From the NCBI GenBank assembly GCA_012730045.1, contig JAAYBR010000099.1, forward strand, positions 1 through 63,183: a stretch of 63,183 nucleotides of DNA, written 5' to 3'. This DNA comes from Candidatus Hydrogenedentota bacterium. Lineage in GTDB: Bacteria; Hydrogenedentota; Hydrogenedentia; Hydrogenedentales; CAITNO01. Within the stretch, counting starts at the first letter, position 1; every line of letters starts with the position of its first letter. Below are positions 1 to 63,183 of this stretch, piece after piece. The position numbers were made by a program, and so were the translations under genes. The notes under the pieces are model-generated. The model saw only the letters and a list, made by a program, of their open reading frames with translations, ran no database searches and had not been told where the DNA came from.

Positions 1-488
1 TCAGCCAGACCAAATCCCAGACCGGCACGATGGAGTTCCTGCCCTACGGCGCCCGCCACACCGCCACCGGCACCCTGCCCCACCACCAGTTCACCGCCAA
101 ACCCTACGACACCGGCACAGGGCTCTACTATTTTCCCTACCGGCACTACTCCCCCGCCATGGCCCGGTGGACCGCACCCGATCCTGAGGGGCTAGCGGAT
201 GGGCCGAATGTGTATGGGTATGTCAGAGGCCGTTCAATTACGCACAATGACCCTATGGGCGAAATAATGTTAAGAATTCCGCCGACAGGACCAGACAGCA
301 AGGATGATTGTATATCTGGCTGGAATAGATGTATTGATGCAGGGATACCACCGTTTCGCTGTTCCCTGTGCCTTAATAAATGTACTGCGCAGGCAAAATG
401 GCCAAGGTGGGTACCAGACTGGCGTGGATGTGATCGCTGGTGTGGACCCGGTCCGAAAGCAAGATCGCCCAGAAGGACTAGCAAATAA
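1..488 (+). CDS. RHS repeat-associated core protein, C-terminal end with Cys-rich tip (5' partial)
   Basis: The reading frame is open from the window edge, so this is the 3' end of a larger gene. The first ~75 visible residues match the conserved RHS repeat-associated core: a TGLYYFPYRHYSPAMARW-type stretch, then TAPDPEG, NVYGYVRG and the terminal NDPMG motif where RHS polypeptides are normally cut. After it comes a short variable tip of about 75 residues with a regular cysteine pattern (C-x6-C-x9-C-x2-C-x3-C, then C-x15-C-x3-C) and several Trp-Pro pairs. In RHS proteins this tip is normally the toxin or effector domain released from the beta-cage; I do not recognise the fold. Its TAA overlaps the ATG of the next gene by one base, the usual toxin-immunity arrangement. 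The core assignment is firm. The toxin role is inferred from position, and a structural or zinc-binding tip is possible. Confidence 0.85.
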   Translation, partial: SQTKSQTGTMEFLPYGARHTATGTLPHHQFTAKPYDTGTGLYYFPYRHYSPAMARWTAPDPEGLADGPNVYGYVRGRSITHNDPMGEIMLRIPPTGPDSKDDCISGWNRCIDAGIPPFRCSLCLNKCTAQAKWPRWVPDWRGCDRWCGPGPKARSPRRTSK

Positions 489-1390
489 TGCTCTTCGGAC
501 ATGAAGAAGAGACGGCTCTGGATGTATATTATCGGTATGCCTACATGGAGATACAACCATACTCCGAGTACTTCCAAGCGGCAACAGATGAACTCCTCCG
601 AAGAGGAATTCACCATGACCAGAAAAAGTCAGCATCTCTTTTGATGGATTTATATCATCGTCGTTCGAATCTCTCAAGCGATAGAGAGGAATTACACCTT
701 TTTCTGGCTTGTAGTCGGCACCCATCAGCAATTGACACGTGCTCGATGGAATACCTTGTTAACGCAAGGCTGCAAGCGACAGTCTTGGATGAGGTGTTTT
801 TCATGGAAGAACCAACAATACAAATCGCGTGGCTTCCTCATATTGCGGACAATTCATATTGGGTATTTCAAACTATTCAGGATCTGCACGGGCGCGGCTG
901 CTCAAGAGATGAAGTTCTTTCGTTGATGGATGGAAGAGAACTGCGTCTTTTTAGGTCTTTAGATGTCGTTGGCGACTTATTGAAGGAGTGCGGCCGGTTC
1001 ATGACTGATGATGGCGCATCGAATTATGCGGAATTAGCACATATGGCTTGGTTGCCAAGGTTTGTATTATGCGACACCCTATTGAATGGGCTTGGCGTGT
1101 TGCTTTCCGAATCGTCTGACGGTATACCCAAGGGTGTCGTCCAATCAATTGTGGTGGGTTGCATTATTGATTACTCGCAGTCTATTCGGAAGGCGCGCGA
1201 TGAACTGTTTTCGTACGCAGGTAAAGTGATAGAGCCATCTCCCGAGACAAGGCCCATAGAAACAGTGAATGAGCTTATTGAGACATATTGCAGTGTAAGC
1301 CATTCAATTCTTCGACATGTATTTAATCACGAGGGCGGTGTATATGAAGAGTCTCTTGCGCGCCTTGATGCAGTGGTTAATTCATTATAG
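488..1390 (+). CDS. hypothetical protein, candidate immunity partner of the RHS tip
   Basis: A 300-residue protein with no signal peptide or membrane span and no motif I recognise. It looks mostly alpha-helical and acidic, with scattered cysteines. Its ATG shares a base with the stop of the RHS gene (TAATG), so translation is very likely coupled. Base composition is clearly lower in GC than the rest of the window, and codons use A/T third positions freely. That is typical of exchangeable RHS tip/immunity cassettes and suggests recent acquisition. Function as an immunity protein is inferred from position only. No second orphan tip follows; the next 500 bases are non-coding. Confidence 0.7.
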   Translation: MLFGHEEETALDVYYRYAYMEIQPYSEYFQAATDELLRRGIHHDQKKSASLLMDLYHRRSNLSSDREELHLFLACSRHPSAIDTCSMEYLVNARLQATVLDEVFFMEEPTIQIAWLPHIADNSYWVFQTIQDLHGRGCSRDEVLSLMDGRELRLFRSLDVVGDLLKECGRFMTDDGASNYAELAHMAWLPRFVLCDTLLNGLGVLLSESSDGIPKGVVQSIVVGCIIDYSQSIRKARDELFSYAGKVIEPSPETRPIETVNELIETYCSVSHSILRHVFNHEGGVYEESLARLDAVVNSL

Positions 1391-1665
1391 CGAATAGGAA
1401 CACAGGGGTTATTACGAACCCTCACCCTGTTGTCGCTTCCGTGTTCGGTTGTCCTGCGGCGACCTCCGCCGGTAATGCTGATATGATTTTTTTTCGAAAA
1501 CAGTTTCTGGCGGCGGCGGGGCGGTTCCTGTGGTTTTCCGGACGCGGGGGTCCGAAGAGGACACAGAATTGCGCAGATGGGAGATGGGGACGAAAAACGT
1601 GCCCGTTGGGCGTTTCGTGTTCCCGGGAGGGGGGATGCGCTGAGGACGACAGGGAGGCGTATCCT

Positions 1666-1726
1666 GGGCACGCCGATCTCCTGATCGGCCTCCTCAAGAC
1701 CGGCCGATCGGGAGATCGGCGTGTCC
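1666..1726. repeat. dispersed inverted repeat, family A (copy 1)
   Basis: Two 25-base arms (1666-1690 and 1702-1726) are reverse complements with one mismatch, around an 11-base loop. The core is CCGATCTCCTGATCGGCC. A second copy with the same core lies at 16146-16209, so this is a dispersed family (REP/MITE-like) and not a local terminator. No T-run follows either arm. Confidence 0.8.
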
Positions 1727-1847
1727 ACGGGGGGGGAGAGGGGTGATGGTTGGGTGGGTGGCAGCGGAAGATTTTTCGCCCCTGCGGGACGGAATCCGCC
1801 CCATGCAATCCCCCCGCGTCCCGCTGGAGTGCCCATCGTGTGATTCG

Positions 1848-1853
1848 TATAAT
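1848..1853 (+). promoter_or_regulatory. -10 box (TATAAT) upstream of the amidohydrolase
   Basis: A perfect TATAAT; the -35 region about 17-18 bases upstream (CTGGAG/TGGAGT) is poor. Transcription starting near 1860 would exclude the in-frame ATG at 1852 and supports the ATG at 1903. Confidence 0.45.
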
Positions 1854-1902
1854 GGCCGGTGCGCCGGGACGCGGGGTTCCGGCGACAGGAAAGGGCCGGG
1901 CG

Positions 1903-3207
1903 ATGCGCGCGTTTGAGGACATTCTCGGGCTGCTGGGGCAGATTCCCCTGGTGGACACGCATGAGCACCTGTGGGAGGAGTCGCACCGGATCGGGGCGCT
2001 GACGGAACCGGAGAAGTACGGCCGCATCGCCGCGCCGGATTTCGGGATTCTCCTGAGCCATTACACGGACTCGGACCTCTGCTCCGCGGGGATGCCGTCC
2101 GACCTGCTCCAGAAGATCACCTCGCCCTCCCTCTCGCCGAAGGAGAAGTGGGAGATCATCGCGCCGTGGTATCCCAAGGTGCGCAACACGGGCTATTTCC
2201 TCTGCCTGCGCGAGTCGCTGCGCCTGCTCTACGGCGAGACCGACCTGACGGCGGACAATGTGGAGTCCGTGTCGGCGCAGATCCGCGCGGACATCCAGCC
2301 GGGCTTCTACGACCGCCTGCTGCGCAAGGTTTCGAACATTGACTACTGCCACGTGAACAGCCTCGAGGGCGAGGTGTTCATGAAGACGGAGATGCCGGAC
2401 CTGCTGGCGCAGGACCTGAGCTTCGTCGGCTTCTGCACGCTGGACGGCTGGGAAAAGAAGGCCGAACTGGCGGACATTTCCGTGGACTCCCTGAAGGACT
2501 GGCACAAGGTCATTGACTGGTGCTTTGAGCAGTACGGCCCGCAGGCGGTGGCCCTCAAGAACCAGATGGCCTACGGCCGCCGCCTCGACTTCGCCCCCGT
2601 GACGGCGGGCGAGGCGGAGAGGCCCTTCGAGCGCCTGCTGGCGGACGGGAAGGACCTCACGGCCGACGAGCGCAAAATGGTCCAGGACCACCTGTTCCAT
2701 TACTGCCTCAAGAAGGCGGCGGAGTACCACCTGCCGGTCAAGCTGCACACGGGCTACTACGCGGGCCACGGGTCCATGCCGCTGGAGCGTGTCCGCCAGA
2801 ACGCCGGGGACGTGTGCGGGCTGCTGCGGGCCTACCCCAACGTGCGCTTCGACCTCTTCCACATCGGCTACCCCTACCAGGACGAGTACATCGCCCTCGC
2901 GAAGCAGTACCCCAACGCGTGGGTGGACATGTGCTGGGCGTGGATCATCAGCCCCGAGGCCTCGCGGCGTTTCCTCGCCGAGTTCCTGGTCACCGCGCCG
3001 GCAAGCAAGGTGTTCGTCTTCGGCGGCGATTTCATCCCCGTGGAGATGGTGCCCGGCCACGCATCCATCGCCCGCCGGGGTGTGGCGCTGGTCCTGCGCG
3101 ACCTGGTCGAAAGCGAATGGCTCGCCGAGGCCGACGTACCCGACATGGCGGAGCGCCTCATGCGCGGCAACGCCCACGAGTTTTTCAAACACCCCGCGAG
3201 GGGATGA
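1903..3207 (+). CDS. amidohydrolase family protein (metal-dependent TIM barrel)
   Basis: A 434-residue cytoplasmic protein of the Amidohydro_2 type. The N-terminus has the metal-binding VDTHEHLWEE motif at the end of strand 1. Later metal and active-site signatures are KLHTGYY (Lys/His), LFHIGYPYQDEY (His) and FGGDFIPVEM (Asp), in the order expected for a TIM-barrel hydrolase or decarboxylase. The frame continues upstream, but I chose the ATG at 1903: it has AGGAAAGG 8-15 bases upstream, lies just after a TATAAT box, and the longer form adds only low-complexity sequence before the barrel. It sits 18 bases ahead of two secreted glycosidase-like genes, so a role in processing sugars or sugar acids is likely. 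The glucuronate-isomerase-like branch of the superfamily is one possibility. The exact substrate cannot be read from sequence. Confidence 0.8.
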   Translation: MRAFEDILGLLGQIPLVDTHEHLWEESHRIGALTEPEKYGRIAAPDFGILLSHYTDSDLCSAGMPSDLLQKITSPSLSPKEKWEIIAPWYPKVRNTGYFLCLRESLRLLYGETDLTADNVESVSAQIRADIQPGFYDRLLRKVSNIDYCHVNSLEGEVFMKTEMPDLLAQDLSFVGFCTLDGWEKKAELADISVDSLKDWHKVIDWCFEQYGPQAVALKNQMAYGRRLDFAPVTAGEAERPFERLLADGKDLTADERKMVQDHLFHYCLKKAAEYHLPVKLHTGYYAGHGSMPLERVRQNAGDVCGLLRAYPNVRFDLFHIGYPYQDEYIALAKQYPNAWVDMCWAWIISPEASRRFLAEFLVTAPASKVFVFGGDFIPVEMVPGHASIARRGVALVLRDLVESEWLAEADVPDMAERLMRGNAHEFFKHPARG

Positions 3208-3225
3208 CCCTTTCCGGAGAACCCC

Positions 3226-5532
3226 ATGCACGCCGACACCTTCGCCGCCGCGGGCCTTCTGGCCGCCTGTCTTTTCTTCGCCGCCACTCCGGGAGCCCGG
3301 GCGGCCGAACCGCTCACGGTGCGCACGGCGCAGTATGAGCTGCGCCTCAACGGCGACACCGGGGACCTGGAGTCCTTCGCCGCCAACGGCCGCGAACTCA
3401 TCCTGGCCTGCGGCGCGCCGCGCGCCCTGTTCACCCTCCGCTTCCGCGCCGCCGACGGCGCGCCGACCGACCTGTCCGCCCTGTCGGCGCGGGCCTTTTC
3501 CGCCGCGCGCGAGGAGGCGGACGGCGAGACGCGCCTGATCCTCGCGTACACGGAGCTGGACGGGCGGCCGGTGGATGTGCGGGTGACGGTGCGCTGCCCC
3601 CACAACGAGCCCACGACCTACTGGTCCCTGTCGCTGACCAACGGCACGGGGCTCCGGCTGGACCATATAGACTTCCCCACGGTGGTCACGCCGGACGACC
3701 TCGTGGCGACGGGCGGCGACGCGCGCGTCTTCTGGCCGGGCATGGAGGGCGTGGTTGTCGAGGACCTGTCCCTGCGCGAGGGGTTCTGGTGGAAGTGGCG
3801 GCCCATCGAGCATCCGACCATGGGCTGGATCGGCCTGTACCCCTCGTCCTGCCCCATGCAGTTCATGGCGTACTACGGCCGCGACGCGGGGCTCTACCTC
3901 GCCGCGCACGACCCGGAGAGCCACCCCAAGGGCGTCGAGTACCACCCCCACCCGCAGGGCGGCATCTTCCTCGACTACCGGCTCTTCCCCGGCGGCGTCA
4001 TCGCGCGCGAGTACGCCATGCCCTATGAGATGGCCCTGGGCGCCTTCACAGGCGACTGGCACGACGCCGCCGAGCGCTACCGCGCCTGGCTTGAGACGTC
4101 GGCGATGCCCCGCCCGCCCCGGCTGGCGGAAAACCCCGCCCTGCCGGACTGGTTTCAGGAGTCCCCCATCGTGGTCACCTACCCGGTGCGCGGCACGAAG
4201 GACCTCGGCGACATGGCGCCGAACGAGTATTACCCCTACACGAAGGCGCTCCCGGCGCTGGAATCCCTGTCCAGACAGTTCGACAGCAGGGTGCTCGCCC
4301 TGCTCATGCACTGGGAGGGCAGCGCGCCGTGGTCGCCGCCCTACGTCTGGCCGCCCTACGGCGGCACGGAGGATTTTTCCAAGTTCGTCGAGGCCCTGCA
4401 CGCCGCGGGCAACCTTGCGGGACTCTACGCCAGCGGCACGGGCTACACCATCCGCAGCAACACGGACCCGTCGTTCACGAAGGAGGAGGAGTTCGGGGAC
4501 CTCCACCTCGTGGACATCGTTGCGCGCGCGCCCGACGGCACGCCGGCGGAAAACGGCGTCTGCGCCGGGCCCAACGCCCAGCGCATCGGCTACGACATGT
4601 GCCCGGCGAACGAGTGGGTGAAGGACACGGTCGCCCGCGAGGTCGCCAAAATCCTCCCCTCCGGCGTGGACTACCTCCAGTACTTTGACCAGAACCTCGG
4701 CGGGGCCTGCTACCGCTGCTACGCCGCGACCCACGGCCACGCGCCCGGCCCCGGCCTGTGGCAGAACGCCGCCATGGCGGACATCTACCGGCGCATCCAG
4801 GAGCTGGTCGCCCGGAGCGGCCGCAGGGTGCTCATCGGCTGCGAGGCCGCCGCCGCCGAGCCCTTCATCCCCTACCTGCTGTTCAACGACAACCGGTTCC
4901 ACCTGAACCTGCACGCCGGAACGCCCGTGCCCGCCTACGCCTACGTCCACCACGAGTACCTGAACAACTTCATGGGCAACCAGAACGGCGTGAGCGCGTT
5001 TGTGGACATTCCCCGCTCCCCGCTCAACCTGCACCAGCGCGTGGCCCTGTCCTTCGTGCAGGGCGACTTCCTGACGGCGGTGCTCAAGGGCGGCGGGAAG
5101 CTCTGCTGGGAGTGGGGCGGCTCGTGGGACGCCGAGGGCCCGGACCATGACTCCGTGGCGGCGCTCATGCGCAACCTGAACACCTGGCGGCGCGGCGCGG
5201 GCAAGCCCTACCTTCTCTATGGCCGCATGCTCAAGCCCTTCCCCGTCACCGGCGATTACGAGATTCCCGTGGTCACCCCCCGGGACCAGCGCATCCCGTT
5301 CCGGTCGGTGTTCACCACCCGCTGGCAGGCGGGAGGCAAGACCGCCCAAGTGCTGGTCAACTACACGCCCGAGGCCCAGCGCGTGACCCTGCTCTGCAGG
5401 GAGGCGGCGGGCCGCGCCGTGCTGTTCACCGGCCCCCGCGCGGCGGGGACCGAAGCGCCCAAGGCGGGCGCGGACGGCCTGACGCTGGAACTTTCGCCCC
5501 TCAACGCCGTATTGGTGGAGTGGGGGGAGTGA
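3226..5532 (+). CDS. secreted glycoside-hydrolase-like protein (DUF6259-like)
   Basis: A 768-residue protein with a clear Sec signal peptide (positive start, hydrophobic stretch, cleavage after GARA near residue 27). An N-terminal beta-sandwich region (to ~residue 290) is followed by a TIM-barrel-like region with many aromatic residues. That region includes LALLMHWEGSAPW and YLQYFDQNLGGACYRC (~480-500), where an Asp stands at the strand end expected for a catalytic residue, and a later CEAAAAEP segment. A small C-terminal beta domain closes the chain. The arrangement resembles uncharacterised large secreted barrel proteins such as those carrying DUF6259; I name that family from memory and with caution. 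It is probably co-transcribed with the amidohydrolase (18-base gap) and the GH36-like gene (64-base gap), suggesting extracellular or periplasmic glycan degradation. Confidence 0.65.
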   Translation: MHADTFAAAGLLAACLFFAATPGARAAEPLTVRTAQYELRLNGDTGDLESFAANGRELILACGAPRALFTLRFRAADGAPTDLSALSARAFSAAREEADGETRLILAYTELDGRPVDVRVTVRCPHNEPTTYWSLSLTNGTGLRLDHIDFPTVVTPDDLVATGGDARVFWPGMEGVVVEDLSLREGFWWKWRPIEHPTMGWIGLYPSSCPMQFMAYYGRDAGLYLAAHDPESHPKGVEYHPHPQGGIFLDYRLFPGGVIAREYAMPYEMALGAFTGDWHDAAERYRAWLETSAMPRPPRLAENPALPDWFQESPIVVTYPVRGTKDLGDMAPNEYYPYTKALPALESLSRQFDSRVLALLMHWEGSAPWSPPYVWPPYGGTEDFSKFVEALHAAGNLAGLYASGTGYTIRSNTDPSFTKEEEFGDLHLVDIVARAPDGTPAENGVCAGPNAQRIGYDMCPANEWVKDTVAREVAKILPSGVDYLQYFDQNLGGACYRCYAATHGHAPGPGLWQNAAMADIYRRIQELVARSGRRVLIGCEAAAAEPFIPYLLFNDNRFHLNLHAGTPVPAYAYVHHEYLNNFMGNQNGVSAFVDIPRSPLNLHQRVALSFVQGDFLTAVLKGGGKLCWEWGGSWDAEGPDHDSVAALMRNLNTWRRGAGKPYLLYGRMLKPFPVTGDYEIPVVTPRDQRIPFRSVFTTRWQAGGKTAQVLVNYTPEAQRVTLLCREAAGRAVLFTGPRAAGTEAPKAGADGLTLELSPLNAVLVEWGE

Positions 5533-5596
5533 CGGCGCGGCGGGCCGCGCGGCGGTTTGAGGGTTTTCCGCCCGGGACGGGCAGGGAGGACGATGC

Positions 5597-7984
5597 ATGA
5601 CCAGCCGTTTCTTTGGGTTCCGCCGGGCCGCGTGCGCGGCCCTTGCCCTCCTGCTGTGCGCCGCCGCGGAGGCCCAGACGGTCCGGCTGCGCGCCGGACA
5701 GCGCACCATCACCACGGACCGCTACCAGGTGGTGGTCCAGAAGAACGGCCAGGTCAACGTGGCTTTCCCCAACGGCGAGCTTCTCTGCGAGAACGCCCTG
5801 CCCGCCGTGCTGTTCGCGGGGGAGGAGGAGGCGGAGTCCCTGGGACTGCGCGCCGGGGACGCCGAGCGGATGACCGTCTCGGACCCCCTCGGGCAGGGCC
5901 AGGGCTTTATTTTCTCCGGCGAGGACGGTGAGTGGCACCTCCGCACCTACCCCGGAAAGCCCTTCCTCACGGTCAAAATGGTCTACCGCAACACGGGCAA
6001 GAAGCCCGTGCGCGTGGCGCGGCTGTCGCCGTGGACCGTCGGAACGCTCCGCAAGGGCGCGTGCATCCTCGGCCCGCAGGCCGCCCAGACCCTCGTGCTG
6101 GACAACGGCTCCCTCTTCCGCGACTTCAACGACTACGCCAAGGTGGCGCGCGGCGGCGCGGAGCATGCCGGGTGGAACCTGGCCGCGCACAACCCCGTCT
6201 CGGGGCGCACGCTGATCGCGGGCTTTCTCACCCACGACCGGGCGTGGACCGAGCTGTCCCTGACCCGCAGCGAAGAGGCCGCCGAGAACGCCTTTGACCG
6301 CCTCGCCTGCGACTGCGTGTACGACCCCCCGCTGGAAGTGGCCCCGGGTGGCGAGCTGGCCTCGGAAACCCTCTATCTCGCCGTTGCCGAGACCAACCCG
6401 CTGGCGGGGCTGGACCGCTTCGGCCGGGCGGCGGCGGCGGTCAACGGCGTCCCCGGCGCGCCCGCCTTCCTCCCCCACGGCTGGGATCCCTGGAGCACAA
6501 AGCTCCACAAGAACATCACCGAGCAGAACATGCTTGAGAATCTGGACGCCCTCGACCGCACGCTGAAACCCCACGGCTGGACGCATTTCGCCCTCGATGC
6601 GGGCTGGGAGCGGGAGGTGGGCGACTGGGAGGCCCATCCGGAGAAGTTTCCCCGCGGCATGAAGTTCATGGCCGACGAAATCCACCGACGCGGCATGACC
6701 GCCAGCCTGTGGCTCAACCCCTTCGCCGTCGCCCGCGGCAGCCAGACCGCCAGGGAGCACCCCGACTGGCTCGTGGAGCCGCGCCCCGGCGTGGGCAGGA
6801 TGCTGGTCGGCGGCGACACGCTGCTCCTCGACGTGACCAAGCCGGAGGTGCGGGAGCACATTGCGGGCGTCGCCCGCCGCATCACGGAGGAGTGGGGCTA
6901 CGACGCCATCGTCGAGGCCGACTTTGTCTATTTCCTCCTCATGGCCAAGCCGAACCCCGGCGACAACCTGACGGACGTGGAGCGCCTGCGCCTGGGCATG
7001 GAGGCCCTGCGCGCCGGCATGCGGAAGGGGGCCTTCCTCCTCACAATGACCCCGCAGCCCGTGAACGGCGCCCTGGCGGAGGGCGTGCGCACGGGCCGCG
7101 ACTGCGACCCCGTCTGGAAGTCCGACAACCTCCAGAAGAACTGGGGCGCCGTGGACACCCTCACCAACACGATCCGCCGCTTCTATGTCGCGCCCCATCT
7201 CTACCTGCCCGACCAGGACTGCGCCTTCTTCGGCCACGAGGAAACGATGAAACGGTGGAACGCCCTTGACAAGCCGCGCCTCACCCGCGACCAAAGCGGC
7301 GCGTGGCTCACCGGCGCGGCCCTCACCGGCGGGGTGGTCAAGATCGGCGACGCCTTCGCCGACCTGACGCCGGACCAGGTGGACATCCTGCGCCGCCTCC
7401 TGCCCGTGCCGCCGAACCCCGCGCGGCCCGTGGACCTCTTCCAGGAGGACGCCCCCGCCGTGTGGTTCCTGCCCCTGCGCAACGGCGATGAGAGGTGGTA
7501 TCTCCTCGCCCTGTTCAACTGGGCAACCGACGCCCCGCGCACCCACGACCTCTCCCTGTCCGCCCTGGGCCTGGACGCAAAGGCCTATCACACCGTCTAT
7601 GACTTCTGGGCGGGGCGCTACCTGGGCCGCGTGGAGGGCGCCCTCCGGGCGGAGACCGCCCCCGCCGGCGTGCGCCTCTTTGGCCTGCGCCCCGACGAGG
7701 GCCGCCCCCAGTTTGTCGCGTCGGACAACCATCTCTGCATGGGCGCCCTCGACCAGCGCGGCCTCGCCTGGGACCCCGCCACCGGCATGCTCAGCGCCGC
7801 GTTCAACACCGTCGCGGGCACCCCGTACACCCTGACCTTCCTCTGTCCCGAGCCGTGGCGGCCCGGGGAGGCCCTGGTGAACGGCGCGCCCGCGCCCCTG
7901 GCGCAGGACGGTCCCGCGGTCAGCCTGCGGTTCACCTCCGCAGAGACCGGGGAGACCCGCTGGTCTGTGGCCTTCACCCGCTGA
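5597..7984 (+). CDS. secreted GH36-like (clan GH-D) alpha-galactosidase family protein
   Basis: A 795-residue protein with a signal peptide cleaved near AAAEAQ (residue ~27). The layout is that of GH36: an N-terminal beta-supersandwich, a central TIM barrel and a C-terminal beta domain. Barrel landmarks are GWDPWSTKLHKN, ALDAGWEREVGDW, KFPRGMKFMADEIHRRGM, ASLWLNPFAVARGSQ, HPDWLVEP and LLLDVTKPEVREHI. The Asp of VEADFVYF (residue ~442) is at the nucleophile position of the usual KWD motif, and an Asp in TGRDCDP (~502-504) is at the general acid position, so both catalytic acids appear present. The ATG at 5597 follows AGGGAGGA by 6 bases; an overlapping ATG at 5593 is out of frame. Activity on alpha-galactosides is the default, but the divergent substrate-side motif (EADF, not KWDxN) leaves specificity open. 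Confidence 0.8.
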   Translation: MTSRFFGFRRAACAALALLLCAAAEAQTVRLRAGQRTITTDRYQVVVQKNGQVNVAFPNGELLCENALPAVLFAGEEEAESLGLRAGDAERMTVSDPLGQGQGFIFSGEDGEWHLRTYPGKPFLTVKMVYRNTGKKPVRVARLSPWTVGTLRKGACILGPQAAQTLVLDNGSLFRDFNDYAKVARGGAEHAGWNLAAHNPVSGRTLIAGFLTHDRAWTELSLTRSEEAAENAFDRLACDCVYDPPLEVAPGGELASETLYLAVAETNPLAGLDRFGRAAAAVNGVPGAPAFLPHGWDPWSTKLHKNITEQNMLENLDALDRTLKPHGWTHFALDAGWEREVGDWEAHPEKFPRGMKFMADEIHRRGMTASLWLNPFAVARGSQTAREHPDWLVEPRPGVGRMLVGGDTLLLDVTKPEVREHIAGVARRITEEWGYDAIVEADFVYFLLMAKPNPGDNLTDVERLRLGMEALRAGMRKGAFLLTMTPQPVNGALAEGVRTGRDCDPVWKSDNLQKNWGAVDTLTNTIRRFYVAPHLYLPDQDCAFFGHEETMKRWNALDKPRLTRDQSGAWLTGAALTGGVVKIGDAFADLTPDQVDILRRLLPVPPNPARPVDLFQEDAPAVWFLPLRNGDERWYLLALFNWATDAPRTHDLSLSALGLDAKAYHTVYDFWAGRYLGRVEGALRAETAPAGVRLFGLRPDEGRPQFVASDNHLCMGALDQRGLAWDPATGMLSAAFNTVAGTPYTLTFLCPEPWRPGEALVNGAPAPLAQDGPAVSLRFTSAETGETRWSVAFTR

Positions 7985-8071
7985 CCCCCCGGCGGGGAAT
8001 GGAACAGGCCCCCCCCGGGTGTTACCCCCATATCGGGGCGTGGGACGACCCCGGAACCGGAGGACAACAGC

Positions 8072-8578
8072 ATGGCCTCTGTTACGCTCATTTACGGGAC
8101 CACCATGGGCTCCACCGGCGAGGTGGCGGAACTCCTCGCGCGCGAGCTGGGCAATGTGGACGTGCGCGATGTCAGCAGCGTGGCCCCGGACGATTTCCTC
8201 GCGGCGGACCTGCTGGTGCTCGGCACCCCCACCTGGGACGACGGCGACCTCCAGCAGGATTGGGTTTCTTTCCTTCCCAAAATGGACGGGATGGACCTCG
8301 CCGGCAGGAAAGTGGCGCTGTTTGGTCTCGGAAACGCCTTCAGTTTCCCCGGCCAGTTCGCCAACGGCCTGGGAAAGCTCTACCGAAAAGTCGTCGAATG
8401 CGGCGCGACGGTCGTCGGTTTCTGGCCCGTGGACGGCTACACCTTCCACGCGTCGGACGCCGTGGTGGACGGGCGCTTCTGCGGCCTGGTCCTCGACCAG
8501 GAAAACGACCCCGCGAAGACCCCCGAACGCGTCCGGGCCTGGGCCGCCCAGATCCGGGGGGAGTCCGGGCTGGCATAG
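8072..8578 (+). CDS. flavodoxin
   Basis: A 168-residue, long-chain-type flavodoxin. The N-terminus has the FMN phosphate-binding loop YGTTMGSTGEVA. The GTPTWDDGDLQ segment supplies the Trp that stacks on the isoalloxazine ring, and GLGNAFSFPGQF and VGFWPVDGYTF match the other FMN-contacting loops. It would carry low-potential electrons in the cytoplasm, for example to radical-SAM or reductase partners. A ribosome site, CCGGAGGA, sits 8 bases before the ATG. It stands between the glycosidase cassette and rpsU, with its own gaps on both sides. Confidence 0.93.
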   Translation: MASVTLIYGTTMGSTGEVAELLARELGNVDVRDVSSVAPDDFLAADLLVLGTPTWDDGDLQQDWVSFLPKMDGMDLAGRKVALFGLGNAFSFPGQFANGLGKLYRKVVECGATVVGFWPVDGYTFHASDAVVDGRFCGLVLDQENDPAKTPERVRAWAAQIRGESGLA

Positions 8579-8615
8579 CCCCCTCCCCTTTCCGCAGCCC
8601 GAAGCCGCGCAAAGA

Positions 8616-8644
8616 TTGACTGGGCGGGGGATGGCTGGTATACT
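8616..8644 (+). promoter_or_regulatory. sigma-70 type promoter of rpsU
   Basis: TTGACT, 17-base spacer, TATACT: a near-consensus housekeeping promoter. It predicts a start near 8651 and a leader of about 125 bases before rpsU. Confidence 0.7.
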
Positions 8645-8776
8645 GTCTTCCCCTGCCGGGACGGGCTGTCCATTCCGGCGGAAAGGAAGCACTGTCCGGC
8701 CCCCATGCCGGCAACCATGCGGCGGGCAAGAACCAGCCACGCCGTAATCCCACTACAGAGGGGAGGTTGAGCATAA

Positions 8777-8962
8777 GTGACCAAGGTTCGCGTAAAGACC
8801 GATGAGCCCTTCGAGAAGGCCCTGCGGCGCTTCAAAAAGAAGTGCAACAAGGAAGGCCTGATGCAGCGGCTCAAGGAACTGACCTATTTCGAGAAGCCTT
8901 CGGACCGCCGGCGCCGCCGGCTGGCCAAGGCCATCTCCCGCGCCGTCCTGGAGGAGACCTGA
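8777..8962 (+). CDS. rpsU: 30S ribosomal protein S21
   Basis: A 61-residue basic protein with the S21 pattern: an N-terminal V-x-V-K-x-x-E-P-F-E-K-A-L-R-R-F-K segment, a central LMQRLKELTYFEKPSDRRR stretch and a C-terminal Arg/Lys helix. It binds the 30S platform near the anti-Shine-Dalgarno region. The start is GTG at 8777, preceded by GGAGG about 10 bases upstream; there is no ATG alternative. A near-consensus promoter lies ~125 bases upstream and a textbook terminator directly follows, so the gene is monocistronic. Confidence 0.95.
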   Translation: MTKVRVKTDEPFEKALRRFKKKCNKEGLMQRLKELTYFEKPSDRRRRRLAKAISRAVLEET

Positions 8963-8999
8963 GCGGCGCGCACGGCATGCCGTTTATCCACGCGTTTTC

Positions 9000-9031
9000 G
9001 GAAGCCTCCCGCGACGGGAGGCTTCCTTTTT
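9000..9031 (+). terminator. rho-independent terminator of rpsU
   Basis: A perfect 11-bp stem (9000-9010 with 9016-9026), 5-base loop, then five T. Confidence 0.95.
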
Positions 9032-9164
9032 GCTGTCCGGCCCCGCCCGCTGAAACTCAACAACGGCGGAACGGGTCGGACTGGCGGGGCGCGCGCCCCG
9101 CGCGCTTCCGGCGCGGCGACTCCCGCCGGAGGCTGAACATCAACCCAGTCAAGGAGCCGAGACC

Positions 9165-11351
9165 ATGAATGTCCGCATCCCCGCCCTGCTTCTCCCCTGC
9201 GCCCTGATCGCGGCCGCCGCCGCGTTTGCGGCCGACCCTGTCCCGCCGGTCAAGGTGGGCGTGTTCCCCCAGGAAGTCGCGCGTGCCTACGCCGGCAAGG
9301 ACGGCCTTCCCGGCGCCGTGCTCGGCGTCACCCTGGTGGACGGCGTCCCCGTGGTCCGCTGTGACGGCGGTTCCTTCGCCCTGCGCGACGGGAAGTTCGC
9401 CCCCTCGGACCATGCCTGGACCCGCCTCGCGGTGGTGCCCAACGCCGGCGGATATGCGCTCCTCCGGCCCGGTGCAAAGGACGCGCTGCCGGAAAATGCG
9501 CTGGAAATGAACCACTGGACCGCGGACGCGCCCGAACCCGCCGTGCTCGGCGGCCCTGCGGGCCTCTTCGTGCGCCGGGAAGACGGCGCCTATGAGAAGA
9601 CCGTGGCGGATGACGGCCTGGGCCGGCTCTGGGGCACGTCGGACGTGCGCGGCGTGGCCGTGGCCGCCGACGGCGCGCTGTGGTTCGCCACGCGTGCCGG
9701 GCTTGCCCGGCGCGCGGACGGCCAGTGGTCCTTTTACACGGGCGCCGAAGGGCTGCCCTACGATGACATCACCTGCCTCGCCGCGGGCGGCGACGGCTCC
9801 CTCTGGGCGGGCACCACGCGCGGCGCGGTGCGGTTCAAGGACGGCCACTGGGCCTACCGCCAGGGGCGGCGCTGGCTGCCGGACGACACGGTGACCGGCA
9901 TCGCCGCGGACGGGCAGGGCCAGGCCTGGGTCGCCACGAAGAAGGGCCTGGGGTGGATCGGCCACCAGCCCATGACCCTGTGGGAGAAGGCCGCCTTCTA
10001 CGAGGACGAGATGGAGCGTCTCATCCGCCGCACGGAGTATGGCTACGTCTCCGAGGTGGGCCTGAAAACGCCGGGGGACAAGAGCGAGGTCATCCTGACG
10101 GACAGCGACAACGACGGCCTCTGGACCGCCATGTACGGCGCGGGCGAGTGCTTCGCCTACGGCGCCACCAAGGACCCGGCGGCCAAGGACCGCGCGAAGC
10201 GCGCCTTCGAGGCCCTGCGCTTCCTCCAGAAGGTCACCCAGATGGGCGACGTCAGGCCGCCCGAGGGCTACGTGGCGCGCACCATCCTGCCGGGCGACGG
10301 CCCCGACCCCAACGAGGGCCGGCTGGAAAGCGACCGGCGGCAAAAGGCGGCGGGAGACAGCCTCTGGAAGGTCTACGAGCCGCGCTGGCCAAAGACCGCC
10401 GACGGCAAGTGGTACTGGAAGAGCGACACAAGCAGCGACGAGCTGGACGGCCACTACTTCTTCTACCCGCTGTACTACGAGCTGGTCGCGGACACGGACG
10501 AGGAGAAGGCGCGCGTGACGGAGGTCATCCGCAGCCTCACGGACCATCTAATCGCCAACGGCTTCCGCATGATTGACCACGACGGCACGCCGACGCGCTG
10601 GGCCATCTACGACCCGGCGTCCCTGAACAACGATCCGAACTGGTGGTCCGAGCGCGGCCTGAAATCCATCAGCATTCTCGCCTACCTCGCCGCGACGGAA
10701 TTTGTGACGGGGGACGCGAAGTACGGCGAACTCGCCCGCGAGCTGGTGGACAAGCACGGCTACGGCCACAACGCCATGCGCTACAAGACCCACTTCGGCC
10801 CCGGCTCCGGCAACCAGTCCGACGACGAGATGGCGTTCATGTGCTACTACCTCTTCATGCGCTACAGCAAAGACCAGGCGCTGAGGGAGCAGATGCTCTA
10901 CTCGTTCTACTCGGCCTGGACGATGGAGCAGCCCGAGATGAACCCCTTCTTCAACTTCTGCTACGCCCCCTTCGGCACGGGCGCCACGCACACGAACCCC
11001 TGGGGCACCCACGCCATCGGGCCCTGGCCCGGATGGCTGGACGACGCCGTCTTCACGCTGAAGGACTTCCCCCTGGACCGCGTCGGCTGGGGCCACCGGA
11101 ACAGCCACCGGAAGGACCTGCGGCTGCTGCCCCGCCAGCAGGCTGCGGAGCCCTACGAGCCCGCCGGACGCGTGCGCGGCAGCCGCAACAACGGCAAGAC
11201 CCTTCCCGTCTCCGAGCGCTTCTTCCACCACTGGAACACCGACCCGTGGACCCTCGACTACGGCGGCCGCGGAACCACCCTCGGCAGCGGCACCGTCTTC
11301 CTCCTGCCCTACTACATGGGCCTCTACCACGGGTACATCGAGAAGGACTGA
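9165..11351 (+). CDS. secreted protein: regulator-type propeller repeats plus helical-barrel domain
   Basis: A 728-residue protein with a signal peptide (cleavage after AAAFA, ~residue 24). Residues ~150-265 carry at least three Reg_prop-type blades (LWFATRAGLARR, LWAGTTRGAVRF, AWVATKKGLGWI), as in the sensor propellers of two-component hybrid kinases, but no kinase follows. The remaining ~450 residues are rich in Trp/Tyr and look like an alpha/alpha-barrel of the kind seen in glycosidases and polysaccharide lyases (segments SDNDGLWTAMYGAGE, YKTHFGPGSGNQSDDEMAF, HTNPWGTHAIGPWPGW). The function is not established; a glycan-binding or glycan-cleaving exported protein fits best. AAGGAG lies 8 bases before the ATG. 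It converges on the SGNH gene across a strong stem-loop. Confidence 0.7.
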   Translation: MNVRIPALLLPCALIAAAAAFAADPVPPVKVGVFPQEVARAYAGKDGLPGAVLGVTLVDGVPVVRCDGGSFALRDGKFAPSDHAWTRLAVVPNAGGYALLRPGAKDALPENALEMNHWTADAPEPAVLGGPAGLFVRREDGAYEKTVADDGLGRLWGTSDVRGVAVAADGALWFATRAGLARRADGQWSFYTGAEGLPYDDITCLAAGGDGSLWAGTTRGAVRFKDGHWAYRQGRRWLPDDTVTGIAADGQGQAWVATKKGLGWIGHQPMTLWEKAAFYEDEMERLIRRTEYGYVSEVGLKTPGDKSEVILTDSDNDGLWTAMYGAGECFAYGATKDPAAKDRAKRAFEALRFLQKVTQMGDVRPPEGYVARTILPGDGPDPNEGRLESDRRQKAAGDSLWKVYEPRWPKTADGKWYWKSDTSSDELDGHYFFYPLYYELVADTDEEKARVTEVIRSLTDHLIANGFRMIDHDGTPTRWAIYDPASLNNDPNWWSERGLKSISILAYLAATEFVTGDAKYGELARELVDKHGYGHNAMRYKTHFGPGSGNQSDDEMAFMCYYLFMRYSKDQALREQMLYSFYSAWTMEQPEMNPFFNFCYAPFGTGATHTNPWGTHAIGPWPGWLDDAVFTLKDFPLDRVGWGHRNSHRKDLRLLPRQQAAEPYEPAGRVRGSRNNGKTLPVSERFFHHWNTDPWTLDYGGRGTTLGSGTVFLLPYYMGLYHGYIEKD

Positions 11352-11366
11352 CCCCCCGCGAACACG

Positions 11367-11397
11367 GCGCGCCGCCCGGAATCCCCGGGCGGCGCGC
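11367..11397. terminator. stem-loop between convergent genes, probable bidirectional terminator
   Basis: A perfect 13-bp GC-rich stem (11367-11379 with 11385-11397) with a 5-base loop, exactly between the stops of two convergent genes. The T-run is absent on the plus strand, so its efficiency is uncertain. Confidence 0.6.
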
Positions 11398-11412
11398 TTC
11401 GCGTTCAGGCGG

Positions 11413-13098
11413 TCAGCGAGGCGCGACGGAGAGGCGCTCCCGCAGGTACCCGCCCGCAAGGTATTCCGCCCACACCCGTGCCACCACGTCGTTGCCGAAC
11501 TCACTCAGATGCCCGTCGAGGGGATAGTACAGCTCGCCCTCCGTATCCGCGGCGCGCAGCGCCTCCGCCACGGCCACCCTGGGAATGCCCTCTGCGTCCA
11601 GGAAGGCGTCGAGGCGGCGGAGCCCCTTCATGCGCTCATAGCCCACGGACGGGTAGTATCCGGTAAGCTCTTCCCACGGGGCGTCCGACACTTCCTCACG
11701 GAGGGGTATGCTGTACGCCATGAAATCCACCCCGCGCTCCCGGCATTCGTCGCGCATTTGGAGGATATGCTCTTTCATGATCTCCAGCCCCTCCTCCAGC
11801 TCGGGATACCATTCGGCAAGATCCACCTCAAGCGTGTCGGGACGGTCCTCGGACGGCCGGTAGGACTCCCGGACCGGAGAGAACAGGCGCAGCGACTCCA
11901 GGAAACTGCGAATCCAGGGTTTTCCCGTGGACCGGCGAACTGTCTGGTACACGCGCACGTTCCGCAGCATCCAGCGCTCCGCCCGCACCTGGGGCAGGCT
12001 GCCAAAACGGTAGTCCCGGAGCGTGCTGTGCCAGTCCTCGTAATAGGCCCGCTGGCGCTTGCCCACCACCCCCAGCGCGTTGTCCACGTCGTTGCTGGGG
12101 AAGAGCTGCAGGATCACCAAGTCCGGCTTGAGCGGCAATATCCGCTCCCGAAGCATGCCCAGTTCCTGAAGCACCCCGCCGCCGCCAACACCGCAGTTGA
12201 TCACCCGGATATTCGCGTCCGGCATCTCCGCCAGGATTCTTCCCTCAAGGAGGCGGGAAATGCAGTTCTCCTCGGCGACTGCGGAACCCATGGTGAATGA
12301 GTCGCCCAGCATCGCGATGCGAAACTCCCCTTCCCCCTTGGGCGGAAGCAAACGCTCCCGGATGCCCTGTTCGGAAATGACCATGGGTATGCGGCGCTCT
12401 CCGCCGTCGGAGAGGGGAACAACGTTTGTCGTGCTGCCCCCGGGCCGCAACAGGAAAAGGTACCTTGGGTCTGGCTGAAAGGCGCCGGACGGGCCCGCCT
12501 CAGCAAAGAGAAGACGCGCGCCGCCCTCAAGCAGAAGAAGGGAAAAGGCCAGGGAAAGCAGGAGCAGGACCAGGGTGAGCCGGGCAGTGCCAGCCAACAG
12601 CCTTTCTCCTGGGGGGGCAAAAGATCCCAGGCGCCGGCAGAGAAGGAAATACATGCACCCCAGCGCCAGGCAGGCGGGGATCGAAGCGGAACGAAGCGCA
12701 GTGCCGCACAGCGCCCCGGCGACAACCAGCACACAGACGGCTCGTGCCCGAAGCGCCCAGGGCGGCGGAAAGGACACGCCGGCCAGCAGTCCGCCCCCCA
12801 TGCCCGGAAGACGCCGCGCCCAGGGCAGCGACACCGCCGCGACCAGCACAAGCGTGGCCGTCGCAGGGGGCACTTTTGCCCACAGGGCGAATCCCACGCC
12901 GAACACCTGCAGCGCCGACACCACGGCAGTGACCAGGAGTGCGGAGAGGCCCGCCGCCGGGGGGGATGCCAGAAGAAAGCACAGGAACAGCGCCGTCGGC
13001 AGCCACCAGGACCATCCCAGCTCCAGCCAGATGAAGACGAGCAGGACCGGGGCGATTCCCTTCAGCAACCACCCCCTGTCGCCTCTTGCCACGCTCAT
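11413..13098 (-). CDS. integral-membrane SGNH/GDSL hydrolase
   Basis: A 561-residue protein. The first ~215 residues form a membrane domain of about seven to eight hydrophobic spans. After it comes a linker and an SGNH hydrolase domain: block I is AMLGDSFTMGS (catalytic Ser and oxyanion), then INCGVGG (Gly block), LQLFPSNDVDN (Asn block) and C-terminal LDGHLSEFGN (Asp-x-x-His). The catalytic side is probably extracytoplasmic. SGNH enzymes on membrane domains commonly add or remove acyl groups on exported polysaccharide; here no alginate-type MBOAT partner is visible. I place the start at 13098: AAGGGAAAGGTGG lies just upstream, and the longer frame adds 222 residues that overlap the divergent comEC. 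Confidence 0.8.
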   Translation of the reverse strand: MSVARGDRGWLLKGIAPVLLVFIWLELGWSWWLPTALFLCFLLASPPAAGLSALLVTAVVSALQVFGVGFALWAKVPPATATLVLVAAVSLPWARRLPGMGGGLLAGVSFPPPWALRARAVCVLVVAGALCGTALRSASIPACLALGCMYFLLCRRLGSFAPPGERLLAGTARLTLVLLLLSLAFSLLLLEGGARLLFAEAGPSGAFQPDPRYLFLLRPGGSTTNVVPLSDGGERRIPMVISEQGIRERLLPPKGEGEFRIAMLGDSFTMGSAVAEENCISRLLEGRILAEMPDANIRVINCGVGGGGVLQELGMLRERILPLKPDLVILQLFPSNDVDNALGVVGKRQRAYYEDWHSTLRDYRFGSLPQVRAERWMLRNVRVYQTVRRSTGKPWIRSFLESLRLFSPVRESYRPSEDRPDTLEVDLAEWYPELEEGLEIMKEHILQMRDECRERGVDFMAYSIPLREEVSDAPWEELTGYYPSVGYERMKGLRRLDAFLDAEGIPRVAVAEALRAADTEGELYYPLDGHLSEFGNDVVARVWAEYLAGGYLRERLSVAPR

Positions 13099-13214
13099 TC
13101 CGGACCCACCTTTCCCTTCTGACCATCGCGGTTCGCAAGCGGTGTTTGTCCACCCCGACGCCAAGTCTATCAGGCATCCGCGGGCGGCGGCAACCCCCCG
13201 CGGCTGCCCGCCCA

Positions 13215-13244
13215 TTGACAGGCCCCCGCAGGGCCGGGGATAAT
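13215..13244 (+). promoter_or_regulatory. promoter of comEC
   Basis: TTGACA, 18-base spacer, GATAAT, about 60 bases ahead of the comEC start, in the 205-base divergent region. Confidence 0.6.
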
Positions 13245-13303
13245 GGTGCCGGGCTGCGGGGACGGCCTGCGGCATTGGGGAACCGGGACGGAAGCGCGCG
13301 CGC

Positions 13304-15700
13304 ATGAACAGACACTGGGTGGTCATGGCCCTCGGTCTCGCCGGGGGCATCGCCCTTGGGGGGAGGCTTCCCCCCGGTCCCGCGGCTTCCCTGGGCACCG
13401 CCGCCTTCTGCTGGGGGCTTGCCCTGGTTTGGACCGCCGGGCGCATGCCGCTGCGCGACGTGGTTGCCGTGTTCGGCTGCTGCGCGGGCGCGGGGATTCT
13501 CCTTCTCCCTTTGTCCGCGCCGCCGCGCGAGGGGGATGCCCTGGCGCGCGCCGCCCTGCGGCACAACGGCGCCCTGTGCACGCTGGAGGGAACGGTGCGC
13601 GACGCCCCCGCCATGATCCCCCCCGGCGGCCTGTGCCGCTTTGCGCTGGACACGGAAACGGCGCGGGTCGGAGGGGGCGTCCTGCCGGTGGCGCCGTCGC
13701 GCTGCCTCGTGTACTGTGCCGCGCCGGAGTTCCTGCCGGTGGACGGGGACCGCGTACGGGTCACGGGTGCCCTGGACCCCGTCTTGTCCGGCGTGAACCA
13801 CGGGGTGCCCTCCTATGAGCAGGTCATGCGGCGGCGGGGCGTGTTCTCCCGGATCACCGCCAAACCCCGCGACCTCCGCCGGCTGGGGGACGCCGGGGCG
13901 GGGCTTCGGTCCCTGGTCTGCCGTCTGAGGCAGGCACAGGCCCGCGCCTTTCTCCGGGCGCTTCCGGAATCCGCCGCGCCCTTTGCGCTTGGAGTCTGGC
14001 TGGGAGAGCGCACGGGCATGGACCGCGAGACAAACCTTGCCTACGTCCATTCGGGAACGGTGCACATCCTCTCGGTGTCCGGCATCCACGTCGGGCTGGT
14101 CTATCTGGCCCTTTCCTTTCTCGCGGGGCTGGCGGTGAAGTCCCCGAAACGCCGCGCCGTCCTGGTCCTGGCGGGGGTGTTTGTCTTTGCCCTGGCGGCG
14201 GGGGCGCGCCCGGCCACCCTGCGCGCCGCCTTCATGGCGGCGGTCGTCGTCTGCTACGACCTCTTCGACCGGGAACCGGACATCCCCTCGGCCCTGGGCA
14301 TTTCTGCGGTGGTCCTCCTTGCGGCCAACGCCTCCTCGCTCTTCGACGCGGGCTTTGTGCTCAGTTACACGGCCATGGCGTCCCTGCTGCTGTTCCAGCA
14401 GCCGGTGGCGGAACGTCTGGGGCGGCTTCCCCGGGGACTCGCCAGCGCCGGCGCCACCGGCGTCTCCGCGCAGCTTCTCACCGCCCCCGTGGCCGCGGGG
14501 TATTTCCAGGTGCTTCCCCTGGCGGGGCTGCTGGCCAATTTGGTGGTGGTGCCCGTGCTGGGGCTGGTGTTGTGGCTGTGCCTCGCCGTGTCCCTGCTGG
14601 CGCCCGTGCTGCCCGGGCTCGCCCCCCTGCCGGGACACGCCTGCGCGCCCCTCATCGCCCTCATCGAGGCCGTTGTGCGGGGGGCGGGAAACATGCCGGG
14701 GGGGCACGCCGTGGTGCCGCCGCCGACGGTGCCCGCGCTCCTCTGCTGGACCGCCGGATGCCTCCTGCTGCGCCAGGTGCTCCTCGCCCGCCCCTCCCCG
14801 CGCCGCAACGTCTCAGCGGCCCTGGTTCTTTTCGCCGCCGCCCTCTTTCTTTGGCGGCCCGGATACCCGCCGGGAACGGTGGATTTCCTGGACGTGGGGC
14901 ACGCGGACGCCGCGTTTCTCATGACTCCTGAGGGGGGCACGATGCTGATAGACGGGGGAAACCGGGTGGCCAACGCCGATTCGGGACGGGACACGGTGGC
15001 CCCGTTCCTGCGCGCCCACGGCGTGCGCGAAGTGGACGCCGTGGTGGTCACCCACGCCGACGGCGACCACATCGGAGGCGTGTTCCACATCGTCGAGAAC
15101 TTCCCCGTCGGCGCGGTCTGGCTGGGCCCGGAGCCGGTGAAACCGGAGGCGCTTGAGGATGACCTGATCCATCTTTGCGAGGAACGGGGCGTCCCCGTGC
15201 GCCGCGCGGCCGCCGGGGAGAACATCCCGCTGCCGGGCGCCCGGGTGGACGTGCTGCACCCGCCCGCAGGCGGGCTCCCGGGCGCGGAGGCAAACGACAA
15301 CTCCCTGGCCCTGCGCGTGTCCTGGGAGGGGCTGTCCGTGCTTTTCGCCGGGGACATCGAGCGGCGGGGGGAGCGGGCCCTCGCCGGACAGGACTGCGCA
15401 GCGGCGGTGCTCAAGTCCCCGCATCACGGGTCGGCCACCTCCAACAGCGGGGAGCTCCTGCGGGCCGTCCATCCCAACGCCGTGGTGGTCTCGACCCGCC
15501 GCACCTCGCGCTGGCGCGCCGTGGGAAAGGGGGTGATGGAGACCTTCGCGGAGCACGGCATCCCCGTGTGGCGCACGGACTGGCAGGGCGGTGTCCGCCT
15601 GCGCGCGGAGGACGGCGCGCTGGCGTTCACCGGCGCGCGGGAGCGGCTGGGATACTCCCTGAAGCCGCCCGAGCCGAACGACCTGCCGGTCCCCCCCTGA
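13304..15700 (+). CDS. comEC: DNA internalization competence protein ComEC/Rec2
   Basis: A 798-residue polytopic protein with all three ComEC parts. The N-terminal membrane part carries a DUF4131/OB-like periplasmic region (to ~residue 210). The central Competence domain, with multiple spans, has the diagnostic LSVSGIHVGLVY and GARPATLRAA motifs. The C-terminal metallo-beta-lactamase-like domain (from ~525) has FLDVGHADAAFL, VVVTHADGDHIGGV, FAGDIERRGE and KSPHHGSATSNS. It forms the inner-membrane channel that takes up single-stranded DNA. The metal-binding HxDxDH-type motif is intact, so the nuclease-like domain could be active. The length is typical. The ribosome site is weak. The gene has its own promoter, divergent from the SGNH hydrolase, and ends in a short terminator that overlaps its stop codon. 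Confidence 0.93.
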   Translation: MNRHWVVMALGLAGGIALGGRLPPGPAASLGTAAFCWGLALVWTAGRMPLRDVVAVFGCCAGAGILLLPLSAPPREGDALARAALRHNGALCTLEGTVRDAPAMIPPGGLCRFALDTETARVGGGVLPVAPSRCLVYCAAPEFLPVDGDRVRVTGALDPVLSGVNHGVPSYEQVMRRRGVFSRITAKPRDLRRLGDAGAGLRSLVCRLRQAQARAFLRALPESAAPFALGVWLGERTGMDRETNLAYVHSGTVHILSVSGIHVGLVYLALSFLAGLAVKSPKRRAVLVLAGVFVFALAAGARPATLRAAFMAAVVVCYDLFDREPDIPSALGISAVVLLAANASSLFDAGFVLSYTAMASLLLFQQPVAERLGRLPRGLASAGATGVSAQLLTAPVAAGYFQVLPLAGLLANLVVVPVLGLVLWLCLAVSLLAPVLPGLAPLPGHACAPLIALIEAVVRGAGNMPGGHAVVPPPTVPALLCWTAGCLLLRQVLLARPSPRRNVSAALVLFAAALFLWRPGYPPGTVDFLDVGHADAAFLMTPEGGTMLIDGGNRVANADSGRDTVAPFLRAHGVREVDAVVVTHADGDHIGGVFHIVENFPVGAVWLGPEPVKPEALEDDLIHLCEERGVPVRRAAAGENIPLPGARVDVLHPPAGGLPGAEANDNSLALRVSWEGLSVLFAGDIERRGERALAGQDCAAAVLKSPHHGSATSNSGELLRAVHPNAVVVSTRRTSRWRAVGKGVMETFAEHGIPVWRTDWQGGVRLRAEDGALAFTGARERLGYSLKPPEPNDLPVPP

Positions 15701-15713
15701 CCGGCCTTTTTTT
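15685..15713 (+). terminator. terminator of comEC overlapping the stop codon
   Basis: A 7-bp stem (15685-15691 with 15699-15705), 7-base loop, followed directly by C and seven T. Confidence 0.75.
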
Positions 15714-16413
15714 GCGATACAGGGACAGTGAATATGTCGGTATCGCTGTCATAATGCACTCATTCGGTCTCCCTACGCCGGATACAACCGAGACCCGTGC
15801 AAGCGTGCGCAGCCCCACCGCCAATTCCTGCGAACTCCTATCGCTCGTGTAGACATCATGTGCACATGCTGTATACTGCCAGCCCGTTTCCCGTCGGCCG
15901 GAAGCGTACATCGAAAACCTCGATAGTCAATAAAACCACTCTCCGCAACGAATATCTAATAAGACAATAGCCCACAAAATGATCGCGTTGTCTCGGTTTC
16001 TTTCCCCTGCAAGAAGCCCATGCCCGGGGATGTGAATGAATCCGTGGAAGCCGTCCCACAATAACGGAGAAAATGCCGCTCAAGACTGCATCTTGCTGCG
16101 CAACCGCGACCGCCCCGTTTGGAGTTCCGCGGGAGGCGGCCCTTTCTGGGAACACCAATCTCCCGATCGGCACGCTAGAAGGTGCCAATCGGGAGATTGA
16201 CGTTCCCAGGGAGGGGTGGAAGGCCCCTCACTTTTCTGGCGGGGAATACCCATGTCTCAGGCCCCCGCCTTTTCTGTCTTCAGCGGCCCTCACCCTTGGA
16301 TGATGAGGTCAACCCATGGTTTTAACTGGAAGTCGCTCTGGGGGAAAGCAAAAAGAATACTGCGCCCCGGTTTATGGGCATAATCGCACATTCGTGGACC
16401 TGCGTGTTTTTTC
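15714..16413. other. 700-base intergenic region, lower GC, no gene seen
   Basis: Noticeably lower in GC than the flanks. Short ORFs here have no ribosome sites or recognisable sequence. The only structure found is the family A inverted repeat (16146-16209). The stretch could hold remnants of a lost gene or an untranslated RNA, but nothing supports either directly. Confidence 0.5.
16146..16209. repeat. dispersed inverted repeat, family A (copy 2)
   Basis: Two 28-base arms (16146-16173 and 16182-16209), nearly perfect reverse complements, around an 8-base loop. The arms contain the core AATCTCCCGATCGGC shared with the copy at 1666-1726. Confidence 0.8.
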
Positions 16414-16443
16414 TTGCAAAAACTCTTCCGTGTGTGGTATCGT
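16414..16443 (+). promoter_or_regulatory. promoter of the small HTH gene
   Basis: TTGCAA, 18-base spacer, TATCGT. The start would fall near 16450, giving a short leader with AAAAGGAG before the ATG at 16478. Confidence 0.5.
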
Positions 16444-16477
16444 ACATTCAACCCCCAACCTGAAAAGGAGATTGAAG

Positions 16478-16783
16478 ATGCCGAGGATTGCAAAAGAGAC
16501 CAAAGAACTCGCCTTCAAAATGAGCGACGAGGGCAAGACCACCCGTGAGATTTCGGAAGCGACGGGCATTAAAATCCCGACCCTCTACAACATGTTCCGC
16601 AAGGGTGCCGGTGCGGCCGCCCCGAAGACCGTGACCGGCAGCATCGGCTTCTCCCCGGACAACCCCTTCCTGAACAAGGCGCGCGAGTGGGAGACCGTGA
16701 AGGCGCTCATCAACAAGATTGACAGCCTCTCCGAGACCTCCCGGCAGATGGTCTTCGAGCACCTGGCCAAGAAGCAGTCCTGA
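16478..16783 (+). CDS. small helix-turn-helix protein of unknown function
   Basis: A 101-residue basic protein. Residues ~5-42 form a simple helix-turn-helix of the resolvase/Hin or sigma-region-4 type (ELAFKMSDEGKTTREI, then a turn at EATGIK and a recognition helix PTLYNMFRKG). The C-terminal half has two further predicted helices (NPFLNKAREWETVKALINKI and TSRQMVFEHLAK). The ORF extends upstream, but I start at 16478: AAGGAG is 9 bases before it and the extension is non-protein-like. The gene is flanked by its own promoter and terminator. A DNA-binding regulator is the likeliest role; its targets are unknown. Confidence 0.75.
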   Translation: MPRIAKETKELAFKMSDEGKTTREISEATGIKIPTLYNMFRKGAGAAAPKTVTGSIGFSPDNPFLNKAREWETVKALINKIDSLSETSRQMVFEHLAKKQS

Positions 16784-16799
16784 TTCCCCGCCCCTTTCC

Positions 16800-16843
16800 G
16801 GGCCGCGGCTTTCCGAAGGGAAAGTTGCGGCCCGTTGTGTTTT
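16800..16843 (+). terminator. terminator after the HTH gene
   Basis: A long GC-rich stem (16800-16814 with 16818-16833) with a GAA loop and a small internal mismatch, followed by GTTGTGTTTT. Confidence 0.75.
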
Positions 16844-16853
16844 GTGCTAAGGT
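16825..16853 (+). promoter_or_regulatory. possible promoter of the corrinoid gene
   Basis: TTGCGG, 17-base spacer, TAAGGT. It overlaps the right arm of the upstream terminator, so one short segment would serve both roles. Confidence 0.35.
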
Positions 16854-16890
16854 TTTCGCAACTTCAACCCCTGTTTGGGAGGTTTCGGTC

Positions 16891-17553
16891 ATGGAGCTGT
16901 TTGAAAACATCGCCGTCTGCGTCACCCGAGGAAAAGTCAACCAGGCCTCCGCCTACCCGCCCGACCTTCGCGGCCAGGACGGGGTGTTTGAGCTGGTGCG
17001 CGACGCGCTGGCGAACGGGGTGGCGCCGAGCGACATCCTCACGAAGGGGCTGATGGTCGGCATGAACGAGATCGGGCAGAAATTCAGCCGGAACGAGGCC
17101 TTTGTGCCGGACCTGCTGATGGCGGCCAAGGCGATGACGGCGGGCATGGACCAGCTCAAGCCGGCCTTTGAGTCGGGCGCGGCGCAGCACCGCGGCACCT
17201 TCGTGGTGGGCACGGTCAAGGGCGACCTGCACGACATCGGGAAGAACCTCGTGCGCATGATGATGGAGGGCGCGGGCTACAGGGTGATTGACCTCGGCGT
17301 GGACGTTTCCCCGGAGAAGTTCGTGGCGGCGGTCCAGGAGAACCCCGGCTGCATCGTCGGCCTGAGCGCCCTGCTGACGACCACCATGATCAACATGGAG
17401 ACCATCACGAAGGCCGTGAAGGAGGTCGCGCCCGCGACGGTGGTCGCCGTGGGCGGCGCGCCGCTCACGCAGGAGTTCTGCGACAAGATCGGCGCCGACG
17501 CCTACTCCGCCGACCCGCAGGGGCTGATTGACTGGCTTTCCTCGCGGAACTGA
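16891..17553 (+). CDS. corrinoid (B12)-binding protein of the methyltransferase-partner family
   Basis: A 220-residue protein with the two-domain layout of MtbC/MttC-like corrinoid proteins. A helical cap (residues ~1-90) carries KGLMVGMNEIGQKF and VPDLLMAAKAM. A Rossmann-type B12 domain has the base-off motif GDLHDIGKNLV (Asp-x-His-x-x-Gly, the His being the lower cobalt ligand), then GLSALLTTTM and VAVGGAPLTQ. In the known family it shuttles methyl groups between a substrate-specific methyltransferase and a second one. Neither partner, nor a reductive activase, is in this window. The start at 16891 follows GGGAGG by 8 bases; the longer frame runs into the upstream terminator. A strong terminator follows, so it is transcribed alone. 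Confidence 0.88.
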   Translation: MELFENIAVCVTRGKVNQASAYPPDLRGQDGVFELVRDALANGVAPSDILTKGLMVGMNEIGQKFSRNEAFVPDLLMAAKAMTAGMDQLKPAFESGAAQHRGTFVVGTVKGDLHDIGKNLVRMMMEGAGYRVIDLGVDVSPEKFVAAVQENPGCIVGLSALLTTTMINMETITKAVKEVAPATVVAVGGAPLTQEFCDKIGADAYSADPQGLIDWLSSRN

Positions 17554-17580
17554 CCCCCGCGTTTCAACGGTTGACGAGAG

Positions 17581-17610
17581 GGCGCGGCGCGCGTGCGCCG
17601 CGCCTTTTTT
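17581..17610 (+). terminator. terminator of the corrinoid gene
   Basis: A perfect 10-bp GC stem (17581-17590 with 17595-17604), 4-base loop, six T. It lies inside the upstream extension of the queE frame and so helps set the queE start downstream. Confidence 0.92.
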
Positions 17611-17640
17611 GACGCCCGGTCCCCGGGCACTCAGGATGCC

Positions 17641-18285
17641 ATGCTGCGTGTGACCGAAATCTTCTTCAGCATCCAAGGCGAGTCCACGCGCGCGGGGCTG
17701 CCGTGCGTCTTCGTGCGCCTCGCGCGGTGCAACCTGCGCTGCGTCTGGTGCGACACCGCGTACAGCTTCCGGGGCGGCGACCCCATGACGGTGGACGCCG
17801 TGCTGGCGGCGGTGGACCGCTTTCCCTGCTCCCTGGTGGAGATCACGGGGGGGGAGCCCCTGGCGCAGAAGGAGTGCCCCGAACTGGCCCGGCGGCTGGT
17901 GGCCGCCGGAATAACCGTGCTGGTGGAGACCAGCGGCTCCCTGCCGATCGGCGCGCTGCCCCCGGAGGCGGTCCGCATCATGGACCTCAAGTGCCCCGGC
18001 AGCGGCATGTGCGACCGGAACCTGTGGTCCAACCTGGACCTGCTGGACCCGGCGCGGGACGAGGTGAAGTTCGTGCTGGCGGACCGGGCGGACTACGAGT
18101 GGAGCCGCGCCGTGATCCGCGACTATACTTTGGAGAGGCGTTGCGCGGCGGTGCTGCTGTCGGCCGTGTCCGGCGCGCTGCCCCTGGAAGACCTCGCCGC
18201 GTGGATACTGGAGGACGCCCTCCCCGCGCGGCTCCAGCTTCAACTGCACAAGATCATCTGGCCGCCCGACCGGCGCGGAGTGTGA
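17641..18285 (+). CDS. queE: 7-carboxy-7-deazaguanine synthase
   Basis: A 214-residue radical-SAM enzyme that converts 6-carboxytetrahydropterin to 7-carboxy-7-deazaguanine in queuosine/7-deazaguanine synthesis. Visible signatures are the N-terminal EIFFSIQGES, the cluster motif ARCNLRCVWCDT (C-x3-C-x2-C) and EITGGEPL (SAM binding). The ATG at 17641 matches the usual QueE N-terminus; the ATG 48 bases upstream lies inside the previous gene's terminator. It is the first gene of queE-queD-queF, with an 11-base gap to queD. The flavodoxin at 8072 could be its reductant, but that is inference. Confidence 0.93.
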   Translation: MLRVTEIFFSIQGESTRAGLPCVFVRLARCNLRCVWCDTAYSFRGGDPMTVDAVLAAVDRFPCSLVEITGGEPLAQKECPELARRLVAAGITVLVETSGSLPIGALPPEAVRIMDLKCPGSGMCDRNLWSNLDLLDPARDEVKFVLADRADYEWSRAVIRDYTLERRCAAVLLSAVSGALPLEDLAAWILEDALPARLQLQLHKIIWPPDRRGV

Positions 18286-18296
18286 TTCCCTTGAAA

Positions 18297-19013
18297 ATGC
18301 GCATTGTCAAGACCGTCTTCTTTGAGGCCGCGCGGCGCGTCCGCCGCGGCGACAGCGCCGAACCGCGCCTCACCGGCGCGAGCTACCGCGCCGACCTGGT
18401 CGCCGAGGGGGAGATTGACCCCGCCGTCGGCTGGGTGGTGGACTACGCCGACATGAAGGCCCTCTTCGATCCCGTGTGCCGCCGGCTGGACCACTGCTGC
18501 CTCAATGACATTCCCGGACTGGGGGACGACACCTCGCCGGAGCGGGTCGCCGCGTGGGCGCGCGAACAGATGCGCCCGCACCCGGCGTGGTTCAAGGACA
18601 TCCGCGTCTCCATGGTGGGCGACGGCCGTTTCGTCCTGGAGACCCTGCCCGCCGACCCGCTGGAGGGGCTGCCCGGGCGCGTGGGATTCTCCTTCGCCGC
18701 CGCCCAGTCCCTGCCCCAGCTCCCCGAGACCCACCCCTGCCACCGGCTCCACGGCCACACCTACCGGGTCGAGGCGGCCGCGGGCGGCGGGGCGGCGCTG
18801 GAGGACGCCCTGCGGGAGATGCACGGCACGCTGAACGACCGGCACATCAACACCGTGCCGGGGCTGGAGCAGGCCACCTGCGAGCGCATCTGCGCGCACA
18901 TCTGGCGCTTTCTGGAGGAACGGGGCCTCGGGCCGCGCGCCGTGGTCGTGCAGGAGACCCCGAACAACCGCTGCGTCTGCCTCGGCAACGCGGCCGGAGA
19001 CAACGGAACATGA
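18297..19013 (+). CDS. queD: tandem-domain 6-carboxytetrahydropterin synthase (QueD-like), split active-site residues
   Basis: A 238-residue protein, about twice the usual ~120 residues of QueD. Residues ~1-118 are one T-fold and ~125-230 a second. The first half keeps the GWVVDYADMK stretch and the catalytic LDH (Asp65-His66, then LNDIPGL) but has lost the zinc histidines and the cysteine (FEAAR, RLTGASY). The second half keeps the cysteine (Cys148), the HGH pair (His152, His154) and the substrate Glu (Glu220), but its first zinc ligand is Gln137 and the LDH motif is altered (NDRHIN). Together the halves nearly make one full set. The ATG at 18297 is 11 bases after the queE stop, and its TGA overlaps the queF start (ATGA), so the three genes are coupled. 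It should make 6-carboxytetrahydropterin from dihydroneopterin triphosphate. Confidence 0.82.
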   Translation: MRIVKTVFFEAARRVRRGDSAEPRLTGASYRADLVAEGEIDPAVGWVVDYADMKALFDPVCRRLDHCCLNDIPGLGDDTSPERVAAWAREQMRPHPAWFKDIRVSMVGDGRFVLETLPADPLEGLPGRVGFSFAAAQSLPQLPETHPCHRLHGHTYRVEAAAGGGAALEDALREMHGTLNDRHINTVPGLEQATCERICAHIWRFLEERGLGPRAVVVQETPNNRCVCLGNAAGDNGT

Positions 19014-19474
19014 GCGACACCCCCTCCCCGCGCGACCAGTTCAGGGCGCTGGACAAGACCCTGCCCTTCGACGGGCCGGAGGCCGTGGACGCCGCCTGTC
19101 TCGAATGCTTCGCCTACGAGTACGCGGGCACCCCGCACGGCGGCGGCATGGAGATTGTCATCGAGACGGCGGAGTTCACCTCCGTCTGCCCCTTCTCTGG
19201 CCTGCCCGACTTCGCCACCATCCGGGTGCGCTACATCCCCGACGCCCTGTGCATCGAGCTGCGCTCGTTCAAGTACTACCTGCTCTCCTACCGCAACGTC
19301 GGCATCTGGTACGAGCACCTGGTGAACCGCATGCTGGAGGACCTGGCGGCCGCGTGCGCCCCGAAGCGGATGACCGTGGAGATCGTCTGCACCCCCCGCG
19401 GCGGCCTCGCCAGCACCCTGACCGCCGCCTACGACCGCGACACCATGGGCCCCGCTGACCGGTTCCGGAAGTAG
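19010..19474 (+). CDS. queF: NADPH-dependent 7-cyano-7-deazaguanine reductase, unimodular type
   Basis: A 154-residue single-T-fold QueF that reduces preQ0 to preQ1. The catalytic Cys and Asp are in TSVCPFSGLPDFATI, and the family motif reads CIELRSFKYYLLSYRN, close to the QueF signature. The length is that of the short (YkvM-like) type. Its ATG overlaps the queD stop by four bases. No queC is nearby, so preQ0 formation must be completed by a gene elsewhere. Four bases separate it from the convergent Fic gene. Confidence 0.93.
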   Translation: MSDTPSPRDQFRALDKTLPFDGPEAVDAACLECFAYEYAGTPHGGGMEIVIETAEFTSVCPFSGLPDFATIRVRYIPDALCIELRSFKYYLLSYRNVGIWYEHLVNRMLEDLAAACAPKRMTVEIVCTPRGGLASTLTAAYDRDTMGPADRFRK

Positions 19475-19478
19475 GGGC

Positions 19479-20981
19479 TCACTCCGCCTTTCCCGCCTGT
19501 CCGGCGGCCTCCGCCACAATGGCCTCCAACTCCGCGCATTCCCCGTCCGTCAGTTCCGGAAACTGCGCCCGCTTCCGCGCGGAGAGGCTGCCGCCCCCCT
19601 GGAGGCAGAGACGGATGAACAGGTCCAGGCGGTTCTCGGGCATCTCGACCACGGCGCGCATCTCCGCGCGGGCGGCGTCGAACGCGGCCAGATAGGCCAG
19701 TTCCGCGCCGAATTCGGCGGTCAGCGTGTCCCGCACCACGCCGCACATGCCCTCGGCGATCCCCGTCATGTCGGGGTAACGGTAACAGGCCGCCGTGTCC
19801 CCCGTCACCTCCAGCGCGCCGGCGCGGGTAAACCGCCATTTCACGCGCCCCATCACCCTGCGCGCGTACCGTTCCAGCAGGGCGTCATAGCGGGCGGGGT
19901 TCTTCTGAAGCACCGCCGACACGGGAAACACAATTCCCGGCGGGGTAAACCCGCCCGCCGTCAGCAGATGGTGTATCAGATAGCGGTGAAGCCGGCCGTT
20001 GCCGTCCTCGAAGGGATGGAGAAAGACAAAACCGAACCCGGCCACCGTCGCGGCAACCACCGGGTGCGTCCCCCCTGCAGGCATCCGGCGGCACACCGCC
20101 TCCCACCCCCCCATCAGTTCCCGCAGGTCCTCCGGCCTGGGCGGCACATAATGGACCAATTCCCTCTCCGGCCCCAGACTCTCCCCGATGAAGTTCTGGA
20201 AATCCCGGAAGCCCTCCGCGCCGTACCGCTCCTCCACCATCTCCCGCTGCAGCCCGGCCAGGGCGGCCTCGGAGAAGCAATCCCCCCTGCCCGCCCGGCG
20301 GAGCAGTTCAACAAACCGCGAGGTGCGCCGGGCGTCCGGCCGCAGCCGCTCGATGGCGTAGGAGGACTTGGTCTCCTTGAGATAGAGGTACTGCGCCGCC
20401 CGGTACAGCACCCCCGGCGGGTAGGCCGCCATCTGGCGGCGCGCCGCCTCCCCCGGCCGCGCGGCGATGAATTCCGCCAGCACCGCCGTTCGCCGCACCA
20501 GCGGACAGTAGGCGGGCGTGCCGGGGAGATTGTTGAGGATGCGCTGCCTGCGCACCCGGTCCGCTTTTCCCGCACCCAGGCACAGGTGCTTTTCGGGGTC
20601 CAGCGCGGGAACATAGTTGCCCTGCGTCAGGTCCGGCAGCGGAAGGCGGTCTTCCGTCAGCCATTCGTGCAGGAACCAGGCCAGCCGGGTGTAGCGCCCC
20701 GTGGGCGATGCCGCGATCCAGGCCGTCAGCTCATCCTCCGAAACGCGGGCAAAGAGGGCGGCCAGCACCTCCAGGTGAACCCCCTCATGTTTCAGGGCGA
20801 AGCCCAGGTGAGCAGTCCAAGTCGGCCCCGGATCATATTGCGGGGGAAACCACTCCCGCACTTCCGTTTCGCACTTCTCCGTGCGGCGGCACCCGTGCGC
20901 GGCAAGCAATGCGACGCATTCCATGCCGGACACTTCCAGGGCAAACCTGTCTACCAAAGCCGCGTACCCGATGGGATGCAT
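19479..20981 (-). CDS. Fic family protein (predicted AMP-transferase)
   Basis: A 500-residue protein with a central Fic domain. The active-site loop reads HPFEDGNGRLHR (His322 in this start), complete with the catalytic His, the metal-binding acid and the anion-hole Asn-Gly-Arg. About 110 residues before it, KSSYAIER (~205-212) sits where class II Fic proteins carry the inhibitory S/T-x-x-x-E-G/N motif. The Glu is kept but the following Gly/Asn is Arg. C-terminal helices may include a winged-helix part. The start at 20981 has GGAGGG ~10 bases upstream; the alternative ATG at 21017 has none. Fic enzymes usually AMPylate or de-AMPylate target proteins in the cytoplasm; no antitoxin gene is adjacent. 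Confidence 0.85.
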   Translation of the reverse strand: MHPIGYAALVDRFALEVSGMECVALLAAHGCRRTEKCETEVREWFPPQYDPGPTWTAHLGFALKHEGVHLEVLAALFARVSEDELTAWIAASPTGRYTRLAWFLHEWLTEDRLPLPDLTQGNYVPALDPEKHLCLGAGKADRVRRQRILNNLPGTPAYCPLVRRTAVLAEFIAARPGEAARRQMAAYPPGVLYRAAQYLYLKETKSSYAIERLRPDARRTSRFVELLRRAGRGDCFSEAALAGLQREMVEERYGAEGFRDFQNFIGESLGPERELVHYVPPRPEDLRELMGGWEAVCRRMPAGGTHPVVAATVAGFGFVFLHPFEDGNGRLHRYLIHHLLTAGGFTPPGIVFPVSAVLQKNPARYDALLERYARRVMGRVKWRFTRAGALEVTGDTAACYRYPDMTGIAEGMCGVVRDTLTAEFGAELAYLAAFDAARAEMRAVVEMPENRLDLFIRLCLQGGGSLSARKRAQFPELTDGECAELEAIVAEAAGQAGKAE

Positions 20982-21208
20982 TGCTCTGCGCCCTCCAACA
21001 ACGCTTACGCTCGTCAAAAATCAGCTTATGTGGGCCTGCGTCCTCATTTTATCATTAATTCAAGAACATCATGGGGCATTTGTGTTATCCCCTGCCAAGG
21101 CTGGAACTTTTCGGCGGCTTTCCGCGAAACCCGGCGGGAGGGTGCGCTGGTCTCTTGGGAAGGGGTGCCATGTGCCCGAGAAAAACCTACCAAGAGAGGG
21201 TTGCCAAA

Positions 21209-22567
21209 ATGCGTCTCCTTGCCCGCCGCTCCGTGTTTGCCGCCTTGCTGCTGTCCCTGGGACTGCTCTGTTCCGGACTGGCCGTGGCCCAGTCCGCCGC
21301 GCTGGACTCCCGGCAGGTCGAGATTGTCGCCTCACCGGAGGTGAAACTGCTGGACCAGGAGGGGGCCGGGAAGCTTCTCCAAGTGGGCGAGCATCTGGTG
21401 GTGGTGATGGAGGGGACGCCGGAGGAGATGGGGTTCCAGCACGGCCGCCTGCTGGCGAAGAAGATCCACCACGTCATCAAGGAGGGCTACATGGCCAAGG
21501 CCCTCTGGGGCCGGGGGTACACACCGGAATATGTCGCCGCCCAGAGCGACCGGATGGAAAAGCATTTTCCTGAGTCAATCAAGGAGGAAATTCGGGGAAT
21601 CGTGAAAGGCCTCAAGGCCGCCGGGGTGGACGACCTGGAGTACGCGGACGTCCGGATCGGCGTGACGCAGGCGGAGATTATGCACTTCCCTGCGGACAAG
21701 CCGCCGCAATCCTGCTCCAACTTCGCGGTCTGGGGAAAATGGACGACCGACGGGCGCCTGCTTCACGGCCGCAACCTCGACTGGGACGTCAAGGGCGGCG
21801 CCCAGGAGGACGCGGTGGTGCTGGTGTGGCGGCCCAAGGGCGGGTCGCCGTTCATGATGCCCGGCTGGGCCGGCGGCGTGGGCAGCGTCAGCGGCATGAG
21901 CGCCCGCGGCATCACCATCGGCGAGATGACCCTGCCGTCCCCCGACGCCACCTTTGACGGGCTGCCCCTCTTCCTGCAGATGCGCCTGGTGCTGGAGAAG
22001 GCCGCCACGCTGGACGAGGCAGTGAAGATGTTCCAGGAGTACCCGCGCACCACGGGGTGGAACTTCATCCTCGGCGACGGGAAGACGCCAGACGGGCGCG
22101 CGCTGGAGACGGACGCGAAATACTGCAACGTGTTCACCACGATGGACGAGAAGGAGGGCGCGGCCACGGGGCACTGGGGCATGGAGCAGTGCGTGCGCCG
22201 CACGAACCACCCGACGGACCTCGATCAGCTCTTTAGGCTGGCGAAGGCCTACGGCAGTGAATTTGGGCTGACCGTGGAGACCAGGGAGCAGCTCACCGTG
22301 CTGGTTCCCATGCTCCAGGGGCAGGACAGTTTCCAGCGCTACGAGTGGATGAGCCGCCGCATCGAGGAGGTCCCCGGCAAGATTGATGTGGAGCAGGCGG
22401 TCAAGATTCTGGCCACCGGCCCGGTCTACTGCGATGCCACGCTCCATTCCTGGGTGTTCGACCCGAAGAACCGCGCGGCCTACCTCTCCATCGCGGGCTA
22501 CAACCCGCCCGTCACGGCCACGGACCGCCCCTTCACCAAGATAGATCTGACGGAGTGGTTCAAATAG
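21209..22567 (+). CDS. secreted C45-family NTN hydrolase/acyltransferase
   Basis: A 452-residue protein with a signal peptide (cleavage after GLAVA-Q, ~residue 24). GTPEEMGFQHGRLLAKKI and the self-processing site QSCSNFAVWG identify the acyl-CoA:6-APA acyltransferase / phospholipase-B-like NTN hydrolases. The Cys of SCSNF becomes the new N-terminal nucleophile after autocleavage, and LHGRNLDWD follows as in the family. It probably hydrolyses amide bonds of acyl-amino or related compounds in the periplasm. The frame extends to 21071, but the ATG at 21209 has AGAGAGGG 8 bases upstream and begins the signal peptide. The 227-base region before it is shared with the divergent fic gene. Confidence 0.85.
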   Translation: MRLLARRSVFAALLLSLGLLCSGLAVAQSAALDSRQVEIVASPEVKLLDQEGAGKLLQVGEHLVVVMEGTPEEMGFQHGRLLAKKIHHVIKEGYMAKALWGRGYTPEYVAAQSDRMEKHFPESIKEEIRGIVKGLKAAGVDDLEYADVRIGVTQAEIMHFPADKPPQSCSNFAVWGKWTTDGRLLHGRNLDWDVKGGAQEDAVVLVWRPKGGSPFMMPGWAGGVGSVSGMSARGITIGEMTLPSPDATFDGLPLFLQMRLVLEKAATLDEAVKMFQEYPRTTGWNFILGDGKTPDGRALETDAKYCNVFTTMDEKEGAATGHWGMEQCVRRTNHPTDLDQLFRLAKAYGSEFGLTVETREQLTVLVPMLQGQDSFQRYEWMSRRIEEVPGKIDVEQAVKILATGPVYCDATLHSWVFDPKNRAAYLSIAGYNPPVTATDRPFTKIDLTEWFK

Positions 22568-22592
22568 CCCGGGCGCGCATTCCAACACCTCC

Positions 22593-22630
22593 GCCGCCGC
22601 ACCCCAAGAGGGGGGCGGCGGCTTCCTTTT
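22593..22630 (+). terminator. terminator of the C45 hydrolase gene
   Basis: An 8-bp plus 4-bp stem interrupted by one bulged A (22593-22605 with 22611-22622), followed by TTCCTTTT. Confidence 0.85.
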
Positions 22631-22656
22631 GGCTGGGAGACGCCGGAAGGCTGTGC

Positions 22657-22662
22657 TATACT
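22657..22662 (+). promoter_or_regulatory. -10 box (TATACT) ahead of the glycyl radical enzyme
   Basis: A good -10 hexamer in a short intergenic space; the -35 region is weak (TGGGAG). It gives a leader of ~55 bases. Confidence 0.4.
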
Positions 22663-22724
22663 GCGTGAGAGGAAAAATGTCTGCCTGCGCGCTCTGCGCG
22701 CGGGACTGAGCGAGGATCCACGGC

Positions 22725-25574
22725 ATGAACCGCAGGGATTTCTTACGGAAGACGGCCACGGGCATGACGGCGCTGGGCGGGGGGGTGTATCTCCTCGGCG
22801 CGGCGTCGCCCAAAGAGGCGGACCGCGCGGCCAAACAGCTGTGGCGGAGCACCTGGCGGCCCGAGACGCCGCACCGGCTGCCGGACGCCACCCACGCCCT
22901 CGCCCAGCGGGCGATCGCCGGGGAGCACGGCCGCTCCATGATCCGCGCGGAGTTCCAGCTGGACCCCGCCGAGAGCCTCAACGCGACCCAGGACATGCGC
23001 TACGCACAGGCGGCCCTGCTCTGCGCCAAAAACGCCCCCCTGCGCATTCTGCCGGGGGAGAAGATTGTCGGGTCGGCCACGCTGCTGGAGGCCCCGGCCC
23101 ACCAGACCCCGGTGCTCGGCTGCGCGAGCGTCAGCCACACGACCATCGGCTTCGACAAGGGGCTGAAACTCGGCTACAAGGGCCTGCGCGCCAAGATTGA
23201 GGAGCGGCTGGCCCGCGGCGGCGTGTACAAGCCCGAACCCCAGCCCCGGCTGGTGGCCGGGGACGGCGGCCCCGCGGCGCGGTGCGACGCCTCCGCCGCG
23301 TTCCACTGGACGGCGCGTCCGCTCCCCGCCTATGCGGGCACCCCCCTGACGGTGGAATGCCGCGCGCGCGTGACGGCGACCGCCGGATACAACATCCTCG
23401 TGGCGCACCGGGACAAGGCGTCCCCCAACCACTGGGAACTTTACACCGAGCCGGGCACCGGCTTCTTCTGCGCCTATGTCCCGGGCAGGACCCCGGCGGT
23501 CCACCACAGCCAGACCCCCATTTGCGACGGCGCGTGGCACGACCTGTCCATGACCGTGACGGACACCTCCATCACCCTCCATGTGGACGGGCAGGAGGCG
23601 CTGTCGGCGGCCCTGGCGGCGCAGCCCGGCGGCAACCAGCAGGACGGGCGCGGCGCGGACACGGGCATGCTGTGGATCGGCGCGTATCCCCCGGCCAGCA
23701 CGGGCTGCTCGGGGGACATCGCCCGGGTGCGTGTGCTGAACGGCGCGGAGGCTGCGGCCGACTGGACGCCCGCAGCGGACGCCGACGGCGAGACCGTTTT
23801 CGCGGACGCGTCCCCCGCGGGCAACCCGGCGGCGGGTCCGCGCCGGGGCGGCGACCTGCTGGAGGCCATGCTGGGGTGCCTTGACGCGGCGGAGGTCTGG
23901 CGGCAGCGCCATGTGGAGCTGCTGGACGAGCGCATCGCCGCGAGCGACGGCGCGGAGCGCGCCGAATACGCGCGCGTGCGCGACACGCTCCTGCACGTTC
24001 CCGAAAACCCTCCGCGCGACTTCCGCGAGGCGGTCCAGTCGCTTTGGTTCATGTACGCCTTCCAGCGGCTCATGGGCAACTGGTCCGGCATCGGCCGGAT
24101 AGACGAGATGCTCGGACCATATCTGGCGAAGGACCTGGCGGACGGGACGACCACGCTGGACGAGGCGCGGGATGTGCTGGCGCACTTCTGGGTCAAGGGC
24201 TGCGAATGGATCGGCGCCTTTGACACCAAAGGCTCCGGCGACGCCCAGCATTACCAGAACATCGTGCTGGCCGGCGTGGACGCCCATGGCAGCGACATCA
24301 CGAACGAGGTGACCCACCTCGTGCTGGACATCGTGGAGGAGCTGCACATCAGCGACTTCCCCGTGGCCGTGCGGGTGGGGCGCAACACCCCCGACCGGCT
24401 CTTCCGCCGCATCGCCGAGGTGCAGCGCCACGGCGGCGGCGTGGTGGCCGTCTACAACGAGGACGTGGCCATCGAGGCGCTGGTGAAGTTCGGTTACTCC
24501 GTGGAGGAGGCGCGCTGCTTTGCCAACGACGGCTGCTGGGAAATGATCATCCCCGGCAAAACCTGCTTCAGCTATGTGCCCTTCGACGGGCTGGCGCTGC
24601 TGCACGAGACGCTGGGGCTCCACGACCCGGACACGCCCGCGCCCGACTACCCCGACTTCGACAGCCTTTACGCGGCGTTCCTCGCCCGGCTGGAGAGGTA
24701 TCTGGAGGGGCACCACAAGGCGGCGGACGGCTGGTGCCGCAGCGGCGCGCCCACCCCGCTGCTTTCCATCTTCGTGGACGACTGCATCGAGAGCACCCGC
24801 GGCTACTACGAGCGCGGCGCGCACTACTACGCCCTCGCGCCGCACATCGGCGGGCTGGCCAACGTGGGCAACAGCCTGCTTGTGCTGCGGGAGCTGGTGT
24901 ACGCGCAGGGGGCGGTCACGCTGCCCGAGTTTGTCCAGATCCTCCGCGACGACTGGCAGGGCCACGAGAACCTCCGGCGGATGGTGCAGACCCGCTTCGC
25001 GTGCTACGGCAACGACGACGACGGGGCCGACGGCATGGTGCGCCGCGTGTTCGACGACTACACGCGCCTCGCGGCGCAGACCCGCGGGCGCGAGGGCGTG
25101 CTGCGGCCCGCGGGCATCAGCACCTTCGGCCGCGAGATCGAGTGGGCCGCCCCGAACGGGAAACGCCGCGCGTCGCCCGACGGCCACAAACTGGGCGCCG
25201 TGCTGGCGACCAACTTCTCGCCGTCCCCCGGCACGGACGCCAAGGGCCCCACGGCGGTCCTGCGCTCGTACTGCAAGATGGACTTCACCAAGTGCCCCAA
25301 CTGCGCCACCGTCGAGCTGAAGGTGCACCCCGACACGGTGCGCGGCGACGACGGCGTGACGGCCCTCGCGGGGCTGATGCGCGGGTTTGTGGAGCTGGGC
25401 GGCCTTTTCCTCCACATTGACGTGGTGGATTCGGCCATGCTCCTCGACGCCCAGCGCCACCCGGAAAAGTATCCCAACCTGGCGGTGCGCATCGCGGGAT
25501 GGTCCGCGCGCTTCGCCACGCTCAACAAGGACTGGCAGGACATGGTCATCGCCCGGACCCAGCAGTACGCCTGA
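22725..25574 (+). CDS. glycyl radical enzyme (PFL-like) with Tat signal and LamG-type insert
   Basis: A 949-residue protein. Residues 1-27 form a twin-arginine signal (MNRRDFLRKT, hydrophobic core GMTALGGGVYLLGAA). A PFL-like N-terminal portion (~45-170) is interrupted by a ~160-residue concanavalin/LamG-type beta-sandwich (~185-345; WHDLSMTVTD, ITLHVDGQ, MLWIGAYPP, IARVRVLNG). The PFL barrel resumes at ~375 (LLEAMLGCLDAAEVW, REAVQSLWFMYAFQ). The thiyl-radical Cys is in NDGCWEM (Cys604, Glu606), and the glycyl-radical loop is RIAGWSARF (Gly925), followed by the usual QDMVIART tail. So the catalytic residues look intact. No activating radical-SAM enzyme is adjacent. The substrate is unknown; the GCxE motif is that of dehydratase/lyase-type members more than PFL itself. 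It heads a group with the PHP (37-base gap) and sialidase-like genes. Confidence 0.85.
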   Translation: MNRRDFLRKTATGMTALGGGVYLLGAASPKEADRAAKQLWRSTWRPETPHRLPDATHALAQRAIAGEHGRSMIRAEFQLDPAESLNATQDMRYAQAALLCAKNAPLRILPGEKIVGSATLLEAPAHQTPVLGCASVSHTTIGFDKGLKLGYKGLRAKIEERLARGGVYKPEPQPRLVAGDGGPAARCDASAAFHWTARPLPAYAGTPLTVECRARVTATAGYNILVAHRDKASPNHWELYTEPGTGFFCAYVPGRTPAVHHSQTPICDGAWHDLSMTVTDTSITLHVDGQEALSAALAAQPGGNQQDGRGADTGMLWIGAYPPASTGCSGDIARVRVLNGAEAAADWTPAADADGETVFADASPAGNPAAGPRRGGDLLEAMLGCLDAAEVWRQRHVELLDERIAASDGAERAEYARVRDTLLHVPENPPRDFREAVQSLWFMYAFQRLMGNWSGIGRIDEMLGPYLAKDLADGTTTLDEARDVLAHFWVKGCEWIGAFDTKGSGDAQHYQNIVLAGVDAHGSDITNEVTHLVLDIVEELHISDFPVAVRVGRNTPDRLFRRIAEVQRHGGGVVAVYNEDVAIEALVKFGYSVEEARCFANDGCWEMIIPGKTCFSYVPFDGLALLHETLGLHDPDTPAPDYPDFDSLYAAFLARLERYLEGHHKAADGWCRSGAPTPLLSIFVDDCIESTRGYYERGAHYYALAPHIGGLANVGNSLLVLRELVYAQGAVTLPEFVQILRDDWQGHENLRRMVQTRFACYGNDDDGADGMVRRVFDDYTRLAAQTRGREGVLRPAGISTFGREIEWAAPNGKRRASPDGHKLGAVLATNFSPSPGTDAKGPTAVLRSYCKMDFTKCPNCATVELKVHPDTVRGDDGVTALAGLMRGFVELGGLFLHIDVVDSAMLLDAQRHPEKYPNLAVRIAGWSARFATLNKDWQDMVIARTQQYA

Positions 25575-25611
25575 CCGGCGGACCCGTCCCGAAACCGTCA
25601 AGGAGACCGAC

Positions 25612-26547
25612 ATGCGGCATTTCCACCCCATGGCCCTCGTTTGCTGCGCGGCGGCGCTGTGCGCCCTGCCCGGCTTCGCCGCCGAACTGGAGTCCCCCTA
25701 CACCGACCCGTCCGCGCCGTGGCTGCGCGGCAACCTCCACACCCACACGACCAACAGCGACGGGCGGCAGGCGCCGCAGGCGGTGGTGGACGAGTATGCG
25801 GGCATGGGCTATGACTTTCTGATGCTCAGCGACCACGACCAGCTGACAGACCCGGCCTCGGTGGACCCGAAGGGCATGGTGATGATCCCCGGAAACGAGA
25901 TCTCGGCCAAGGGCCCGCACCTGCTCCATGTCAACGCCGCGGCGAAGATCGAGCCGGACCGCGACCGCCAGAAGGTGCTGGATGCCATCGCAGCGGACCG
26001 CGGCTTCGCCGTCATGAACCACCCGAACTGGACCAAGAACTACAACCACTGCGACCTCGCGGTGCTGGAGCAGCTCAACGGGTACGCGGGCATCGAGATT
26101 TTCAACGGGGTTATCCTGTTCCTGGAGGGCAGCGAGTGCGCCACGGACAAGTGGGACCGCCTGCTCGCCCAGGGAAAGCGCGTCTGGGGCTTCGCCACGG
26201 ACGACAGCCATGACAACGGCCACCGGGGCCTGGGCTGGGTCATGGTGCAGACCGGCGACCGCACGCCGGACGGCATCGTGGACGCCATGCGGCGCGGCAG
26301 CTTCTACGCCAGCACGGGCGTCACCTTCGACGAGATTTCCGTGGAGGGGCTGACCGTGCGCGTGCGCGCGGCGAACGCGCAGAAGCTGCGCGTCTTCGGC
26401 CCCCTCGGCCGCATGCTCGCCATGGCGGACGGCTCCGAGATCACCCACACCGTCAACCCGGAAAAGGCCGGGAACTACGTCCGCGTGGAGGCCTACGGTT
26501 CGGGTTCCGCCACTGCCTGGACGCAGCCGCTGTTTGTGAAGAACTGA
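25612..26547 (+). CDS. secreted PHP-domain metal-dependent phosphoesterase (CehA/McbA-like)
   Basis: A 311-residue protein with a signal peptide (cleavage after GFAA, ~residue 23). The PHP signature is plain: LHTHTTNSDGRQ (metal His pair and Asp), MLSDHDQLT, then the GNEIS Glu, LLHVNA, NHPNW and FATDDSH. A small beta domain ends the chain. Exported PHP hydrolases cleave phosphoesters or, in the CehA type, carbamates. AAGGAG lies 7 bases before the ATG. It is 37 bases after the glycyl radical enzyme and 35 before the sialidase-like gene, so the three probably form an operon. Confidence 0.85.
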   Translation: MRHFHPMALVCCAAALCALPGFAAELESPYTDPSAPWLRGNLHTHTTNSDGRQAPQAVVDEYAGMGYDFLMLSDHDQLTDPASVDPKGMVMIPGNEISAKGPHLLHVNAAAKIEPDRDRQKVLDAIAADRGFAVMNHPNWTKNYNHCDLAVLEQLNGYAGIEIFNGVILFLEGSECATDKWDRLLAQGKRVWGFATDDSHDNGHRGLGWVMVQTGDRTPDGIVDAMRRGSFYASTGVTFDEISVEGLTVRVRAANAQKLRVFGPLGRMLAMADGSEITHTVNPEKAGNYVRVEAYGSGSATAWTQPLFVKN

Positions 26548-26582
26548 CCGGCACCCGGCCGGCACCCAGGGAGAAAACCGCC

Positions 26583-27578
26583 ATGTCCCGGTTCGTCTGT
26601 CTCGCCGCCGTTGCGGCCTGCCTGTTCATGCCCGCCCTCTCCGCGCAGGACGCCGCCCCGTTCACGGCGGAGCTGGTCTCGTGCGCCAAGATATGGAACG
26701 AGGCGCCGCACAGCGCCTTCACGGGGCTGATCCACCGCGGCGGCGAGTGGTTCTGCGTCTTCCGCGAGGGCCGGGGCCATGTGTCGCCCGACGGCGCGCT
26801 GCGGGTGATCACCTCGAAGGACGGGGAGTCCTGGACCGCCGCCGCCCGGATCACCTCGGACACGGCGGACCTGCGCGACGCGCAGATCACCGAGACGCCC
26901 GACGGCCGCCTGATGCTCACCGGCGCGGCGGCGTGGCACACGCCCAAGCCCGCCACCCACATGACCATGGCCTACTTCTCCAAAGACGGCCGCGAATGGA
27001 CGCCCGGCGTCGAGATCGGCGAGCCGGACTACTGGCTCTGGCGCGTCACCTGGCACAAGGGCACGGCCTACGGTGTCGGCTACGTCACCACGAAGGGCGC
27101 GAGAGGCACGCGGCTCTACAAGAGCGCGGACGGCATTACCTTTGAGACCCTGGTCCCCGATCTGGTGACGGACGGCGAGGCCAACGAGTCGTCCATCCAG
27201 TTTCTGGCCGACGACACCGCGGTCTGCCTGCTCCGGCGCGATGCGGGCGGCAACGGCCTCGTGGGCACCGCGCGCCCACCGTACACCGAATGGGCCTGGA
27301 AGGACCTGGGGCAGCGCATCGGCGGCCCGCATTTCATCGAGGTGCCCGAATTCGGGTTTGTCGCCGCCGTGCGTCTCTATGAGCCCGCCGCGCGCACCGC
27401 GCTCTGCTCTCTTGATCCGGCCACCGGCGTGTTCCATGAAATCCTCGCGCTGCCCTCCGGCGGAGACACCAGCTACCCCGGCCTCGTCTGGAAGGACGGA
27501 CTGCTCTGGGTGAGCTACTACTCCAGCCACGAGGACAAGACCAGCATCTACCTCGCAAAGGTAAGCCTGAAAAAGTAA
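26583..27578 (+). CDS. secreted sialidase/BNR-repeat-like beta-propeller
   Basis: A 331-residue protein with a signal peptide (cleavage after ALSAQ, ~residue 22). It repeats ~50-residue blades typical of BNR/sialidase-like propellers: VITSKDGESWTAAARI, YFSKDGREWTPGVEI, RLYKSADGITFETL, CSLDPATGVF, plus FREGRGH with an Arg near the N-terminus. The classical sialidase Arg triad and Tyr/Glu pair cannot be confirmed by eye, so it may be a non-sialidase exo-glycosidase or a binding propeller. It is the last gene of the probable three-gene exported group; a large palindromic repeat lies just after it. Confidence 0.75.
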   Translation: MSRFVCLAAVAACLFMPALSAQDAAPFTAELVSCAKIWNEAPHSAFTGLIHRGGEWFCVFREGRGHVSPDGALRVITSKDGESWTAAARITSDTADLRDAQITETPDGRLMLTGAAAWHTPKPATHMTMAYFSKDGREWTPGVEIGEPDYWLWRVTWHKGTAYGVGYVTTKGARGTRLYKSADGITFETLVPDLVTDGEANESSIQFLADDTAVCLLRRDAGGNGLVGTARPPYTEWAWKDLGQRIGGPHFIEVPEFGFVAAVRLYEPAARTALCSLDPATGVFHEILALPSGGDTSYPGLVWKDGLLWVSYYSSHEDKTSIYLAKVSLKK

Positions 27579-27642
27579 GCCGAGCCCCCTTTTTGGCGCA
27601 TTTCAAGGTTGAAATGCCGGATATGAAGGAAGATGCCGGGGA

Positions 27643-27739
27643 CGGGCACCGAGGTGGCACGGGCTTCCAGCCCGTGTTTCCTGGGTCGCATCCATGACCC
27701 AACACACGGGCTGGAAGCCCGTGCCACCTCAGTGCCCGC
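27643..27739. repeat. nested palindromic repeat, family B
   Basis: One long hairpin: 27643-27687 pairs with 27695-27739 with few mismatches. Each arm is itself palindromic, because CACGGGCTTCCAGCCCGTG folds on itself, so the element can form one hairpin or a cruciform with two. A truncated relative (the GAGGTGGCACGGG end only) appears at 57691-57708. Confidence 0.85.
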
Positions 27740-27786
27740 GCTCGACATCCTTTTGAAAATACCGCGGCTCAATCCGAGTTGCTCTG

Positions 27787-27827
27787 GAAAAGGAACCGCC
27801 CGCCGGAGCCTGCGCTCCGGCGGGCGG
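27787..27827 (-). terminator. terminator of protease A
   Basis: On the minus strand a 14-bp stem (27827-27814 with 27809-27796) is followed by TTCCTTTTCC. The same stem sequence recurs after protease B, so the terminator was duplicated with the gene. Confidence 0.85.
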
Positions 27828-27844
27828 TCGCATGTGCGGGGGGA

Positions 27845-30800
27845 TCAGACGCCCGCGCGGCGTCCGAGCACGGCGAGCAGGACCAGCGCCAGCCCGCCGA
27901 GGAAGAGATCGCCCAGGCGCTTCTTCACTCCGTCCGGCGTGAGGTCCGACTTGGAGCAGCCGCACCCGCACCCCGAATCCTCAATCCCCAGCTCCGCCGT
28001 GTCGAGCACCCCGTCGCCGTTGGCGTCGAGGAAGGTGAACACCGCCTGCGTCAGGCCGGGCACCGCCGCCTGCGCCTCGTCGAAGGTGAGGCCGCCGCTG
28101 CCGTCGGTGTCGGCCTGGTTAAAGGCGTCCCGCAGGGCGGTGCGCGCCGCCTCCCCCGCGGCGGGGTCCACGCCCTTGGACACTGTGAGGCTGACCGCCG
28201 CGCCGGGCGCGGCCTGCGCCCCCGCGGGGGGATTCTGGCCGACAACCGTGCCCGCCGGGGCCGTGTCGCTGTACACCTCCGTCACGCCGCCCACGGTGAG
28301 GCCCGCGCCGGTGAGGGCGGCCTCGGCGTCGGCCCGCGCCTGGCCGACCACGCCGGGCACCGCCACCGTGTTGTTGCAGGGTCCGCTGGAGACCACGAGG
28401 GCGACCTCGGAGCCCGCGGCGGCCTGGGTGCCGCCGCCGGGGTTCTGGGAGAGGACGCCGCCCGCCGCGACGGTGTTGCTGCACTGCTGCGTCACCGTCC
28501 CCACGGCAAGCCCCGCGCCGGTGAGGGCGGCCTCCGCGTCGGCCTGCGCCTGGCCGACGACGGTGGGCACCGTCACGGTGCCGCTGCCTGCAGTCTCAAT
28601 GCAAACCTGATCCACGAAGAGGTTGAGCACGTCCGTGTCGGGCGCTTCCACGGCGCTCTCAAAGACCAGCTCGTGCGTTTCCCCGTCGGCATAGGCACTC
28701 ACGTCCAGCTGGACCAGGGTCCATTCCGCGTACTGCACGGCGTCGGCCTCGGTCATGCGGAACAGCTCGTCGTCGTCCATCAGGAAGGCCATGTGGCCCG
28801 TGGTGCCGGCCGTGGGAATGCGGACATAGAAGGAGAGGGTCGCGGACGCGGCTGCGGGAATGGCCGCGTTCTGCGCGACCCACCCGGACTCCGCGGTGTT
28901 GGTGCCGCCGAACCAGACGAACCAGTCGCCCTCATACGCGGCAAAACTGGCATTGCAGGAGGCGTCGCACAGCGGGGTGCCGTAGTTGAGGGAATACTCC
29001 TCCCAGCCGAGGCTCGGAGAGCCGCTCTCGAACCCGCTGTCGGCCACCGGGTCGTCGGGACAGGGGTCCGCCGGCTCGCCCGCATAGGTCACGAGCACCG
29101 TGTAGGCCCCGCCCAGCTCGTCGTAGTCGGCCACGCGGATCAGGCAGGTCTCCCCCGCCTGAAGCGTCTCGCGGACCTGTGACTGGTAGTCGCAGTAGTC
29201 GTCGTTGTAGCCGATCTCCACCGGGTCGGCGCATCCGCCGAGGAAGACCGTCAGCGTGGTGTCGAACGAGGATCCGCACAGCGAGATGTCGTACAGGCCC
29301 ATGGTGCCGGGTGTGAAGGAGAACCACACATCCGCGCCGTCCCAGTCTTCCGTGTCATAGTCCGTGCCCGCGCCCGTGCTGTCGCCGTTGAAGGCGACGC
29401 CCTCCTCCAGGGAAATGGCGTCCGCGCACAGGTCGTTGGTCATGGGCTCCACATAGTCCACAACGATGGTGTATGCGCCGCCCAGCTCGTCGTAGTCGGC
29501 CACGCGGATGAGATAGGTCTCTGCGGCGTTGAGGGGTGCGCTAACCCACGATTGATAGTCGCAGTAGTCGTCGTTGTAGGCGACCTGGACCGGGGCGTCG
29601 CAGGAGCCGCTGAACACAAACAGGGTGGAGTCAATGGCCGACCCGCACAGCGAGACGGTGTAGGTGCCGGTCTCCGCCGGGGTGAAGGTGAACCACACGT
29701 CGTTCATGTCGTACCAGTCGTCGTTGTCGTACTCCGTGCCCGCGGCCGTGCTGTCGCCCTCATAGGCGACCCCCGCCTCCAGGGCGACCGCGTTCCCGCA
29801 GAGGTCGTTGGGCAGGGGCGTGGACTCCTCCGCGGTCAGGGTGTAGTCTCCCGTCTCCCCGTTATACCCGGCCACGCGGATGTAACAGGCGCTCCCCTCT
29901 GTCATGGGAACGCGGACCTTGGACTGGTAGTCGCACCAGTCGTCGTTGGACGTGAGCGGAACCAGGGCGCCGCAGTCGCCGGAAAAGGCATGCAGCACCG
30001 TGTCAAGCGCCGACCCGCAGGTGAAGAAGGCGTACGTCGCGGTGGCGGGGGCGGTGAACGTGAACCAGACATCCGCGCCCGAGCCGTCCCCGGCGTCGTA
30101 GTCCGCCGCCGCCCCGGCGTTGCTTCCGGAGACGGGCGCGCCAATCAGCAGGGGCCACGCGTCCGCGCAGGTGTCGTTGAATCCGGTGGTGGTGAAAGTG
30201 AAACAGGCGCCGCCGTTGTCCGAGGAGGCCGTGTTGCCCGCCGCGTCCACCACGTCAACGGCGAAGAAGTAGGGGGTGTCGGGGACGAGTCCGACCACCG
30301 GAACCCCGGGGTTCAGCGCGGGGCCTCCGGTGGTCTGCGCGGTCTGGGTGAGGGAGGCGCAGTCGGTTCCGTAGCGCACCGTCGCGGTCACCGGCTCGTC
30401 GGCTTCCACGATGATGACCGCAGTGGTCCCGCCGACGGCGGTCGCCGACGCATTCGAGATGACCGGGGCCGTGCCGTCAATGGGGACGGTCTTCTCGACC
30501 ACCGCCGGGCTGCCGGAGCCGTCGTCCGCGTCGTAGTAGCGCACCGTCATTTCCCCCCCGTCCACGACGTATAGTCCCTCCGTCGGAGTCGCCTTTCCGG
30601 ATGTGTAAAGCTGCACGGCCCCGGTGAACTGGGTGACGGCGGCCTTGACCACCGCGTTCAGGGCCAGGGTCTTGGTGTGAAACTCGCCAACGATCTCCAC
30701 GGCGGCCGACGGGGCGGCCAGCACGTCCTCCAGCATGATCTGCACGATGTCCGTCGGCTTGTAGGCCTCCTTGTCCAGCGTGATCTTGCCGGCCTCCGGG

Positions 30801-31795
30801 ACGTACTCGGGGATGAACTGCGCGAAGGTGGCGGACTTGCTGACCTCCTCGCCCGCCGCGCTGTCCGCGAGCACATTGGAGTAGAAACAGGCGGAGTCGG
30901 AGTCGTAGTTGAAGTCCGTCTCTCCCCGGACGAGGATGCCCTCGACCACGCCCGTGGCGGCGTTGAACACCGGGGACCCGGAATTGCCGCCGTAGGTGTC
31001 CAGATTCGCCACAAAGTATCCGGGGGCGGCGTTGTCCGCGACTTCGGTGGTGGGGCCGAAGGCGATCTTCTTGGGCAGGCCGGCGGGGTGCCCGATCACG
31101 CCGACGGGCGTGTCCAGCGGCACGGTGTCCGAGCGGCGGATGGGCAGGGGCTGCGCCCCCGGCGCGGTCACCGGACGGTCCACCCGCACGATGCAGTAGT
31201 CCAGCCCCCCCGAAAGCGCCCAGCCCACCACCTCCACGGCGGTGTAGACCTGGCTTGCCTCCAGTTCGTACACGGGCGTCGTCGCGTCCGCCATCTCAAA
31301 CCCGAAGATGAACCGCACATCGGCCTGCTCCCCGTCCGAGAAACAGTGCCCCGCCGTGGCGATCAGGTCGTCCCCCACCAGGAATCCCGTGCACCAGGCC
31401 GCCACAGGCTGGCTGCCGAAGGGCTCCCCGGGGCAGGCGGGATACCCCCCTGACGTGTAGTAGTACAAAGACAGTTCCCAGCGGCCCCCGCTGAGGGGGG
31501 TGAGGTCCGACGTGGCCACCAGTCCGCAGACCGACCCGGCCAGTTCCCGGCGCAGGGGGTCCGTCTCCTGATACACGTCAATGCGGTCGTCCGTGCCGTA
31601 GACCACCTTGTCCTGCGCGCCTGCGGGCGTCCAGGGGTCCTTGGAGATGGGGGTGCGTCCGGGGACCGCCGCTTTCCCCTTTTCCGCCTTCTCCGTCGCT
31701 TTCGCGCACTGTTTCCCGTTTTCCAGCGCGGCGGCCGACACGGCGGCCACGGCCAGCCCCAGCGCAACACACATCACCCGCAGAAGTTTTTTCAT
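27845..31795 (-). CDS. secreted trypsin-like serine protease with PPC, PASTA and EF-hand modules (paralog A)
   Basis: 1316 residues. In order: signal peptide (to ~24); trypsin-like domain with TAGHCF (His150), LDYCIVRVD (Asp199) and GGNSGSP (Ser272); a beta region; an Fn3-like domain (~440-535); three PPC-like repeats of ~117 residues (~540-905, each with a YNDDYCDYQS-type Cys signature); a galactose-binding-like domain (~910-1090); two PASTA repeats; an EF-hand pair (DTDGSGGLTFDE, DANGDGVLDTAE); and a tail GCGCGCSK, a 17-residue hydrophobic stretch, RRAGV. The tail looks like a C-terminal surface-sorting signal. I start at 31795: the upstream in-frame ATG is part of the GAGGA ribosome site. 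It is the downstream tandem copy of the gene at 32063-35683. Confidence 0.88.
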   Translation of the reverse strand: MKKLLRVMCVALGLAVAAVSAAALENGKQCAKATEKAEKGKAAVPGRTPISKDPWTPAGAQDKVVYGTDDRIDVYQETDPLRRELAGSVCGLVATSDLTPLSGGRWELSLYYYTSGGYPACPGEPFGSQPVAAWCTGFLVGDDLIATAGHCFSDGEQADVRFIFGFEMADATTPVYELEASQVYTAVEVVGWALSGGLDYCIVRVDRPVTAPGAQPLPIRRSDTVPLDTPVGVIGHPAGLPKKIAFGPTTEVADNAAPGYFVANLDTYGGNSGSPVFNAATGVVEGILVRGETDFNYDSDSACFYSNVLADSAAGEEVSKSATFAQFIPEYVPEAGKITLDKEAYKPTDIVQIMLEDVLAAPSAAVEIVGEFHTKTLALNAVVKAAVTQFTGAVQLYTSGKATPTEGLYVVDGGEMTVRYYDADDGSGSPAVVEKTVPIDGTAPVISNASATAVGGTTAVIIVEADEPVTATVRYGTDCASLTQTAQTTGGPALNPGVPVVGLVPDTPYFFAVDVVDAAGNTASSDNGGACFTFTTTGFNDTCADAWPLLIGAPVSGSNAGAAADYDAGDGSGADVWFTFTAPATATYAFFTCGSALDTVLHAFSGDCGALVPLTSNDDWCDYQSKVRVPMTEGSACYIRVAGYNGETGDYTLTAEESTPLPNDLCGNAVALEAGVAYEGDSTAAGTEYDNDDWYDMNDVWFTFTPAETGTYTVSLCGSAIDSTLFVFSGSCDAPVQVAYNDDYCDYQSWVSAPLNAAETYLIRVADYDELGGAYTIVVDYVEPMTNDLCADAISLEEGVAFNGDSTGAGTDYDTEDWDGADVWFSFTPGTMGLYDISLCGSSFDTTLTVFLGGCADPVEIGYNDDYCDYQSQVRETLQAGETCLIRVADYDELGGAYTVLVTYAGEPADPCPDDPVADSGFESGSPSLGWEEYSLNYGTPLCDASCNASFAAYEGDWFVWFGGTNTAESGWVAQNAAIPAAASATLSFYVRIPTAGTTGHMAFLMDDDELFRMTEADAVQYAEWTLVQLDVSAYADGETHELVFESAVEAPDTDVLNLFVDQVCIETAGSGTVTVPTVVGQAQADAEAALTGAGLAVGTVTQQCSNTVAAGGVLSQNPGGGTQAAAGSEVALVVSSGPCNNTVAVPGVVGQARADAEAALTGAGLTVGGVTEVYSDTAPAGTVVGQNPPAGAQAAPGAAVSLTVSKGVDPAAGEAARTALRDAFNQADTDGSGGLTFDEAQAAVPGLTQAVFTFLDANGDGVLDTAELGIEDSGCGCGCSKSDLTPDGVKKRLGDLFLGGLALVLLAVLGRRAGV

Positions 31796-31838
31796 CGGTC
31801 CGTTCCTCATCCCTGGACAATCAGCCCACAGTCAAGAC

Positions 31839-31856
31839 GGCCCCCGGAAGGGGACC
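31839..31856 (-). promoter_or_regulatory. leader stem-loop upstream of protease A
   Basis: In the RNA, GGUCCCC pairs with GGGGGCC across a UUCC loop, with one G-U wobble. The equivalent stem before protease B (35727-35745) is fully Watson-Crick, so the stem is kept despite a base change. Confidence 0.5.
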
Positions 31857-31880
31857 TCCCTGCCTTGACTTCCAGTTCAA

Positions 31881-31909
31881 ATTGTAGCACACCGGTTCTG
31901 GAATGGAAA
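31881..31909 (-). promoter_or_regulatory. promoter of protease A
   Basis: On the minus strand TTTCCA, 17-base spacer, TACAAT. The TGTGCTACAATT block is identical before protease B. Confidence 0.65.
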
Positions 31910-32007
31910 CCCGTTTCCCGTTCCCTGACCGCCGGAAAACACTGCGCGTCCCGTTCTTGCCCCCCCGTCCGGAGCTGGGGGGGAAGGAGCGGAAGGCGCC
32001 CACCAAT

Positions 32008-32045
32008 AACGAACCGCCCGCCGGAGCCTTCGCTCCGGCGGGCGG
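32008..32045 (-). terminator. terminator of protease B
   Basis: Minus-strand stem of ~14 bp followed by TTCGTTATT; nearly the same stem as the protease A terminator, with a different loop. Confidence 0.75.
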
Positions 32046-32062
32046 CTGCATGGGTGGGGAAA

Positions 32063-35000
32063 TCAGACCCCGGCGCGGCGGCCCAGCGCGGCGAGCAGCA
32101 CGAGCGCCAGCCCGCCAAGGAAGAGGTCGCCCAGGCGCTTCTGCCATCCGTCCGGCGCAAGGCCCGACTTCGCGCAGCCGCAGCCGCCCCCGGCGGCATC
32201 CCCGAGCCCGAGTTCCGTCTTGTCAAGCACGCCGTCTCCGTTTGTGTCCAGGGCGCTGAAGACGGTCCGCGTCAGGACGACCGACTCCGCCTCGTCAAAG
32301 GTGAGGGTGCCGCTGTCATCCGCGTCCGCCTGATAGAACGCATTTTGCAGGGCGGTGCGCGCCGCGTCCGTGACGGCGGGGTCCACCCCCTTGGACACCG
32401 TCAGGCTGACGGCGGATCCGGGCGCCGCCGTTGCGCCGGCGGCGGGGCTCTGGCTGATGACCACACCCGCCGCGACCGTGTCGCTGTACACCTCCGTCAC
32501 CGCGCCCAGGGTGAGCCCGGCGCCCGTCAGGGCCGCCTCGGCGGCGACCCGCGTCTGGCCAACCAGATTGGGGACGGTCGCCGTGACGGGGCAGGGGCCG
32601 CTGGAGACCACGAGGGCAACCGCCGCGCCGGACATGGCCGGGGCGCCCCCGGCCGGGGTATGGGAAATCACGCTGCCCTCGGGGACGCTGTCACTGCACT
32701 TGCGGGTAACCGCGCCCGCGGAAAGCCCCGCGTTGGCGAGGACGGCCCCGGCGGCGGCCTGGGACTGGCCGACCACGTTGGGCACTTTCACGATAGCCGG
32801 GCAGGGGCCGCTGGAAACGGTGAGGCTCACGGGCGTGTTGTCGGCGACCAGCCGCCCGGCGCCGGGATCCTGGCTGATCACCGTGCCCTTCGGAACCGAG
32901 GCGTCGCACACTTCGGTCACCGTGCCCAGCGTCAGCTGGGCCGCGAGCAGAGCCTCCTCGGCCTGTGTTTGGGTCGTGCCGACAACATCCGGAACCTCAT
33001 TGTCTCCGGTCGGCACGGGGCCTTTCGACACGTCCAAGCTCACGGCGGTGCCTGGGGGCACGGTCGCCCCCCCCGCGGGACTCTGGCCCATGACCTGCCC
33101 TGCGGGAACCGTCTCGCTGTACGCCTCGATGATGCCGCCCAGGGCCAGCCCGGCGCCGACAATGGCCGCCTCCGCGGCGGCCTGCGTCTGGCCGACGACA
33201 TTGGGAACCCGCACGGGGGCTTCGCCGGTTTCAATGCAGACCTTGTCCACGAAAATATTCAGCACGTCGGTCTTGGGCGCCGCCACGGCGCTCTCAAAAG
33301 CCAGCTCGTGCAGGCCACCGTCGGCATAGCCGCTGATGTCCAGTTCCACCCGGGTCCACTCCGCGTACTGCGCCGCGTCGGCCTCGGTCACGCGGAACAG
33401 CTCGTCGCGGTCCATCAGGAGGGCCATGTGCCCCGTGGTGCCCGCTGTGGGGATGCGGAGGTGGAAGGAGAGGGTCGCGGAGCCGGCGACGGGGAGGGTC
33501 GTGTGCTGAAGGATCCACCCCTGCTCCGCGGTGTCCGCCCCGCCGAACCAGACAAACCAGTCGCCCTCATAGGCGGTGAAATCGTCGTTGCAGGAGGCGT
33601 CGCACAAGGGGGTCCCATAGTGGAGGGAATAGCCCTCCCAGCCGGCGCTGGGGGATCCGGTCTCGAACCCGCTGTCCGCCACAGGGTCTCCGGGGCACGG
33701 GTCCCCGGGCACGCCCGCATAGGTCGCGAGCACCGTGTGGGCGCCCCCCGCGGCATCGCGGTCGGCCACGCGGATCAGGTGGGTCACCCCTGCCTGAAGG
33801 ATCTTGCGCACCTGCGACTGGTAGCCGCAGAAATCGTCGTTGAAGCCGATATTAACCAGGTCGCCGCACCCGCCGAGGAAGACGGCCAGGGTGGTGTCGA
33901 ACGAGGACCCGCACAGCGAAATGTCGTACATGCCGGAGGTGCCCGGCGTGAAGGAGAACCACACATCCGCACCGTCCAGGCCTTCGGTATCGTAGTCCAG
34001 GCCCGCGCCGGTGCTGTCGCCGTTGTGGGCGACATCCTCCTCCAGAGGGATGGCGTCGGCGCAGAGATCGTTGGATGCGGCGGTGGTAAAGGTGAAACAG
34101 GCGCCCCCGTTGTCCGAGGAGGCCGTGTTGCCCGCCGCGTCCACCACGTCAACGGCGAAGTAGTAGGGCGTTTCCGGGGAAAGGCCGCCCAGCGTGACAA
34201 CGGGGTCCATCACCGGGCCGCCGGCGCTCAGGGCGGTCTGGGTGAGGGCGCCGCAGGCGGTCCCGTAGCGCACCGTCGCAGTCACAGGTTCGCTGGCCTC
34301 CACCCTCACCGCCGCCGACGCCCAGCCGATGGAGACCGCCGACGCGTTTGCAACGGCCGGGGCCGTGCCGTCAATGGCCACGGTCTTCTCAATCACCGCC
34401 GGGCTGCCCGATCCGTCGTCTTCGTCGTTGTAGCGCACCGTCATTTCCCCCCCGTCCAGAACGAAGAGCGATTCCACCGGGTCGGCCTTGCCGACGCTGT
34501 AAAGCTGCACGGCCCCGGTGAACTGGGTGGCGGCGGCCTTCACGGCGTTCAGGACCAGGGTCTTTGTGTGGTGCTCCCCCTCTATCTCCACATTGACGGA
34601 GGAAACCGCCAGCACGTCCTCCACCGTGATCTGCACCATGTCTGTGGGCTTGTAGGCCTCCTTGTCCAGCGTGATCTTCCCCTCCGCGGCGGCGGCCTCG
34701 GGCACGTACTGGGCGAAGGTGGTGGACTTGCTGACGTCCTCCCCCGCGGCGCTGTCCGGCAGGACATTGGAGACGAAGCAGGCGCCCTGCAGGACAAAAT
34801 CTTCTGCGCCGCGCACGAGAATTCCCTCGACCACCCCCGTGGCGGCGTTAAACACCGGGGATCCGGAGTTCCCACCGTAGGTGTCCAGATTCGCCGTGAA
34901 GTATCCGGAGGCGGTATTGGCGGCCACTTTGGTCGTGGGGCCGAAGGCGAGCTTCTTGGGCAGGCCGGAAGGGTGCCCGATCACGCCAAGGGGCGTGTCC

Positions 35001-35683
35001 AGCGGCACCGTGCCCTCCCGGCGGATTTGGAGGGGCTGCGCCCCCGAAGCGGTCACCGGACGGTCCACCCGCACGACACAGTAGTCGAGTCCGCCCGACA
35101 GCGCCCAGCCCACCACCTCCACGGCGGTGTAAACTTGACTTGCCTCCAGTTCGTACACGGGCGTCGTCGCGCTCGTCATCTCGAACCCGAAGATGAACCG
35201 CACGTAGCTCTGGTCCCCGTCGGCGAAACAGTGCCCCGCCGTGGCGATCAGGTCCTCGCCCACCAGGAAACCCGTGCACCACGGAACCACCGGCTGGGAA
35301 CCGAAGGGTTCCGAAGAGCAGGCGGGATATCCCCCTGCCGTGTAGGTATACAAAGACAGTTCCCAGCGCCCCCCGCTGATCGGCGTCAGGTCCAACGCGT
35401 CCACCAGCCCGCAGACCGACCCCGCGAGCTCCTGCCGCAGGGGGTCCGTCTCCTGGTACACGTCAATCCGGTCGTCCGTGCCGTAGACCACCTTGTCCTG
35501 CGCGCCCATGGGCGTCCACGGTTCTCCGGAAATCGGGGTGCGGGCGCCCGGGGCCGCCCCTTTCCCCTTCGCCGCCTTCTCCGGGAGGGGCGCGCACCGC
35601 TTTCCGTTGTCTGGCGCGGCGGCCGAAACGGCGGCCACGCCCAGCCCCAGCACAACACACACCACCCGCACGAAAGCATTCAT
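32063..35683 (-). CDS. secreted trypsin-like serine protease with PPC, PASTA and EF-hand modules (paralog B)
   Basis: 1206 residues, strongly similar to the downstream paralog through the signal peptide, trypsin domain (TAGHCF, LDYCVVRVD, GGNSGSP), Fn3-like and galactose-binding-like regions, EF-hands (ADADDSGTLTFDE, DTNGDGVLDKTE) and tail (GGGCGCAKS, hydrophobic stretch, RRAGV). Module counts differ: one PPC-like repeat here against three, and four PASTA repeats (each opening with a VPN/DVVG-type motif) against two. PASTA modules bind peptidoglycan fragments in other proteins, so retention near the wall and calcium control by the EF-hands are plausible. The start at 35683 is preceded by GAGGA; the ATG at 35698 overlaps that site. 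It has its own promoter and terminator, so it is not co-transcribed with paralog A. Confidence 0.88.
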   Translation of the reverse strand: MNAFVRVVCVVLGLGVAAVSAAAPDNGKRCAPLPEKAAKGKGAAPGARTPISGEPWTPMGAQDKVVYGTDDRIDVYQETDPLRQELAGSVCGLVDALDLTPISGGRWELSLYTYTAGGYPACSSEPFGSQPVVPWCTGFLVGEDLIATAGHCFADGDQSYVRFIFGFEMTSATTPVYELEASQVYTAVEVVGWALSGGLDYCVVRVDRPVTASGAQPLQIRREGTVPLDTPLGVIGHPSGLPKKLAFGPTTKVAANTASGYFTANLDTYGGNSGSPVFNAATGVVEGILVRGAEDFVLQGACFVSNVLPDSAAGEDVSKSTTFAQYVPEAAAAEGKITLDKEAYKPTDMVQITVEDVLAVSSVNVEIEGEHHTKTLVLNAVKAAATQFTGAVQLYSVGKADPVESLFVLDGGEMTVRYNDEDDGSGSPAVIEKTVAIDGTAPAVANASAVSIGWASAAVRVEASEPVTATVRYGTACGALTQTALSAGGPVMDPVVTLGGLSPETPYYFAVDVVDAAGNTASSDNGGACFTFTTAASNDLCADAIPLEEDVAHNGDSTGAGLDYDTEGLDGADVWFSFTPGTSGMYDISLCGSSFDTTLAVFLGGCGDLVNIGFNDDFCGYQSQVRKILQAGVTHLIRVADRDAAGGAHTVLATYAGVPGDPCPGDPVADSGFETGSPSAGWEGYSLHYGTPLCDASCNDDFTAYEGDWFVWFGGADTAEQGWILQHTTLPVAGSATLSFHLRIPTAGTTGHMALLMDRDELFRVTEADAAQYAEWTRVELDISGYADGGLHELAFESAVAAPKTDVLNIFVDKVCIETGEAPVRVPNVVGQTQAAAEAAIVGAGLALGGIIEAYSETVPAGQVMGQSPAGGATVPPGTAVSLDVSKGPVPTGDNEVPDVVGTTQTQAEEALLAAQLTLGTVTEVCDASVPKGTVISQDPGAGRLVADNTPVSLTVSSGPCPAIVKVPNVVGQSQAAAGAVLANAGLSAGAVTRKCSDSVPEGSVISHTPAGGAPAMSGAAVALVVSSGPCPVTATVPNLVGQTRVAAEAALTGAGLTLGAVTEVYSDTVAAGVVISQSPAAGATAAPGSAVSLTVSKGVDPAVTDAARTALQNAFYQADADDSGTLTFDEAESVVLTRTVFSALDTNGDGVLDKTELGLGDAAGGGCGCAKSGLAPDGWQKRLGDLFLGGLALVLLAALGRRAGV

Positions 35684-35726
35684 CGGTTCGTTCCTCATCC
35701 CTGGACAGGCTGCCCACGGTCAACAC

Positions 35727-35745
35727 GGCCCCCGGTTCGGGGGCC
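35727..35745 (-). promoter_or_regulatory. leader stem-loop upstream of protease B
   Basis: An 8-bp GC stem (35727-35734 with 35738-35745) with a 3-base loop, between the promoter and the start codon; the counterpart of the stem at 31839-31856. Confidence 0.5.
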
Positions 35746-35769
35746 TCCCTTGATTGACTTCCAAAAACA

Positions 35770-35798
35770 ATTGTAGCACAGGCGTTTTGGAATTTGAA
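35770..35798 (-). promoter_or_regulatory. promoter of protease B
   Basis: On the minus strand TTCAAA, 17-base spacer, TACAAT, with the TGTGCTACAATT block shared with paralog A. Confidence 0.65.
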
Positions 35799-35838
35799 CG
35801 CGCCGCCCCTGGTCCCCGGACAAGAGTCCGCGCGGGGC

Positions 35839-36192
35839 TCAGTGGGCCGGCGCGCCGCCGCGGAACATGAAGTATGCGGCCCCCACCAGGCACAGGGACG
35901 CCCACACGAAGTCCATGCGGAACGGCTGCTTCATGTAGACCACGCAGAACGCGGCGAACACGGAGATGCTGATGATCTCCTGGAGCACCTTGAGTTGCGG
36001 CAGGGTGAAGACCTGGAATCCGATGCGGTTCGCGGGCACCTGGAGGCAGTATTCGAAGAAGGCCACCCCCCAGCTCGCAAGCACCACGAAAAAGAGGGCG
36101 CGGCCCTTCAGGTCGTTCAGGTGGCCGTACCAGGCATAGGTCATGAACAGGTTTGATCCGGCGAGCAGCAGAATGGTGTGCAGCTTATCCAT
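35839..36192 (-). CDS. DMT-family membrane protein (DUF486)
   Basis: A 117-residue protein with four hydrophobic spans and the DUF486 pattern: LLLAGSNLFMTYAWYGHL at the start, LASWGVAFFEYCLQVPANRIG in the middle, then TLPQLKVLQEIISISVF and a final DFVWASLCLVGAAYFMF. DUF486 proteins are small relatives of drug/metabolite transporters, of unknown substrate. The frame extends to 36291, but the first 33 residues are not protein-like and the ATG at 36192 begins span 1. A TATACT box lies on the minus strand at 36251-36256. Confidence 0.88.
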   Translation of the reverse strand: MDKLHTILLLAGSNLFMTYAWYGHLNDLKGRALFFVVLASWGVAFFEYCLQVPANRIGFQVFTLPQLKVLQEIISISVFAAFCVVYMKQPFRMDFVWASLCLVGAAYFMFRGGAPAH

Positions 36193-36250
36193 GGGGAAAC
36201 GGACTCCGTCGCAGGGGGAAGTGTGGGGAAACCGGGGGAGGACGGGCCGT

Positions 36251-36256
36251 AGTATA
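36251..36256 (-). promoter_or_regulatory. -10 box (TATACT) of the DUF486 gene
   Basis: A good -10 hexamer on the minus strand, ~60 bases ahead of the start; the -35 region is weak. Confidence 0.35.
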
Positions 36257-36373
36257 CAACAGGTTTCCGCACGGGAACGTTTCCCCCGCACGCCGGTATT
36301 ACATTGTCATCCGGCGTCCGGAGCGGCGCCGGGACGGACAGAAACGGAGGACGCGCGGCGGCGGGCCGCCGGC

Positions 36374-36475
36374 ATGGGAGTCTTTGTTGTCATGCGCAAC
36401 CATGGCGAGTTTCTGAAGGGCGGCCTGCTCGTGGTGATCGCCCTGTTCGGACTGATGCTGCTGCATGCGGGGTGA
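36374..36475 (+). CDS. possible 33-residue membrane peptide
   Basis: A short ORF: GVFVVMRNHGEFLKGG, then a single hydrophobic stretch LLVVIALFGLMLL ending in HAG. The composition is that of a one-span membrane peptide. No good ribosome site is near the ATG; GGAGG is about 25 bases upstream. An internal ATG at 36392 is an alternative. It lies in the gap between the DUF486 and GT4 genes. This is a weak candidate, listed because the hydrophobic segment is well formed. Confidence 0.25.
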   Translation: MGVFVVMRNHGEFLKGGLLVVIALFGLMLLHAG

Positions 36476-36502
36476 TGCTTCCAGCAGCCGGGGGGGGAGG
36501 GG

Positions 36503-37606
36503 CTACGCGGACAGCGCCTCGTAGATGGTGGTGAGGCGGGCGGCGGTGGCTGCGGCGGAAAAGCGGTCCTCGACGGATTCGCGCGCGGCGCGGCCGAGCA
36601 CCTCGCGGACGGTGGGGTTGGCGCCGAGTTCCTTGAGGGCCGCCGCAAAGGCGGGCACGTCGTCTGGCGGGACCAGCCGGCCGTTCATGCCGTTCTCCAG
36701 GGCCTCGTCGGCGCCGGGGTAGAAGGTGCTGACGCAGGGGAGCCCGCAGGCCATCGCCTCGAGCAGGGACAGGGACAGCCCCTCGTAGCGGCTGGAGAGG
36801 ACATACACGTCGCCCGCCGCGAGGAGGTCCCGCACGTCCTCCTGAAACCCCACAAAGCGCAGGCTGCCGCCGAGGCCCAGCGTCCTCGCCTGGGCGTCCA
36901 GGGCGCCCCGGAGCGGCCCGTCCCCCGCAAGCAGCAGCACCGCCCGGGGCAGCTTCACCCGGACGCTCGCAAAGGCGTCCAGCAGCAGCGCGTGGTTCTT
37001 CTGCGGCGCGAGCCGCCCCGCCGCAATGAAGACGGGCTGGTCTTCGGCCAGGCCGAAACGGGCGCGGGCGACCGCGCGCTCGTCCGCGTTGAAGGGGCGG
37101 AAGTGCTCCATGTTGATGGTGTTGTGCAGCGCCTCGCCGTTGCGGCAGAGACCGACGGTGTTGAGAACGTGGCGGGAGCAGGCCAGCACCGTGCCCGCGC
37201 GCCGGTAGGCGTGGCGCTCGATCCAGTCCTGGTAGCGGCCGCTGGCGGCGACGGGGTTCTGCACGTGGACGATGAGCCGCCCGAGGCGGCGGGTGGACAT
37301 CATGCGCTCGCACAGGAACGACGAGATGACGAGATGCGCATGAACCACATCGTAGTCGCGGCGCAGCCACGGCGCGAGGCGCAGGGGAATCGCCGGGTTC
37401 CACCGGAAGGGGGAAAGGTGCGCCGGGGGGAAGCCCGCATCGGCAAAGGTCTGCGACAGCAGCCCCGGCCCGAAGAGGGACACCACGTCCACCTGGAACC
37501 GGTCGCGGGGCAGGCGGCGGATCCACTCCAGCAGGGCGGTCTGCGCGCCGCCGCCGTTCAGGCAGTCCACGACCTCAAGCACGCGAATCGGACGCTCCGC
37601 ATTCAT
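36503..37606 (-). CDS. glycosyltransferase family 4 (GT-B)
   Basis: A 367-residue GT4-type enzyme. The N-terminal Rossmann domain has LEVVDCLNGGGAQTALLEW and YDVVHAHLVISSFLCER. The C-terminal domain has FIAAGRLAPQKNHALLLDAF, LLLAGDGPLRG, LRFVGFQEDVRDLLAAGDVYVLSS, and the EX7E donor-binding motif within RYEGLSLSLLEAMACGLPCV. It transfers a sugar from a nucleotide donor, probably onto a surface glycan or lipid precursor. GAGGTGAG lies ~5 bases before the ATG. The GT2 gene on the same strand ~100 bases upstream suggests a shared pathway. Confidence 0.92.
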   Translation of the reverse strand: MNAERPIRVLEVVDCLNGGGAQTALLEWIRRLPRDRFQVDVVSLFGPGLLSQTFADAGFPPAHLSPFRWNPAIPLRLAPWLRRDYDVVHAHLVISSFLCERMMSTRRLGRLIVHVQNPVAASGRYQDWIERHAYRRAGTVLACSRHVLNTVGLCRNGEALHNTINMEHFRPFNADERAVARARFGLAEDQPVFIAAGRLAPQKNHALLLDAFASVRVKLPRAVLLLAGDGPLRGALDAQARTLGLGGSLRFVGFQEDVRDLLAAGDVYVLSSRYEGLSLSLLEAMACGLPCVSTFYPGADEALENGMNGRLVPPDDVPAFAAALKELGANPTVREVLGRAARESVEDRFSAAATAARLTTIYEALSA

Positions 37607-37704
37607 GTCTCACCTCAACCGTCCAGCCCGTTGAACAACACCGTCCCCCGGCCCGCCGGTCCGGCGCGGGGAAAACACCATTATCGCAGATTCTCACCCG
37701 CGCT

Positions 37705-38589
37705 TCATCCGAAGGGCGGAAGCCCCTCCGCCTTGCGCCCGCGCCGGGTCCGGGCGTCGCGCAACTGCCTCAGGGGCTCCAGCAGCACGGCGGCGGGATG
37801 GTGCGCAAACGTGACGGGCACCCCCCACTCGCCGAGCCGCCGGTTGATTTCCGGCAGGACCACGGGCACCCAGTAGTCGCGGTAGCTGAAACAGGATGAT
37901 TTCCCCGCGTTTTCCGCGTGGCTGCGCCAGGTGCCCAGCGTTTTCGGCCAGGAGCAGACGGGGCCGAGGGCCGCGCCGAGCCAGGCGACATAGGAATCCG
38001 GCGAGGCGGCCACCGCCTCCGGCACGGGAAAGATCTCCTCCAGCACGGCGCGGGCAAAAGCCAGCCCGCTCGACGGAACATGAAACACCGTCAGATCGTG
38101 GCGCAGGGCCGTGTTCACCCGGCCGCAGGCGCGCCACTGCGCCAGCAGGTCGCCGCTGCGCAAAATGCCCAGGCAGGCATGGCCCCGGCCGTCGTCGAGC
38201 TGGTGCTGGTACACCCCGCCCCCCGGCACGGCGCGCATGAATGCCACCATCTCCGCCACCTTCTCAGCCCGCCATTCGTCATCGCTGTCGAGGAAGCAGA
38301 CCACCTCGCCCTCCGCCTGGGAAAAGCCCGCGTTCCACGCCGCGCCCTGGCCTTTGTGCTCCTGGAGAATCACCCGCATGGGGACCGGGGCCGTCTGCCG
38401 CGCCCGCTCCAGCAACGCGCGCGAGTTGTCCGACGACCCGTCGTCCACGGCGATCAGCTCCAGACGCGGCCAGGTCTGCGCGAAAACGCTGTCCAGCGCC
38501 GCGGGCAGATAGCGTCCGTAGTTGTAGCTCGACAGGATGACGCTGACCAGCGGGGTTTCCGAAAGCGGCGGTATGGCAACCTGTTTCAT
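37705..38589 (-). CDS. glycosyltransferase family 2 (GT-A)
   Basis: A 294-residue GT2-type enzyme. SVILSSYNYGRYLPAALDSV opens the domain, VDDGSSDNS gives the nucleotide-binding Asp, and CFLDSDDEW is the DxD metal motif, followed by GVYQHQLDDGR. No membrane span is seen. I start at 38589 (MKQVAIPPLSETP) with GGAGGA ~12 bases upstream. The longer frame to 38742 reads through the 9-bp repeat array at 38660-38702, which would encode an SDL-type repeat, and is unlikely to be real. It probably acts with the GT4 gene on one glycan. Confidence 0.9.
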   Translation of the reverse strand: MKQVAIPPLSETPLVSVILSSYNYGRYLPAALDSVFAQTWPRLELIAVDDGSSDNSRALLERARQTAPVPMRVILQEHKGQGAAWNAGFSQAEGEVVCFLDSDDEWRAEKVAEMVAFMRAVPGGGVYQHQLDDGRGHACLGILRSGDLLAQWRACGRVNTALRHDLTVFHVPSSGLAFARAVLEEIFPVPEAVAASPDSYVAWLGAALGPVCSWPKTLGTWRSHAENAGKSSCFSYRDYWVPVVLPEINRRLGEWGVPVTFAHHPAAVLLEPLRQLRDARTRRGRKAEGLPPFG

Positions 38590-38659
38590 CGGGGGCGCGT
38601 GTCCTCCGCGAACAGAGTAGCAAATCCGCCCCGCAGGAAGCACCCGGGCGCCGGGGACG

Positions 38660-38702
38660 CCGGACAGGTCGGACAAGTCGGACAGGTCTGACCCGTCGGA
38701 CT
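38660..38702. repeat. 9-bp direct repeat array, family C (locus 1)
   Basis: About five units of a GTCGGACAG-type nonamer in tandem. The same kind of array recurs at 56209, 57709 and 60454, each time outside or at the very end of genes. Confidence 0.75.
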
Positions 38703-38757
38703 GGGTGGCGGGCAGCCCGCAGGGGCGCACGGTGCCCTCCACTTCCCAGCCTCCGCC

Positions 38758-38786
38758 TTGACTTCATTTCCGGGGGAACGTAGAGT
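38758..38786 (+). promoter_or_regulatory. promoter of rmuC
   Basis: TTGACT, 17-base spacer, TAGAGT, about 35 bases ahead of the start codon. Confidence 0.6.
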
Positions 38787-38819
38787 AGGGGCCAAACCGC
38801 ATCACGGGGGTGAACCGCC

Positions 38820-40340
38820 ATGATTTTTCAGGTGCTTTCCGGATTCCTGCTGGGGGGGGCTGCCGCCGCGGCCGGGGGGTGGCTGCTGGCGCGCGGGGGC
38901 GCGCGGCGGCTGGCTGCGGAGCGCGACCTCGCCCTCAGCGGGAAGGCCGCCATGGAGGCGCGCGCCGCGCAGTTGGAGCAGGCCTGGGCGCGGCTCCGGG
39001 AGGAGGCCGGGCGCCTTGGAACCCAGCTCACGGACACACAGGCGGAACTGCGCCGGGAGACGGGCCTGCGCGCCGCAGCGGAGGAAAAAGCCCTGCGTGT
39101 GGCACCACTGGAGGGGGAGGCGGTGGCGCGGACGAACGAGCTGACCCTGCTTAGGGAGCGGGTGCGCGAAATGGAGACGCGGCTGGAGGAGGAGCGCAAG
39201 GCGGCGCAGGAGAAACTGGCCCTGCTGGAAGACGCGCGGAAGAAGCTGGCCGACGCCTTCCAAACCCTGTCCGCCGAGGCGCTGAAAAGCAACAGCACCT
39301 CCTTTCTGGAGCTGGCGGAGCAGAACCTGAAGCGGTTTCAGGAGACGGCGCAGGGCGACCTGACCAAGCGCCAGGAGAGCATCGAGCAGATGGTGAAGCC
39401 CATCCGCGAGTCTCTGGAAAAGGTGACCACCCAGATTCAGGAGGTGGAGAAGACGCGGGCCGGGGCCTACTCCGAGCTGTCCGAGCAGGTCAAAAGCCTC
39501 TCCCTGGGCCAGAGCCAGCTTCAGACGGAGACGGGGCGGCTGGTGAGCGCCCTGAAGTCCCCCATCACCCGGGGGCGCTGGGGCGAAATCCAGCTCCAGC
39601 GCGTGGTGGAGCTGGCGGGCATGCTGGAGTACTGCGACTTCGAGCAGCAGGCCACCGTGAAGTCCGAGGACGGCGCCCTGCGGCCGGACATGGTCATCCG
39701 CCTCCCCAACGACAAGGTGATTGTCGTGGACTCCAAGGTGTCGCTGGACGCCTACATCAAGGCCATTGAGGCGGACACGGAGGAGGCGCGGGCCGGGCAC
39801 ATGCAGACCCATGCGCGGCAGGTGCGCGACCATGTGACCCGGCTGTCGGGCAAGGCCTACTGGAGCCAGTTTGCCAACACCCCGGAGTTCGTCGTCCTCT
39901 TCCTGCCGGGCGAGCCCTTCTTCAGCGCGGCGCTCCAGGAGGACCCCGCGCTGATCGAGACGGGGGTGGAGAACCGGGTGATTCTGGCAACGCCGACCAC
40001 GCTGATCGCCCTGCTGAAGGCGGTGGCCTTCGGCTGGCGGCAGGAGCGGCTCGCGGAGAACGCCGAAAAAATCAGCGCCTTGGGACGGGACCTCTACAAG
40101 CGCATCTGCGGGCTTGCCGACGCGTTTGTGAAGGTGGGCAAAGGGCTAGACTCCGCCACGGACGCCTATAACAAGGCCGTGGGAACCCTGGAGTCCCGCG
40201 TGCTCGTGTCCGCGCGCCGGTTCAAGGACCTGGGCGCGGCGCCGGGGGACAAGGAACTGGACCTGCTGGCCCCCGTGGACCACACGACCCGCGACATCCA
40301 GCGCCCCGAGCTTCTTGAGGGGCCCGCGGAGGCGGACTGA
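38820..40340 (+). CDS. rmuC: DNA recombination protein RmuC
   Basis: A 506-residue protein. An N-terminal membrane anchor (residues ~3-24) is followed by a long coiled coil (~30-165) and the RmuC domain (~190-470). That domain carries [75 protein letters not shown] and [19 protein letters not shown]. The DSK motif resembles the core of PD-(D/E)XK nucleases. RmuC limits inversion at short inverted repeats, which is of note in a genome so rich in palindromes. Its stop abuts the stop of the convergent metallophosphoesterase with no gap. Confidence 0.93.
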
Positions 40341-41348
40341 TCACTCCTTCTCGCGGACATCCCTGCGCTCGTCCGGGGCGGGCCGCCATTTCACGCCGTC
40401 AAGCTGAAGCGACACCCACTCGTAGGCCTTGCGGGCCGGATCGAGGGTGTAGAGCTTCGCGCCCTTCCGGACAACCTCGTCGCCGTAGCCGCCCACGCCG
40501 GTGGCGCGGCCGTAGATGAGGTCCACGCCGCCGGAGACGGCGGAGTAGTCGTTCACGTGGTCGTGGCCGCAGATGACCGCCTTCAGCCCGGCCTCCGCCA
40601 GCACGGGGAGGGAGGACCGGTCCTCCTCTTCAAAGCACACGTCCTCGCCGATGATGCCCCGGGCCGAGCCGTCGTCCCAGATGTCCTGGTACTGCCGCAC
40701 GGGGATGTGGAAGGCCCCGATGCGCAGGGGGCGCGGTCCGGCGGCGTCCAGGGTTTTCGCGGCGGACTTGGTGAACTCGCGCGCCTCGGCGTCCATGCCG
40801 CCCGTCTTGGTGTTCAGGCAGAACAGCTCCGCCAGACGCTCCCCGGAGGCGCTCTCCAGGCTGACCACGTAGTTGCCGTTGGATTCACGGCCCGCGTAAA
40901 GGCTGCCTTTCGCCTCCGCAAACGTCTTGTGGCCCGCCGCAAAATCGTCCAGCTGGTCGTGGTTTCCCCAGGTGAAGGCCCACGGCACGCCCATGCCTGA
41001 CAACTGCTCCACGGCGAAGGCCATGTACTCCGCCCCGCGCCCCCCGTCGTTGTCGCACCACAGGTCACCCGTCACGACGAAAAGGTCGGGCTTCGCCAGG
41101 TCAAGCAGTTGCCGCAGGTGCTCAACCGTCTTCTGTCTCCTTTGCTTCTCCAGGGTGGGCATCTTCTTGATCCCGCTGAAAAAGTGCACATCCGTGAATT
41201 GCAGCACCTTGACCGCCGCCTGGTCCGCCACCTTCAGCCGCGACACCCACGGATTCACCGCCGCCTTTGCCGGCTGATGACCCAGCGCGGCGGCCGCCGC
41301 CGCTGTTGTGGTCACTGCAAGAAAACCGCGTCTTGAAACCTTTTCCAT
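40341..41348 (-). CDS. Tat-exported metallophosphoesterase
   Basis: A 335-residue protein with a twin-arginine signal (SRRGFLAV, then an Ala-rich core, cleavage near AKA-A at ~30). All calcineurin-like metal motifs are present in order: FTDVHF (DxH), VTGDLW (GD), WGNHDQ (GNHD), AFHIPV (His) and CGHDHVND (GHDH). It is most like the PAP29/DcrA-type purple-acid-like phosphoesterases. It would release phosphate from exported substrates. AAGGAG lies 8 bases before the ATG. Confidence 0.92.
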   Translation of the reverse strand: MEKVSRRGFLAVTTTAAAAAALGHQPAKAAVNPWVSRLKVADQAAVKVLQFTDVHFFSGIKKMPTLEKQRRQKTVEHLRQLLDLAKPDLFVVTGDLWCDNDGGRGAEYMAFAVEQLSGMGVPWAFTWGNHDQLDDFAAGHKTFAEAKGSLYAGRESNGNYVVSLESASGERLAELFCLNTKTGGMDAEAREFTKSAAKTLDAAGPRPLRIGAFHIPVRQYQDIWDDGSARGIIGEDVCFEEEDRSSLPVLAEAGLKAVICGHDHVNDYSAVSGGVDLIYGRATGVGGYGDEVVRKGAKLYTLDPARKAYEWVSLQLDGVKWRPAPDERRDVREKE

Positions 41349-41686
41349 GCCGAAACTCCTTTTCCGCCCGGTCCGCCCGGCGGGAACCGTCCGCAGAGAC
41401 TACCACAGAAGAGGCTGCCGGACGCAAAAGGACGTCCGGTGGACCGCCGGGTTGCTTGACATTTCGAACAGGATGAAATACCATGAAATCATGACGTGGC
41501 GCGCGCGTGGGGTCCGTGCCGGCCGGCGGAGCCCTTGGCGGACAATGCCGTCCTCCGGACAGGTGGACAGGCCCGGGCAGGGCGGAGGCTTGTTTCTATC
41601 CGTGCGGTTTCGGGCCGTGCGTTTGAGGCTCTTATTCTTTCAGGCAGGCCCGCCCCGTGAAGGCGGCGGGAGAAGGGATGGTCAAG
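41349..41686 (+). promoter_or_regulatory. 338-base region with promoter and long leader of the giant surface protein
   Basis: TTGACA (41456-41461), 17-base spacer, TACCAT (41479-41484) gives a start near 41491 and a leader of ~195 bases. No small ORF or obvious riboswitch was recognised in the leader; it is GC-rich and could fold. Confidence 0.5.
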
Positions 41687-44600
41687 ATGCGTGCAGGCAG
41701 GTTTTTCTTGGGGATGTTCACCGCGGCGTTGCTGCTGGCAGTGTCCGCCGAAGCGGCCGTGCAGGTGCTGGACAAGGCTTCCACGAAGGACGAGGACAAC
41801 GACTCCTCCTTAAACCTGGACTTCACGGCACCGGCGGGCACCCAGCTTCTTGTGCTTGGCGTGTCGAACCGGGACAACCGGGCTGTCTCTTCCGCCACGA
41901 TAGACGGGGTGGCGTTTCACATGATCGTGGACTCCGACGAAACGGGGTATGGCAGCTTCCCCGACCGGGACGAGCGGGTCGCGCTGCTGTATTACAAGAA
42001 TCCCCCCGTCGGTGTTGCCAAAACCATCGCGGTCACCCTGAGCAACGACTCCCGCCACAAGATCGCGGGGGTGCTCTTTCTCTCCGGCGTGGATTTGGCG
42101 CAGTTCTCCGACCCCGGCGCGGCCACGCCGCTGAAACCGGTGCGGCTGGTCAGCCGCGGCGGATCGGGCACGGCCACCATCACCTTCGACGGCACCCAGG
42201 CCCCGCTGGGGACGCTGGCGGTGTCCGCCATTGTCAACAAGGACACCACCCTGAACATCGTGGGCGCGCCGGAGCATGTGCAGCAGTGGCGGTTGGACAC
42301 CTACTACTGGCTTGGCCTTCTCCGGAGCCAGGGCGGCGGCGGCACGCGGGCGGGGTCCGCGTCGGGCGCGTCCCTATCCTGGGCGCCCAACGACAACTAC
42401 GGCATGGCGGCCTGCGTGATCCCCACGGGGAACCAGGGGCCCACGGACATCGCGGGAAGCCTGACGGTGTCCGACACGGCGCCCAACGGAACCGTTGCGG
42501 GAACGCTCACCGTGAGCGATCCGGACGGCGCCCCGCCCTATGTCTGGTCTCTGCTGGACAGCGCGGGGGGGCGTTTTGTCCTGACCCCGGCGGGGGACAC
42601 CCTCACGGCCACGGTGACGCTCGCGGACGCGTCGCAGATTGACGCGGGGGCGGCGGCCGCCCATGTGATCCGGGTGTCTGTGGAGGACCCCGCGGCGGGG
42701 TACAACAAGGTTTTCTCGAAGGACATCTCCGTCGTGGTCACCGACGCCACCAATCCCGTGATCACGAACATCACCAGTTCGCGGAGCGCGGCGCGGCACG
42801 GGGCCAGCGTCACCCTTAGCGCCACGATCACAGACAACGTGTCTGTGGCGTCGGATCCCCAGATGACGGTCAACGGCGTTCCCCTCACTTTCCCTGTGCT
42901 GAACGGCGACGTGTACTCCTGGCTGTGGAACGTTCCCGCCGGGGCCCCGGAGGGGCCTGTGTCCATTTCCGTCAGCGCGGCAGACCCCTCGGGGAACATG
43001 GCCGAGGCGTCGGTGAACGATCTGCTGGTGGTGGACAACATCGCGCCCGTTCTCAGCAGCTTCTCCGTTTCCGACACCTTCGTGAAACCGGGGGACACGG
43101 TGGTGGTCGGCGTCACGGTGGAGGACAACGTGCAGGTGTCGGCAAGCCCGCCCCCGGTGTTGACGGTGGCGGGAGTGGACGCCGGCCCGCCGTCGGTTTC
43201 GGGCAGCCGGCATGAATGGGCCTATGTGATTCCGGAAGACACCGCGGAGGGGTACGCGGTCATGACTGTCGGCGCGCAGGACACCGCGGGCAACACCGTG
43301 TCTGGAACGGCGGCTGACCTCGTCACGGTTGACCGCACCGCGCCGTCCGTGCACTCGGTCCAGTCCTCCGTCGCGTGGGCCCGCGCGGGCGCATCGGTGA
43401 GCATTTCGGCCAGTGTCAGCGACAACTATGGCCTGGACGGGCTGCCGACACTCCGGTTGAACGGCAACATGGTCACTGCGCCGCCGGCAGTGAACGGAAG
43501 CCTGCACACATGGACCTTCGCCGTCAGCGCGTCCGAGCCGCAGGGCGCGGCAGTGATTGAGGTGTGGGCGGCGGACCGGGTCGGCAACGCAACCACCGCC
43601 TCTCCGCCGAGCACGGTGCTGAACATTGACCACGCGGCGCCGGAAATCTCGTCCTTGACGGCCTCTCCGTCCCTGGCCAAGGTCGGCACCGCCGTCACGC
43701 TGACTGCCGTGGTGTCAGACAATTTCCTGCTGGCGTCCCCGCCGGAGATGACCGTGAACGGGCTGGCTGTTCCCCCGCCGGCGGTGGCGGCGAATCTTTA
43801 CACCTGGTCATTCACTGTCCCGGGAGGCGTTGCTGAAGGGCCGGCGGTGGTCCTTGTCAGCGCCGCCGACCTGGCGGGAAACGGGCAGACCCTTTCCAGC
43901 GGCTCAATTCTCTCCCTTGACCCGAACCCGCCCCTGGTTGCGGGGGTGACTGCCACCCCCTCCCAGCTTCGCACCGGCGGAACGGTTGCCATTCAGGCCA
44001 CCGTTACGGACATGAGCGCTGTGGCCGGAACGCCGGCCTTGACGGTCAACGGGAGTGGGGCCACCTTCTCGCACAGAAGCGGGGACGTCTATCACTGGAC
44101 GCACACGATTCCCATCGGCGTGGCCGAGGGTCCGGCCACGCTTCTTTTCTTCTCCGCCGACACCCTCGGGAACAGCGGCGAGACGGTCAACACGACAGCG
44201 CTGCTGATTGACCGGACCCCTCCCGAGATAAGCGGCGCGCAGGCGGTGCCCTCGGTGGCGCGCGGAGGCGACATGGTCCGGCTGCAGTTCCAGGTCACAG
44301 ACCCGCTGACCGGCGTCTTCGGCCTTCCGGCTGTCACGGTGAACGCCCATACGGCCACCTTCCACAGCCGGGACGGCAGCCTGTACGAATTCCGCTACAC
44401 CGTGTGGCCCACGGACCCGGACGGCGATGCGTCCATCGTCGTTTCGGCGCGTGACGCGGTGGGCAACGCCGGCGTGATGACATTCCCGGACGTGCTGAAA
44501 ATAGACAACACGGTTCCGACCCTGTCGGGATTGACGGTGTTTCCCGAATATGCCCGCCACGGGCAGACGGTCGTTATGGGGTTCCGTGTGAATGAGCCGG

Positions 44601-47600
44601 ATGGTCTGGCCGTCCAGCCCGAAGTGCTGGTGAACGACGTCCCGGCGGTGCTTTCCGCGTCAGAGGACATGTTCTTCGAGTTCTCCTACCTGGTTCAGAG
44701 CGGGGTTTCCCAGGAGGGTCCGGCAACCTTGACCGTGCGGCTGGAGGACGCCTTGGGCAATGTCGGGAACACGCAAAGCACGGGCCTGCTCCACATAGAC
44801 ACCCTCGCGCCCGCCGGCAGTCTGCTGATTAACGGTGGCGCGGTGTTCACCCGCGTCCCCTCCGTGATGCTTGCGCTGGTGCCGGACGACGGCGCGCACT
44901 CCAGCGGGATCTCGCAAATGAGTCTGAGCGATGGCGGCGCCCTTTGGCTTCCCTGGGAGCAGTACTCCCCGGAACGGGCCTGGACGCTCACCCCCGGACA
45001 GGGATGGAAAAAGGTGTACGCGAAACTCAAAGACCGCGCGGGGAATGTGACAACCGCGCCGATTCAGGGAACCATTGCCCTCAACCCCAACCCGCTGGCT
45101 GTTGACCAGCAGAGTCCGGCGGAGGTGAACGCCGTCGCGGGAAGCGTTGTCATGCTCGAGGTCGGGGTTAGGAACGCCTTCGGCTCGGTGGTCACCTACG
45201 CATGGTACAAGGACGGCCAGGCGCTGGAACCCCTGCTGGGGCCGGGCAAGGCAGACGGCCCCGTCTTCGCCCTCGAGGATCTCGGTTCTGGCGACGTCGG
45301 GACGTACGTCTGTGTTGTCTCGGACGAGTTGGAAACGCGCGAATCCGAGCCGTTCACCGTCTCTCTGGAGACAGCGCTCCCCGTGGCGCGCGGGGCCGCC
45401 CTGCTGTGCCTCGTGGCGCTGCTGGCCGTCGCGGGGGCGCTCCGCGCCCGGATGCGCGGCGCCGGCGCGGGCCGCGCGGCGGCGGCACTGCTGCTGACGG
45501 CGGGTATCTTCCTCGCGGCATCGGCCCCGGCCGAGGTGGCCGTGGTCTACTCGGCCCGGACGGAGTCTGGAAACCTGGGCGACGATGCGCTGAGGGCGCT
45601 GGCCCGCGAGCGCGGGTCCGTGGAGCTGTGGACCCCGAACCCCGATGGAACGCTCCGGCGGGACATCGTGCGCATGGGCGAGCCCGGCGTGGGCAACCCC
45701 CTGTTCATGACACGGCAGTCTGAGCAAATGGACGTGTGGGCCGCCAGCGGGGCCAAGTCCGACCTGCTCAAGGACGGATCCTCCATGGTGACCGTGCCCC
45801 TGGAGAAGGGGCTGGACATGGTCTACCAGCGCCCCAAGAGCCTGGACGGACCCACCTTTGAGGTGCGCCTGCTGCGCGGCGGCGAGGTGATCCTCACGGA
45901 GTCCTGGTGGGAGCAGCCGGTCGGCGACACCCTGCGCCCCGTCTACATCCGCATTGACGACGGGCGGAGGGTGATGGTGCAGGTCTTCGAGTACACCGAC
46001 CTGCCCCCGCCGGTCCTGCCCTCCATGAACATCGTGAAGGAGGGCTACGGCGCCCTGCCCGAGGGCATGAAGCCCGTGACGCTGCCCGCCGCCCCGGCCG
46101 GGGACAAGGCGGAGGACACACAGAGCCGCGAGGTGCAGTTCGTCGTGCCCCAGCAGGGGCTCGACACCCTCGGGTTTGACACCGGGTGGATCCCCAGCGG
46201 CGGCATGGGCGACCCGGGCGGATTCGTCATCCAGCTGCGCGTGCGCGCGGCCGCCGGGTACAACTACGACGCGGCGGTCAACGGCATCGTCAGCCTCACG
46301 CCGGAAAACCTCCTCGGCGTGGGACCCGCCCGGGGCACCTGGGGCTTCTATTTCGGCGCCGAGTTCAGCCTGAAGGCCGCCGCAGACCTCTCCTGGATCC
46401 CCCTCATCGGCGACTACCTCGACCCCTTCACCATTGACATCCCCTACGTTCCCGACTTCAACCTGGTGGCGTCCGACCGCGACAACTTCAACAACTGGCT
46501 GCTCGACAGCGTGTCGGAGGTGCGCGACGACGCGGGCCGCACCAATGTCGTGAAGCTGGACATCATCGCCCTGGCCATCACGCAGGGCGTGCTTCCGGAG
46601 CTTCCGAGCTGGCTGCCCATCAAGCCCACGATCATGATCGGGCTGGATGTGGCCGCCATCGCCGACGGCAGCCTCACCTGCGACAGCATCTCCCTGACCG
46701 ACGGAAACGCCTTCACGCAGGAGGCGCAGCAGCTTCCCGTTGTGGTGCCGCCGGAGGGGTACTCGGCGATTGCCTCCTACAACGACTACACGTCCCTGAA
46801 TCTGGGGGCAAAAATCTACCCCTACTTCACCGCCAGCATCAAGGTCTTCAGCTGGAGCTGGGGCTACACGTATCCCAGCGCGGACGACCCCAACAATTTC
46901 CTGAACAAGATCGAATGGCTGCCCATCAGTCACACCAACTTCCCGTTCTCCGAGGCCGAGCTTAACTTCACCGGCCAGCCGTCGCCCGGAAACCCCAGTG
47001 ACTGGTTTACCCAGAAGTTCACGCTGAGCACGAACGATCTGGACTTCAAGCGCGTCCGGTTCACGCCGAACCTCGGAAACAACTTCTATGTTTCCTGCCT
47101 GGAGAACCCCGTTTCGGGGTTCCGGACACCCGTATCCGGGGCAACCGTCGTTCCCCTGGGGCGCGACACCTTTGCCAGGGTGGAACTCACGGGCGGCCAG
47201 AAGGTCTCGCTCTACGGCCGGCAGTACGACGCCCTGTATATCGGGTCGAACGGCTACATCACCTTCGAGGCCGGCGACTCCACGCACGACAACACGCTGG
47301 AGAACCACTTCAGCCAGCCGCGCATCTCGGGCCACTTCACGGGGCTCAAGCCGGACGAGGGCGGCACGGTCTATTTCCAGCAGCTGCCCAACCGCGCCGT
47401 GGTCACCTTCGACAAGGTCGTCATCACCAAGGTGGGCATCGCCCTCACCGTCAGCTTCCAGGTGGAGATGTTCTTCGACGGGCGCATTGTCATCACCTGG
47501 CTCGCCGTGGACGACCCCTACGGCCTGGTTGGCCTCTCGCGTGGCGGAGGCCTGCCGGAGGGCTTTGAGAACAGCAAGTTCACCTCCTACGGGGGATGCC

Positions 47601-49378
47601 TGTCCGGCATCTCGGACGAGGGCGGCGTGCGGGTCACCTTCCAGCCGCCCGCCGTGCTCGCCCAGGAGCCCCGCTGGCGCCTGGACAACGGGCAGTGGCT
47701 CGCGAGCGGCATGAACGCCTCCGGAATCCTGGGCCAGCACACCGTCAGCTTCAACCACATCCCCAACCTGTGGCAGGCCCCCGCACCCGTGCAGCTGAAG
47801 CTCGCCATGCCGGACGCCTTTGTGTACCTTGAGCCCGTGTGGACACGGCAGCTCGGGACAGTGCGCGTCTATGTCGAGCCGGCAGCGGCCTCGTGGATTC
47901 TGACGGACGGGGACGGCGTGCAGCACACGGGAACCGGCGGCGCGGAGCTGACCGGAATCCCCACAGGGGACTGCGCCATCACATGGCAGCCCCTCCCCAC
48001 CTACGCCACCCCGAATCCGCAGACGCAAACCCGCTACCTCTATCCGGACGCGTCGGCGGTCTTTAACGGCGTCTACCCGCCCATCATCGGCGAGGGGCGC
48101 GCCGACCTCACCATGATCCTGGCCCCCGAGACCGCCCTGCTTCAGGGCGCCCAGTGGCGGGTGAACGGCGGGCCTTGGCTGGACAGCGGGGTGACGGAGA
48201 CCATTCCGGACGGGGACGGCACACTGGAGTTCACGGACGTGCCGGGGTGGACCGCGCCGGCCGCAGAGACGCTGTTCTTCACGCGCGACACCGCCACCAC
48301 CCTCACCAGAAACTACGTCCGCCAGACGGGCACGGTGGTCATAGACGTTGATCCCGCCGGCGCCCCATGGACCCTGGTGGACGGCAACGGTGTCGAGCGC
48401 CAGGGAAATGGCGACATCACCATTCCCTCCGTCCCCACGGGCGACATTACGGTGACGTGGGGCGCCGTCTTCAGCTACTCGGAGCCGGACCCCAACCCCT
48501 TCACCGCCAGCCTCTCCAACGGCCAGACGCTGCGCATCACGGGCGCCTACGTGCCCGTGATCGGCGAGGGGGAGGGGATTCTCCGGGTCACGCTGCATCC
48601 CGCGGAGGCTGTGAACGCCGGGGCCATGTGGCGCGTGATCGGCGGCGAGTGGCGCAGCAGCGGCGGCATGGAGGCGGTGGCGGACGGCCCGCGCACGGTC
48701 AAGTTTCTTGAAATGCCCGGCTGGACCACCCCCGCAGACCTCGTGGTGGAGGTCGTCCGCGACCAGATCAACGACGCCTCGGCCACCTATGCCCGCCAGA
48801 CCGGCACCGTCCAGATAGACGTGACGCCGGACAACGCGCCCTGGACCATGACCACAGCAGACGGCGCCGTGGTGGTCGGCGCGGGCGACGAGGTCTTTGA
48901 GGATGCGCCCACCGGCCAGGTGTCGGTGCAGTGGGGCCTGCTGGAAGGCTACACGGCCCCGGCACCCAATCCGCTGGCGCAGACGCTGGAGGAAGGGCAG
49001 ACCCTGCTCTTCCCGGGTGTTTACAGCGAGAACATCGTGACGGCCGACTTCACCGCGTTTCCGCTGATCGGGCCGCTGCCTCTGGAGGTGACCTTCACCG
49101 ACGCGTCCACGTCGACAAACAAGGACATCCTGGAGTGGCGGTGGTACTTCGGCGACGGCAAGTCGGGCACGGAGCGCAACCCCCGGCACACCTATCAGGC
49201 CGCCGGACAGTACACCGTCATGCTCACCGTCAGCACGGGGGAGGATGCGGACGTCGTGGTGAAAAAGCAGCACATCACCGTCACCCAGGGGCTGCCCGCC
49301 GCGGGAGGCCTGGCCTTGGCGGCCCTGGCGGGCGCGCTGGCCCTCGCCGGTGCCCGGAACGCGCGCCGGAAGCGCTGA
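41687..49378 (+). CDS. giant exported surface protein, apparent in-frame fusion of two secreted proteins
   Basis: 2563 residues. Part 1 (1-~1255): signal peptide; a beta-sandwich domain; a cadherin-like domain; seven ~95-residue bacterial Ig-like repeats, each opening with a P-x-(I/V/L)-S/T-x-x-x-SxxxxR-G-type motif; a further beta domain; an Ig-like domain with YAWYKDGQ and GTYVCVVSDE; then LPVARG, a hydrophobic stretch and RARMRG. Part 2 begins at an internal Met (1256, base 45452) that is followed at once by a perfect signal peptide (AAAALLLTAGIFLAASAPA). It then has a large unrecognised domain, a nidogen-like beta domain, three ~150-residue repeats, a PKD domain (YFGDGKSGTERNPRHTY) and a second tail LPAAGG, hydrophobic, RRKR. 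I start at 41687, with AGAAGGG 9 bases upstream. Confidence 0.82.
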   Translation: MRAGRFFLGMFTAALLLAVSAEAAVQVLDKASTKDEDNDSSLNLDFTAPAGTQLLVLGVSNRDNRAVSSATIDGVAFHMIVDSDETGYGSFPDRDERVALLYYKNPPVGVAKTIAVTLSNDSRHKIAGVLFLSGVDLAQFSDPGAATPLKPVRLVSRGGSGTATITFDGTQAPLGTLAVSAIVNKDTTLNIVGAPEHVQQWRLDTYYWLGLLRSQGGGGTRAGSASGASLSWAPNDNYGMAACVIPTGNQGPTDIAGSLTVSDTAPNGTVAGTLTVSDPDGAPPYVWSLLDSAGGRFVLTPAGDTLTATVTLADASQIDAGAAAAHVIRVSVEDPAAGYNKVFSKDISVVVTDATNPVITNITSSRSAARHGASVTLSATITDNVSVASDPQMTVNGVPLTFPVLNGDVYSWLWNVPAGAPEGPVSISVSAADPSGNMAEASVNDLLVVDNIAPVLSSFSVSDTFVKPGDTVVVGVTVEDNVQVSASPPPVLTVAGVDAGPPSVSGSRHEWAYVIPEDTAEGYAVMTVGAQDTAGNTVSGTAADLVTVDRTAPSVHSVQSSVAWARAGASVSISASVSDNYGLDGLPTLRLNGNMVTAPPAVNGSLHTWTFAVSASEPQGAAVIEVWAADRVGNATTASPPSTVLNIDHAAPEISSLTASPSLAKVGTAVTLTAVVSDNFLLASPPEMTVNGLAVPPPAVAANLYTWSFTVPGGVAEGPAVVLVSAADLAGNGQTLSSGSILSLDPNPPLVAGVTATPSQLRTGGTVAIQATVTDMSAVAGTPALTVNGSGATFSHRSGDVYHWTHTIPIGVAEGPATLLFFSADTLGNSGETVNTTALLIDRTPPEISGAQAVPSVARGGDMVRLQFQVTDPLTGVFGLPAVTVNAHTATFHSRDGSLYEFRYTVWPTDPDGDASIVVSARDAVGNAGVMTFPDVLKIDNTVPTLSGLTVFPEYARHGQTVVMGFRVNEPDGLAVQPEVLVNDVPAVLSASEDMFFEFSYLVQSGVSQEGPATLTVRLEDALGNVGNTQSTGLLHIDTLAPAGSLLINGGAVFTRVPSVMLALVPDDGAHSSGISQMSLSDGGALWLPWEQYSPERAWTLTPGQGWKKVYAKLKDRAGNVTTAPIQGTIALNPNPLAVDQQSPAEVNAVAGSVVMLEVGVRNAFGSVVTYAWYKDGQALEPLLGPGKADGPVFALEDLGSGDVGTYVCVVSDELETRESEPFTVSLETALPVARGAALLCLVALLAVAGALRARMRGAGAGRAAAALLLTAGIFLAASAPAEVAVVYSARTESGNLGDDALRALARERGSVELWTPNPDGTLRRDIVRMGEPGVGNPLFMTRQSEQMDVWAASGAKSDLLKDGSSMVTVPLEKGLDMVYQRPKSLDGPTFEVRLLRGGEVILTESWWEQPVGDTLRPVYIRIDDGRRVMVQVFEYTDLPPPVLPSMNIVKEGYGALPEGMKPVTLPAAPAGDKAEDTQSREVQFVVPQQGLDTLGFDTGWIPSGGMGDPGGFVIQLRVRAAAGYNYDAAVNGIVSLTPENLLGVGPARGTWGFYFGAEFSLKAAADLSWIPLIGDYLDPFTIDIPYVPDFNLVASDRDNFNNWLLDSVSEVRDDAGRTNVVKLDIIALAITQGVLPELPSWLPIKPTIMIGLDVAAIADGSLTCDSISLTDGNAFTQEAQQLPVVVPPEGYSAIASYNDYTSLNLGAKIYPYFTASIKVFSWSWGYTYPSADDPNNFLNKIEWLPISHTNFPFSEAELNFTGQPSPGNPSDWFTQKFTLSTNDLDFKRVRFTPNLGNNFYVSCLENPVSGFRTPVSGATVVPLGRDTFARVELTGGQKVSLYGRQYDALYIGSNGYITFEAGDSTHDNTLENHFSQPRISGHFTGLKPDEGGTVYFQQLPNRAVVTFDKVVITKVGIALTVSFQVEMFFDGRIVITWLAVDDPYGLVGLSRGGGLPEGFENSKFTSYGGCLSGISDEGGVRVTFQPPAVLAQEPRWRLDNGQWLASGMNASGILGQHTVSFNHIPNLWQAPAPVQLKLAMPDAFVYLEPVWTRQLGTVRVYVEPAAASWILTDGDGVQHTGTGGAELTGIPTGDCAITWQPLPTYATPNPQTQTRYLYPDASAVFNGVYPPIIGEGRADLTMILAPETALLQGAQWRVNGGPWLDSGVTETIPDGDGTLEFTDVPGWTAPAAETLFFTRDTATTLTRNYVRQTGTVVIDVDPAGAPWTLVDGNGVERQGNGDITIPSVPTGDITVTWGAVFSYSEPDPNPFTASLSNGQTLRITGAYVPVIGEGEGILRVTLHPAEAVNAGAMWRVIGGEWRSSGGMEAVADGPRTVKFLEMPGWTTPADLVVEVVRDQINDASATYARQTGTVQIDVTPDNAPWTMTTADGAVVVGAGDEVFEDAPTGQVSVQWGLLEGYTAPAPNPLAQTLEEGQTLLFPGVYSENIVTADFTAFPLIGPLPLEVTFTDASTSTNKDILEWRWYFGDGKSGTERNPRHTYQAAGQYTVMLTVSTGEDADVVVKKQHITVTQGLPAAGGLALAALAGALALAGARNARRKR

Positions 49379-49396
49379 CAACCCCCGGATCCTCTG

Positions 49397-49440
49397 CGGG
49401 GCGGGACTGAACAGTCCCGCCCCGTTTTCTTTTGTTTTCC
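49397..49440 (+). terminator. terminator of the giant surface protein gene
   Basis: A perfect 13-bp stem (49397-49409 with 49412-49424) followed by TTTTCTTTTGTTTT. Confidence 0.95.
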
Positions 49441-49478
49441 ACCCAACGGGCCCATTCGCGGCGGCCCAAAAGGGCGGC

Positions 49479-49507
49479 TTGACACCCCCCGGGGCATCTG
49501 TTAGGAT
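49479..49507 (+). promoter_or_regulatory. promoter of the nucleoside transporter
   Basis: TTGACA, 17-base spacer, TAGGAT; leader of ~125 bases. Confidence 0.6.
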
Positions 49508-49639
49508 TGAGGTCAAAGAGGGCCGGAAAGCGGCCGGGTTGCCGCCCGTGCGCCGTCTTAAATTGGGGCGGTCCCTGTCGAAAGGCGCGGGCAACCTCAT
49601 GTTTGCCGTGTGTGTTTTTATCAACCGGAGAGACTGCAA

Positions 49640-50863
49640 ATGAACAGTGCAACGAAATTGAAACTCAGTGTGATGATGTTCCTCGAGTTCTTCATCTGGG
49701 GCGCCTGGTGCGTCACCCTGGCCACCTACCTTGGAGAAGGCCTCAAGTTCAACGGGGCGCAGATCGGCAACGCCTTCCTGACCATGGCCATCGCCTCCGT
49801 CATATCACCCATCTTCGTCGGCATGGTGGCGGACAAGTTTTTTCCCGCCCAGTATCTGATGGGCATCCTGCACCTGCTCGGTGCGGTGCTGATGTACGCC
49901 GCGAGCAGGGTCACCGATCCCGGCCTTTTCTTCTGGGTGCTCCTGGGCTACACCCTGTGCTACATGCCGACGCTGTCACTGGCCAACGCCATCGCCTTCA
50001 ACCAGATGAAGGATTCGGAAAAGGAGTTTCCGCTGATTCGCGCCATCGGCACGAGCGGCTGGATTGTGGTCGGCCTGCTGATAGGCTATGCCCTGAAAGA
50101 CGTCGAAAAGACCAACATCCCCCTGCAGATTGCCGCGGCATCCTCGCTGCTCATGGGCTTGTATTCCTTTGCGCTGCCCCACACGCCGCCCAAGGGCGCG
50201 GGCAAGAAGGTCACTCTGGGCGACATCTTCGGCATTGAGGCCTGGGGGCTGCTGAAGGACTGGTATTTCCTGGTGTTTGTGCTTGCCTCCCTCGTTGTCA
50301 GCGCCACGACTTCCTTCTACATCAATCTTGGAAACCTGTTCTTCAACCAGCAGAATCTTCCCTATCCCGCCGCGCTGATGACCGGCGGCCAGATATCCGA
50401 GTTTGTTTTGACCGCCCTGCTCGCCTACTTCTTTGCCAAGGTGGGGGTGAAATGGATGCTGGTCATGGGCATGCTTTCCTGGTCATTGCGCTACTTCCTG
50501 ATGATGGGCGGCGCCGGCCCGGGATATGCGATGTGGATCCTTGCCATCATTGTTCACGGCTTCTGCTACGGTTTCTTCTTCACGGCAGGGCAGGTCTATG
50601 TGGGCAAGGTGGCGCCAAAGTCCATCCAGGCAAGCGCGCAGGGCTTTATCGCCCTCATTACCTTCGGCCTGGGCCAGGGGGCGGGATCAAAAATCTCCGG
50701 GTATATCATGGACATGAACACGGTTGATTCCGTCACCAACTGGTCCCAGGTCTGGCTGGTGCCCGCCGTGGTGTCCCTGATCGCGGGAGTGCTTTTCGCC
50801 GTGTTTTTCAAGGTAATACCCGCCGAGGACACTGCGGCGAACGCCCCGGACACTGCGGCGTGA
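49640..50863 (+). CDS. MFS transporter, nucleoside:H+ symporter (NupG/XapB-like)
   Basis: A 407-residue polytopic protein with about twelve spans. The first span reads MMFLEFFIWGAWCVTLATYLG, very close to the signature start of the Nuc_H_symport family (FIWGAW). SVISPIFVGMVADKFF, FPLIRAIGTSGWI and the C-terminal half spans fit the same family. It would import nucleosides with protons across the inner membrane, matching the exported phosphoesterases nearby. I start at 49640, with CCGGAGAG ~8 bases upstream, rather than at the earlier in-frame ATG (49610). Confidence 0.88.
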   Translation: MNSATKLKLSVMMFLEFFIWGAWCVTLATYLGEGLKFNGAQIGNAFLTMAIASVISPIFVGMVADKFFPAQYLMGILHLLGAVLMYAASRVTDPGLFFWVLLGYTLCYMPTLSLANAIAFNQMKDSEKEFPLIRAIGTSGWIVVGLLIGYALKDVEKTNIPLQIAAASSLLMGLYSFALPHTPPKGAGKKVTLGDIFGIEAWGLLKDWYFLVFVLASLVVSATTSFYINLGNLFFNQQNLPYPAALMTGGQISEFVLTALLAYFFAKVGVKWMLVMGMLSWSLRYFLMMGGAGPGYAMWILAIIVHGFCYGFFFTAGQVYVGKVAPKSIQASAQGFIALITFGLGQGAGSKISGYIMDMNTVDSVTNWSQVWLVPAVVSLIAGVLFAVFFKVIPAEDTAANAPDTAA

Positions 50864-50905
50864 CCGGGCCGGACACCCAGACATTCTCATAATTCGCAAA
50901 ATAGC

Positions 50906-50934
50906 TTGGCAAATCCGCCCCGGGGCGGCATAAT
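50906..50934 (+). promoter_or_regulatory. promoter of the PKD lipoprotein gene
   Basis: TTGGCA, 17-base spacer, CATAAT. The predicted start is within a base or two of a 13-bp stem-loop. Confidence 0.55.
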
Positions 50935-50936
50935 GA

Positions 50937-50969
50937 ACGCCCAAGGCGCCCTGCGCGCGCCTTGGGCGT
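50937..50969 (+). promoter_or_regulatory. stem-loop at the predicted 5' end of the lipoprotein mRNA
   Basis: A perfect 13-bp stem (50937-50949 with 50957-50969) with a 7-base loop and a short TT after it. It could end transcription from the transporter gene, or cap the 5' end of the next mRNA as a stabiliser, or both. Confidence 0.6.
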
Positions 50970-51022
50970 TTCAGTGAGTTGCGGGGAATTCTCCCCTAAG
51001 TGGTCAACAAGGAGAACAGGCC

Positions 51023-53539
51023 ATGAGACCCTCACACACGATGAAACTTTGTCTTGTGCTGTGCGCGCTGGCGCTTGCCGGAACCTTTGCGGGCTGCAAG
51101 CGGACGCCGGTGCCCAACTTCACCGCCGACCAGGTGGAGGGGGCCGCGCCCCTGACAGTGCAGTTCACGGACCAGTCCACCATCGGCAAGGCCAACAAAC
51201 TCGTCAAATGGGAGTGGGACTTCGGCGACGGCGGCACCTCCACCGACCAGAACCCCTCGCACACCTACACCGCCGCCGGGACTTACACGGTGAGCCTGGT
51301 GGTGACGCACGACAACGGCCGAGGGGCGGAGATGATCAAGCCGGACTACATCACCGTCGCCGGCATCGCCGCGGACAAGACCACCCTTATGGGCTATGTG
51401 ACGCTTCCCGGAGGCGCGGCGCTTCCGCTGGCCACGGTCAACGTTGGAACGCTCACCGCAACCACGGACTCCACGGGGCACTACGCCTTCACGGATCTCG
51501 ACCCCGCCGCGGACATGGTGGTCCGCTTCTCGAAAGAGGGCCATGCCGGTAACGCCGTCGTGGTGGCGGGCATCGCGGGCGGCATCACCACGGCGAACGC
51601 GACGCTGAAGCCGCTGGCGGACCCGGTGCCGCTGGACGCGGCGGCGGGCGGCACCGTAGCCGACGGCCTGAGCAACACGGTGACCTTCGGGGAGAACGCC
51701 TTTGTCACCAAGAGCGGCCGCAAGTCCGTGGCGGGCACCGTGGACGTTAGCATCACGCCGCTCGACGTGACCGACGGCGACGATCTGGCGGCGTTTCCGG
51801 GCAACTTCCTGGCCGTGGGCTCCGCAAAGGACGGGGACACGGTGCAGCTGGAAACCTTCGCGCTGGCGGACTACACGGTGACCCAGGACGGCGAGGAGCT
51901 GGACCTGGCCCCCGGCAGCAGCGCCACCATCGAGCTTTCCCTTCCGGCCGGCACCCCGCTCGCGGGCGGCCAGAGCGTGCCGCTCTGGTCCTTCAACGAG
52001 GCCACCGGCCTCTGGGTGCAGGAGGGCGAGGGCCAGGTGGTCGCCTCGGCGCGCAAGGCGGGCGGGCTGGTGTACCAGGCCACCATCACCCACCTGTCCT
52101 GGTGGAACTGCGACGCGCCCCTTTCCGACAAGAACTGCGTCACCGGCACCGTCGTTGACGAGGCCGGCGCCCCCGTGGCGGGCGCGCCCGTGGAGGCGGC
52201 CGGCGTCACCTACAACGGCGTCACCTCCGGCGTGACGGGGCCCGACGGGCGCTTCTGCGTGGATGTGAAGCGCGGGGCCACCGTGACCGTCCGGGTCTAC
52301 CTGCCCGGCGGCCGGGTGGTGGTCCGCGAGGCCACCGTCACCGTGCCCGACGCGGAGGCCTCCTGCGCCACCGGCGGCTGCGTTGACGCGGGCAGCCTCC
52401 AGCTCACCTTTGACTCCTGCGTCAGCGGCCGCGTCCTCGGCGAGGACGGCACCCCCCAGGCCGGGGTTGGGGTGCGGGCGTCCACCGGGAACACCGCGGT
52501 GACGGACGCCAACGGCGACTACTGCATGCCCGCACCCGCGGACATCCCGGTCTCCGTGTACGTCCTCGGGCGCCCGCCGGTGGTCGTGACCACGCCGCCG
52601 GCCGCCTCCTGCGGCGCGGGCGGCTGCGCCGTGGCGGACATCACGGTGGACTACCCGGAGGACGGCGATCTCGTGGGGACCCTCACTGTCAACATGGTCA
52701 ACCGCACGGGGCAGACGCCGATCAAGGCGGGGGAAACCGCGCTTTCTGGCTCCGCCTCCTTCTTCTCCTGGGGCGGGGACGCGGAAGAAACCGGCCCGGT
52801 GACCTCCGACACCTGCGTGGTCAACCGGCGCACCATGCAGGACGGCGCGTGGGACATGGAGGACATCATGGGGAATGTGGGCGCGCTGGATCCGGGCGCG
52901 CCGGGAGAGATGTCCGCCAACGCCGCCGTCACCGCGATGCTGCGCCTCTCCGATGTGATGGCGGATGAACCCGCGGAGGAGGGCGTGCCGGACCTGACGC
53001 CCTTCTACTTCGGGGTGTTCGACTCCGAGACCGAGCTGCCCGGCGCGGGGGCGGACACGGTGACCTTCAGCTGGCCGGGCGGCGTGGACATCGGCCCCTT
53101 CTCTGCGTCGGTGCAGACGCCCGCCCAGATTGTCCTTCAGTCCCCCGCGGCGCAGGACATGTACCCCGACCATCCCGGTCTGGTCTCTTTCGTGGACATT
53201 GACCCCGCGCAGGACCTGCTGGTGCAGTGGGACGCCTCCACGCCCGCCGACGGCGTCATGCTGATGCTGAGCGCCGGCTTCGTCAACGAGGCGGACCAAA
53301 CCTACGAGACTGGGTCGGTGGTGTGCACCCTGGTGGACGACGGATCGCACATCGTGCCCGTGTCCCTGCTCTCCCAGCTTCCTGTCAGCCCCACCCAGGG
53401 CATCGCGCTGAACATCGTCCGGATGAACCGCACCCAGGCGCAGGTGCCCCTCACCCGGGGCGGCAACGGCTGGGTCATCCTCCGCGGCGAATCCTCCTTC
53501 GCCGCGGCGGGCAAGCCCTCCTGGCTGGTGGGGAAGTAG
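51023..53539 (+). CDS. surface lipoprotein with PKD and carboxypeptidase-regulatory-like domains
   Basis: An 838-residue lipoprotein: the signal ends in a lipobox (TFAGC, Cys25). A PKD domain follows (~30-113; WEWDFGDGGTS, HTYTAAGTYTVSLVV). Then comes a CarboxypepD_reg-like domain (~118-190), a FAM171-like region (~195-375; VDVSITPLDVTDGDDLAAFP, VPLWSFNEATGLWVQEGEG), two more regulatory-like domains with paired cysteines (~375-545), and a C-terminal region of unknown fold. It is most likely a lipid-anchored outer-surface or periplasmic binding protein. AAGGAG is 8 bases before the ATG. It has its own promoter and terminator. Confidence 0.82.
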   Translation: MRPSHTMKLCLVLCALALAGTFAGCKRTPVPNFTADQVEGAAPLTVQFTDQSTIGKANKLVKWEWDFGDGGTSTDQNPSHTYTAAGTYTVSLVVTHDNGRGAEMIKPDYITVAGIAADKTTLMGYVTLPGGAALPLATVNVGTLTATTDSTGHYAFTDLDPAADMVVRFSKEGHAGNAVVVAGIAGGITTANATLKPLADPVPLDAAAGGTVADGLSNTVTFGENAFVTKSGRKSVAGTVDVSITPLDVTDGDDLAAFPGNFLAVGSAKDGDTVQLETFALADYTVTQDGEELDLAPGSSATIELSLPAGTPLAGGQSVPLWSFNEATGLWVQEGEGQVVASARKAGGLVYQATITHLSWWNCDAPLSDKNCVTGTVVDEAGAPVAGAPVEAAGVTYNGVTSGVTGPDGRFCVDVKRGATVTVRVYLPGGRVVVREATVTVPDAEASCATGGCVDAGSLQLTFDSCVSGRVLGEDGTPQAGVGVRASTGNTAVTDANGDYCMPAPADIPVSVYVLGRPPVVVTTPPAASCGAGGCAVADITVDYPEDGDLVGTLTVNMVNRTGQTPIKAGETALSGSASFFSWGGDAEETGPVTSDTCVVNRRTMQDGAWDMEDIMGNVGALDPGAPGEMSANAAVTAMLRLSDVMADEPAEEGVPDLTPFYFGVFDSETELPGAGADTVTFSWPGGVDIGPFSASVQTPAQIVLQSPAAQDMYPDHPGLVSFVDIDPAQDLLVQWDASTPADGVMLMLSAGFVNEADQTYETGSVVCTLVDDGSHIVPVSLLSQLPVSPTQGIALNIVRMNRTQAQVPLTRGGNGWVILRGESSFAAAGKPSWLVGK

Positions 53540-53568
53540 AGAATCACGCCGGCACAGACACGCTTTTC

Positions 53569-53605
53569 CGGCCCCCGCCGCCGCGCGCGGCGGGGGCCGT
53601 CTCTT
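53569..53605 (+). terminator. terminator of the lipoprotein gene
   Basis: A perfect 13-bp stem (53569-53581 with 53587-53599) with a 5-base loop, followed by TCTCTTG; the T-run is imperfect. Confidence 0.7.
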
Positions 53606-53633
53606 GCCCCTCTTTGTCCCGGGCGCGTATACT
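53604..53633 (+). promoter_or_regulatory. possible promoter of the phosphodiester-glycosidase-like gene
   Basis: TTGCCC, 18-base spacer, TATACT, about 100 bases ahead of the start. Confidence 0.4.
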
Positions 53634-53736
53634 TGCGGGGCGCGTCCGGAACGGGACCGCTGGACGCCGGCGCGGCGTCTTCGAAACATTTCACCTCCAC
53701 GCGGGGTTTTGTCTTTTCTTTCCGGGCGGTGTGATC

Positions 53737-56184
53737 ATGGGCGGCAAGTCGGTAAAAGAACCTGTTCCGCGGCGGGCGGCGGGCCGAGGGAACGCGGCGC
53801 GCCCCTCCCCCGAGCTGGCCGCCGCGCTGGAACAGATCCGCGGCGCGTGGTTTGCCCGCGCGCTGGAACTGCTGGAGACCCCACCCCTCGCCGACACCCC
53901 GGACGGCCTCTACCACCGCGCCCTGGTGCTGGTCCTGCTCAACCGTTCCGGGGAGGCCTTCGAGGTGTGCCGCAGGCTGTGGCAGACCCACCGGGATCCC
54001 CGCGCGCGCGCGCTGGCCGGACAAATCCGCGCGCGCAAGGAGCCGGTTGCCGAGCCCGCCGCCGCGCCGTCGCCGCCGCGCCGCGTTCGCCGCCTCCTGC
54101 GGCGCGCCGCCGCCGTGCTGGCAATTCTGGCGCTTGGGGCGGGCGTCCTTCTGTTCGCACTGCTCGGCTACCCCTTCCTCCGCCACTGGCAGGAGATGGG
54201 CGCGCCTCTGCTCTCCGAGTCGCCCGCCGTCTCCCTGCCGGTGCTTCCGGCCGCCGGGGAGTCTTCCCCCGCGCCGCCGCCGGAAACGGTCCCCGACGCG
54301 TCCCCCTCCCTCGGCAGGGGTGTCATCGCGCTGCTGGACGGGAAGGCCACCGCCCCGTCCGACGGGGCCGAAGAGAAGAAGCCCGGAGAATGGAAAGAGG
54401 GGCTGCTGGGGGGGCTGCGCGCAGCCATGAAGCGGAGCCCGGCGGCCGCGGCCGAACACCCCGCGATGGTGGAATGGCGCGCCCGCACGAAGGGCATGAC
54501 GCCCGCACCCATGCCGCAGGGGCCCGTGGCGTCCGTGGTGGAGCTTCAGCCGAACCGGCGCGCGGAGACGCTGGAGAACGCCGGGGGCGACCGCGCCACA
54601 CTGGTCAACCTGAACCCCGCCATTGGCGCGTGGCACTTGCTCGAGACGCGCTTCGGCGGAAAGACCTCGGTCCTGCACCTGGAGTTGTTTCCACTGGAGG
54701 CGAGCCTCGGCCAGCGGCCCACGCCGCACCTGTGGTCCGGCGGCCTGGAGCTGGAACTGCTGGGCGAGCGGAAGCGTTTTGCCCTCTGGACCCCCGACCC
54801 CGCCAACGCGGACCGGCCCGGCGTGTTGGCGGACACCCCCGCCCTCTCCGCCGAGATCACCGCCGCCCTCCAGGGCAAGTCGCCGTACCATGTCCTGTGC
54901 GACGGCATGGTGCTGCTGCGCACCCCCCGGCCGGGGTCGGCCTCCGCAATGGAGCTGGCCACCGACGTCCTCCGGCAGCACCGCCTCGGCGAGTGGTTCG
55001 TGGACGCCATGAAACCCGCCCTCATTGACGGCGGCGAGGCCGGAGACGCGGCGGCGGCCCCCGCGGCCCCCTCTGAAGAGGACAAAGACGCGCCCCGCGC
55101 CGCGTGGCTCAAGCCCGCGGACACGCCGCCCACCCACCTGCCCAAGGCCCTCGGCATCGCCACCGACGCCGGCGACGCGCCCATGGCCTGCGGCCGCTGG
55201 TACCGCGCCGTGAACCATCCCGGCGTCCACGTGGGCATCATGATTCCCGCCCTGGCCGACGACACGGTGCTGGCATCCTACCCCGACCGCGTGCGCGGCG
55301 CGGGCGTGGCCGACCGGGCCTCCGCCGAAATGGCGAATGTGGCGTACATGCTGGCCTTCGACCTCGACGTCCACCGCTTCGGGTGGGCCGCCGGGGCGGA
55401 GCATCCCTCCGCCGAATGGTCCCCCCTCGCGTGGGCGGTGAAACAGACCGGCCCCGGCCCCGACGGGTTCAAGGCGCTGGCCCCCGTGGCTCCTGTGGGC
55501 GCGGTGCCCCCGTGGCTGGCCGACCGCACCGTGGCGGTGTTCGCGGGCGGGTTCAAGCGCAAGCACGGCGTGCTCAACGCCCACCCCTTCGGCAAGGTGA
55601 ACAACGGCACGCACTACGGCTTCATGCAGCAGGGCGTCGTGCTGAGCCGTCTCTGGCCGGGCCTGGCGAGCGCGGCCATTCTCCCGGACGGACGCTTCGA
55701 CCTGCTCACCTGGCCCGCCGGCGGGGAAAGCCGCCTCACGGAATTCCTCCACATACGCCAGAACGGCCTGCCCCTGGTCGAGGGGGTGGACGCCGCGGGC
55801 GTCCCCGTGCCCGGCGAATACGTGAAGGACTGGAAGGGCGGCGCGTGGTCCGGCAACGTCGAAGGCCAGCAGCTCACGATCCGCATGGGCATGGGCATCC
55901 AGAGGCACGGCGGCCGCAGCCGCCTGCTGCTGGGCTACTTCACCGGCGCCACGCCCAACGCCATGGCCCGCGTGTTCCAGGCCTACCACTGCGCCTACGC
56001 CATGCACCTCGACATGAACAGCCGCTCCCTCTGCCACACCGCCCTCATCACCCGCGACCCGGCCACCGGCGCGGCCCGCGCCGAATGCCTTCTGCGCGAC
56101 ATGGCCCCCGCCGCCGGCGCCCCGCTCCGGTTCCTCCAGACCGGCGACACCCGCGACTTCTTCTACGTCACCCGCGAAGGCTGA
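53737..56184 (+). CDS. membrane-anchored protein with phosphodiester-glycosidase-like (NAGPA-like) domain
   Basis: An 815-residue protein. The cytoplasmic N-terminus (~1-120) has helical-hairpin, TPR-like sequence (LEQIRGAWFARALELLE, YHRALVLVLLNRSGEAFEV). One membrane span (~124-146) is followed by a Pro/Ala-rich linker and an exported region. The last ~300 residues resemble NAGPA-type phosphodiester glycosidases: VFAGGFKRKHG stands where the family has NGGFF, followed by NNGTHYGFMQQG, SAAILPDGRFDLLTW and a late QAYHCAYAMHLDMNSRS. Two related segments (~240-430 and ~480-815) hint at internal duplication. The likeness is by eye, so the enzymatic role is tentative. The ATG at 53737 is preceded by an in-frame GTG at 53731 (an alternative start); no strong ribosome site is seen. 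Confidence 0.6.
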   Translation: MGGKSVKEPVPRRAAGRGNAARPSPELAAALEQIRGAWFARALELLETPPLADTPDGLYHRALVLVLLNRSGEAFEVCRRLWQTHRDPRARALAGQIRARKEPVAEPAAAPSPPRRVRRLLRRAAAVLAILALGAGVLLFALLGYPFLRHWQEMGAPLLSESPAVSLPVLPAAGESSPAPPPETVPDASPSLGRGVIALLDGKATAPSDGAEEKKPGEWKEGLLGGLRAAMKRSPAAAAEHPAMVEWRARTKGMTPAPMPQGPVASVVELQPNRRAETLENAGGDRATLVNLNPAIGAWHLLETRFGGKTSVLHLELFPLEASLGQRPTPHLWSGGLELELLGERKRFALWTPDPANADRPGVLADTPALSAEITAALQGKSPYHVLCDGMVLLRTPRPGSASAMELATDVLRQHRLGEWFVDAMKPALIDGGEAGDAAAAPAAPSEEDKDAPRAAWLKPADTPPTHLPKALGIATDAGDAPMACGRWYRAVNHPGVHVGIMIPALADDTVLASYPDRVRGAGVADRASAEMANVAYMLAFDLDVHRFGWAAGAEHPSAEWSPLAWAVKQTGPGPDGFKALAPVAPVGAVPPWLADRTVAVFAGGFKRKHGVLNAHPFGKVNNGTHYGFMQQGVVLSRLWPGLASAAILPDGRFDLLTWPAGGESRLTEFLHIRQNGLPLVEGVDAAGVPVPGEYVKDWKGGAWSGNVEGQQLTIRMGMGIQRHGGRSRLLLGYFTGATPNAMARVFQAYHCAYAMHLDMNSRSLCHTALITRDPATGAARAECLLRDMAPAAGAPLRFLQTGDTRDFFYVTREG

Positions 56185-56208
56185 GGGCGGGCAGTCCTGC
56201 GCACCGGC

Positions 56209-56264
56209 CGTCGGACAGGTCCGACAGGTCTGACCGATCCGACCGATCCGACCGATCGGTCCGA
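56209..56264. repeat. 9-bp direct repeat array, family C (locus 2)
   Basis: Six units in register: TCGGACAGG, TCCGACAGG, TCTGACCGA, TCCGACCGA, TCCGACCGA, TCGGTCCGA. It is the longest and cleanest array in the window, just after the stop of the NAGPA-like gene. Confidence 0.85.
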
Positions 56265-56371
56265 TGGCCCTCCCGTCCCTCTTGCATTCCCGCGTGCCGA
56301 GGCCCAATAATCGCCCTTCCGCCCGGGCACCTCCGCCGGGACGAAGACACCACACCCCTGGGAGTTTACGC

Positions 56372-57661
56372 GTGAAGAACAGGCATTCGAGTCACCGGTT
56401 CTGCGCGGCGTTGAGGGTCGCCGCCGCACTGGCGTGTTGTGCCGGCGCAAACGCCGCCGAAGGCGTCACCAACTGGCCAGACTGGCGCGGCCCCGCGGCG
56501 GACGGCCACAGCGCCGCGACGGGGCTCCCCCTGACCTGGTCCGAGACCGAGAACGTGGTCTGGAAGACCCCCCTCCATGACCACGGGTATTCGACCCCCG
56601 TCGCCTGGGACGGCCAGCTCTGGATGACCACGGCGAAGGAGGACGGCTCCATTCTCTACGCCGTCTGCGTGGACTTCGAGACCGGCGCGGTGGTGCACGA
56701 CGTCGAGGTGTTCCGTCCCGAGAACCCGCAGCACAACAACCCCAACAACACCTACGCGACGCCGTCGGCCGTGGTGGAGGAGGGGCGGGTCTATGTCCAC
56801 TACGGCACCCACGGCACCGCCTGCCTGGACACGAAGACGGGGGACGTGCTGTGGCGGCGGGCCGATCTGAACTGCGACCACATCCAGGGCCCCGTGTCAT
56901 CGCCCATCCTCTTCGAGGACCTGCTCATCGTGCATCTCGAGGGCGGCGACGTGCAGTTCATCGCCGGCCTCAACAAGGCCACCGGGGAGACGGTCTGGCG
57001 CTACGACCGTCCGCGCGAGCTGTACGAGGGCGTGGAGCCCGCCTACCTGGTCAAATCCTACCAGACCCCCGTGATCGTCCAGGTCGGGGGCAGGCCCCAG
57101 ATGCTCAGCAACGGTGCCCTCCTCGTGACGGGCCATGACCCGCGCACCGGCGCCGAGCTGTGGCGCGCCCGCTACCGCGACGACAGCACCATCTCCCGCA
57201 TCGTCAGCGGCCTCGGCATCCACTTCGTCAACACCGGCGGCTCCCCCGACGCGCCCCACCTCTGGGCCATCCGCGAGGGCGGCTCGGGCGACGTCACCGA
57301 CACCCATGTCGTCTGGAAGATGACCGAGGACGCCCCGCTCAAGGTGTCCCCCGTCCTCGTCGGCGACCTCCTCTACACCCTGACCGACCGCGGCGTGCTC
57401 CAGTGCGTCGAGGGAACGACCGGCGCCATCGTCTGGACCGAGACCATCCGCGGCGACTACGGCCCCTCGCTCCTCCACGCCGAGAACCGGATTTATATCC
57501 TCAACATGAAGGGGAAGACCACCATCATCGAGCCCGGCCGCGAATACCGCCCCCTCGCCGAGAACGCCCTCGACGGAAAGTTCGGCGCCTCCCCCATCGT
57601 GGTCGGAAAATCCCTCGTCCTCCGCAGCCGGACCCATCTCTACCGCATCGAGGGGGAATAG
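56372..57661 (+). CDS. secreted PQQ-like beta-propeller protein
   Basis: A 429-residue protein with a signal peptide (cleavage after ANAA, ~residue 26). PQQ-type propeller blades are seen throughout: the opening NWPDWRGPAADGHS, ACLDTKTGDVLWRRADL, AGLNKATGETVWRYD, TGHDPRTGAELWRARY and CVEGTTGAIVWTE. Proteins of this kind (the PQQ_2/BamB-like group common in Planctomycetes) are mostly binding scaffolds, not dehydrogenases; no quinoprotein catalytic signature is visible. The start is GTG at 56372, with GGGAG ~8 bases upstream; the ORF extension through the 9-bp array is rejected. Confidence 0.82.
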   Translation: MKNRHSSHRFCAALRVAAALACCAGANAAEGVTNWPDWRGPAADGHSAATGLPLTWSETENVVWKTPLHDHGYSTPVAWDGQLWMTTAKEDGSILYAVCVDFETGAVVHDVEVFRPENPQHNNPNNTYATPSAVVEEGRVYVHYGTHGTACLDTKTGDVLWRRADLNCDHIQGPVSSPILFEDLLIVHLEGGDVQFIAGLNKATGETVWRYDRPRELYEGVEPAYLVKSYQTPVIVQVGGRPQMLSNGALLVTGHDPRTGAELWRARYRDDSTISRIVSGLGIHFVNTGGSPDAPHLWAIREGGSGDVTDTHVVWKMTEDAPLKVSPVLVGDLLYTLTDRGVLQCVEGTTGAIVWTETIRGDYGPSLLHAENRIYILNMKGKTTIIEPGREYRPLAENALDGKFGASPIVVGKSLVLRSRTHLYRIEGE

Positions 57662-57690
57662 GGATAAGAGGATGAGATGCTGGGGACACG

Positions 57691-57748
57691 CGCCGAGGTG
57701 GCACGGGTCATCCGACCGATCAGTCGGATCCGACGGATCCGTCCGATG
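57691..57748. repeat. composite repeat: truncated family B plus 9-bp family C array (locus 3)
   Basis: 57691-57708 repeats the GAGGTGGCACGGG end of the family B palindrome. It runs directly into four 9-bp units (ATCCGACCG, ATCAGTCGG, ATCCGACGG, ATCCGTCCG) at ~57710-57745. The array overlaps the last codons and stop of the HEAT-repeat gene on the minus strand. Confidence 0.7.
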
Positions 57749-60320
57749 CTCCCTCGGAGGGGCGGGGAGCGCCGCCCCGCAGGCTATCGAAATAGGCCGG
57801 AGGCTCCAGCAACCCCAGCCGGTAATTCAAAACACGGTCAAACCCTCCCAGGAGCCGGCGGCGAGGTCCGGAGGAATTGCGCGCGAACGCGATCATCGCC
57901 GCAACCACCTGGTCATTGTCATACCCGATGTCGGGCAGCACATAGAACGCTGTCATCCGGGGGGCAAGGATTGCGCCGCGCATTCCCAGGTCAAACGGGA
58001 CATCTGGCTGCATGATCGCTATCAAGTCGGGAATCGCCGATGAAGCCTCTCTTCCGAGAAACTGGAGCAGCGGCATGAAGACCTTTTTCGACTCCGCCTT
58101 TCTCATGGCGGCCGTCACATTGGCGGCAATCTCCGCACGGGAAACGCCCGCCTTGAGCATGAAGGGAATATCATCCATTCGCCCTTCCCGCCGCAGCGTG
58201 TTCAGCATCCTGTCCCGGACATCTTCCAATGGAATGCCGGCCGGCAGGGCGGCCTGCTGCGCCTGACAGGAGACGGTCGGGTTTTCATGGAAGATCAGGG
58301 ACGTCAGTTCTTCGGAGCGGGCCTGGCAATGCTTTGCGAGGGCGGATGACAGGAAGGTGGGAACGGGGGGATCCGAGTATTTCGGCGCAAGCAGGATGTC
58401 GTTTCCCGAAGCGACGCGCGTCTTGAGGATGTGCAGAAGCAGGCTCTCCACACGGCGCGTTTCGTTCCTGGAGAAACGGGTGCTTAAAGAGGCGAAAATG
58501 CCGGCGCCCGCAACCCGGTCTTCCTTGTCAGAAAGGGCAGCCAGGACCGCCCGGCGAACCTTCCTGTCCTCAGGGGCGAGGGCGGGCAGCGCTTTCAACG
58601 CTGCGACGCGCAAATTCAAGTCCGCAGACGCTGTCAGCGAAAGAACACTGTCCAGCGCGAACCGGGCCCTCTCACCGCTTTGCGCCAGGGCCTCCAGAGT
58701 TTTTGCGCGCACCCGCGCATCGCCCCCCTCCAACCCCTCAGCGGCAACACGCAAGCTGTCGCCGCCGAGAGCGGCGAGGACGCCGGGCAGCCGGTCGGCG
58801 GCCGGGTGCGGAATGTTCCCGGAGGCGCGAAGCAGGTCCCGGTACCGTGCGGCGATCAGCGAGGCCGCCGAGGCGCTGGCCTTGCCCTGGGCCATCAGTC
58901 CCTCGGTGAAATCCTGCCCGCAGCCTTCCCCCTCCCACCCCAGGAGGGCGTCCAGAGACGCGGCGGTCACCCGGTCATCCTGGGGCAGCACCCTGGCGAG
59001 CGCGGCCGCCGCCGCACACCGGACCTCGGGGTCCGAATGCCTGAGGGCTGAGAAGAGTTCCGGCGCGGCTTCGGCGGCCGCTGCGCCCATTTCGCCGAGC
59101 CGCTGGATGGACAGCACCAGGAGCTGGGCGTCGTCTTTCTCCTGAAAAAGGCCCCGGAGTGTGTCCACCGTGAGGACTCCCTCAAAAGGGGGCGTTTTGA
59201 GCAAATGAAACGCCCCGTGGCGCACTTCCCAGTCGCGCGCATGCAGGGCTTTGAGCAGACGGGGGGCCGCCGGACGCGCCCGGTCGCCCAGCCCCTTCAG
59301 ATAGCCAAGGCCGCGGAGCCTGAAGTATTGGAATTTGGAGTCCAGCAATCCTATGACGGTGAGGACATACTCCTCTTCGGGTGAGCGCGCCGCCGTGTCC
59401 GCCGGAGCGGGGCCGATGCCGGAAAGCCGGCGCAACACCTCCGACGCCTGCGGGAACAAGCCCATTCCGTCCTCTCCCGCAGCGTGCAGATGGGGGAATG
59501 CATACTCGCGAACATACGGGTCGGGAGAGGCAAGCAACTCGGATAGAAAGGCCCGTTTCTGATCCTGCTGGGCGGGCAGCACCGGAAATGCGAGCCCGAA
59601 AACCCCCTCATCAATCCCTCTTGCGGACCGTATGATGCCGCAGAAATAAGTGATGAGTTCCGGGGAAAGGGCGATATCGCCGGGGTCCACAGGCGGACGG
59701 GGCGATTTCTTGATGCTCCAGTCCAGCCCCTTTGCGACACAGGCTTGGACACGCACGCTGGGGTCGTTCAGGGCCTCCAGCAGTGCCGGCCGGATCCGTT
59801 CCGGGGGGAGACCGGTCATGCAGAGGGCGAAACCGAGTGTCATCCGCACCACTTCCGGGCCGTTCTTCAGCGCGTTGAGGCACGCGGGCAGCGCGGACTC
59901 CACACACGCCGCAGCCTCTGGCGTTTTGAACAGGGGGGCGCACAGGGCGTCGCATACAGCCTCCACGGCCACGCTCCGAACCTCCTTGTCCTCATCGCAC
60001 AGCATGGCAAACGCGAGGGGCGCCGTTTCAGGCCCCAGATACAGAAGGGTCTGCGGCAGCCGTCGAGCGTAGAAGGACCGTTCCTCCGGCGAGGTCTGTT
60101 TGTATTCCTCCACCAGCAGCCGAACCACCTCCTGAAGGGGGGGAGGAAGCGTCGGCATTTCCGCAGGGACCTCGGGCCGGGCGGCCCCGCAGGCAGAAGA
60201 CTCCCATTTGGAGAGCTCGCAGGGAAGGATGTACTCCGGGACGGCATAATGGCCCTGCGCCCAGCCGCAGCAGAGCAGCAACGCGGCCACCGGCCCCATC
60301 CAAGAACGTACCGCGCGCAT
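57720..60320 (-). CDS. secreted HEAT-repeat protein
   Basis: An 866-residue protein with a signal peptide (cleavage after CGWAQG, ~residue 23). Nearly the whole chain is HEAT/armadillo-like helical pairs, for example DEDKEVRSVAVEAVCDALC, NDPSVRVQACVAKGLDW, HARDWEVRHGAFHLL, RHSDPEVRCAAAAALARVL, ASADLNLRVAALKALPAL and SDKEDRVAGAGIFASL. Such solenoids serve as protein-binding scaffolds; exported ones are common in Planctomycetes-type genomes. GGAGGC lies ~5 bases before the ATG. The final ~10 residues (GASDGSVGSD) are encoded by the family C repeat, which also supplies the TGA, so the native C-terminus may have been altered. Confidence 0.82.
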   Translation of the reverse strand: MRAVRSWMGPVAALLLCCGWAQGHYAVPEYILPCELSKWESSACGAARPEVPAEMPTLPPPLQEVVRLLVEEYKQTSPEERSFYARRLPQTLLYLGPETAPLAFAMLCDEDKEVRSVAVEAVCDALCAPLFKTPEAAACVESALPACLNALKNGPEVVRMTLGFALCMTGLPPERIRPALLEALNDPSVRVQACVAKGLDWSIKKSPRPPVDPGDIALSPELITYFCGIIRSARGIDEGVFGLAFPVLPAQQDQKRAFLSELLASPDPYVREYAFPHLHAAGEDGMGLFPQASEVLRRLSGIGPAPADTAARSPEEEYVLTVIGLLDSKFQYFRLRGLGYLKGLGDRARPAAPRLLKALHARDWEVRHGAFHLLKTPPFEGVLTVDTLRGLFQEKDDAQLLVLSIQRLGEMGAAAAEAAPELFSALRHSDPEVRCAAAAALARVLPQDDRVTAASLDALLGWEGEGCGQDFTEGLMAQGKASASAASLIAARYRDLLRASGNIPHPAADRLPGVLAALGGDSLRVAAEGLEGGDARVRAKTLEALAQSGERARFALDSVLSLTASADLNLRVAALKALPALAPEDRKVRRAVLAALSDKEDRVAGAGIFASLSTRFSRNETRRVESLLLHILKTRVASGNDILLAPKYSDPPVPTFLSSALAKHCQARSEELTSLIFHENPTVSCQAQQAALPAGIPLEDVRDRMLNTLRREGRMDDIPFMLKAGVSRAEIAANVTAAMRKAESKKVFMPLLQFLGREASSAIPDLIAIMQPDVPFDLGMRGAILAPRMTAFYVLPDIGYDNDQVVAAMIAFARNSSGPRRRLLGGFDRVLNYRLGLLEPPAYFDSLRGGAPRPSEGASDGSVGSD

Positions 60321-60453
60321 AACATGCCTCCGATCCGCGAGGGACGGTTTTCACCGGGGGAAGAACACGCGGTCTATTCTGTCACGGGAGGCGACGGGCA
60401 GTCCAGCCTTCGGGAGCGCCGCACATCGCGCTGACGCCGGACACCAGAACACC

Positions 60454-60490
60454 CGTCTGACCGGTCGGACTTGTCGGACCGGTCCAACGG
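60454..60490. repeat. 9-bp direct repeat array, family C (locus 4)
   Basis: Four units: GTCTGACCG, GTCGGACTT, GTCGGACCG, GTCCAACGG, in the gap between the aconitase stop and the HEAT gene start. Confidence 0.75.
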
Positions 60491-60528
60491 GCTGAGAACA
60501 GGCTGGTTTGCGGAGCGTGCTGCCCCCC

Positions 60529-62799
60529 CTACTCGCCTTTTTCCTGAAGTCGGATGAGGTTGAGCGCGCTGCCCGCCCGGTACCAGGCGATCTGGGCCTC
60601 GTTGTAGGTGTGGTTGACCGGGAACCGGTCCTCCGTGCCGTCGGCGTGGCGGAGGACGATGGTGAGCGGGGTGCCGGGGGTGAAGGCGTCGAGGCCGAGC
60701 ACGTCCACAGTGTCCTCCTCGAGGATTTTGTCGTAGTCCGCCGGGTCGGCGAAGGTGACGGCGAGCATGCCCTGCTTCTTGAGGTTGGTCTCGTGGATGC
60801 GGGCGAAGCTGCGCACGAGGACGACGCGGACGCCGAGGTGGCGCGGCTCCATGGCGGCGTGCTCGCGGGACGAGCCCTCGCCGTAGTTCTCGTCGCCGAC
60901 GACGACGGACCCCACGCCCGCGGCCTTGTGGGCGCGGGCGGTGGCGGGCACCTCGCCGTATTCGCCGGTGAGGGGGTTCTTGACGCAGTTGGCCTTGTCG
61001 TTGAAGGCGTTGATCGCGCCGATGAAGCAGTTGTTGGAGATGTTGTCGAGGTGGCCGCGGAACTTGAGCCACGGCCCGGCCATGGAGATGTGGTCGGTGG
61101 TGCACTTGCCCTTGGCCTTGAGCAGAAGCCGCAGGCCGCGCAGGTCGCCGCCGTTGGGCGGGAAGGGTTCTAGGAGCTGGAGCCGGTCGGAGCCGGGCCG
61201 CACGGCGACCTCGACCTTCGCGCCGTCGGCGGCGGGGGCCACAAAGCCCGGGTCGTCGCAGGAGAAGCCCTTCGCGGGCAGCTCGTCGCCCTTCGGCGGG
61301 TCGAGTTTCACGCGGGCGCCGTCGGCGGCCTCCACGGTGTCGGTCACGGGGTTGAAGCCGAGGTCCCCGGCGACGGCGAGGGCGGTGACGATCTCCGGAG
61401 ACGCCACAAAGGCGTGGGTCTTGGGGTTGCCGTCGTTGCGCTTGGCAAAGTTGCGGTTGAACGACGTGACGATGGTGTTCGGCTCGTCGGCCGGCCCGGT
61501 GCGGTGGCGGGCCCACTGGCCGATGCACGGCCCGCAGGCGTTGGCCAGCACGACGCCGCCGATGGCGGCAAAGTCGTCCAGCAGCCCGTCGCGGCCGAGG
61601 GTGTGGCGCACCTGCTCAGAGCCGGGGGTGATGGTGAACTCGGCCTTCGCCCTGATGCCCAGGGCCTTGGCCTGGCGGGCGATGGAGGCGCAGCGGGCCA
61701 TGTCCTCGTAGGAGGAGTTGGTGCAGGAGCCGATGAGGGCGACCTCCACCCGCTCCGGCCAGCCCTTCTCCTTCGCCGCGCCGCGCATTTCCGAGACCGG
61801 CGTGGCCAGGTCGGGCGTGAAGGGGCCGTTCAGATGGGGCTCCAGGGCGTCGAGGTCTATCTCGATGACCTGGTCGAAGAATTTCTCGGGGTGCTCCGCG
61901 ACATCGGGGTCGGGGCGCAGGTTGGCGCGCTCGGCGCTGGCCGCGCGGGCCACCTCGGGGCGTCCCGTGGACTCCAGGTAGCGGGCCATGGCGTCGTCGA
62001 AGGCGAAAAGCGAGGTCGTGGCCCCGATCTCCGCGCCCATGTTGCAGACCGTGCCCTTGCCGGTGCAGGAGAGGGAGTCCGCGCCCTCGCCGAAATACTC
62101 CACAACGGCGCCCGTGCCGCCCTTCACCGTGAGGATGCCCGCGACCTTGAGGATGATGTCCTTGGCCGACGCCCAGCCGTTGAGTTTGCCGCGCAGGCGC
62201 ACGCCGATGATCTTCGGGAATTTCAACTCCCACGGCATGCCCGCCATGACGTCCACCGCGTCCGCGCCGCCGACGCCGACCGCCGCCATGCCCAGCCCGC
62301 CCGCGTTGGGCGTGTGGGAGTCCGTGCCGATCATCATGCCGCCGGGGAAGGCGTAATTCTCCAGCACGACCTGGTGGATGATGCCCGCGCCGGGCTTCCA
62401 GAAGCCGATGCCGTACTTGTTCGACACGGAGGCGAGGAAGTCGTAGACCTCCTTGTTCGTCACGAGCGCCTCGGCGAGGTCCGCCGCAGCGCCCTCGCGC
62501 GCCTGGATCAGGTGGTCGCAGTGGACCGTGGACGGCACGGCGGCACGGGCCCTCCCCGCGCACATGAACTGGAGCAGGGCCATCTGGGCGGTGGCGTCCT
62601 GCATGGCGACGCGGTCCGGGGCGAAGTCCACATAGTCCTTCCCGCGGGCATAGGCGCGGGTCGGGGTGCCCTCCCACAGATGGCCGTAGAGAATCTTCTC
62701 CGCCAGCGTCATGGGCCGCCCGAGCACCTTGCGCGCCGCCGCCACCCGCCCGTCCAGCCGGGCGTACACCGACAGAATCATGTCCAGATCGAAAAGCAT
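60529..62799 (-). CDS. aconitate hydratase (mitochondrial/eukaryote-like type)
   Basis: A 756-residue enzyme that interconverts citrate and isocitrate in the TCA cycle. The length and order are those of the mitochondrial-type aconitase: [30 protein letters not shown], the three 4Fe-4S cysteines in IGSCTNSS and [22 protein letters not shown], and the swivel-domain segments [11 protein letters not shown] and [14 protein letters not shown]. There is no signal peptide. I start at 62799 ([15 protein letters not shown]), with GAGGG ~9 bases upstream; the extension to 62943 is not protein-like. The gene stands alone. Confidence 0.93.
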
Positions 62800-63059
62800 G
62801 GCTCTAACCCTCGTGTTGGCCCTGCCGTGGGCCCCATCCATGACCGTCCTCGGGGGAAACCCCCGGTCCGCCCCGCGCCATTCCCCGTGTCCAGCGTTAA
62901 ATACTAGCACACGGGCCCCGCCCCCGGCGATGGCGCCGCCCACCCCGTCATGGCGAGCCCCTGACCGCCCGGGGGGCGGGAATGTCGTTGAAGAAAGGCG
63001 TGTCAGGCGTCAGATGTCGCGGGAGCCCCCGCACGTCCTTGGCGAGTCCGTCTGTCATG
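62800..63059. other. upstream region of aconitase, no gene seen
   Basis: About 260 bases without a supportable ORF or clear promoter; minus-strand TAGTAT at 62901-62906 is the only -10-like box, with no matching -35. Confidence 0.4.
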
Positions 63060-63177
63060 TGGAGTGCGGTGGCAGAGCGAAGCGGCGACACCGCTTTGCC
63101 CGGGGAGGATCCATGCCGCACCCCTCACGGCAGCTCTTTCCCGGGAACTAAAGCGGCGTCGTTGCCGCCGCACTCCA
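63060..63177. repeat. large imperfect inverted repeat, family D
   Basis: The arms 63060-63104 and 63140-63177 match as reverse complements in three blocks: TGGAGTGCGGYGGCA, CGACRCCGCTTT and CCCGGG. The left arm has an ~11-base insertion. The spacer is ~35 bases. It resembles a short palindromic mobile element. The window ends three bases... after the repeat, with a few bases to spare, so its outer border is visible on both sides. Confidence 0.7.
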
Positions 63178-63183
63178 AAAGGA

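What the first reader, a model, noticed from the sequence alone, without database searches (positions are those of the whole stretch)
22725..25574. Glycyl radical enzyme with a Tat export signal and a LamG-type insert
The sequence shows a twin-arginine signal (MNRRDFLRKT plus hydrophobic core), an intact thiyl Cys motif (NDGCWEM, Cys604), an intact glycyl-radical loop (RIAGWSARF, Gly925), and a ~160-residue concanavalin/LamG-like domain spliced into a loop of the barrel (~185-345). Known glycyl radical enzymes are cytoplasmic, oxygen-labile and activated by a cytoplasmic radical-SAM partner. A Tat signal implies export of the folded, perhaps already activated enzyme, with a carbohydrate- or ligand-binding module attached. 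The neighbours are exported hydrolases, which fits an extracytoplasmic anaerobic pathway. If real, this is a new cellular location for radical chemistry.
Basis: partly seen in the sequence, partly recalled or inferred. Interest (0 to 1): 0.85.

Follow-up and report, generated by a model that had tools for sequence, protein, structure and literature searches.

The report
Glycyl radical enzymes with export signals
This gene encodes an oxygen-sensitive radical enzyme of a type known only inside cells, yet it and its relatives in at least four bacterial phyla carry a textbook signal for folded export, so anaerobes may run radical chemistry outside the cytoplasm.

Summary
Window 22725-25574 (Candidatus Hydrogenedentota) encodes a 949-aa glycyl radical enzyme (GRE) with an intact thiyl Cys604, Glu606 and glycyl loop (Gly925). 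It has a Tat leader at residues 2-26 and a LamG insert at about 175-370. It belongs to an unnamed GRE subfamily (GCWE at 82/82, RxxGW at 76/77 readable positions).

Basal members (Lentisphaerota, Chloroflexota, Bacillota, others) have no leader. A supported clade spanning Hydrogenedentota, Planctomycetota, Armatimonadota and Bacteroidota carries [NSDE]RR[DE]F[LIVM][KR] in the 21 leaders examined. Most Bacteroidales keep the leader but have lost the second Arg, although they have TatC.

A radical-SAM activase without an export signal lies beside the GRE in 37 loci. The window genome, and near-complete G028, have one GRE and one activase each, so the activase is probably its partner. LamG is a Hydrogenedentota addition, absent from two relatives that keep the leader.

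Best reading: the enzyme is folded and radical-loaded in the cytoplasm, then exported by Tat. Export and activity outside are inferred. The reaction is unknown; diol-dehydratase residues are missing, and weak gene context points to carbohydrates. I found no report of an exported GRE in the held library.

The parts
22725..25574 (+). Tat-leader glycyl radical enzyme, 949 aa, whole gene
   Evidence: orthologues
22725..22859 (+). N-terminal leader, residues 1-45: twin-arginine motif N-R-R-D-F-L-R (residues 2-8), mildly hydrophobic h-region (GRAVY 0.76), A/S-rich c-region; absent from no-leader relatives
   Evidence: low pLDDT at 1-29 and 36-41
22860..23234 (+). N-terminal part of the GRE fold, residues 46-170
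23136..23138 (+). His138, aligned with the active-site His164 of B12-independent glycerol dehydratase; present in 74 of 74 readable family sequences
   Evidence: role of His164 from established knowledge
23247..23834 (+). LamG / concanavalin-like beta domain (about residues 175-370) inserted between two GRE helices (143-164 and 375-406)
   Evidence: Pfam Laminin_G_3 205-341; strands in the model; absent in L043 and L048
23853..25571 (+). GRE catalytic core, residues 377-949
24534..24536 (+). Cys604, the thiyl-radical cysteine (motif NDGCWE, with Glu606)
   Evidence: 82 of 82; alignment to solved GREs
25497..25499 (+). Gly925, the glycyl-radical glycine (motif RIAGWSARF)
   Evidence: 77 of 77 readable
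21209..22567 (+). Upstream C45-family autoproteolytic acyltransferase/hydrolase with a signal-like N-terminus (ORF from 21071, likelier start 21209); not conserved beside the GRE elsewhere
25612..26547 (+). Downstream CehA/McbA-type metallohydrolase with a signal-like N-terminus (likelier start 25612); kept only in same-genus G001
26583..27578 (+). Downstream protein with a signal-like N-terminus, sialidase/BNR-like by eye only (no Pfam hit); adjacent to the GRE only in same-genus G001

Best explanation
A working glycyl radical enzyme of a previously unnamed subfamily that is exported in folded form. In the cytoplasm the protein folds, a radical-SAM activase without an export signal (the only one in this genome, G000:C149:4460-5254) installs the glycyl radical at Gly925, and TatABC then moves the folded, already loaded enzyme across the inner membrane. 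There the radical passes to Cys604, which abstracts a hydrogen atom from an extracytoplasmic substrate. In Hydrogenedentota a LamG domain, added later in the loop after helix 143-164, probably binds substrate or anchors the enzyme. Shown by computation: subfamily, catalytic residues, fold, leader conservation, TatC, linked activases without export signals, phylogeny. Inferred: translocation, survival of the radical through it, activity outside. Guessed: a sugar- or glycan-derived substrate.
For: Catalytic Cys, Glu and Gly are conserved throughout and the model is confident (pLDDT 88, pTM 0.86), matching glycerol dehydratase 1r8w at E 2.6e-39. The leader is canonical Tat in 21 sequences of four phyla, invariant at R3, R4, F6, and borderline by HMM in the single sequence. 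Eight other GREs of other families checked lack such a leader. TatC is present. The activase is adjacent in 37 loci, 8 of them with RR leaders, and never shows a leader. The window genome has one Gly_radical hit and one activase over cut-off, and G028 likewise, so the radical partner is most likely retained for this very enzyme. All 15 Hydrogenedentota genomes with the family have activase hits, though in G009 the only hit is fused to another GRE and in G014 it is interrupted by a stop. The nearest LamG matches sit behind signal-like N-termini in large HZS_alpha proteins. No COX1 but a bd oxidase fits an anaerobe or microaerophile.
Against: No localisation data. A signal-peptidase site is not obvious in every leader. 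Most Bacteroidales have lost the second Arg, to A, K or E, while their other Tat signals keep RR, and L098 and L100 inside the clade have no leader, so export is dispensable in some lineages. Glycyl radicals are destroyed by O2 by backbone cleavage (PMC12288474), and no repair activase would exist outside. Carrying a radical protein through Tat has no precedent that I know of.
Confidence: 0.6

Rival explanations
1. A cytoplasmic GRE whose Tat-like leader is inefficient, held back or cut off, for example by activase binding or a chaperone, so that the working pool stays inside.
For: No-leader relatives of the same subfamily exist in many phyla, so the chemistry works in the cytoplasm. Bacteroidales have dropped the second Arg while keeping an N-terminal extension, as expected if export were not essential.
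Against: R3, R4, F6 and the following K/R are conserved over four phyla while the rest of the leader drifts, which implies selection for the Tat motif. LamG of this type is otherwise found behind signal-like N-termini.
Confidence: 0.22
2. Exported, but not as a radical enzyme: the protein is moved without its radical and serves a binding or hydrolytic role.
For: The activase needs SAM and reduced flavodoxin and cannot work outside (established knowledge, PMC12288474). The LamG addition would suit a binding role.
Against: Cys, Glu and Gly are invariant, and activases are linked or retained as the only copy.
Confidence: 0.12
3. Artefact: wrong start codon, chimeric assembly, or a LamG gene fused by mis-assembly.
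For: The window comes from a metagenome-type draft of 155 contigs, and many relatives are MAGs.
Against: The same architecture occurs in ten other independently assembled Hydrogenedentota sequences. The leader is in frame in four phyla. The differences from the same-genus relative are mostly synonymous.
Confidence: 0.03

Closest known systems
B12-independent glycerol / 1,2-propanediol dehydratases (PDB 1r8w, 5i2a, 9rco)
   Same: Best sequence and fold matches; Cys, Glu, Gly loop and the active-site His align.
   Different: About 20% identity in the structural alignment. The positions of Asp447 and Tyr640 of 1r8w hold Val618 and an invariant Ser799-Thr800 pair by alignment. There is a Tat leader and a LamG insert, and about 75 residues between the N-terminal helices and the His motif are missing (estimated from the alignment). 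None of the NCBIfam equivalog cut-offs is reached.
trans-4-hydroxyproline dehydratase and choline TMA-lyase GREs (HypD 6vxc, CutC 5fau)
   Same: Same superfamily, catalytic Cys/Glu/Gly, comparable fold scores.
   Different: Far below the family cut-offs (306 of 1100 bits and 221.5 of 1050 bits); no leader in those families (own knowledge).
PflD / YbiW sugar-type GREs (8id0 and 8id7, structures with 1,5-anhydromannitol-6-P and 1,5-anhydroglucitol-6-P; 8yjo, E. coli PflD with malonate)
   Same: GREs solved with cyclic sugar phosphates bound, showing that a GRE barrel can hold a sugar ring (entry titles).
   Different: Bound ligands are phosphorylated; sequence 27-28% identical in the structural alignment.
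Tat-exported anaerobic cofactor enzymes such as molybdenum catechol dehydroxylases and respiratory reductases (PMC7028382, PMC11574389)
   Same: Logic of loading a cofactor in the cytoplasm and exporting the folded holo-enzyme by Tat.
   Different: Those carry metal cofactors; here the cofactor would be a protein radical on the backbone.
LamG domain of exported HZS_alpha-domain proteins in the same order (L164, L165)
   Same: 35-45% identity to the insert over its length; Laminin_G_3 hits.
   Different: There it is an N-terminal domain behind a signal-like sequence, not an insert in an enzyme barrel.

Membership tests
Glycyl radical enzyme superfamily | Thiyl-radical Cys on the Cys loop at the catalytic position | tested here: met
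   Cys604 aligned with solved GREs; 82/82
Glycyl radical enzyme superfamily | C-terminal glycyl loop RxxG[YW] | tested here: met
   RIAGW, Gly_radical PF01228 80.9 bits; Gly 77/77 readable; GW also occurs in solved 2f3o
Glycyl radical enzyme superfamily | GRE alpha/beta barrel fold | tested here: met
   Model pLDDT 88.3, pTM 0.86; Foldseek top hits are all GREs, 1r8w TM 0.65/0.78
Glycyl radical enzyme superfamily | Dedicated radical-SAM activase | tested here: met
   One activase over cut-off in own genome with one GRE; adjacent in 37 loci
Glycyl radical enzyme superfamily | Glycyl radical formed and used in catalysis | not testable with these tools
   Needs EPR and assay
Glycerol/propanediol dehydratase subfamily | Active-site Asp447 and Tyr640 (1r8w numbering) besides His164, Cys433, Glu435 | tested here: not met
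   His, Cys and Glu align; the Asp and Tyr positions do not match
HypD, CutC, PFL, HPAD, IAD, sulfopropanediol dehydratase (NCBIfam equivalogs) | Score above the curated cut-off | tested here: not met
   Best equivalog 306 bits against 1100
Tat substrates | Twin-Arg consensus [S/T]RRxFLK at the N-terminus | tested here: met
   [NSDE]RR[DE]F[LIVM][KR]; RR 21/21 leaders
Tat substrates | TAT_signal_seq model over cut-off | tested here: inconclusive
   16.6 against 16.7 bits
Tat substrates | Tat translocase in the genome | tested here: met
   TatC 1e-56
Tat substrates | Signal-peptidase site after the h-region | tested here: inconclusive
   AxA-like sites in many leaders but not all
Tat substrates | Actual export | not testable with these tools
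   Needs fractionation or reporter fusion
LamG / concanavalin-like superfamily (Laminin_G_3) | Profile score over cut-off and all-beta domain | tested here: met
   42.6 against 27.6 bits; beta strands 176-361 in the model

The most novel reading that the evidence does not exclude
A periplasmic or surface glycyl radical enzyme that reaches polymer- or glycan-bound substrates and does oxygen-free radical chemistry on them outside the cell, an anaerobic counterpart in role to lytic polysaccharide monooxygenases, with the radical loaded inside and carried through the Tat pore.
Probability: 0.15. Interest if true: 0.95.

Novelty: new variant of a known kind. Interest (0 to 1): 0.72.

Why it matters
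GREs are treated as cytoplasmic because their radical is O2-labile and needs SAM and reduced flavodoxin for loading. A conserved Tat leader on a subfamily spanning at least four phyla would mean that a protein radical can be made inside, survive translocation and work outside. It would also extend the cargo of Tat from metal cofactors to a backbone radical, and it opens extracellular C-H activation to anaerobes. The subfamily holds leader-bearing, leader-decayed and leader-free members, so the question can be tested by comparing natural variants. It includes Bacteroidales from rumen and termite-type guts, where its substrate may matter for fibre or glycan use.

Tried and rejected
Loss of TatC as the reason for the decayed Bacteroidales leaders: rejected, most of those genomes have TatC and other RR signals. 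Neighbours as a functional clue: the adjacent hydrolases are genus-specific, and across the family the only recurrent partners are the activase and AraC regulators. Glycoside hydrolases recur weakly: GH123 N-terminal domain 3 times and GH116 twice among 104 nearest genes, plus single GH130, GH106 and a DUF2961 fusion. No background rate was computed, so the sugar link is only a lead. URO-D genes recur within several kb, but the own genome has 15, so this may be background. The activase tree puts the window activase beside, not inside, the main clade of family-linked activases: compatible, not decisive. Cys content of leader and no-leader groups overlaps. First structure model with 13 sequences was weak and was replaced. 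Papers on an exported or periplasmic GRE: none seen among the listed results; the library lacks most subscription journals.

Full report
1. The observation. The frame 22725-25574 (+) is open and encodes 949 aa. Pfam places PFL-like at 377-794, Gly_radical at 828-930 and Laminin_G_3 at 205-341. The best NCBIfam model is the general PFL2-3 subfamily at less than half its cut-off, and all named equivalogs score far below theirs. Cys604 in NDGCWEM and Gly925 in RIAGWSARF align with the catalytic Cys and Gly of solved GREs. A TAT_signal_seq match at residues 2-26 scores 16.6 bits against a cut-off of 16.7.

2. Is the leader real? The single-sequence score is borderline, so I tested it by conservation. 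A search of 195 genomes found full-length or near-full-length orthologues at 58-95% identity in the same order, aligned from residue 1 or 2. In an alignment of 13, R3, R4 and F6 are invariant while the rest of the leader drifts. A scan of 84,980 species genomes brought 80 loci of the family from Hydrogenedentota, Planctomycetota, Armatimonadota, Bacteroidota, Lentisphaerota, Kiritimatiellota, Verrucomicrobiota, Chloroflexota, Bacillota, Poribacteria, Firestonebacteria and a Lokiarchaeia bin (labels are the records' own and many are MAGs). Twenty-one leaders from four phyla read [NSDE]RR[DE]F[LIVM][KR] with few exceptions (F 20/21), followed by 18 residues of mild hydrophobicity (GRAVY 0.5-1.3), about 44-51 residues before the GRE part begins. 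Eight GREs of other families had no such leader. The genome has TatC.

3. Subfamily. Aligned with other GREs, all 82 readable sequences have GCWE at the thiyl site (outgroup: GCVE 8/8), and 76 of 77 have RxxGW at the glycyl loop (outgroup GY 8/8). Asp506, Gln511 and Asn512 are constant; Ser799, Thr800, Arg803 and Asn830 are so in all or nearly all readable sequences. GW is not unique to it, as solved 2f3o also has it. Against glycerol dehydratase 1r8w, His164, Cys433 and Glu435 align with His138, Cys604 and Glu606, but the positions of Asp447 and Tyr640 do not match. Roles of those residues are established knowledge; the mapping is by alignment only. A deep-alignment AlphaFold2 model has mean pLDDT 88.3 and pTM 0.86, with only the leader in low confidence. 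Foldseek returns GREs only among the top 50, led by 1r8w at 2.6e-39.

4. Evolution. On a tree of 90 sequences (SH-aLRT, quick search) the leader-free members from Lentisphaerota, Chloroflexota, Bacillota and others branch first. All RR leaders fall in one clade of 44 sequences with support 98. Inside it, L100 and L098 have no visible leader, and 14 Bacteroidales sequences keep a leader-like N-terminus with SRADFLK, SRKEFLK or SREEFLK. Their genomes mostly hold TatC and other Tat signals with RR (the latter were picked by a model that favours RR). The simplest reading is one gain of the leader followed by losses, and a loss of the second Arg in Bacteroidales. The direction of change is inferred from the outgroup root, and long branches there call for care.

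5. LamG. The insert lies between helices 143-164 and 375-406. It is found only in Hydrogenedentota members; L043 and L048 from the same order lack it but keep the leader. Its closest relatives in those genomes are LamG domains that follow a signal-like N-terminus in proteins of more than 1000 aa with an HZS_alpha middle domain. So LamG was added after the leader or lost again in places, and export does not depend on it.

6. The radical partner. The window genome (97.5% complete) has one Gly_radical protein and one activase over cut-off, on another contig, whose N-terminus has no export signal by inspection. G028 (99% complete) also has exactly one of each. Class III ribonucleotide reductase is not counted by these models. 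In 37 loci an activase lies next to the family GRE; eight of these loci bear RR leaders (L091, L092, L094, L096, L097, L099, L103, L106), and none of the activases shows a signal sequence by inspection. All 15 Hydrogenedentota genomes with the family have activase hits, although in G009 the only hit belongs to a fusion with another GRE and in G014 it is interrupted by a stop; 16 of the 55 genomes in which no full member was seen also have hits. Retention of a sole activase beside a sole GRE argues that this GRE carries its radical.

7. Mechanism. GRE activation uses SAM, reduced flavodoxin and a 4Fe-4S cluster, and O2 cleaves the chain at the radical glycine (PMC12288474). Loading must therefore be cytoplasmic, and Tat, which moves folded proteins, is the route that would allow a loaded enzyme to leave. 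I propose load, fold, export, act. The genome lacks COX1 but has cytochrome bd oxidase, which fits low-oxygen life. Export and radical survival are not shown. The substrate is unknown. Leads are the LamG domain, scattered glycoside hydrolase neighbours (GH116 twice, GH123-type three times, GH130, GH106, and an activase-DUF2961 fusion), sugar-type regulators (AraC 8 of 104 neighbours), and GREs solved with anhydro-sugar phosphates. No background was computed for the neighbours.

8. Right: all sequence features, the lack of an export signal on the activase, and the implication of export. Wrong or overstated: the coupling of LamG with export and the weight of the neighbouring hydrolases, which are kept beside the GRE only in the same genus.

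9. Verdict. A new variant of a known kind: a GRE subfamily of which one multi-phylum branch has acquired a Tat leader. I found no paper describing an exported GRE in the held library, which is incomplete. Interest 0.72, since a simple reporter and EPR experiment would decide a surprising claim.

Noticed in passing
L168:439-3762 (+) and L169:1150-4443 (-): Single open frames of 1098-1108 aa that join a short radical-SAM activase (N-terminal) to a full GRE (C-terminal) in Hydrogenedentota, a natural activase-GRE fusion.
   Followed up: partly
L120:10161-13034: The activase next to a leader-free family GRE is in one frame with a DUF2961 domain (GH172-type by own knowledge) at its C-terminus.
   Followed up: partly
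L108-L125 and L163 N-termini: Bacteroidales family members keep a leader with SRADFLK, SRKEFLK or SREEFLK instead of SRRxFLK although TatC and RR signals are mostly present, which looks like a decaying Tat signal.
   Followed up: yes
L052:2494-4056 (G014:C187): An activase with an internal gap and an end stop is joined directly to the C-terminal quarter of a family GRE; rearrangement or mis-assembly.
   Followed up: partly
window 27845-31810 and 32063-35698 (-): Two tandem paralogous large proteins with signal-like N-termini, trypsin-like N-terminal parts, repeated VPxVVGQ segments and a shared Cys-rich, hydrophobic C-terminal tail ending GRRAGV that resembles a sorting signal (by eye).
   Followed up: no
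window 16825-17553: Corrinoid-binding (B12) protein about 5 kb upstream of the GRE; a 68% identical one lies near the GRE of G028 (L041/L090). URO-D-like genes recur near other family GREs, but the own genome has 15.
   Followed up: partly
L141: A leader-free family member at 46% identity on a contig labelled Lokiarchaeia, with long branch next to Firestonebacteria; binning error or transfer into an archaeon.
   Followed up: no
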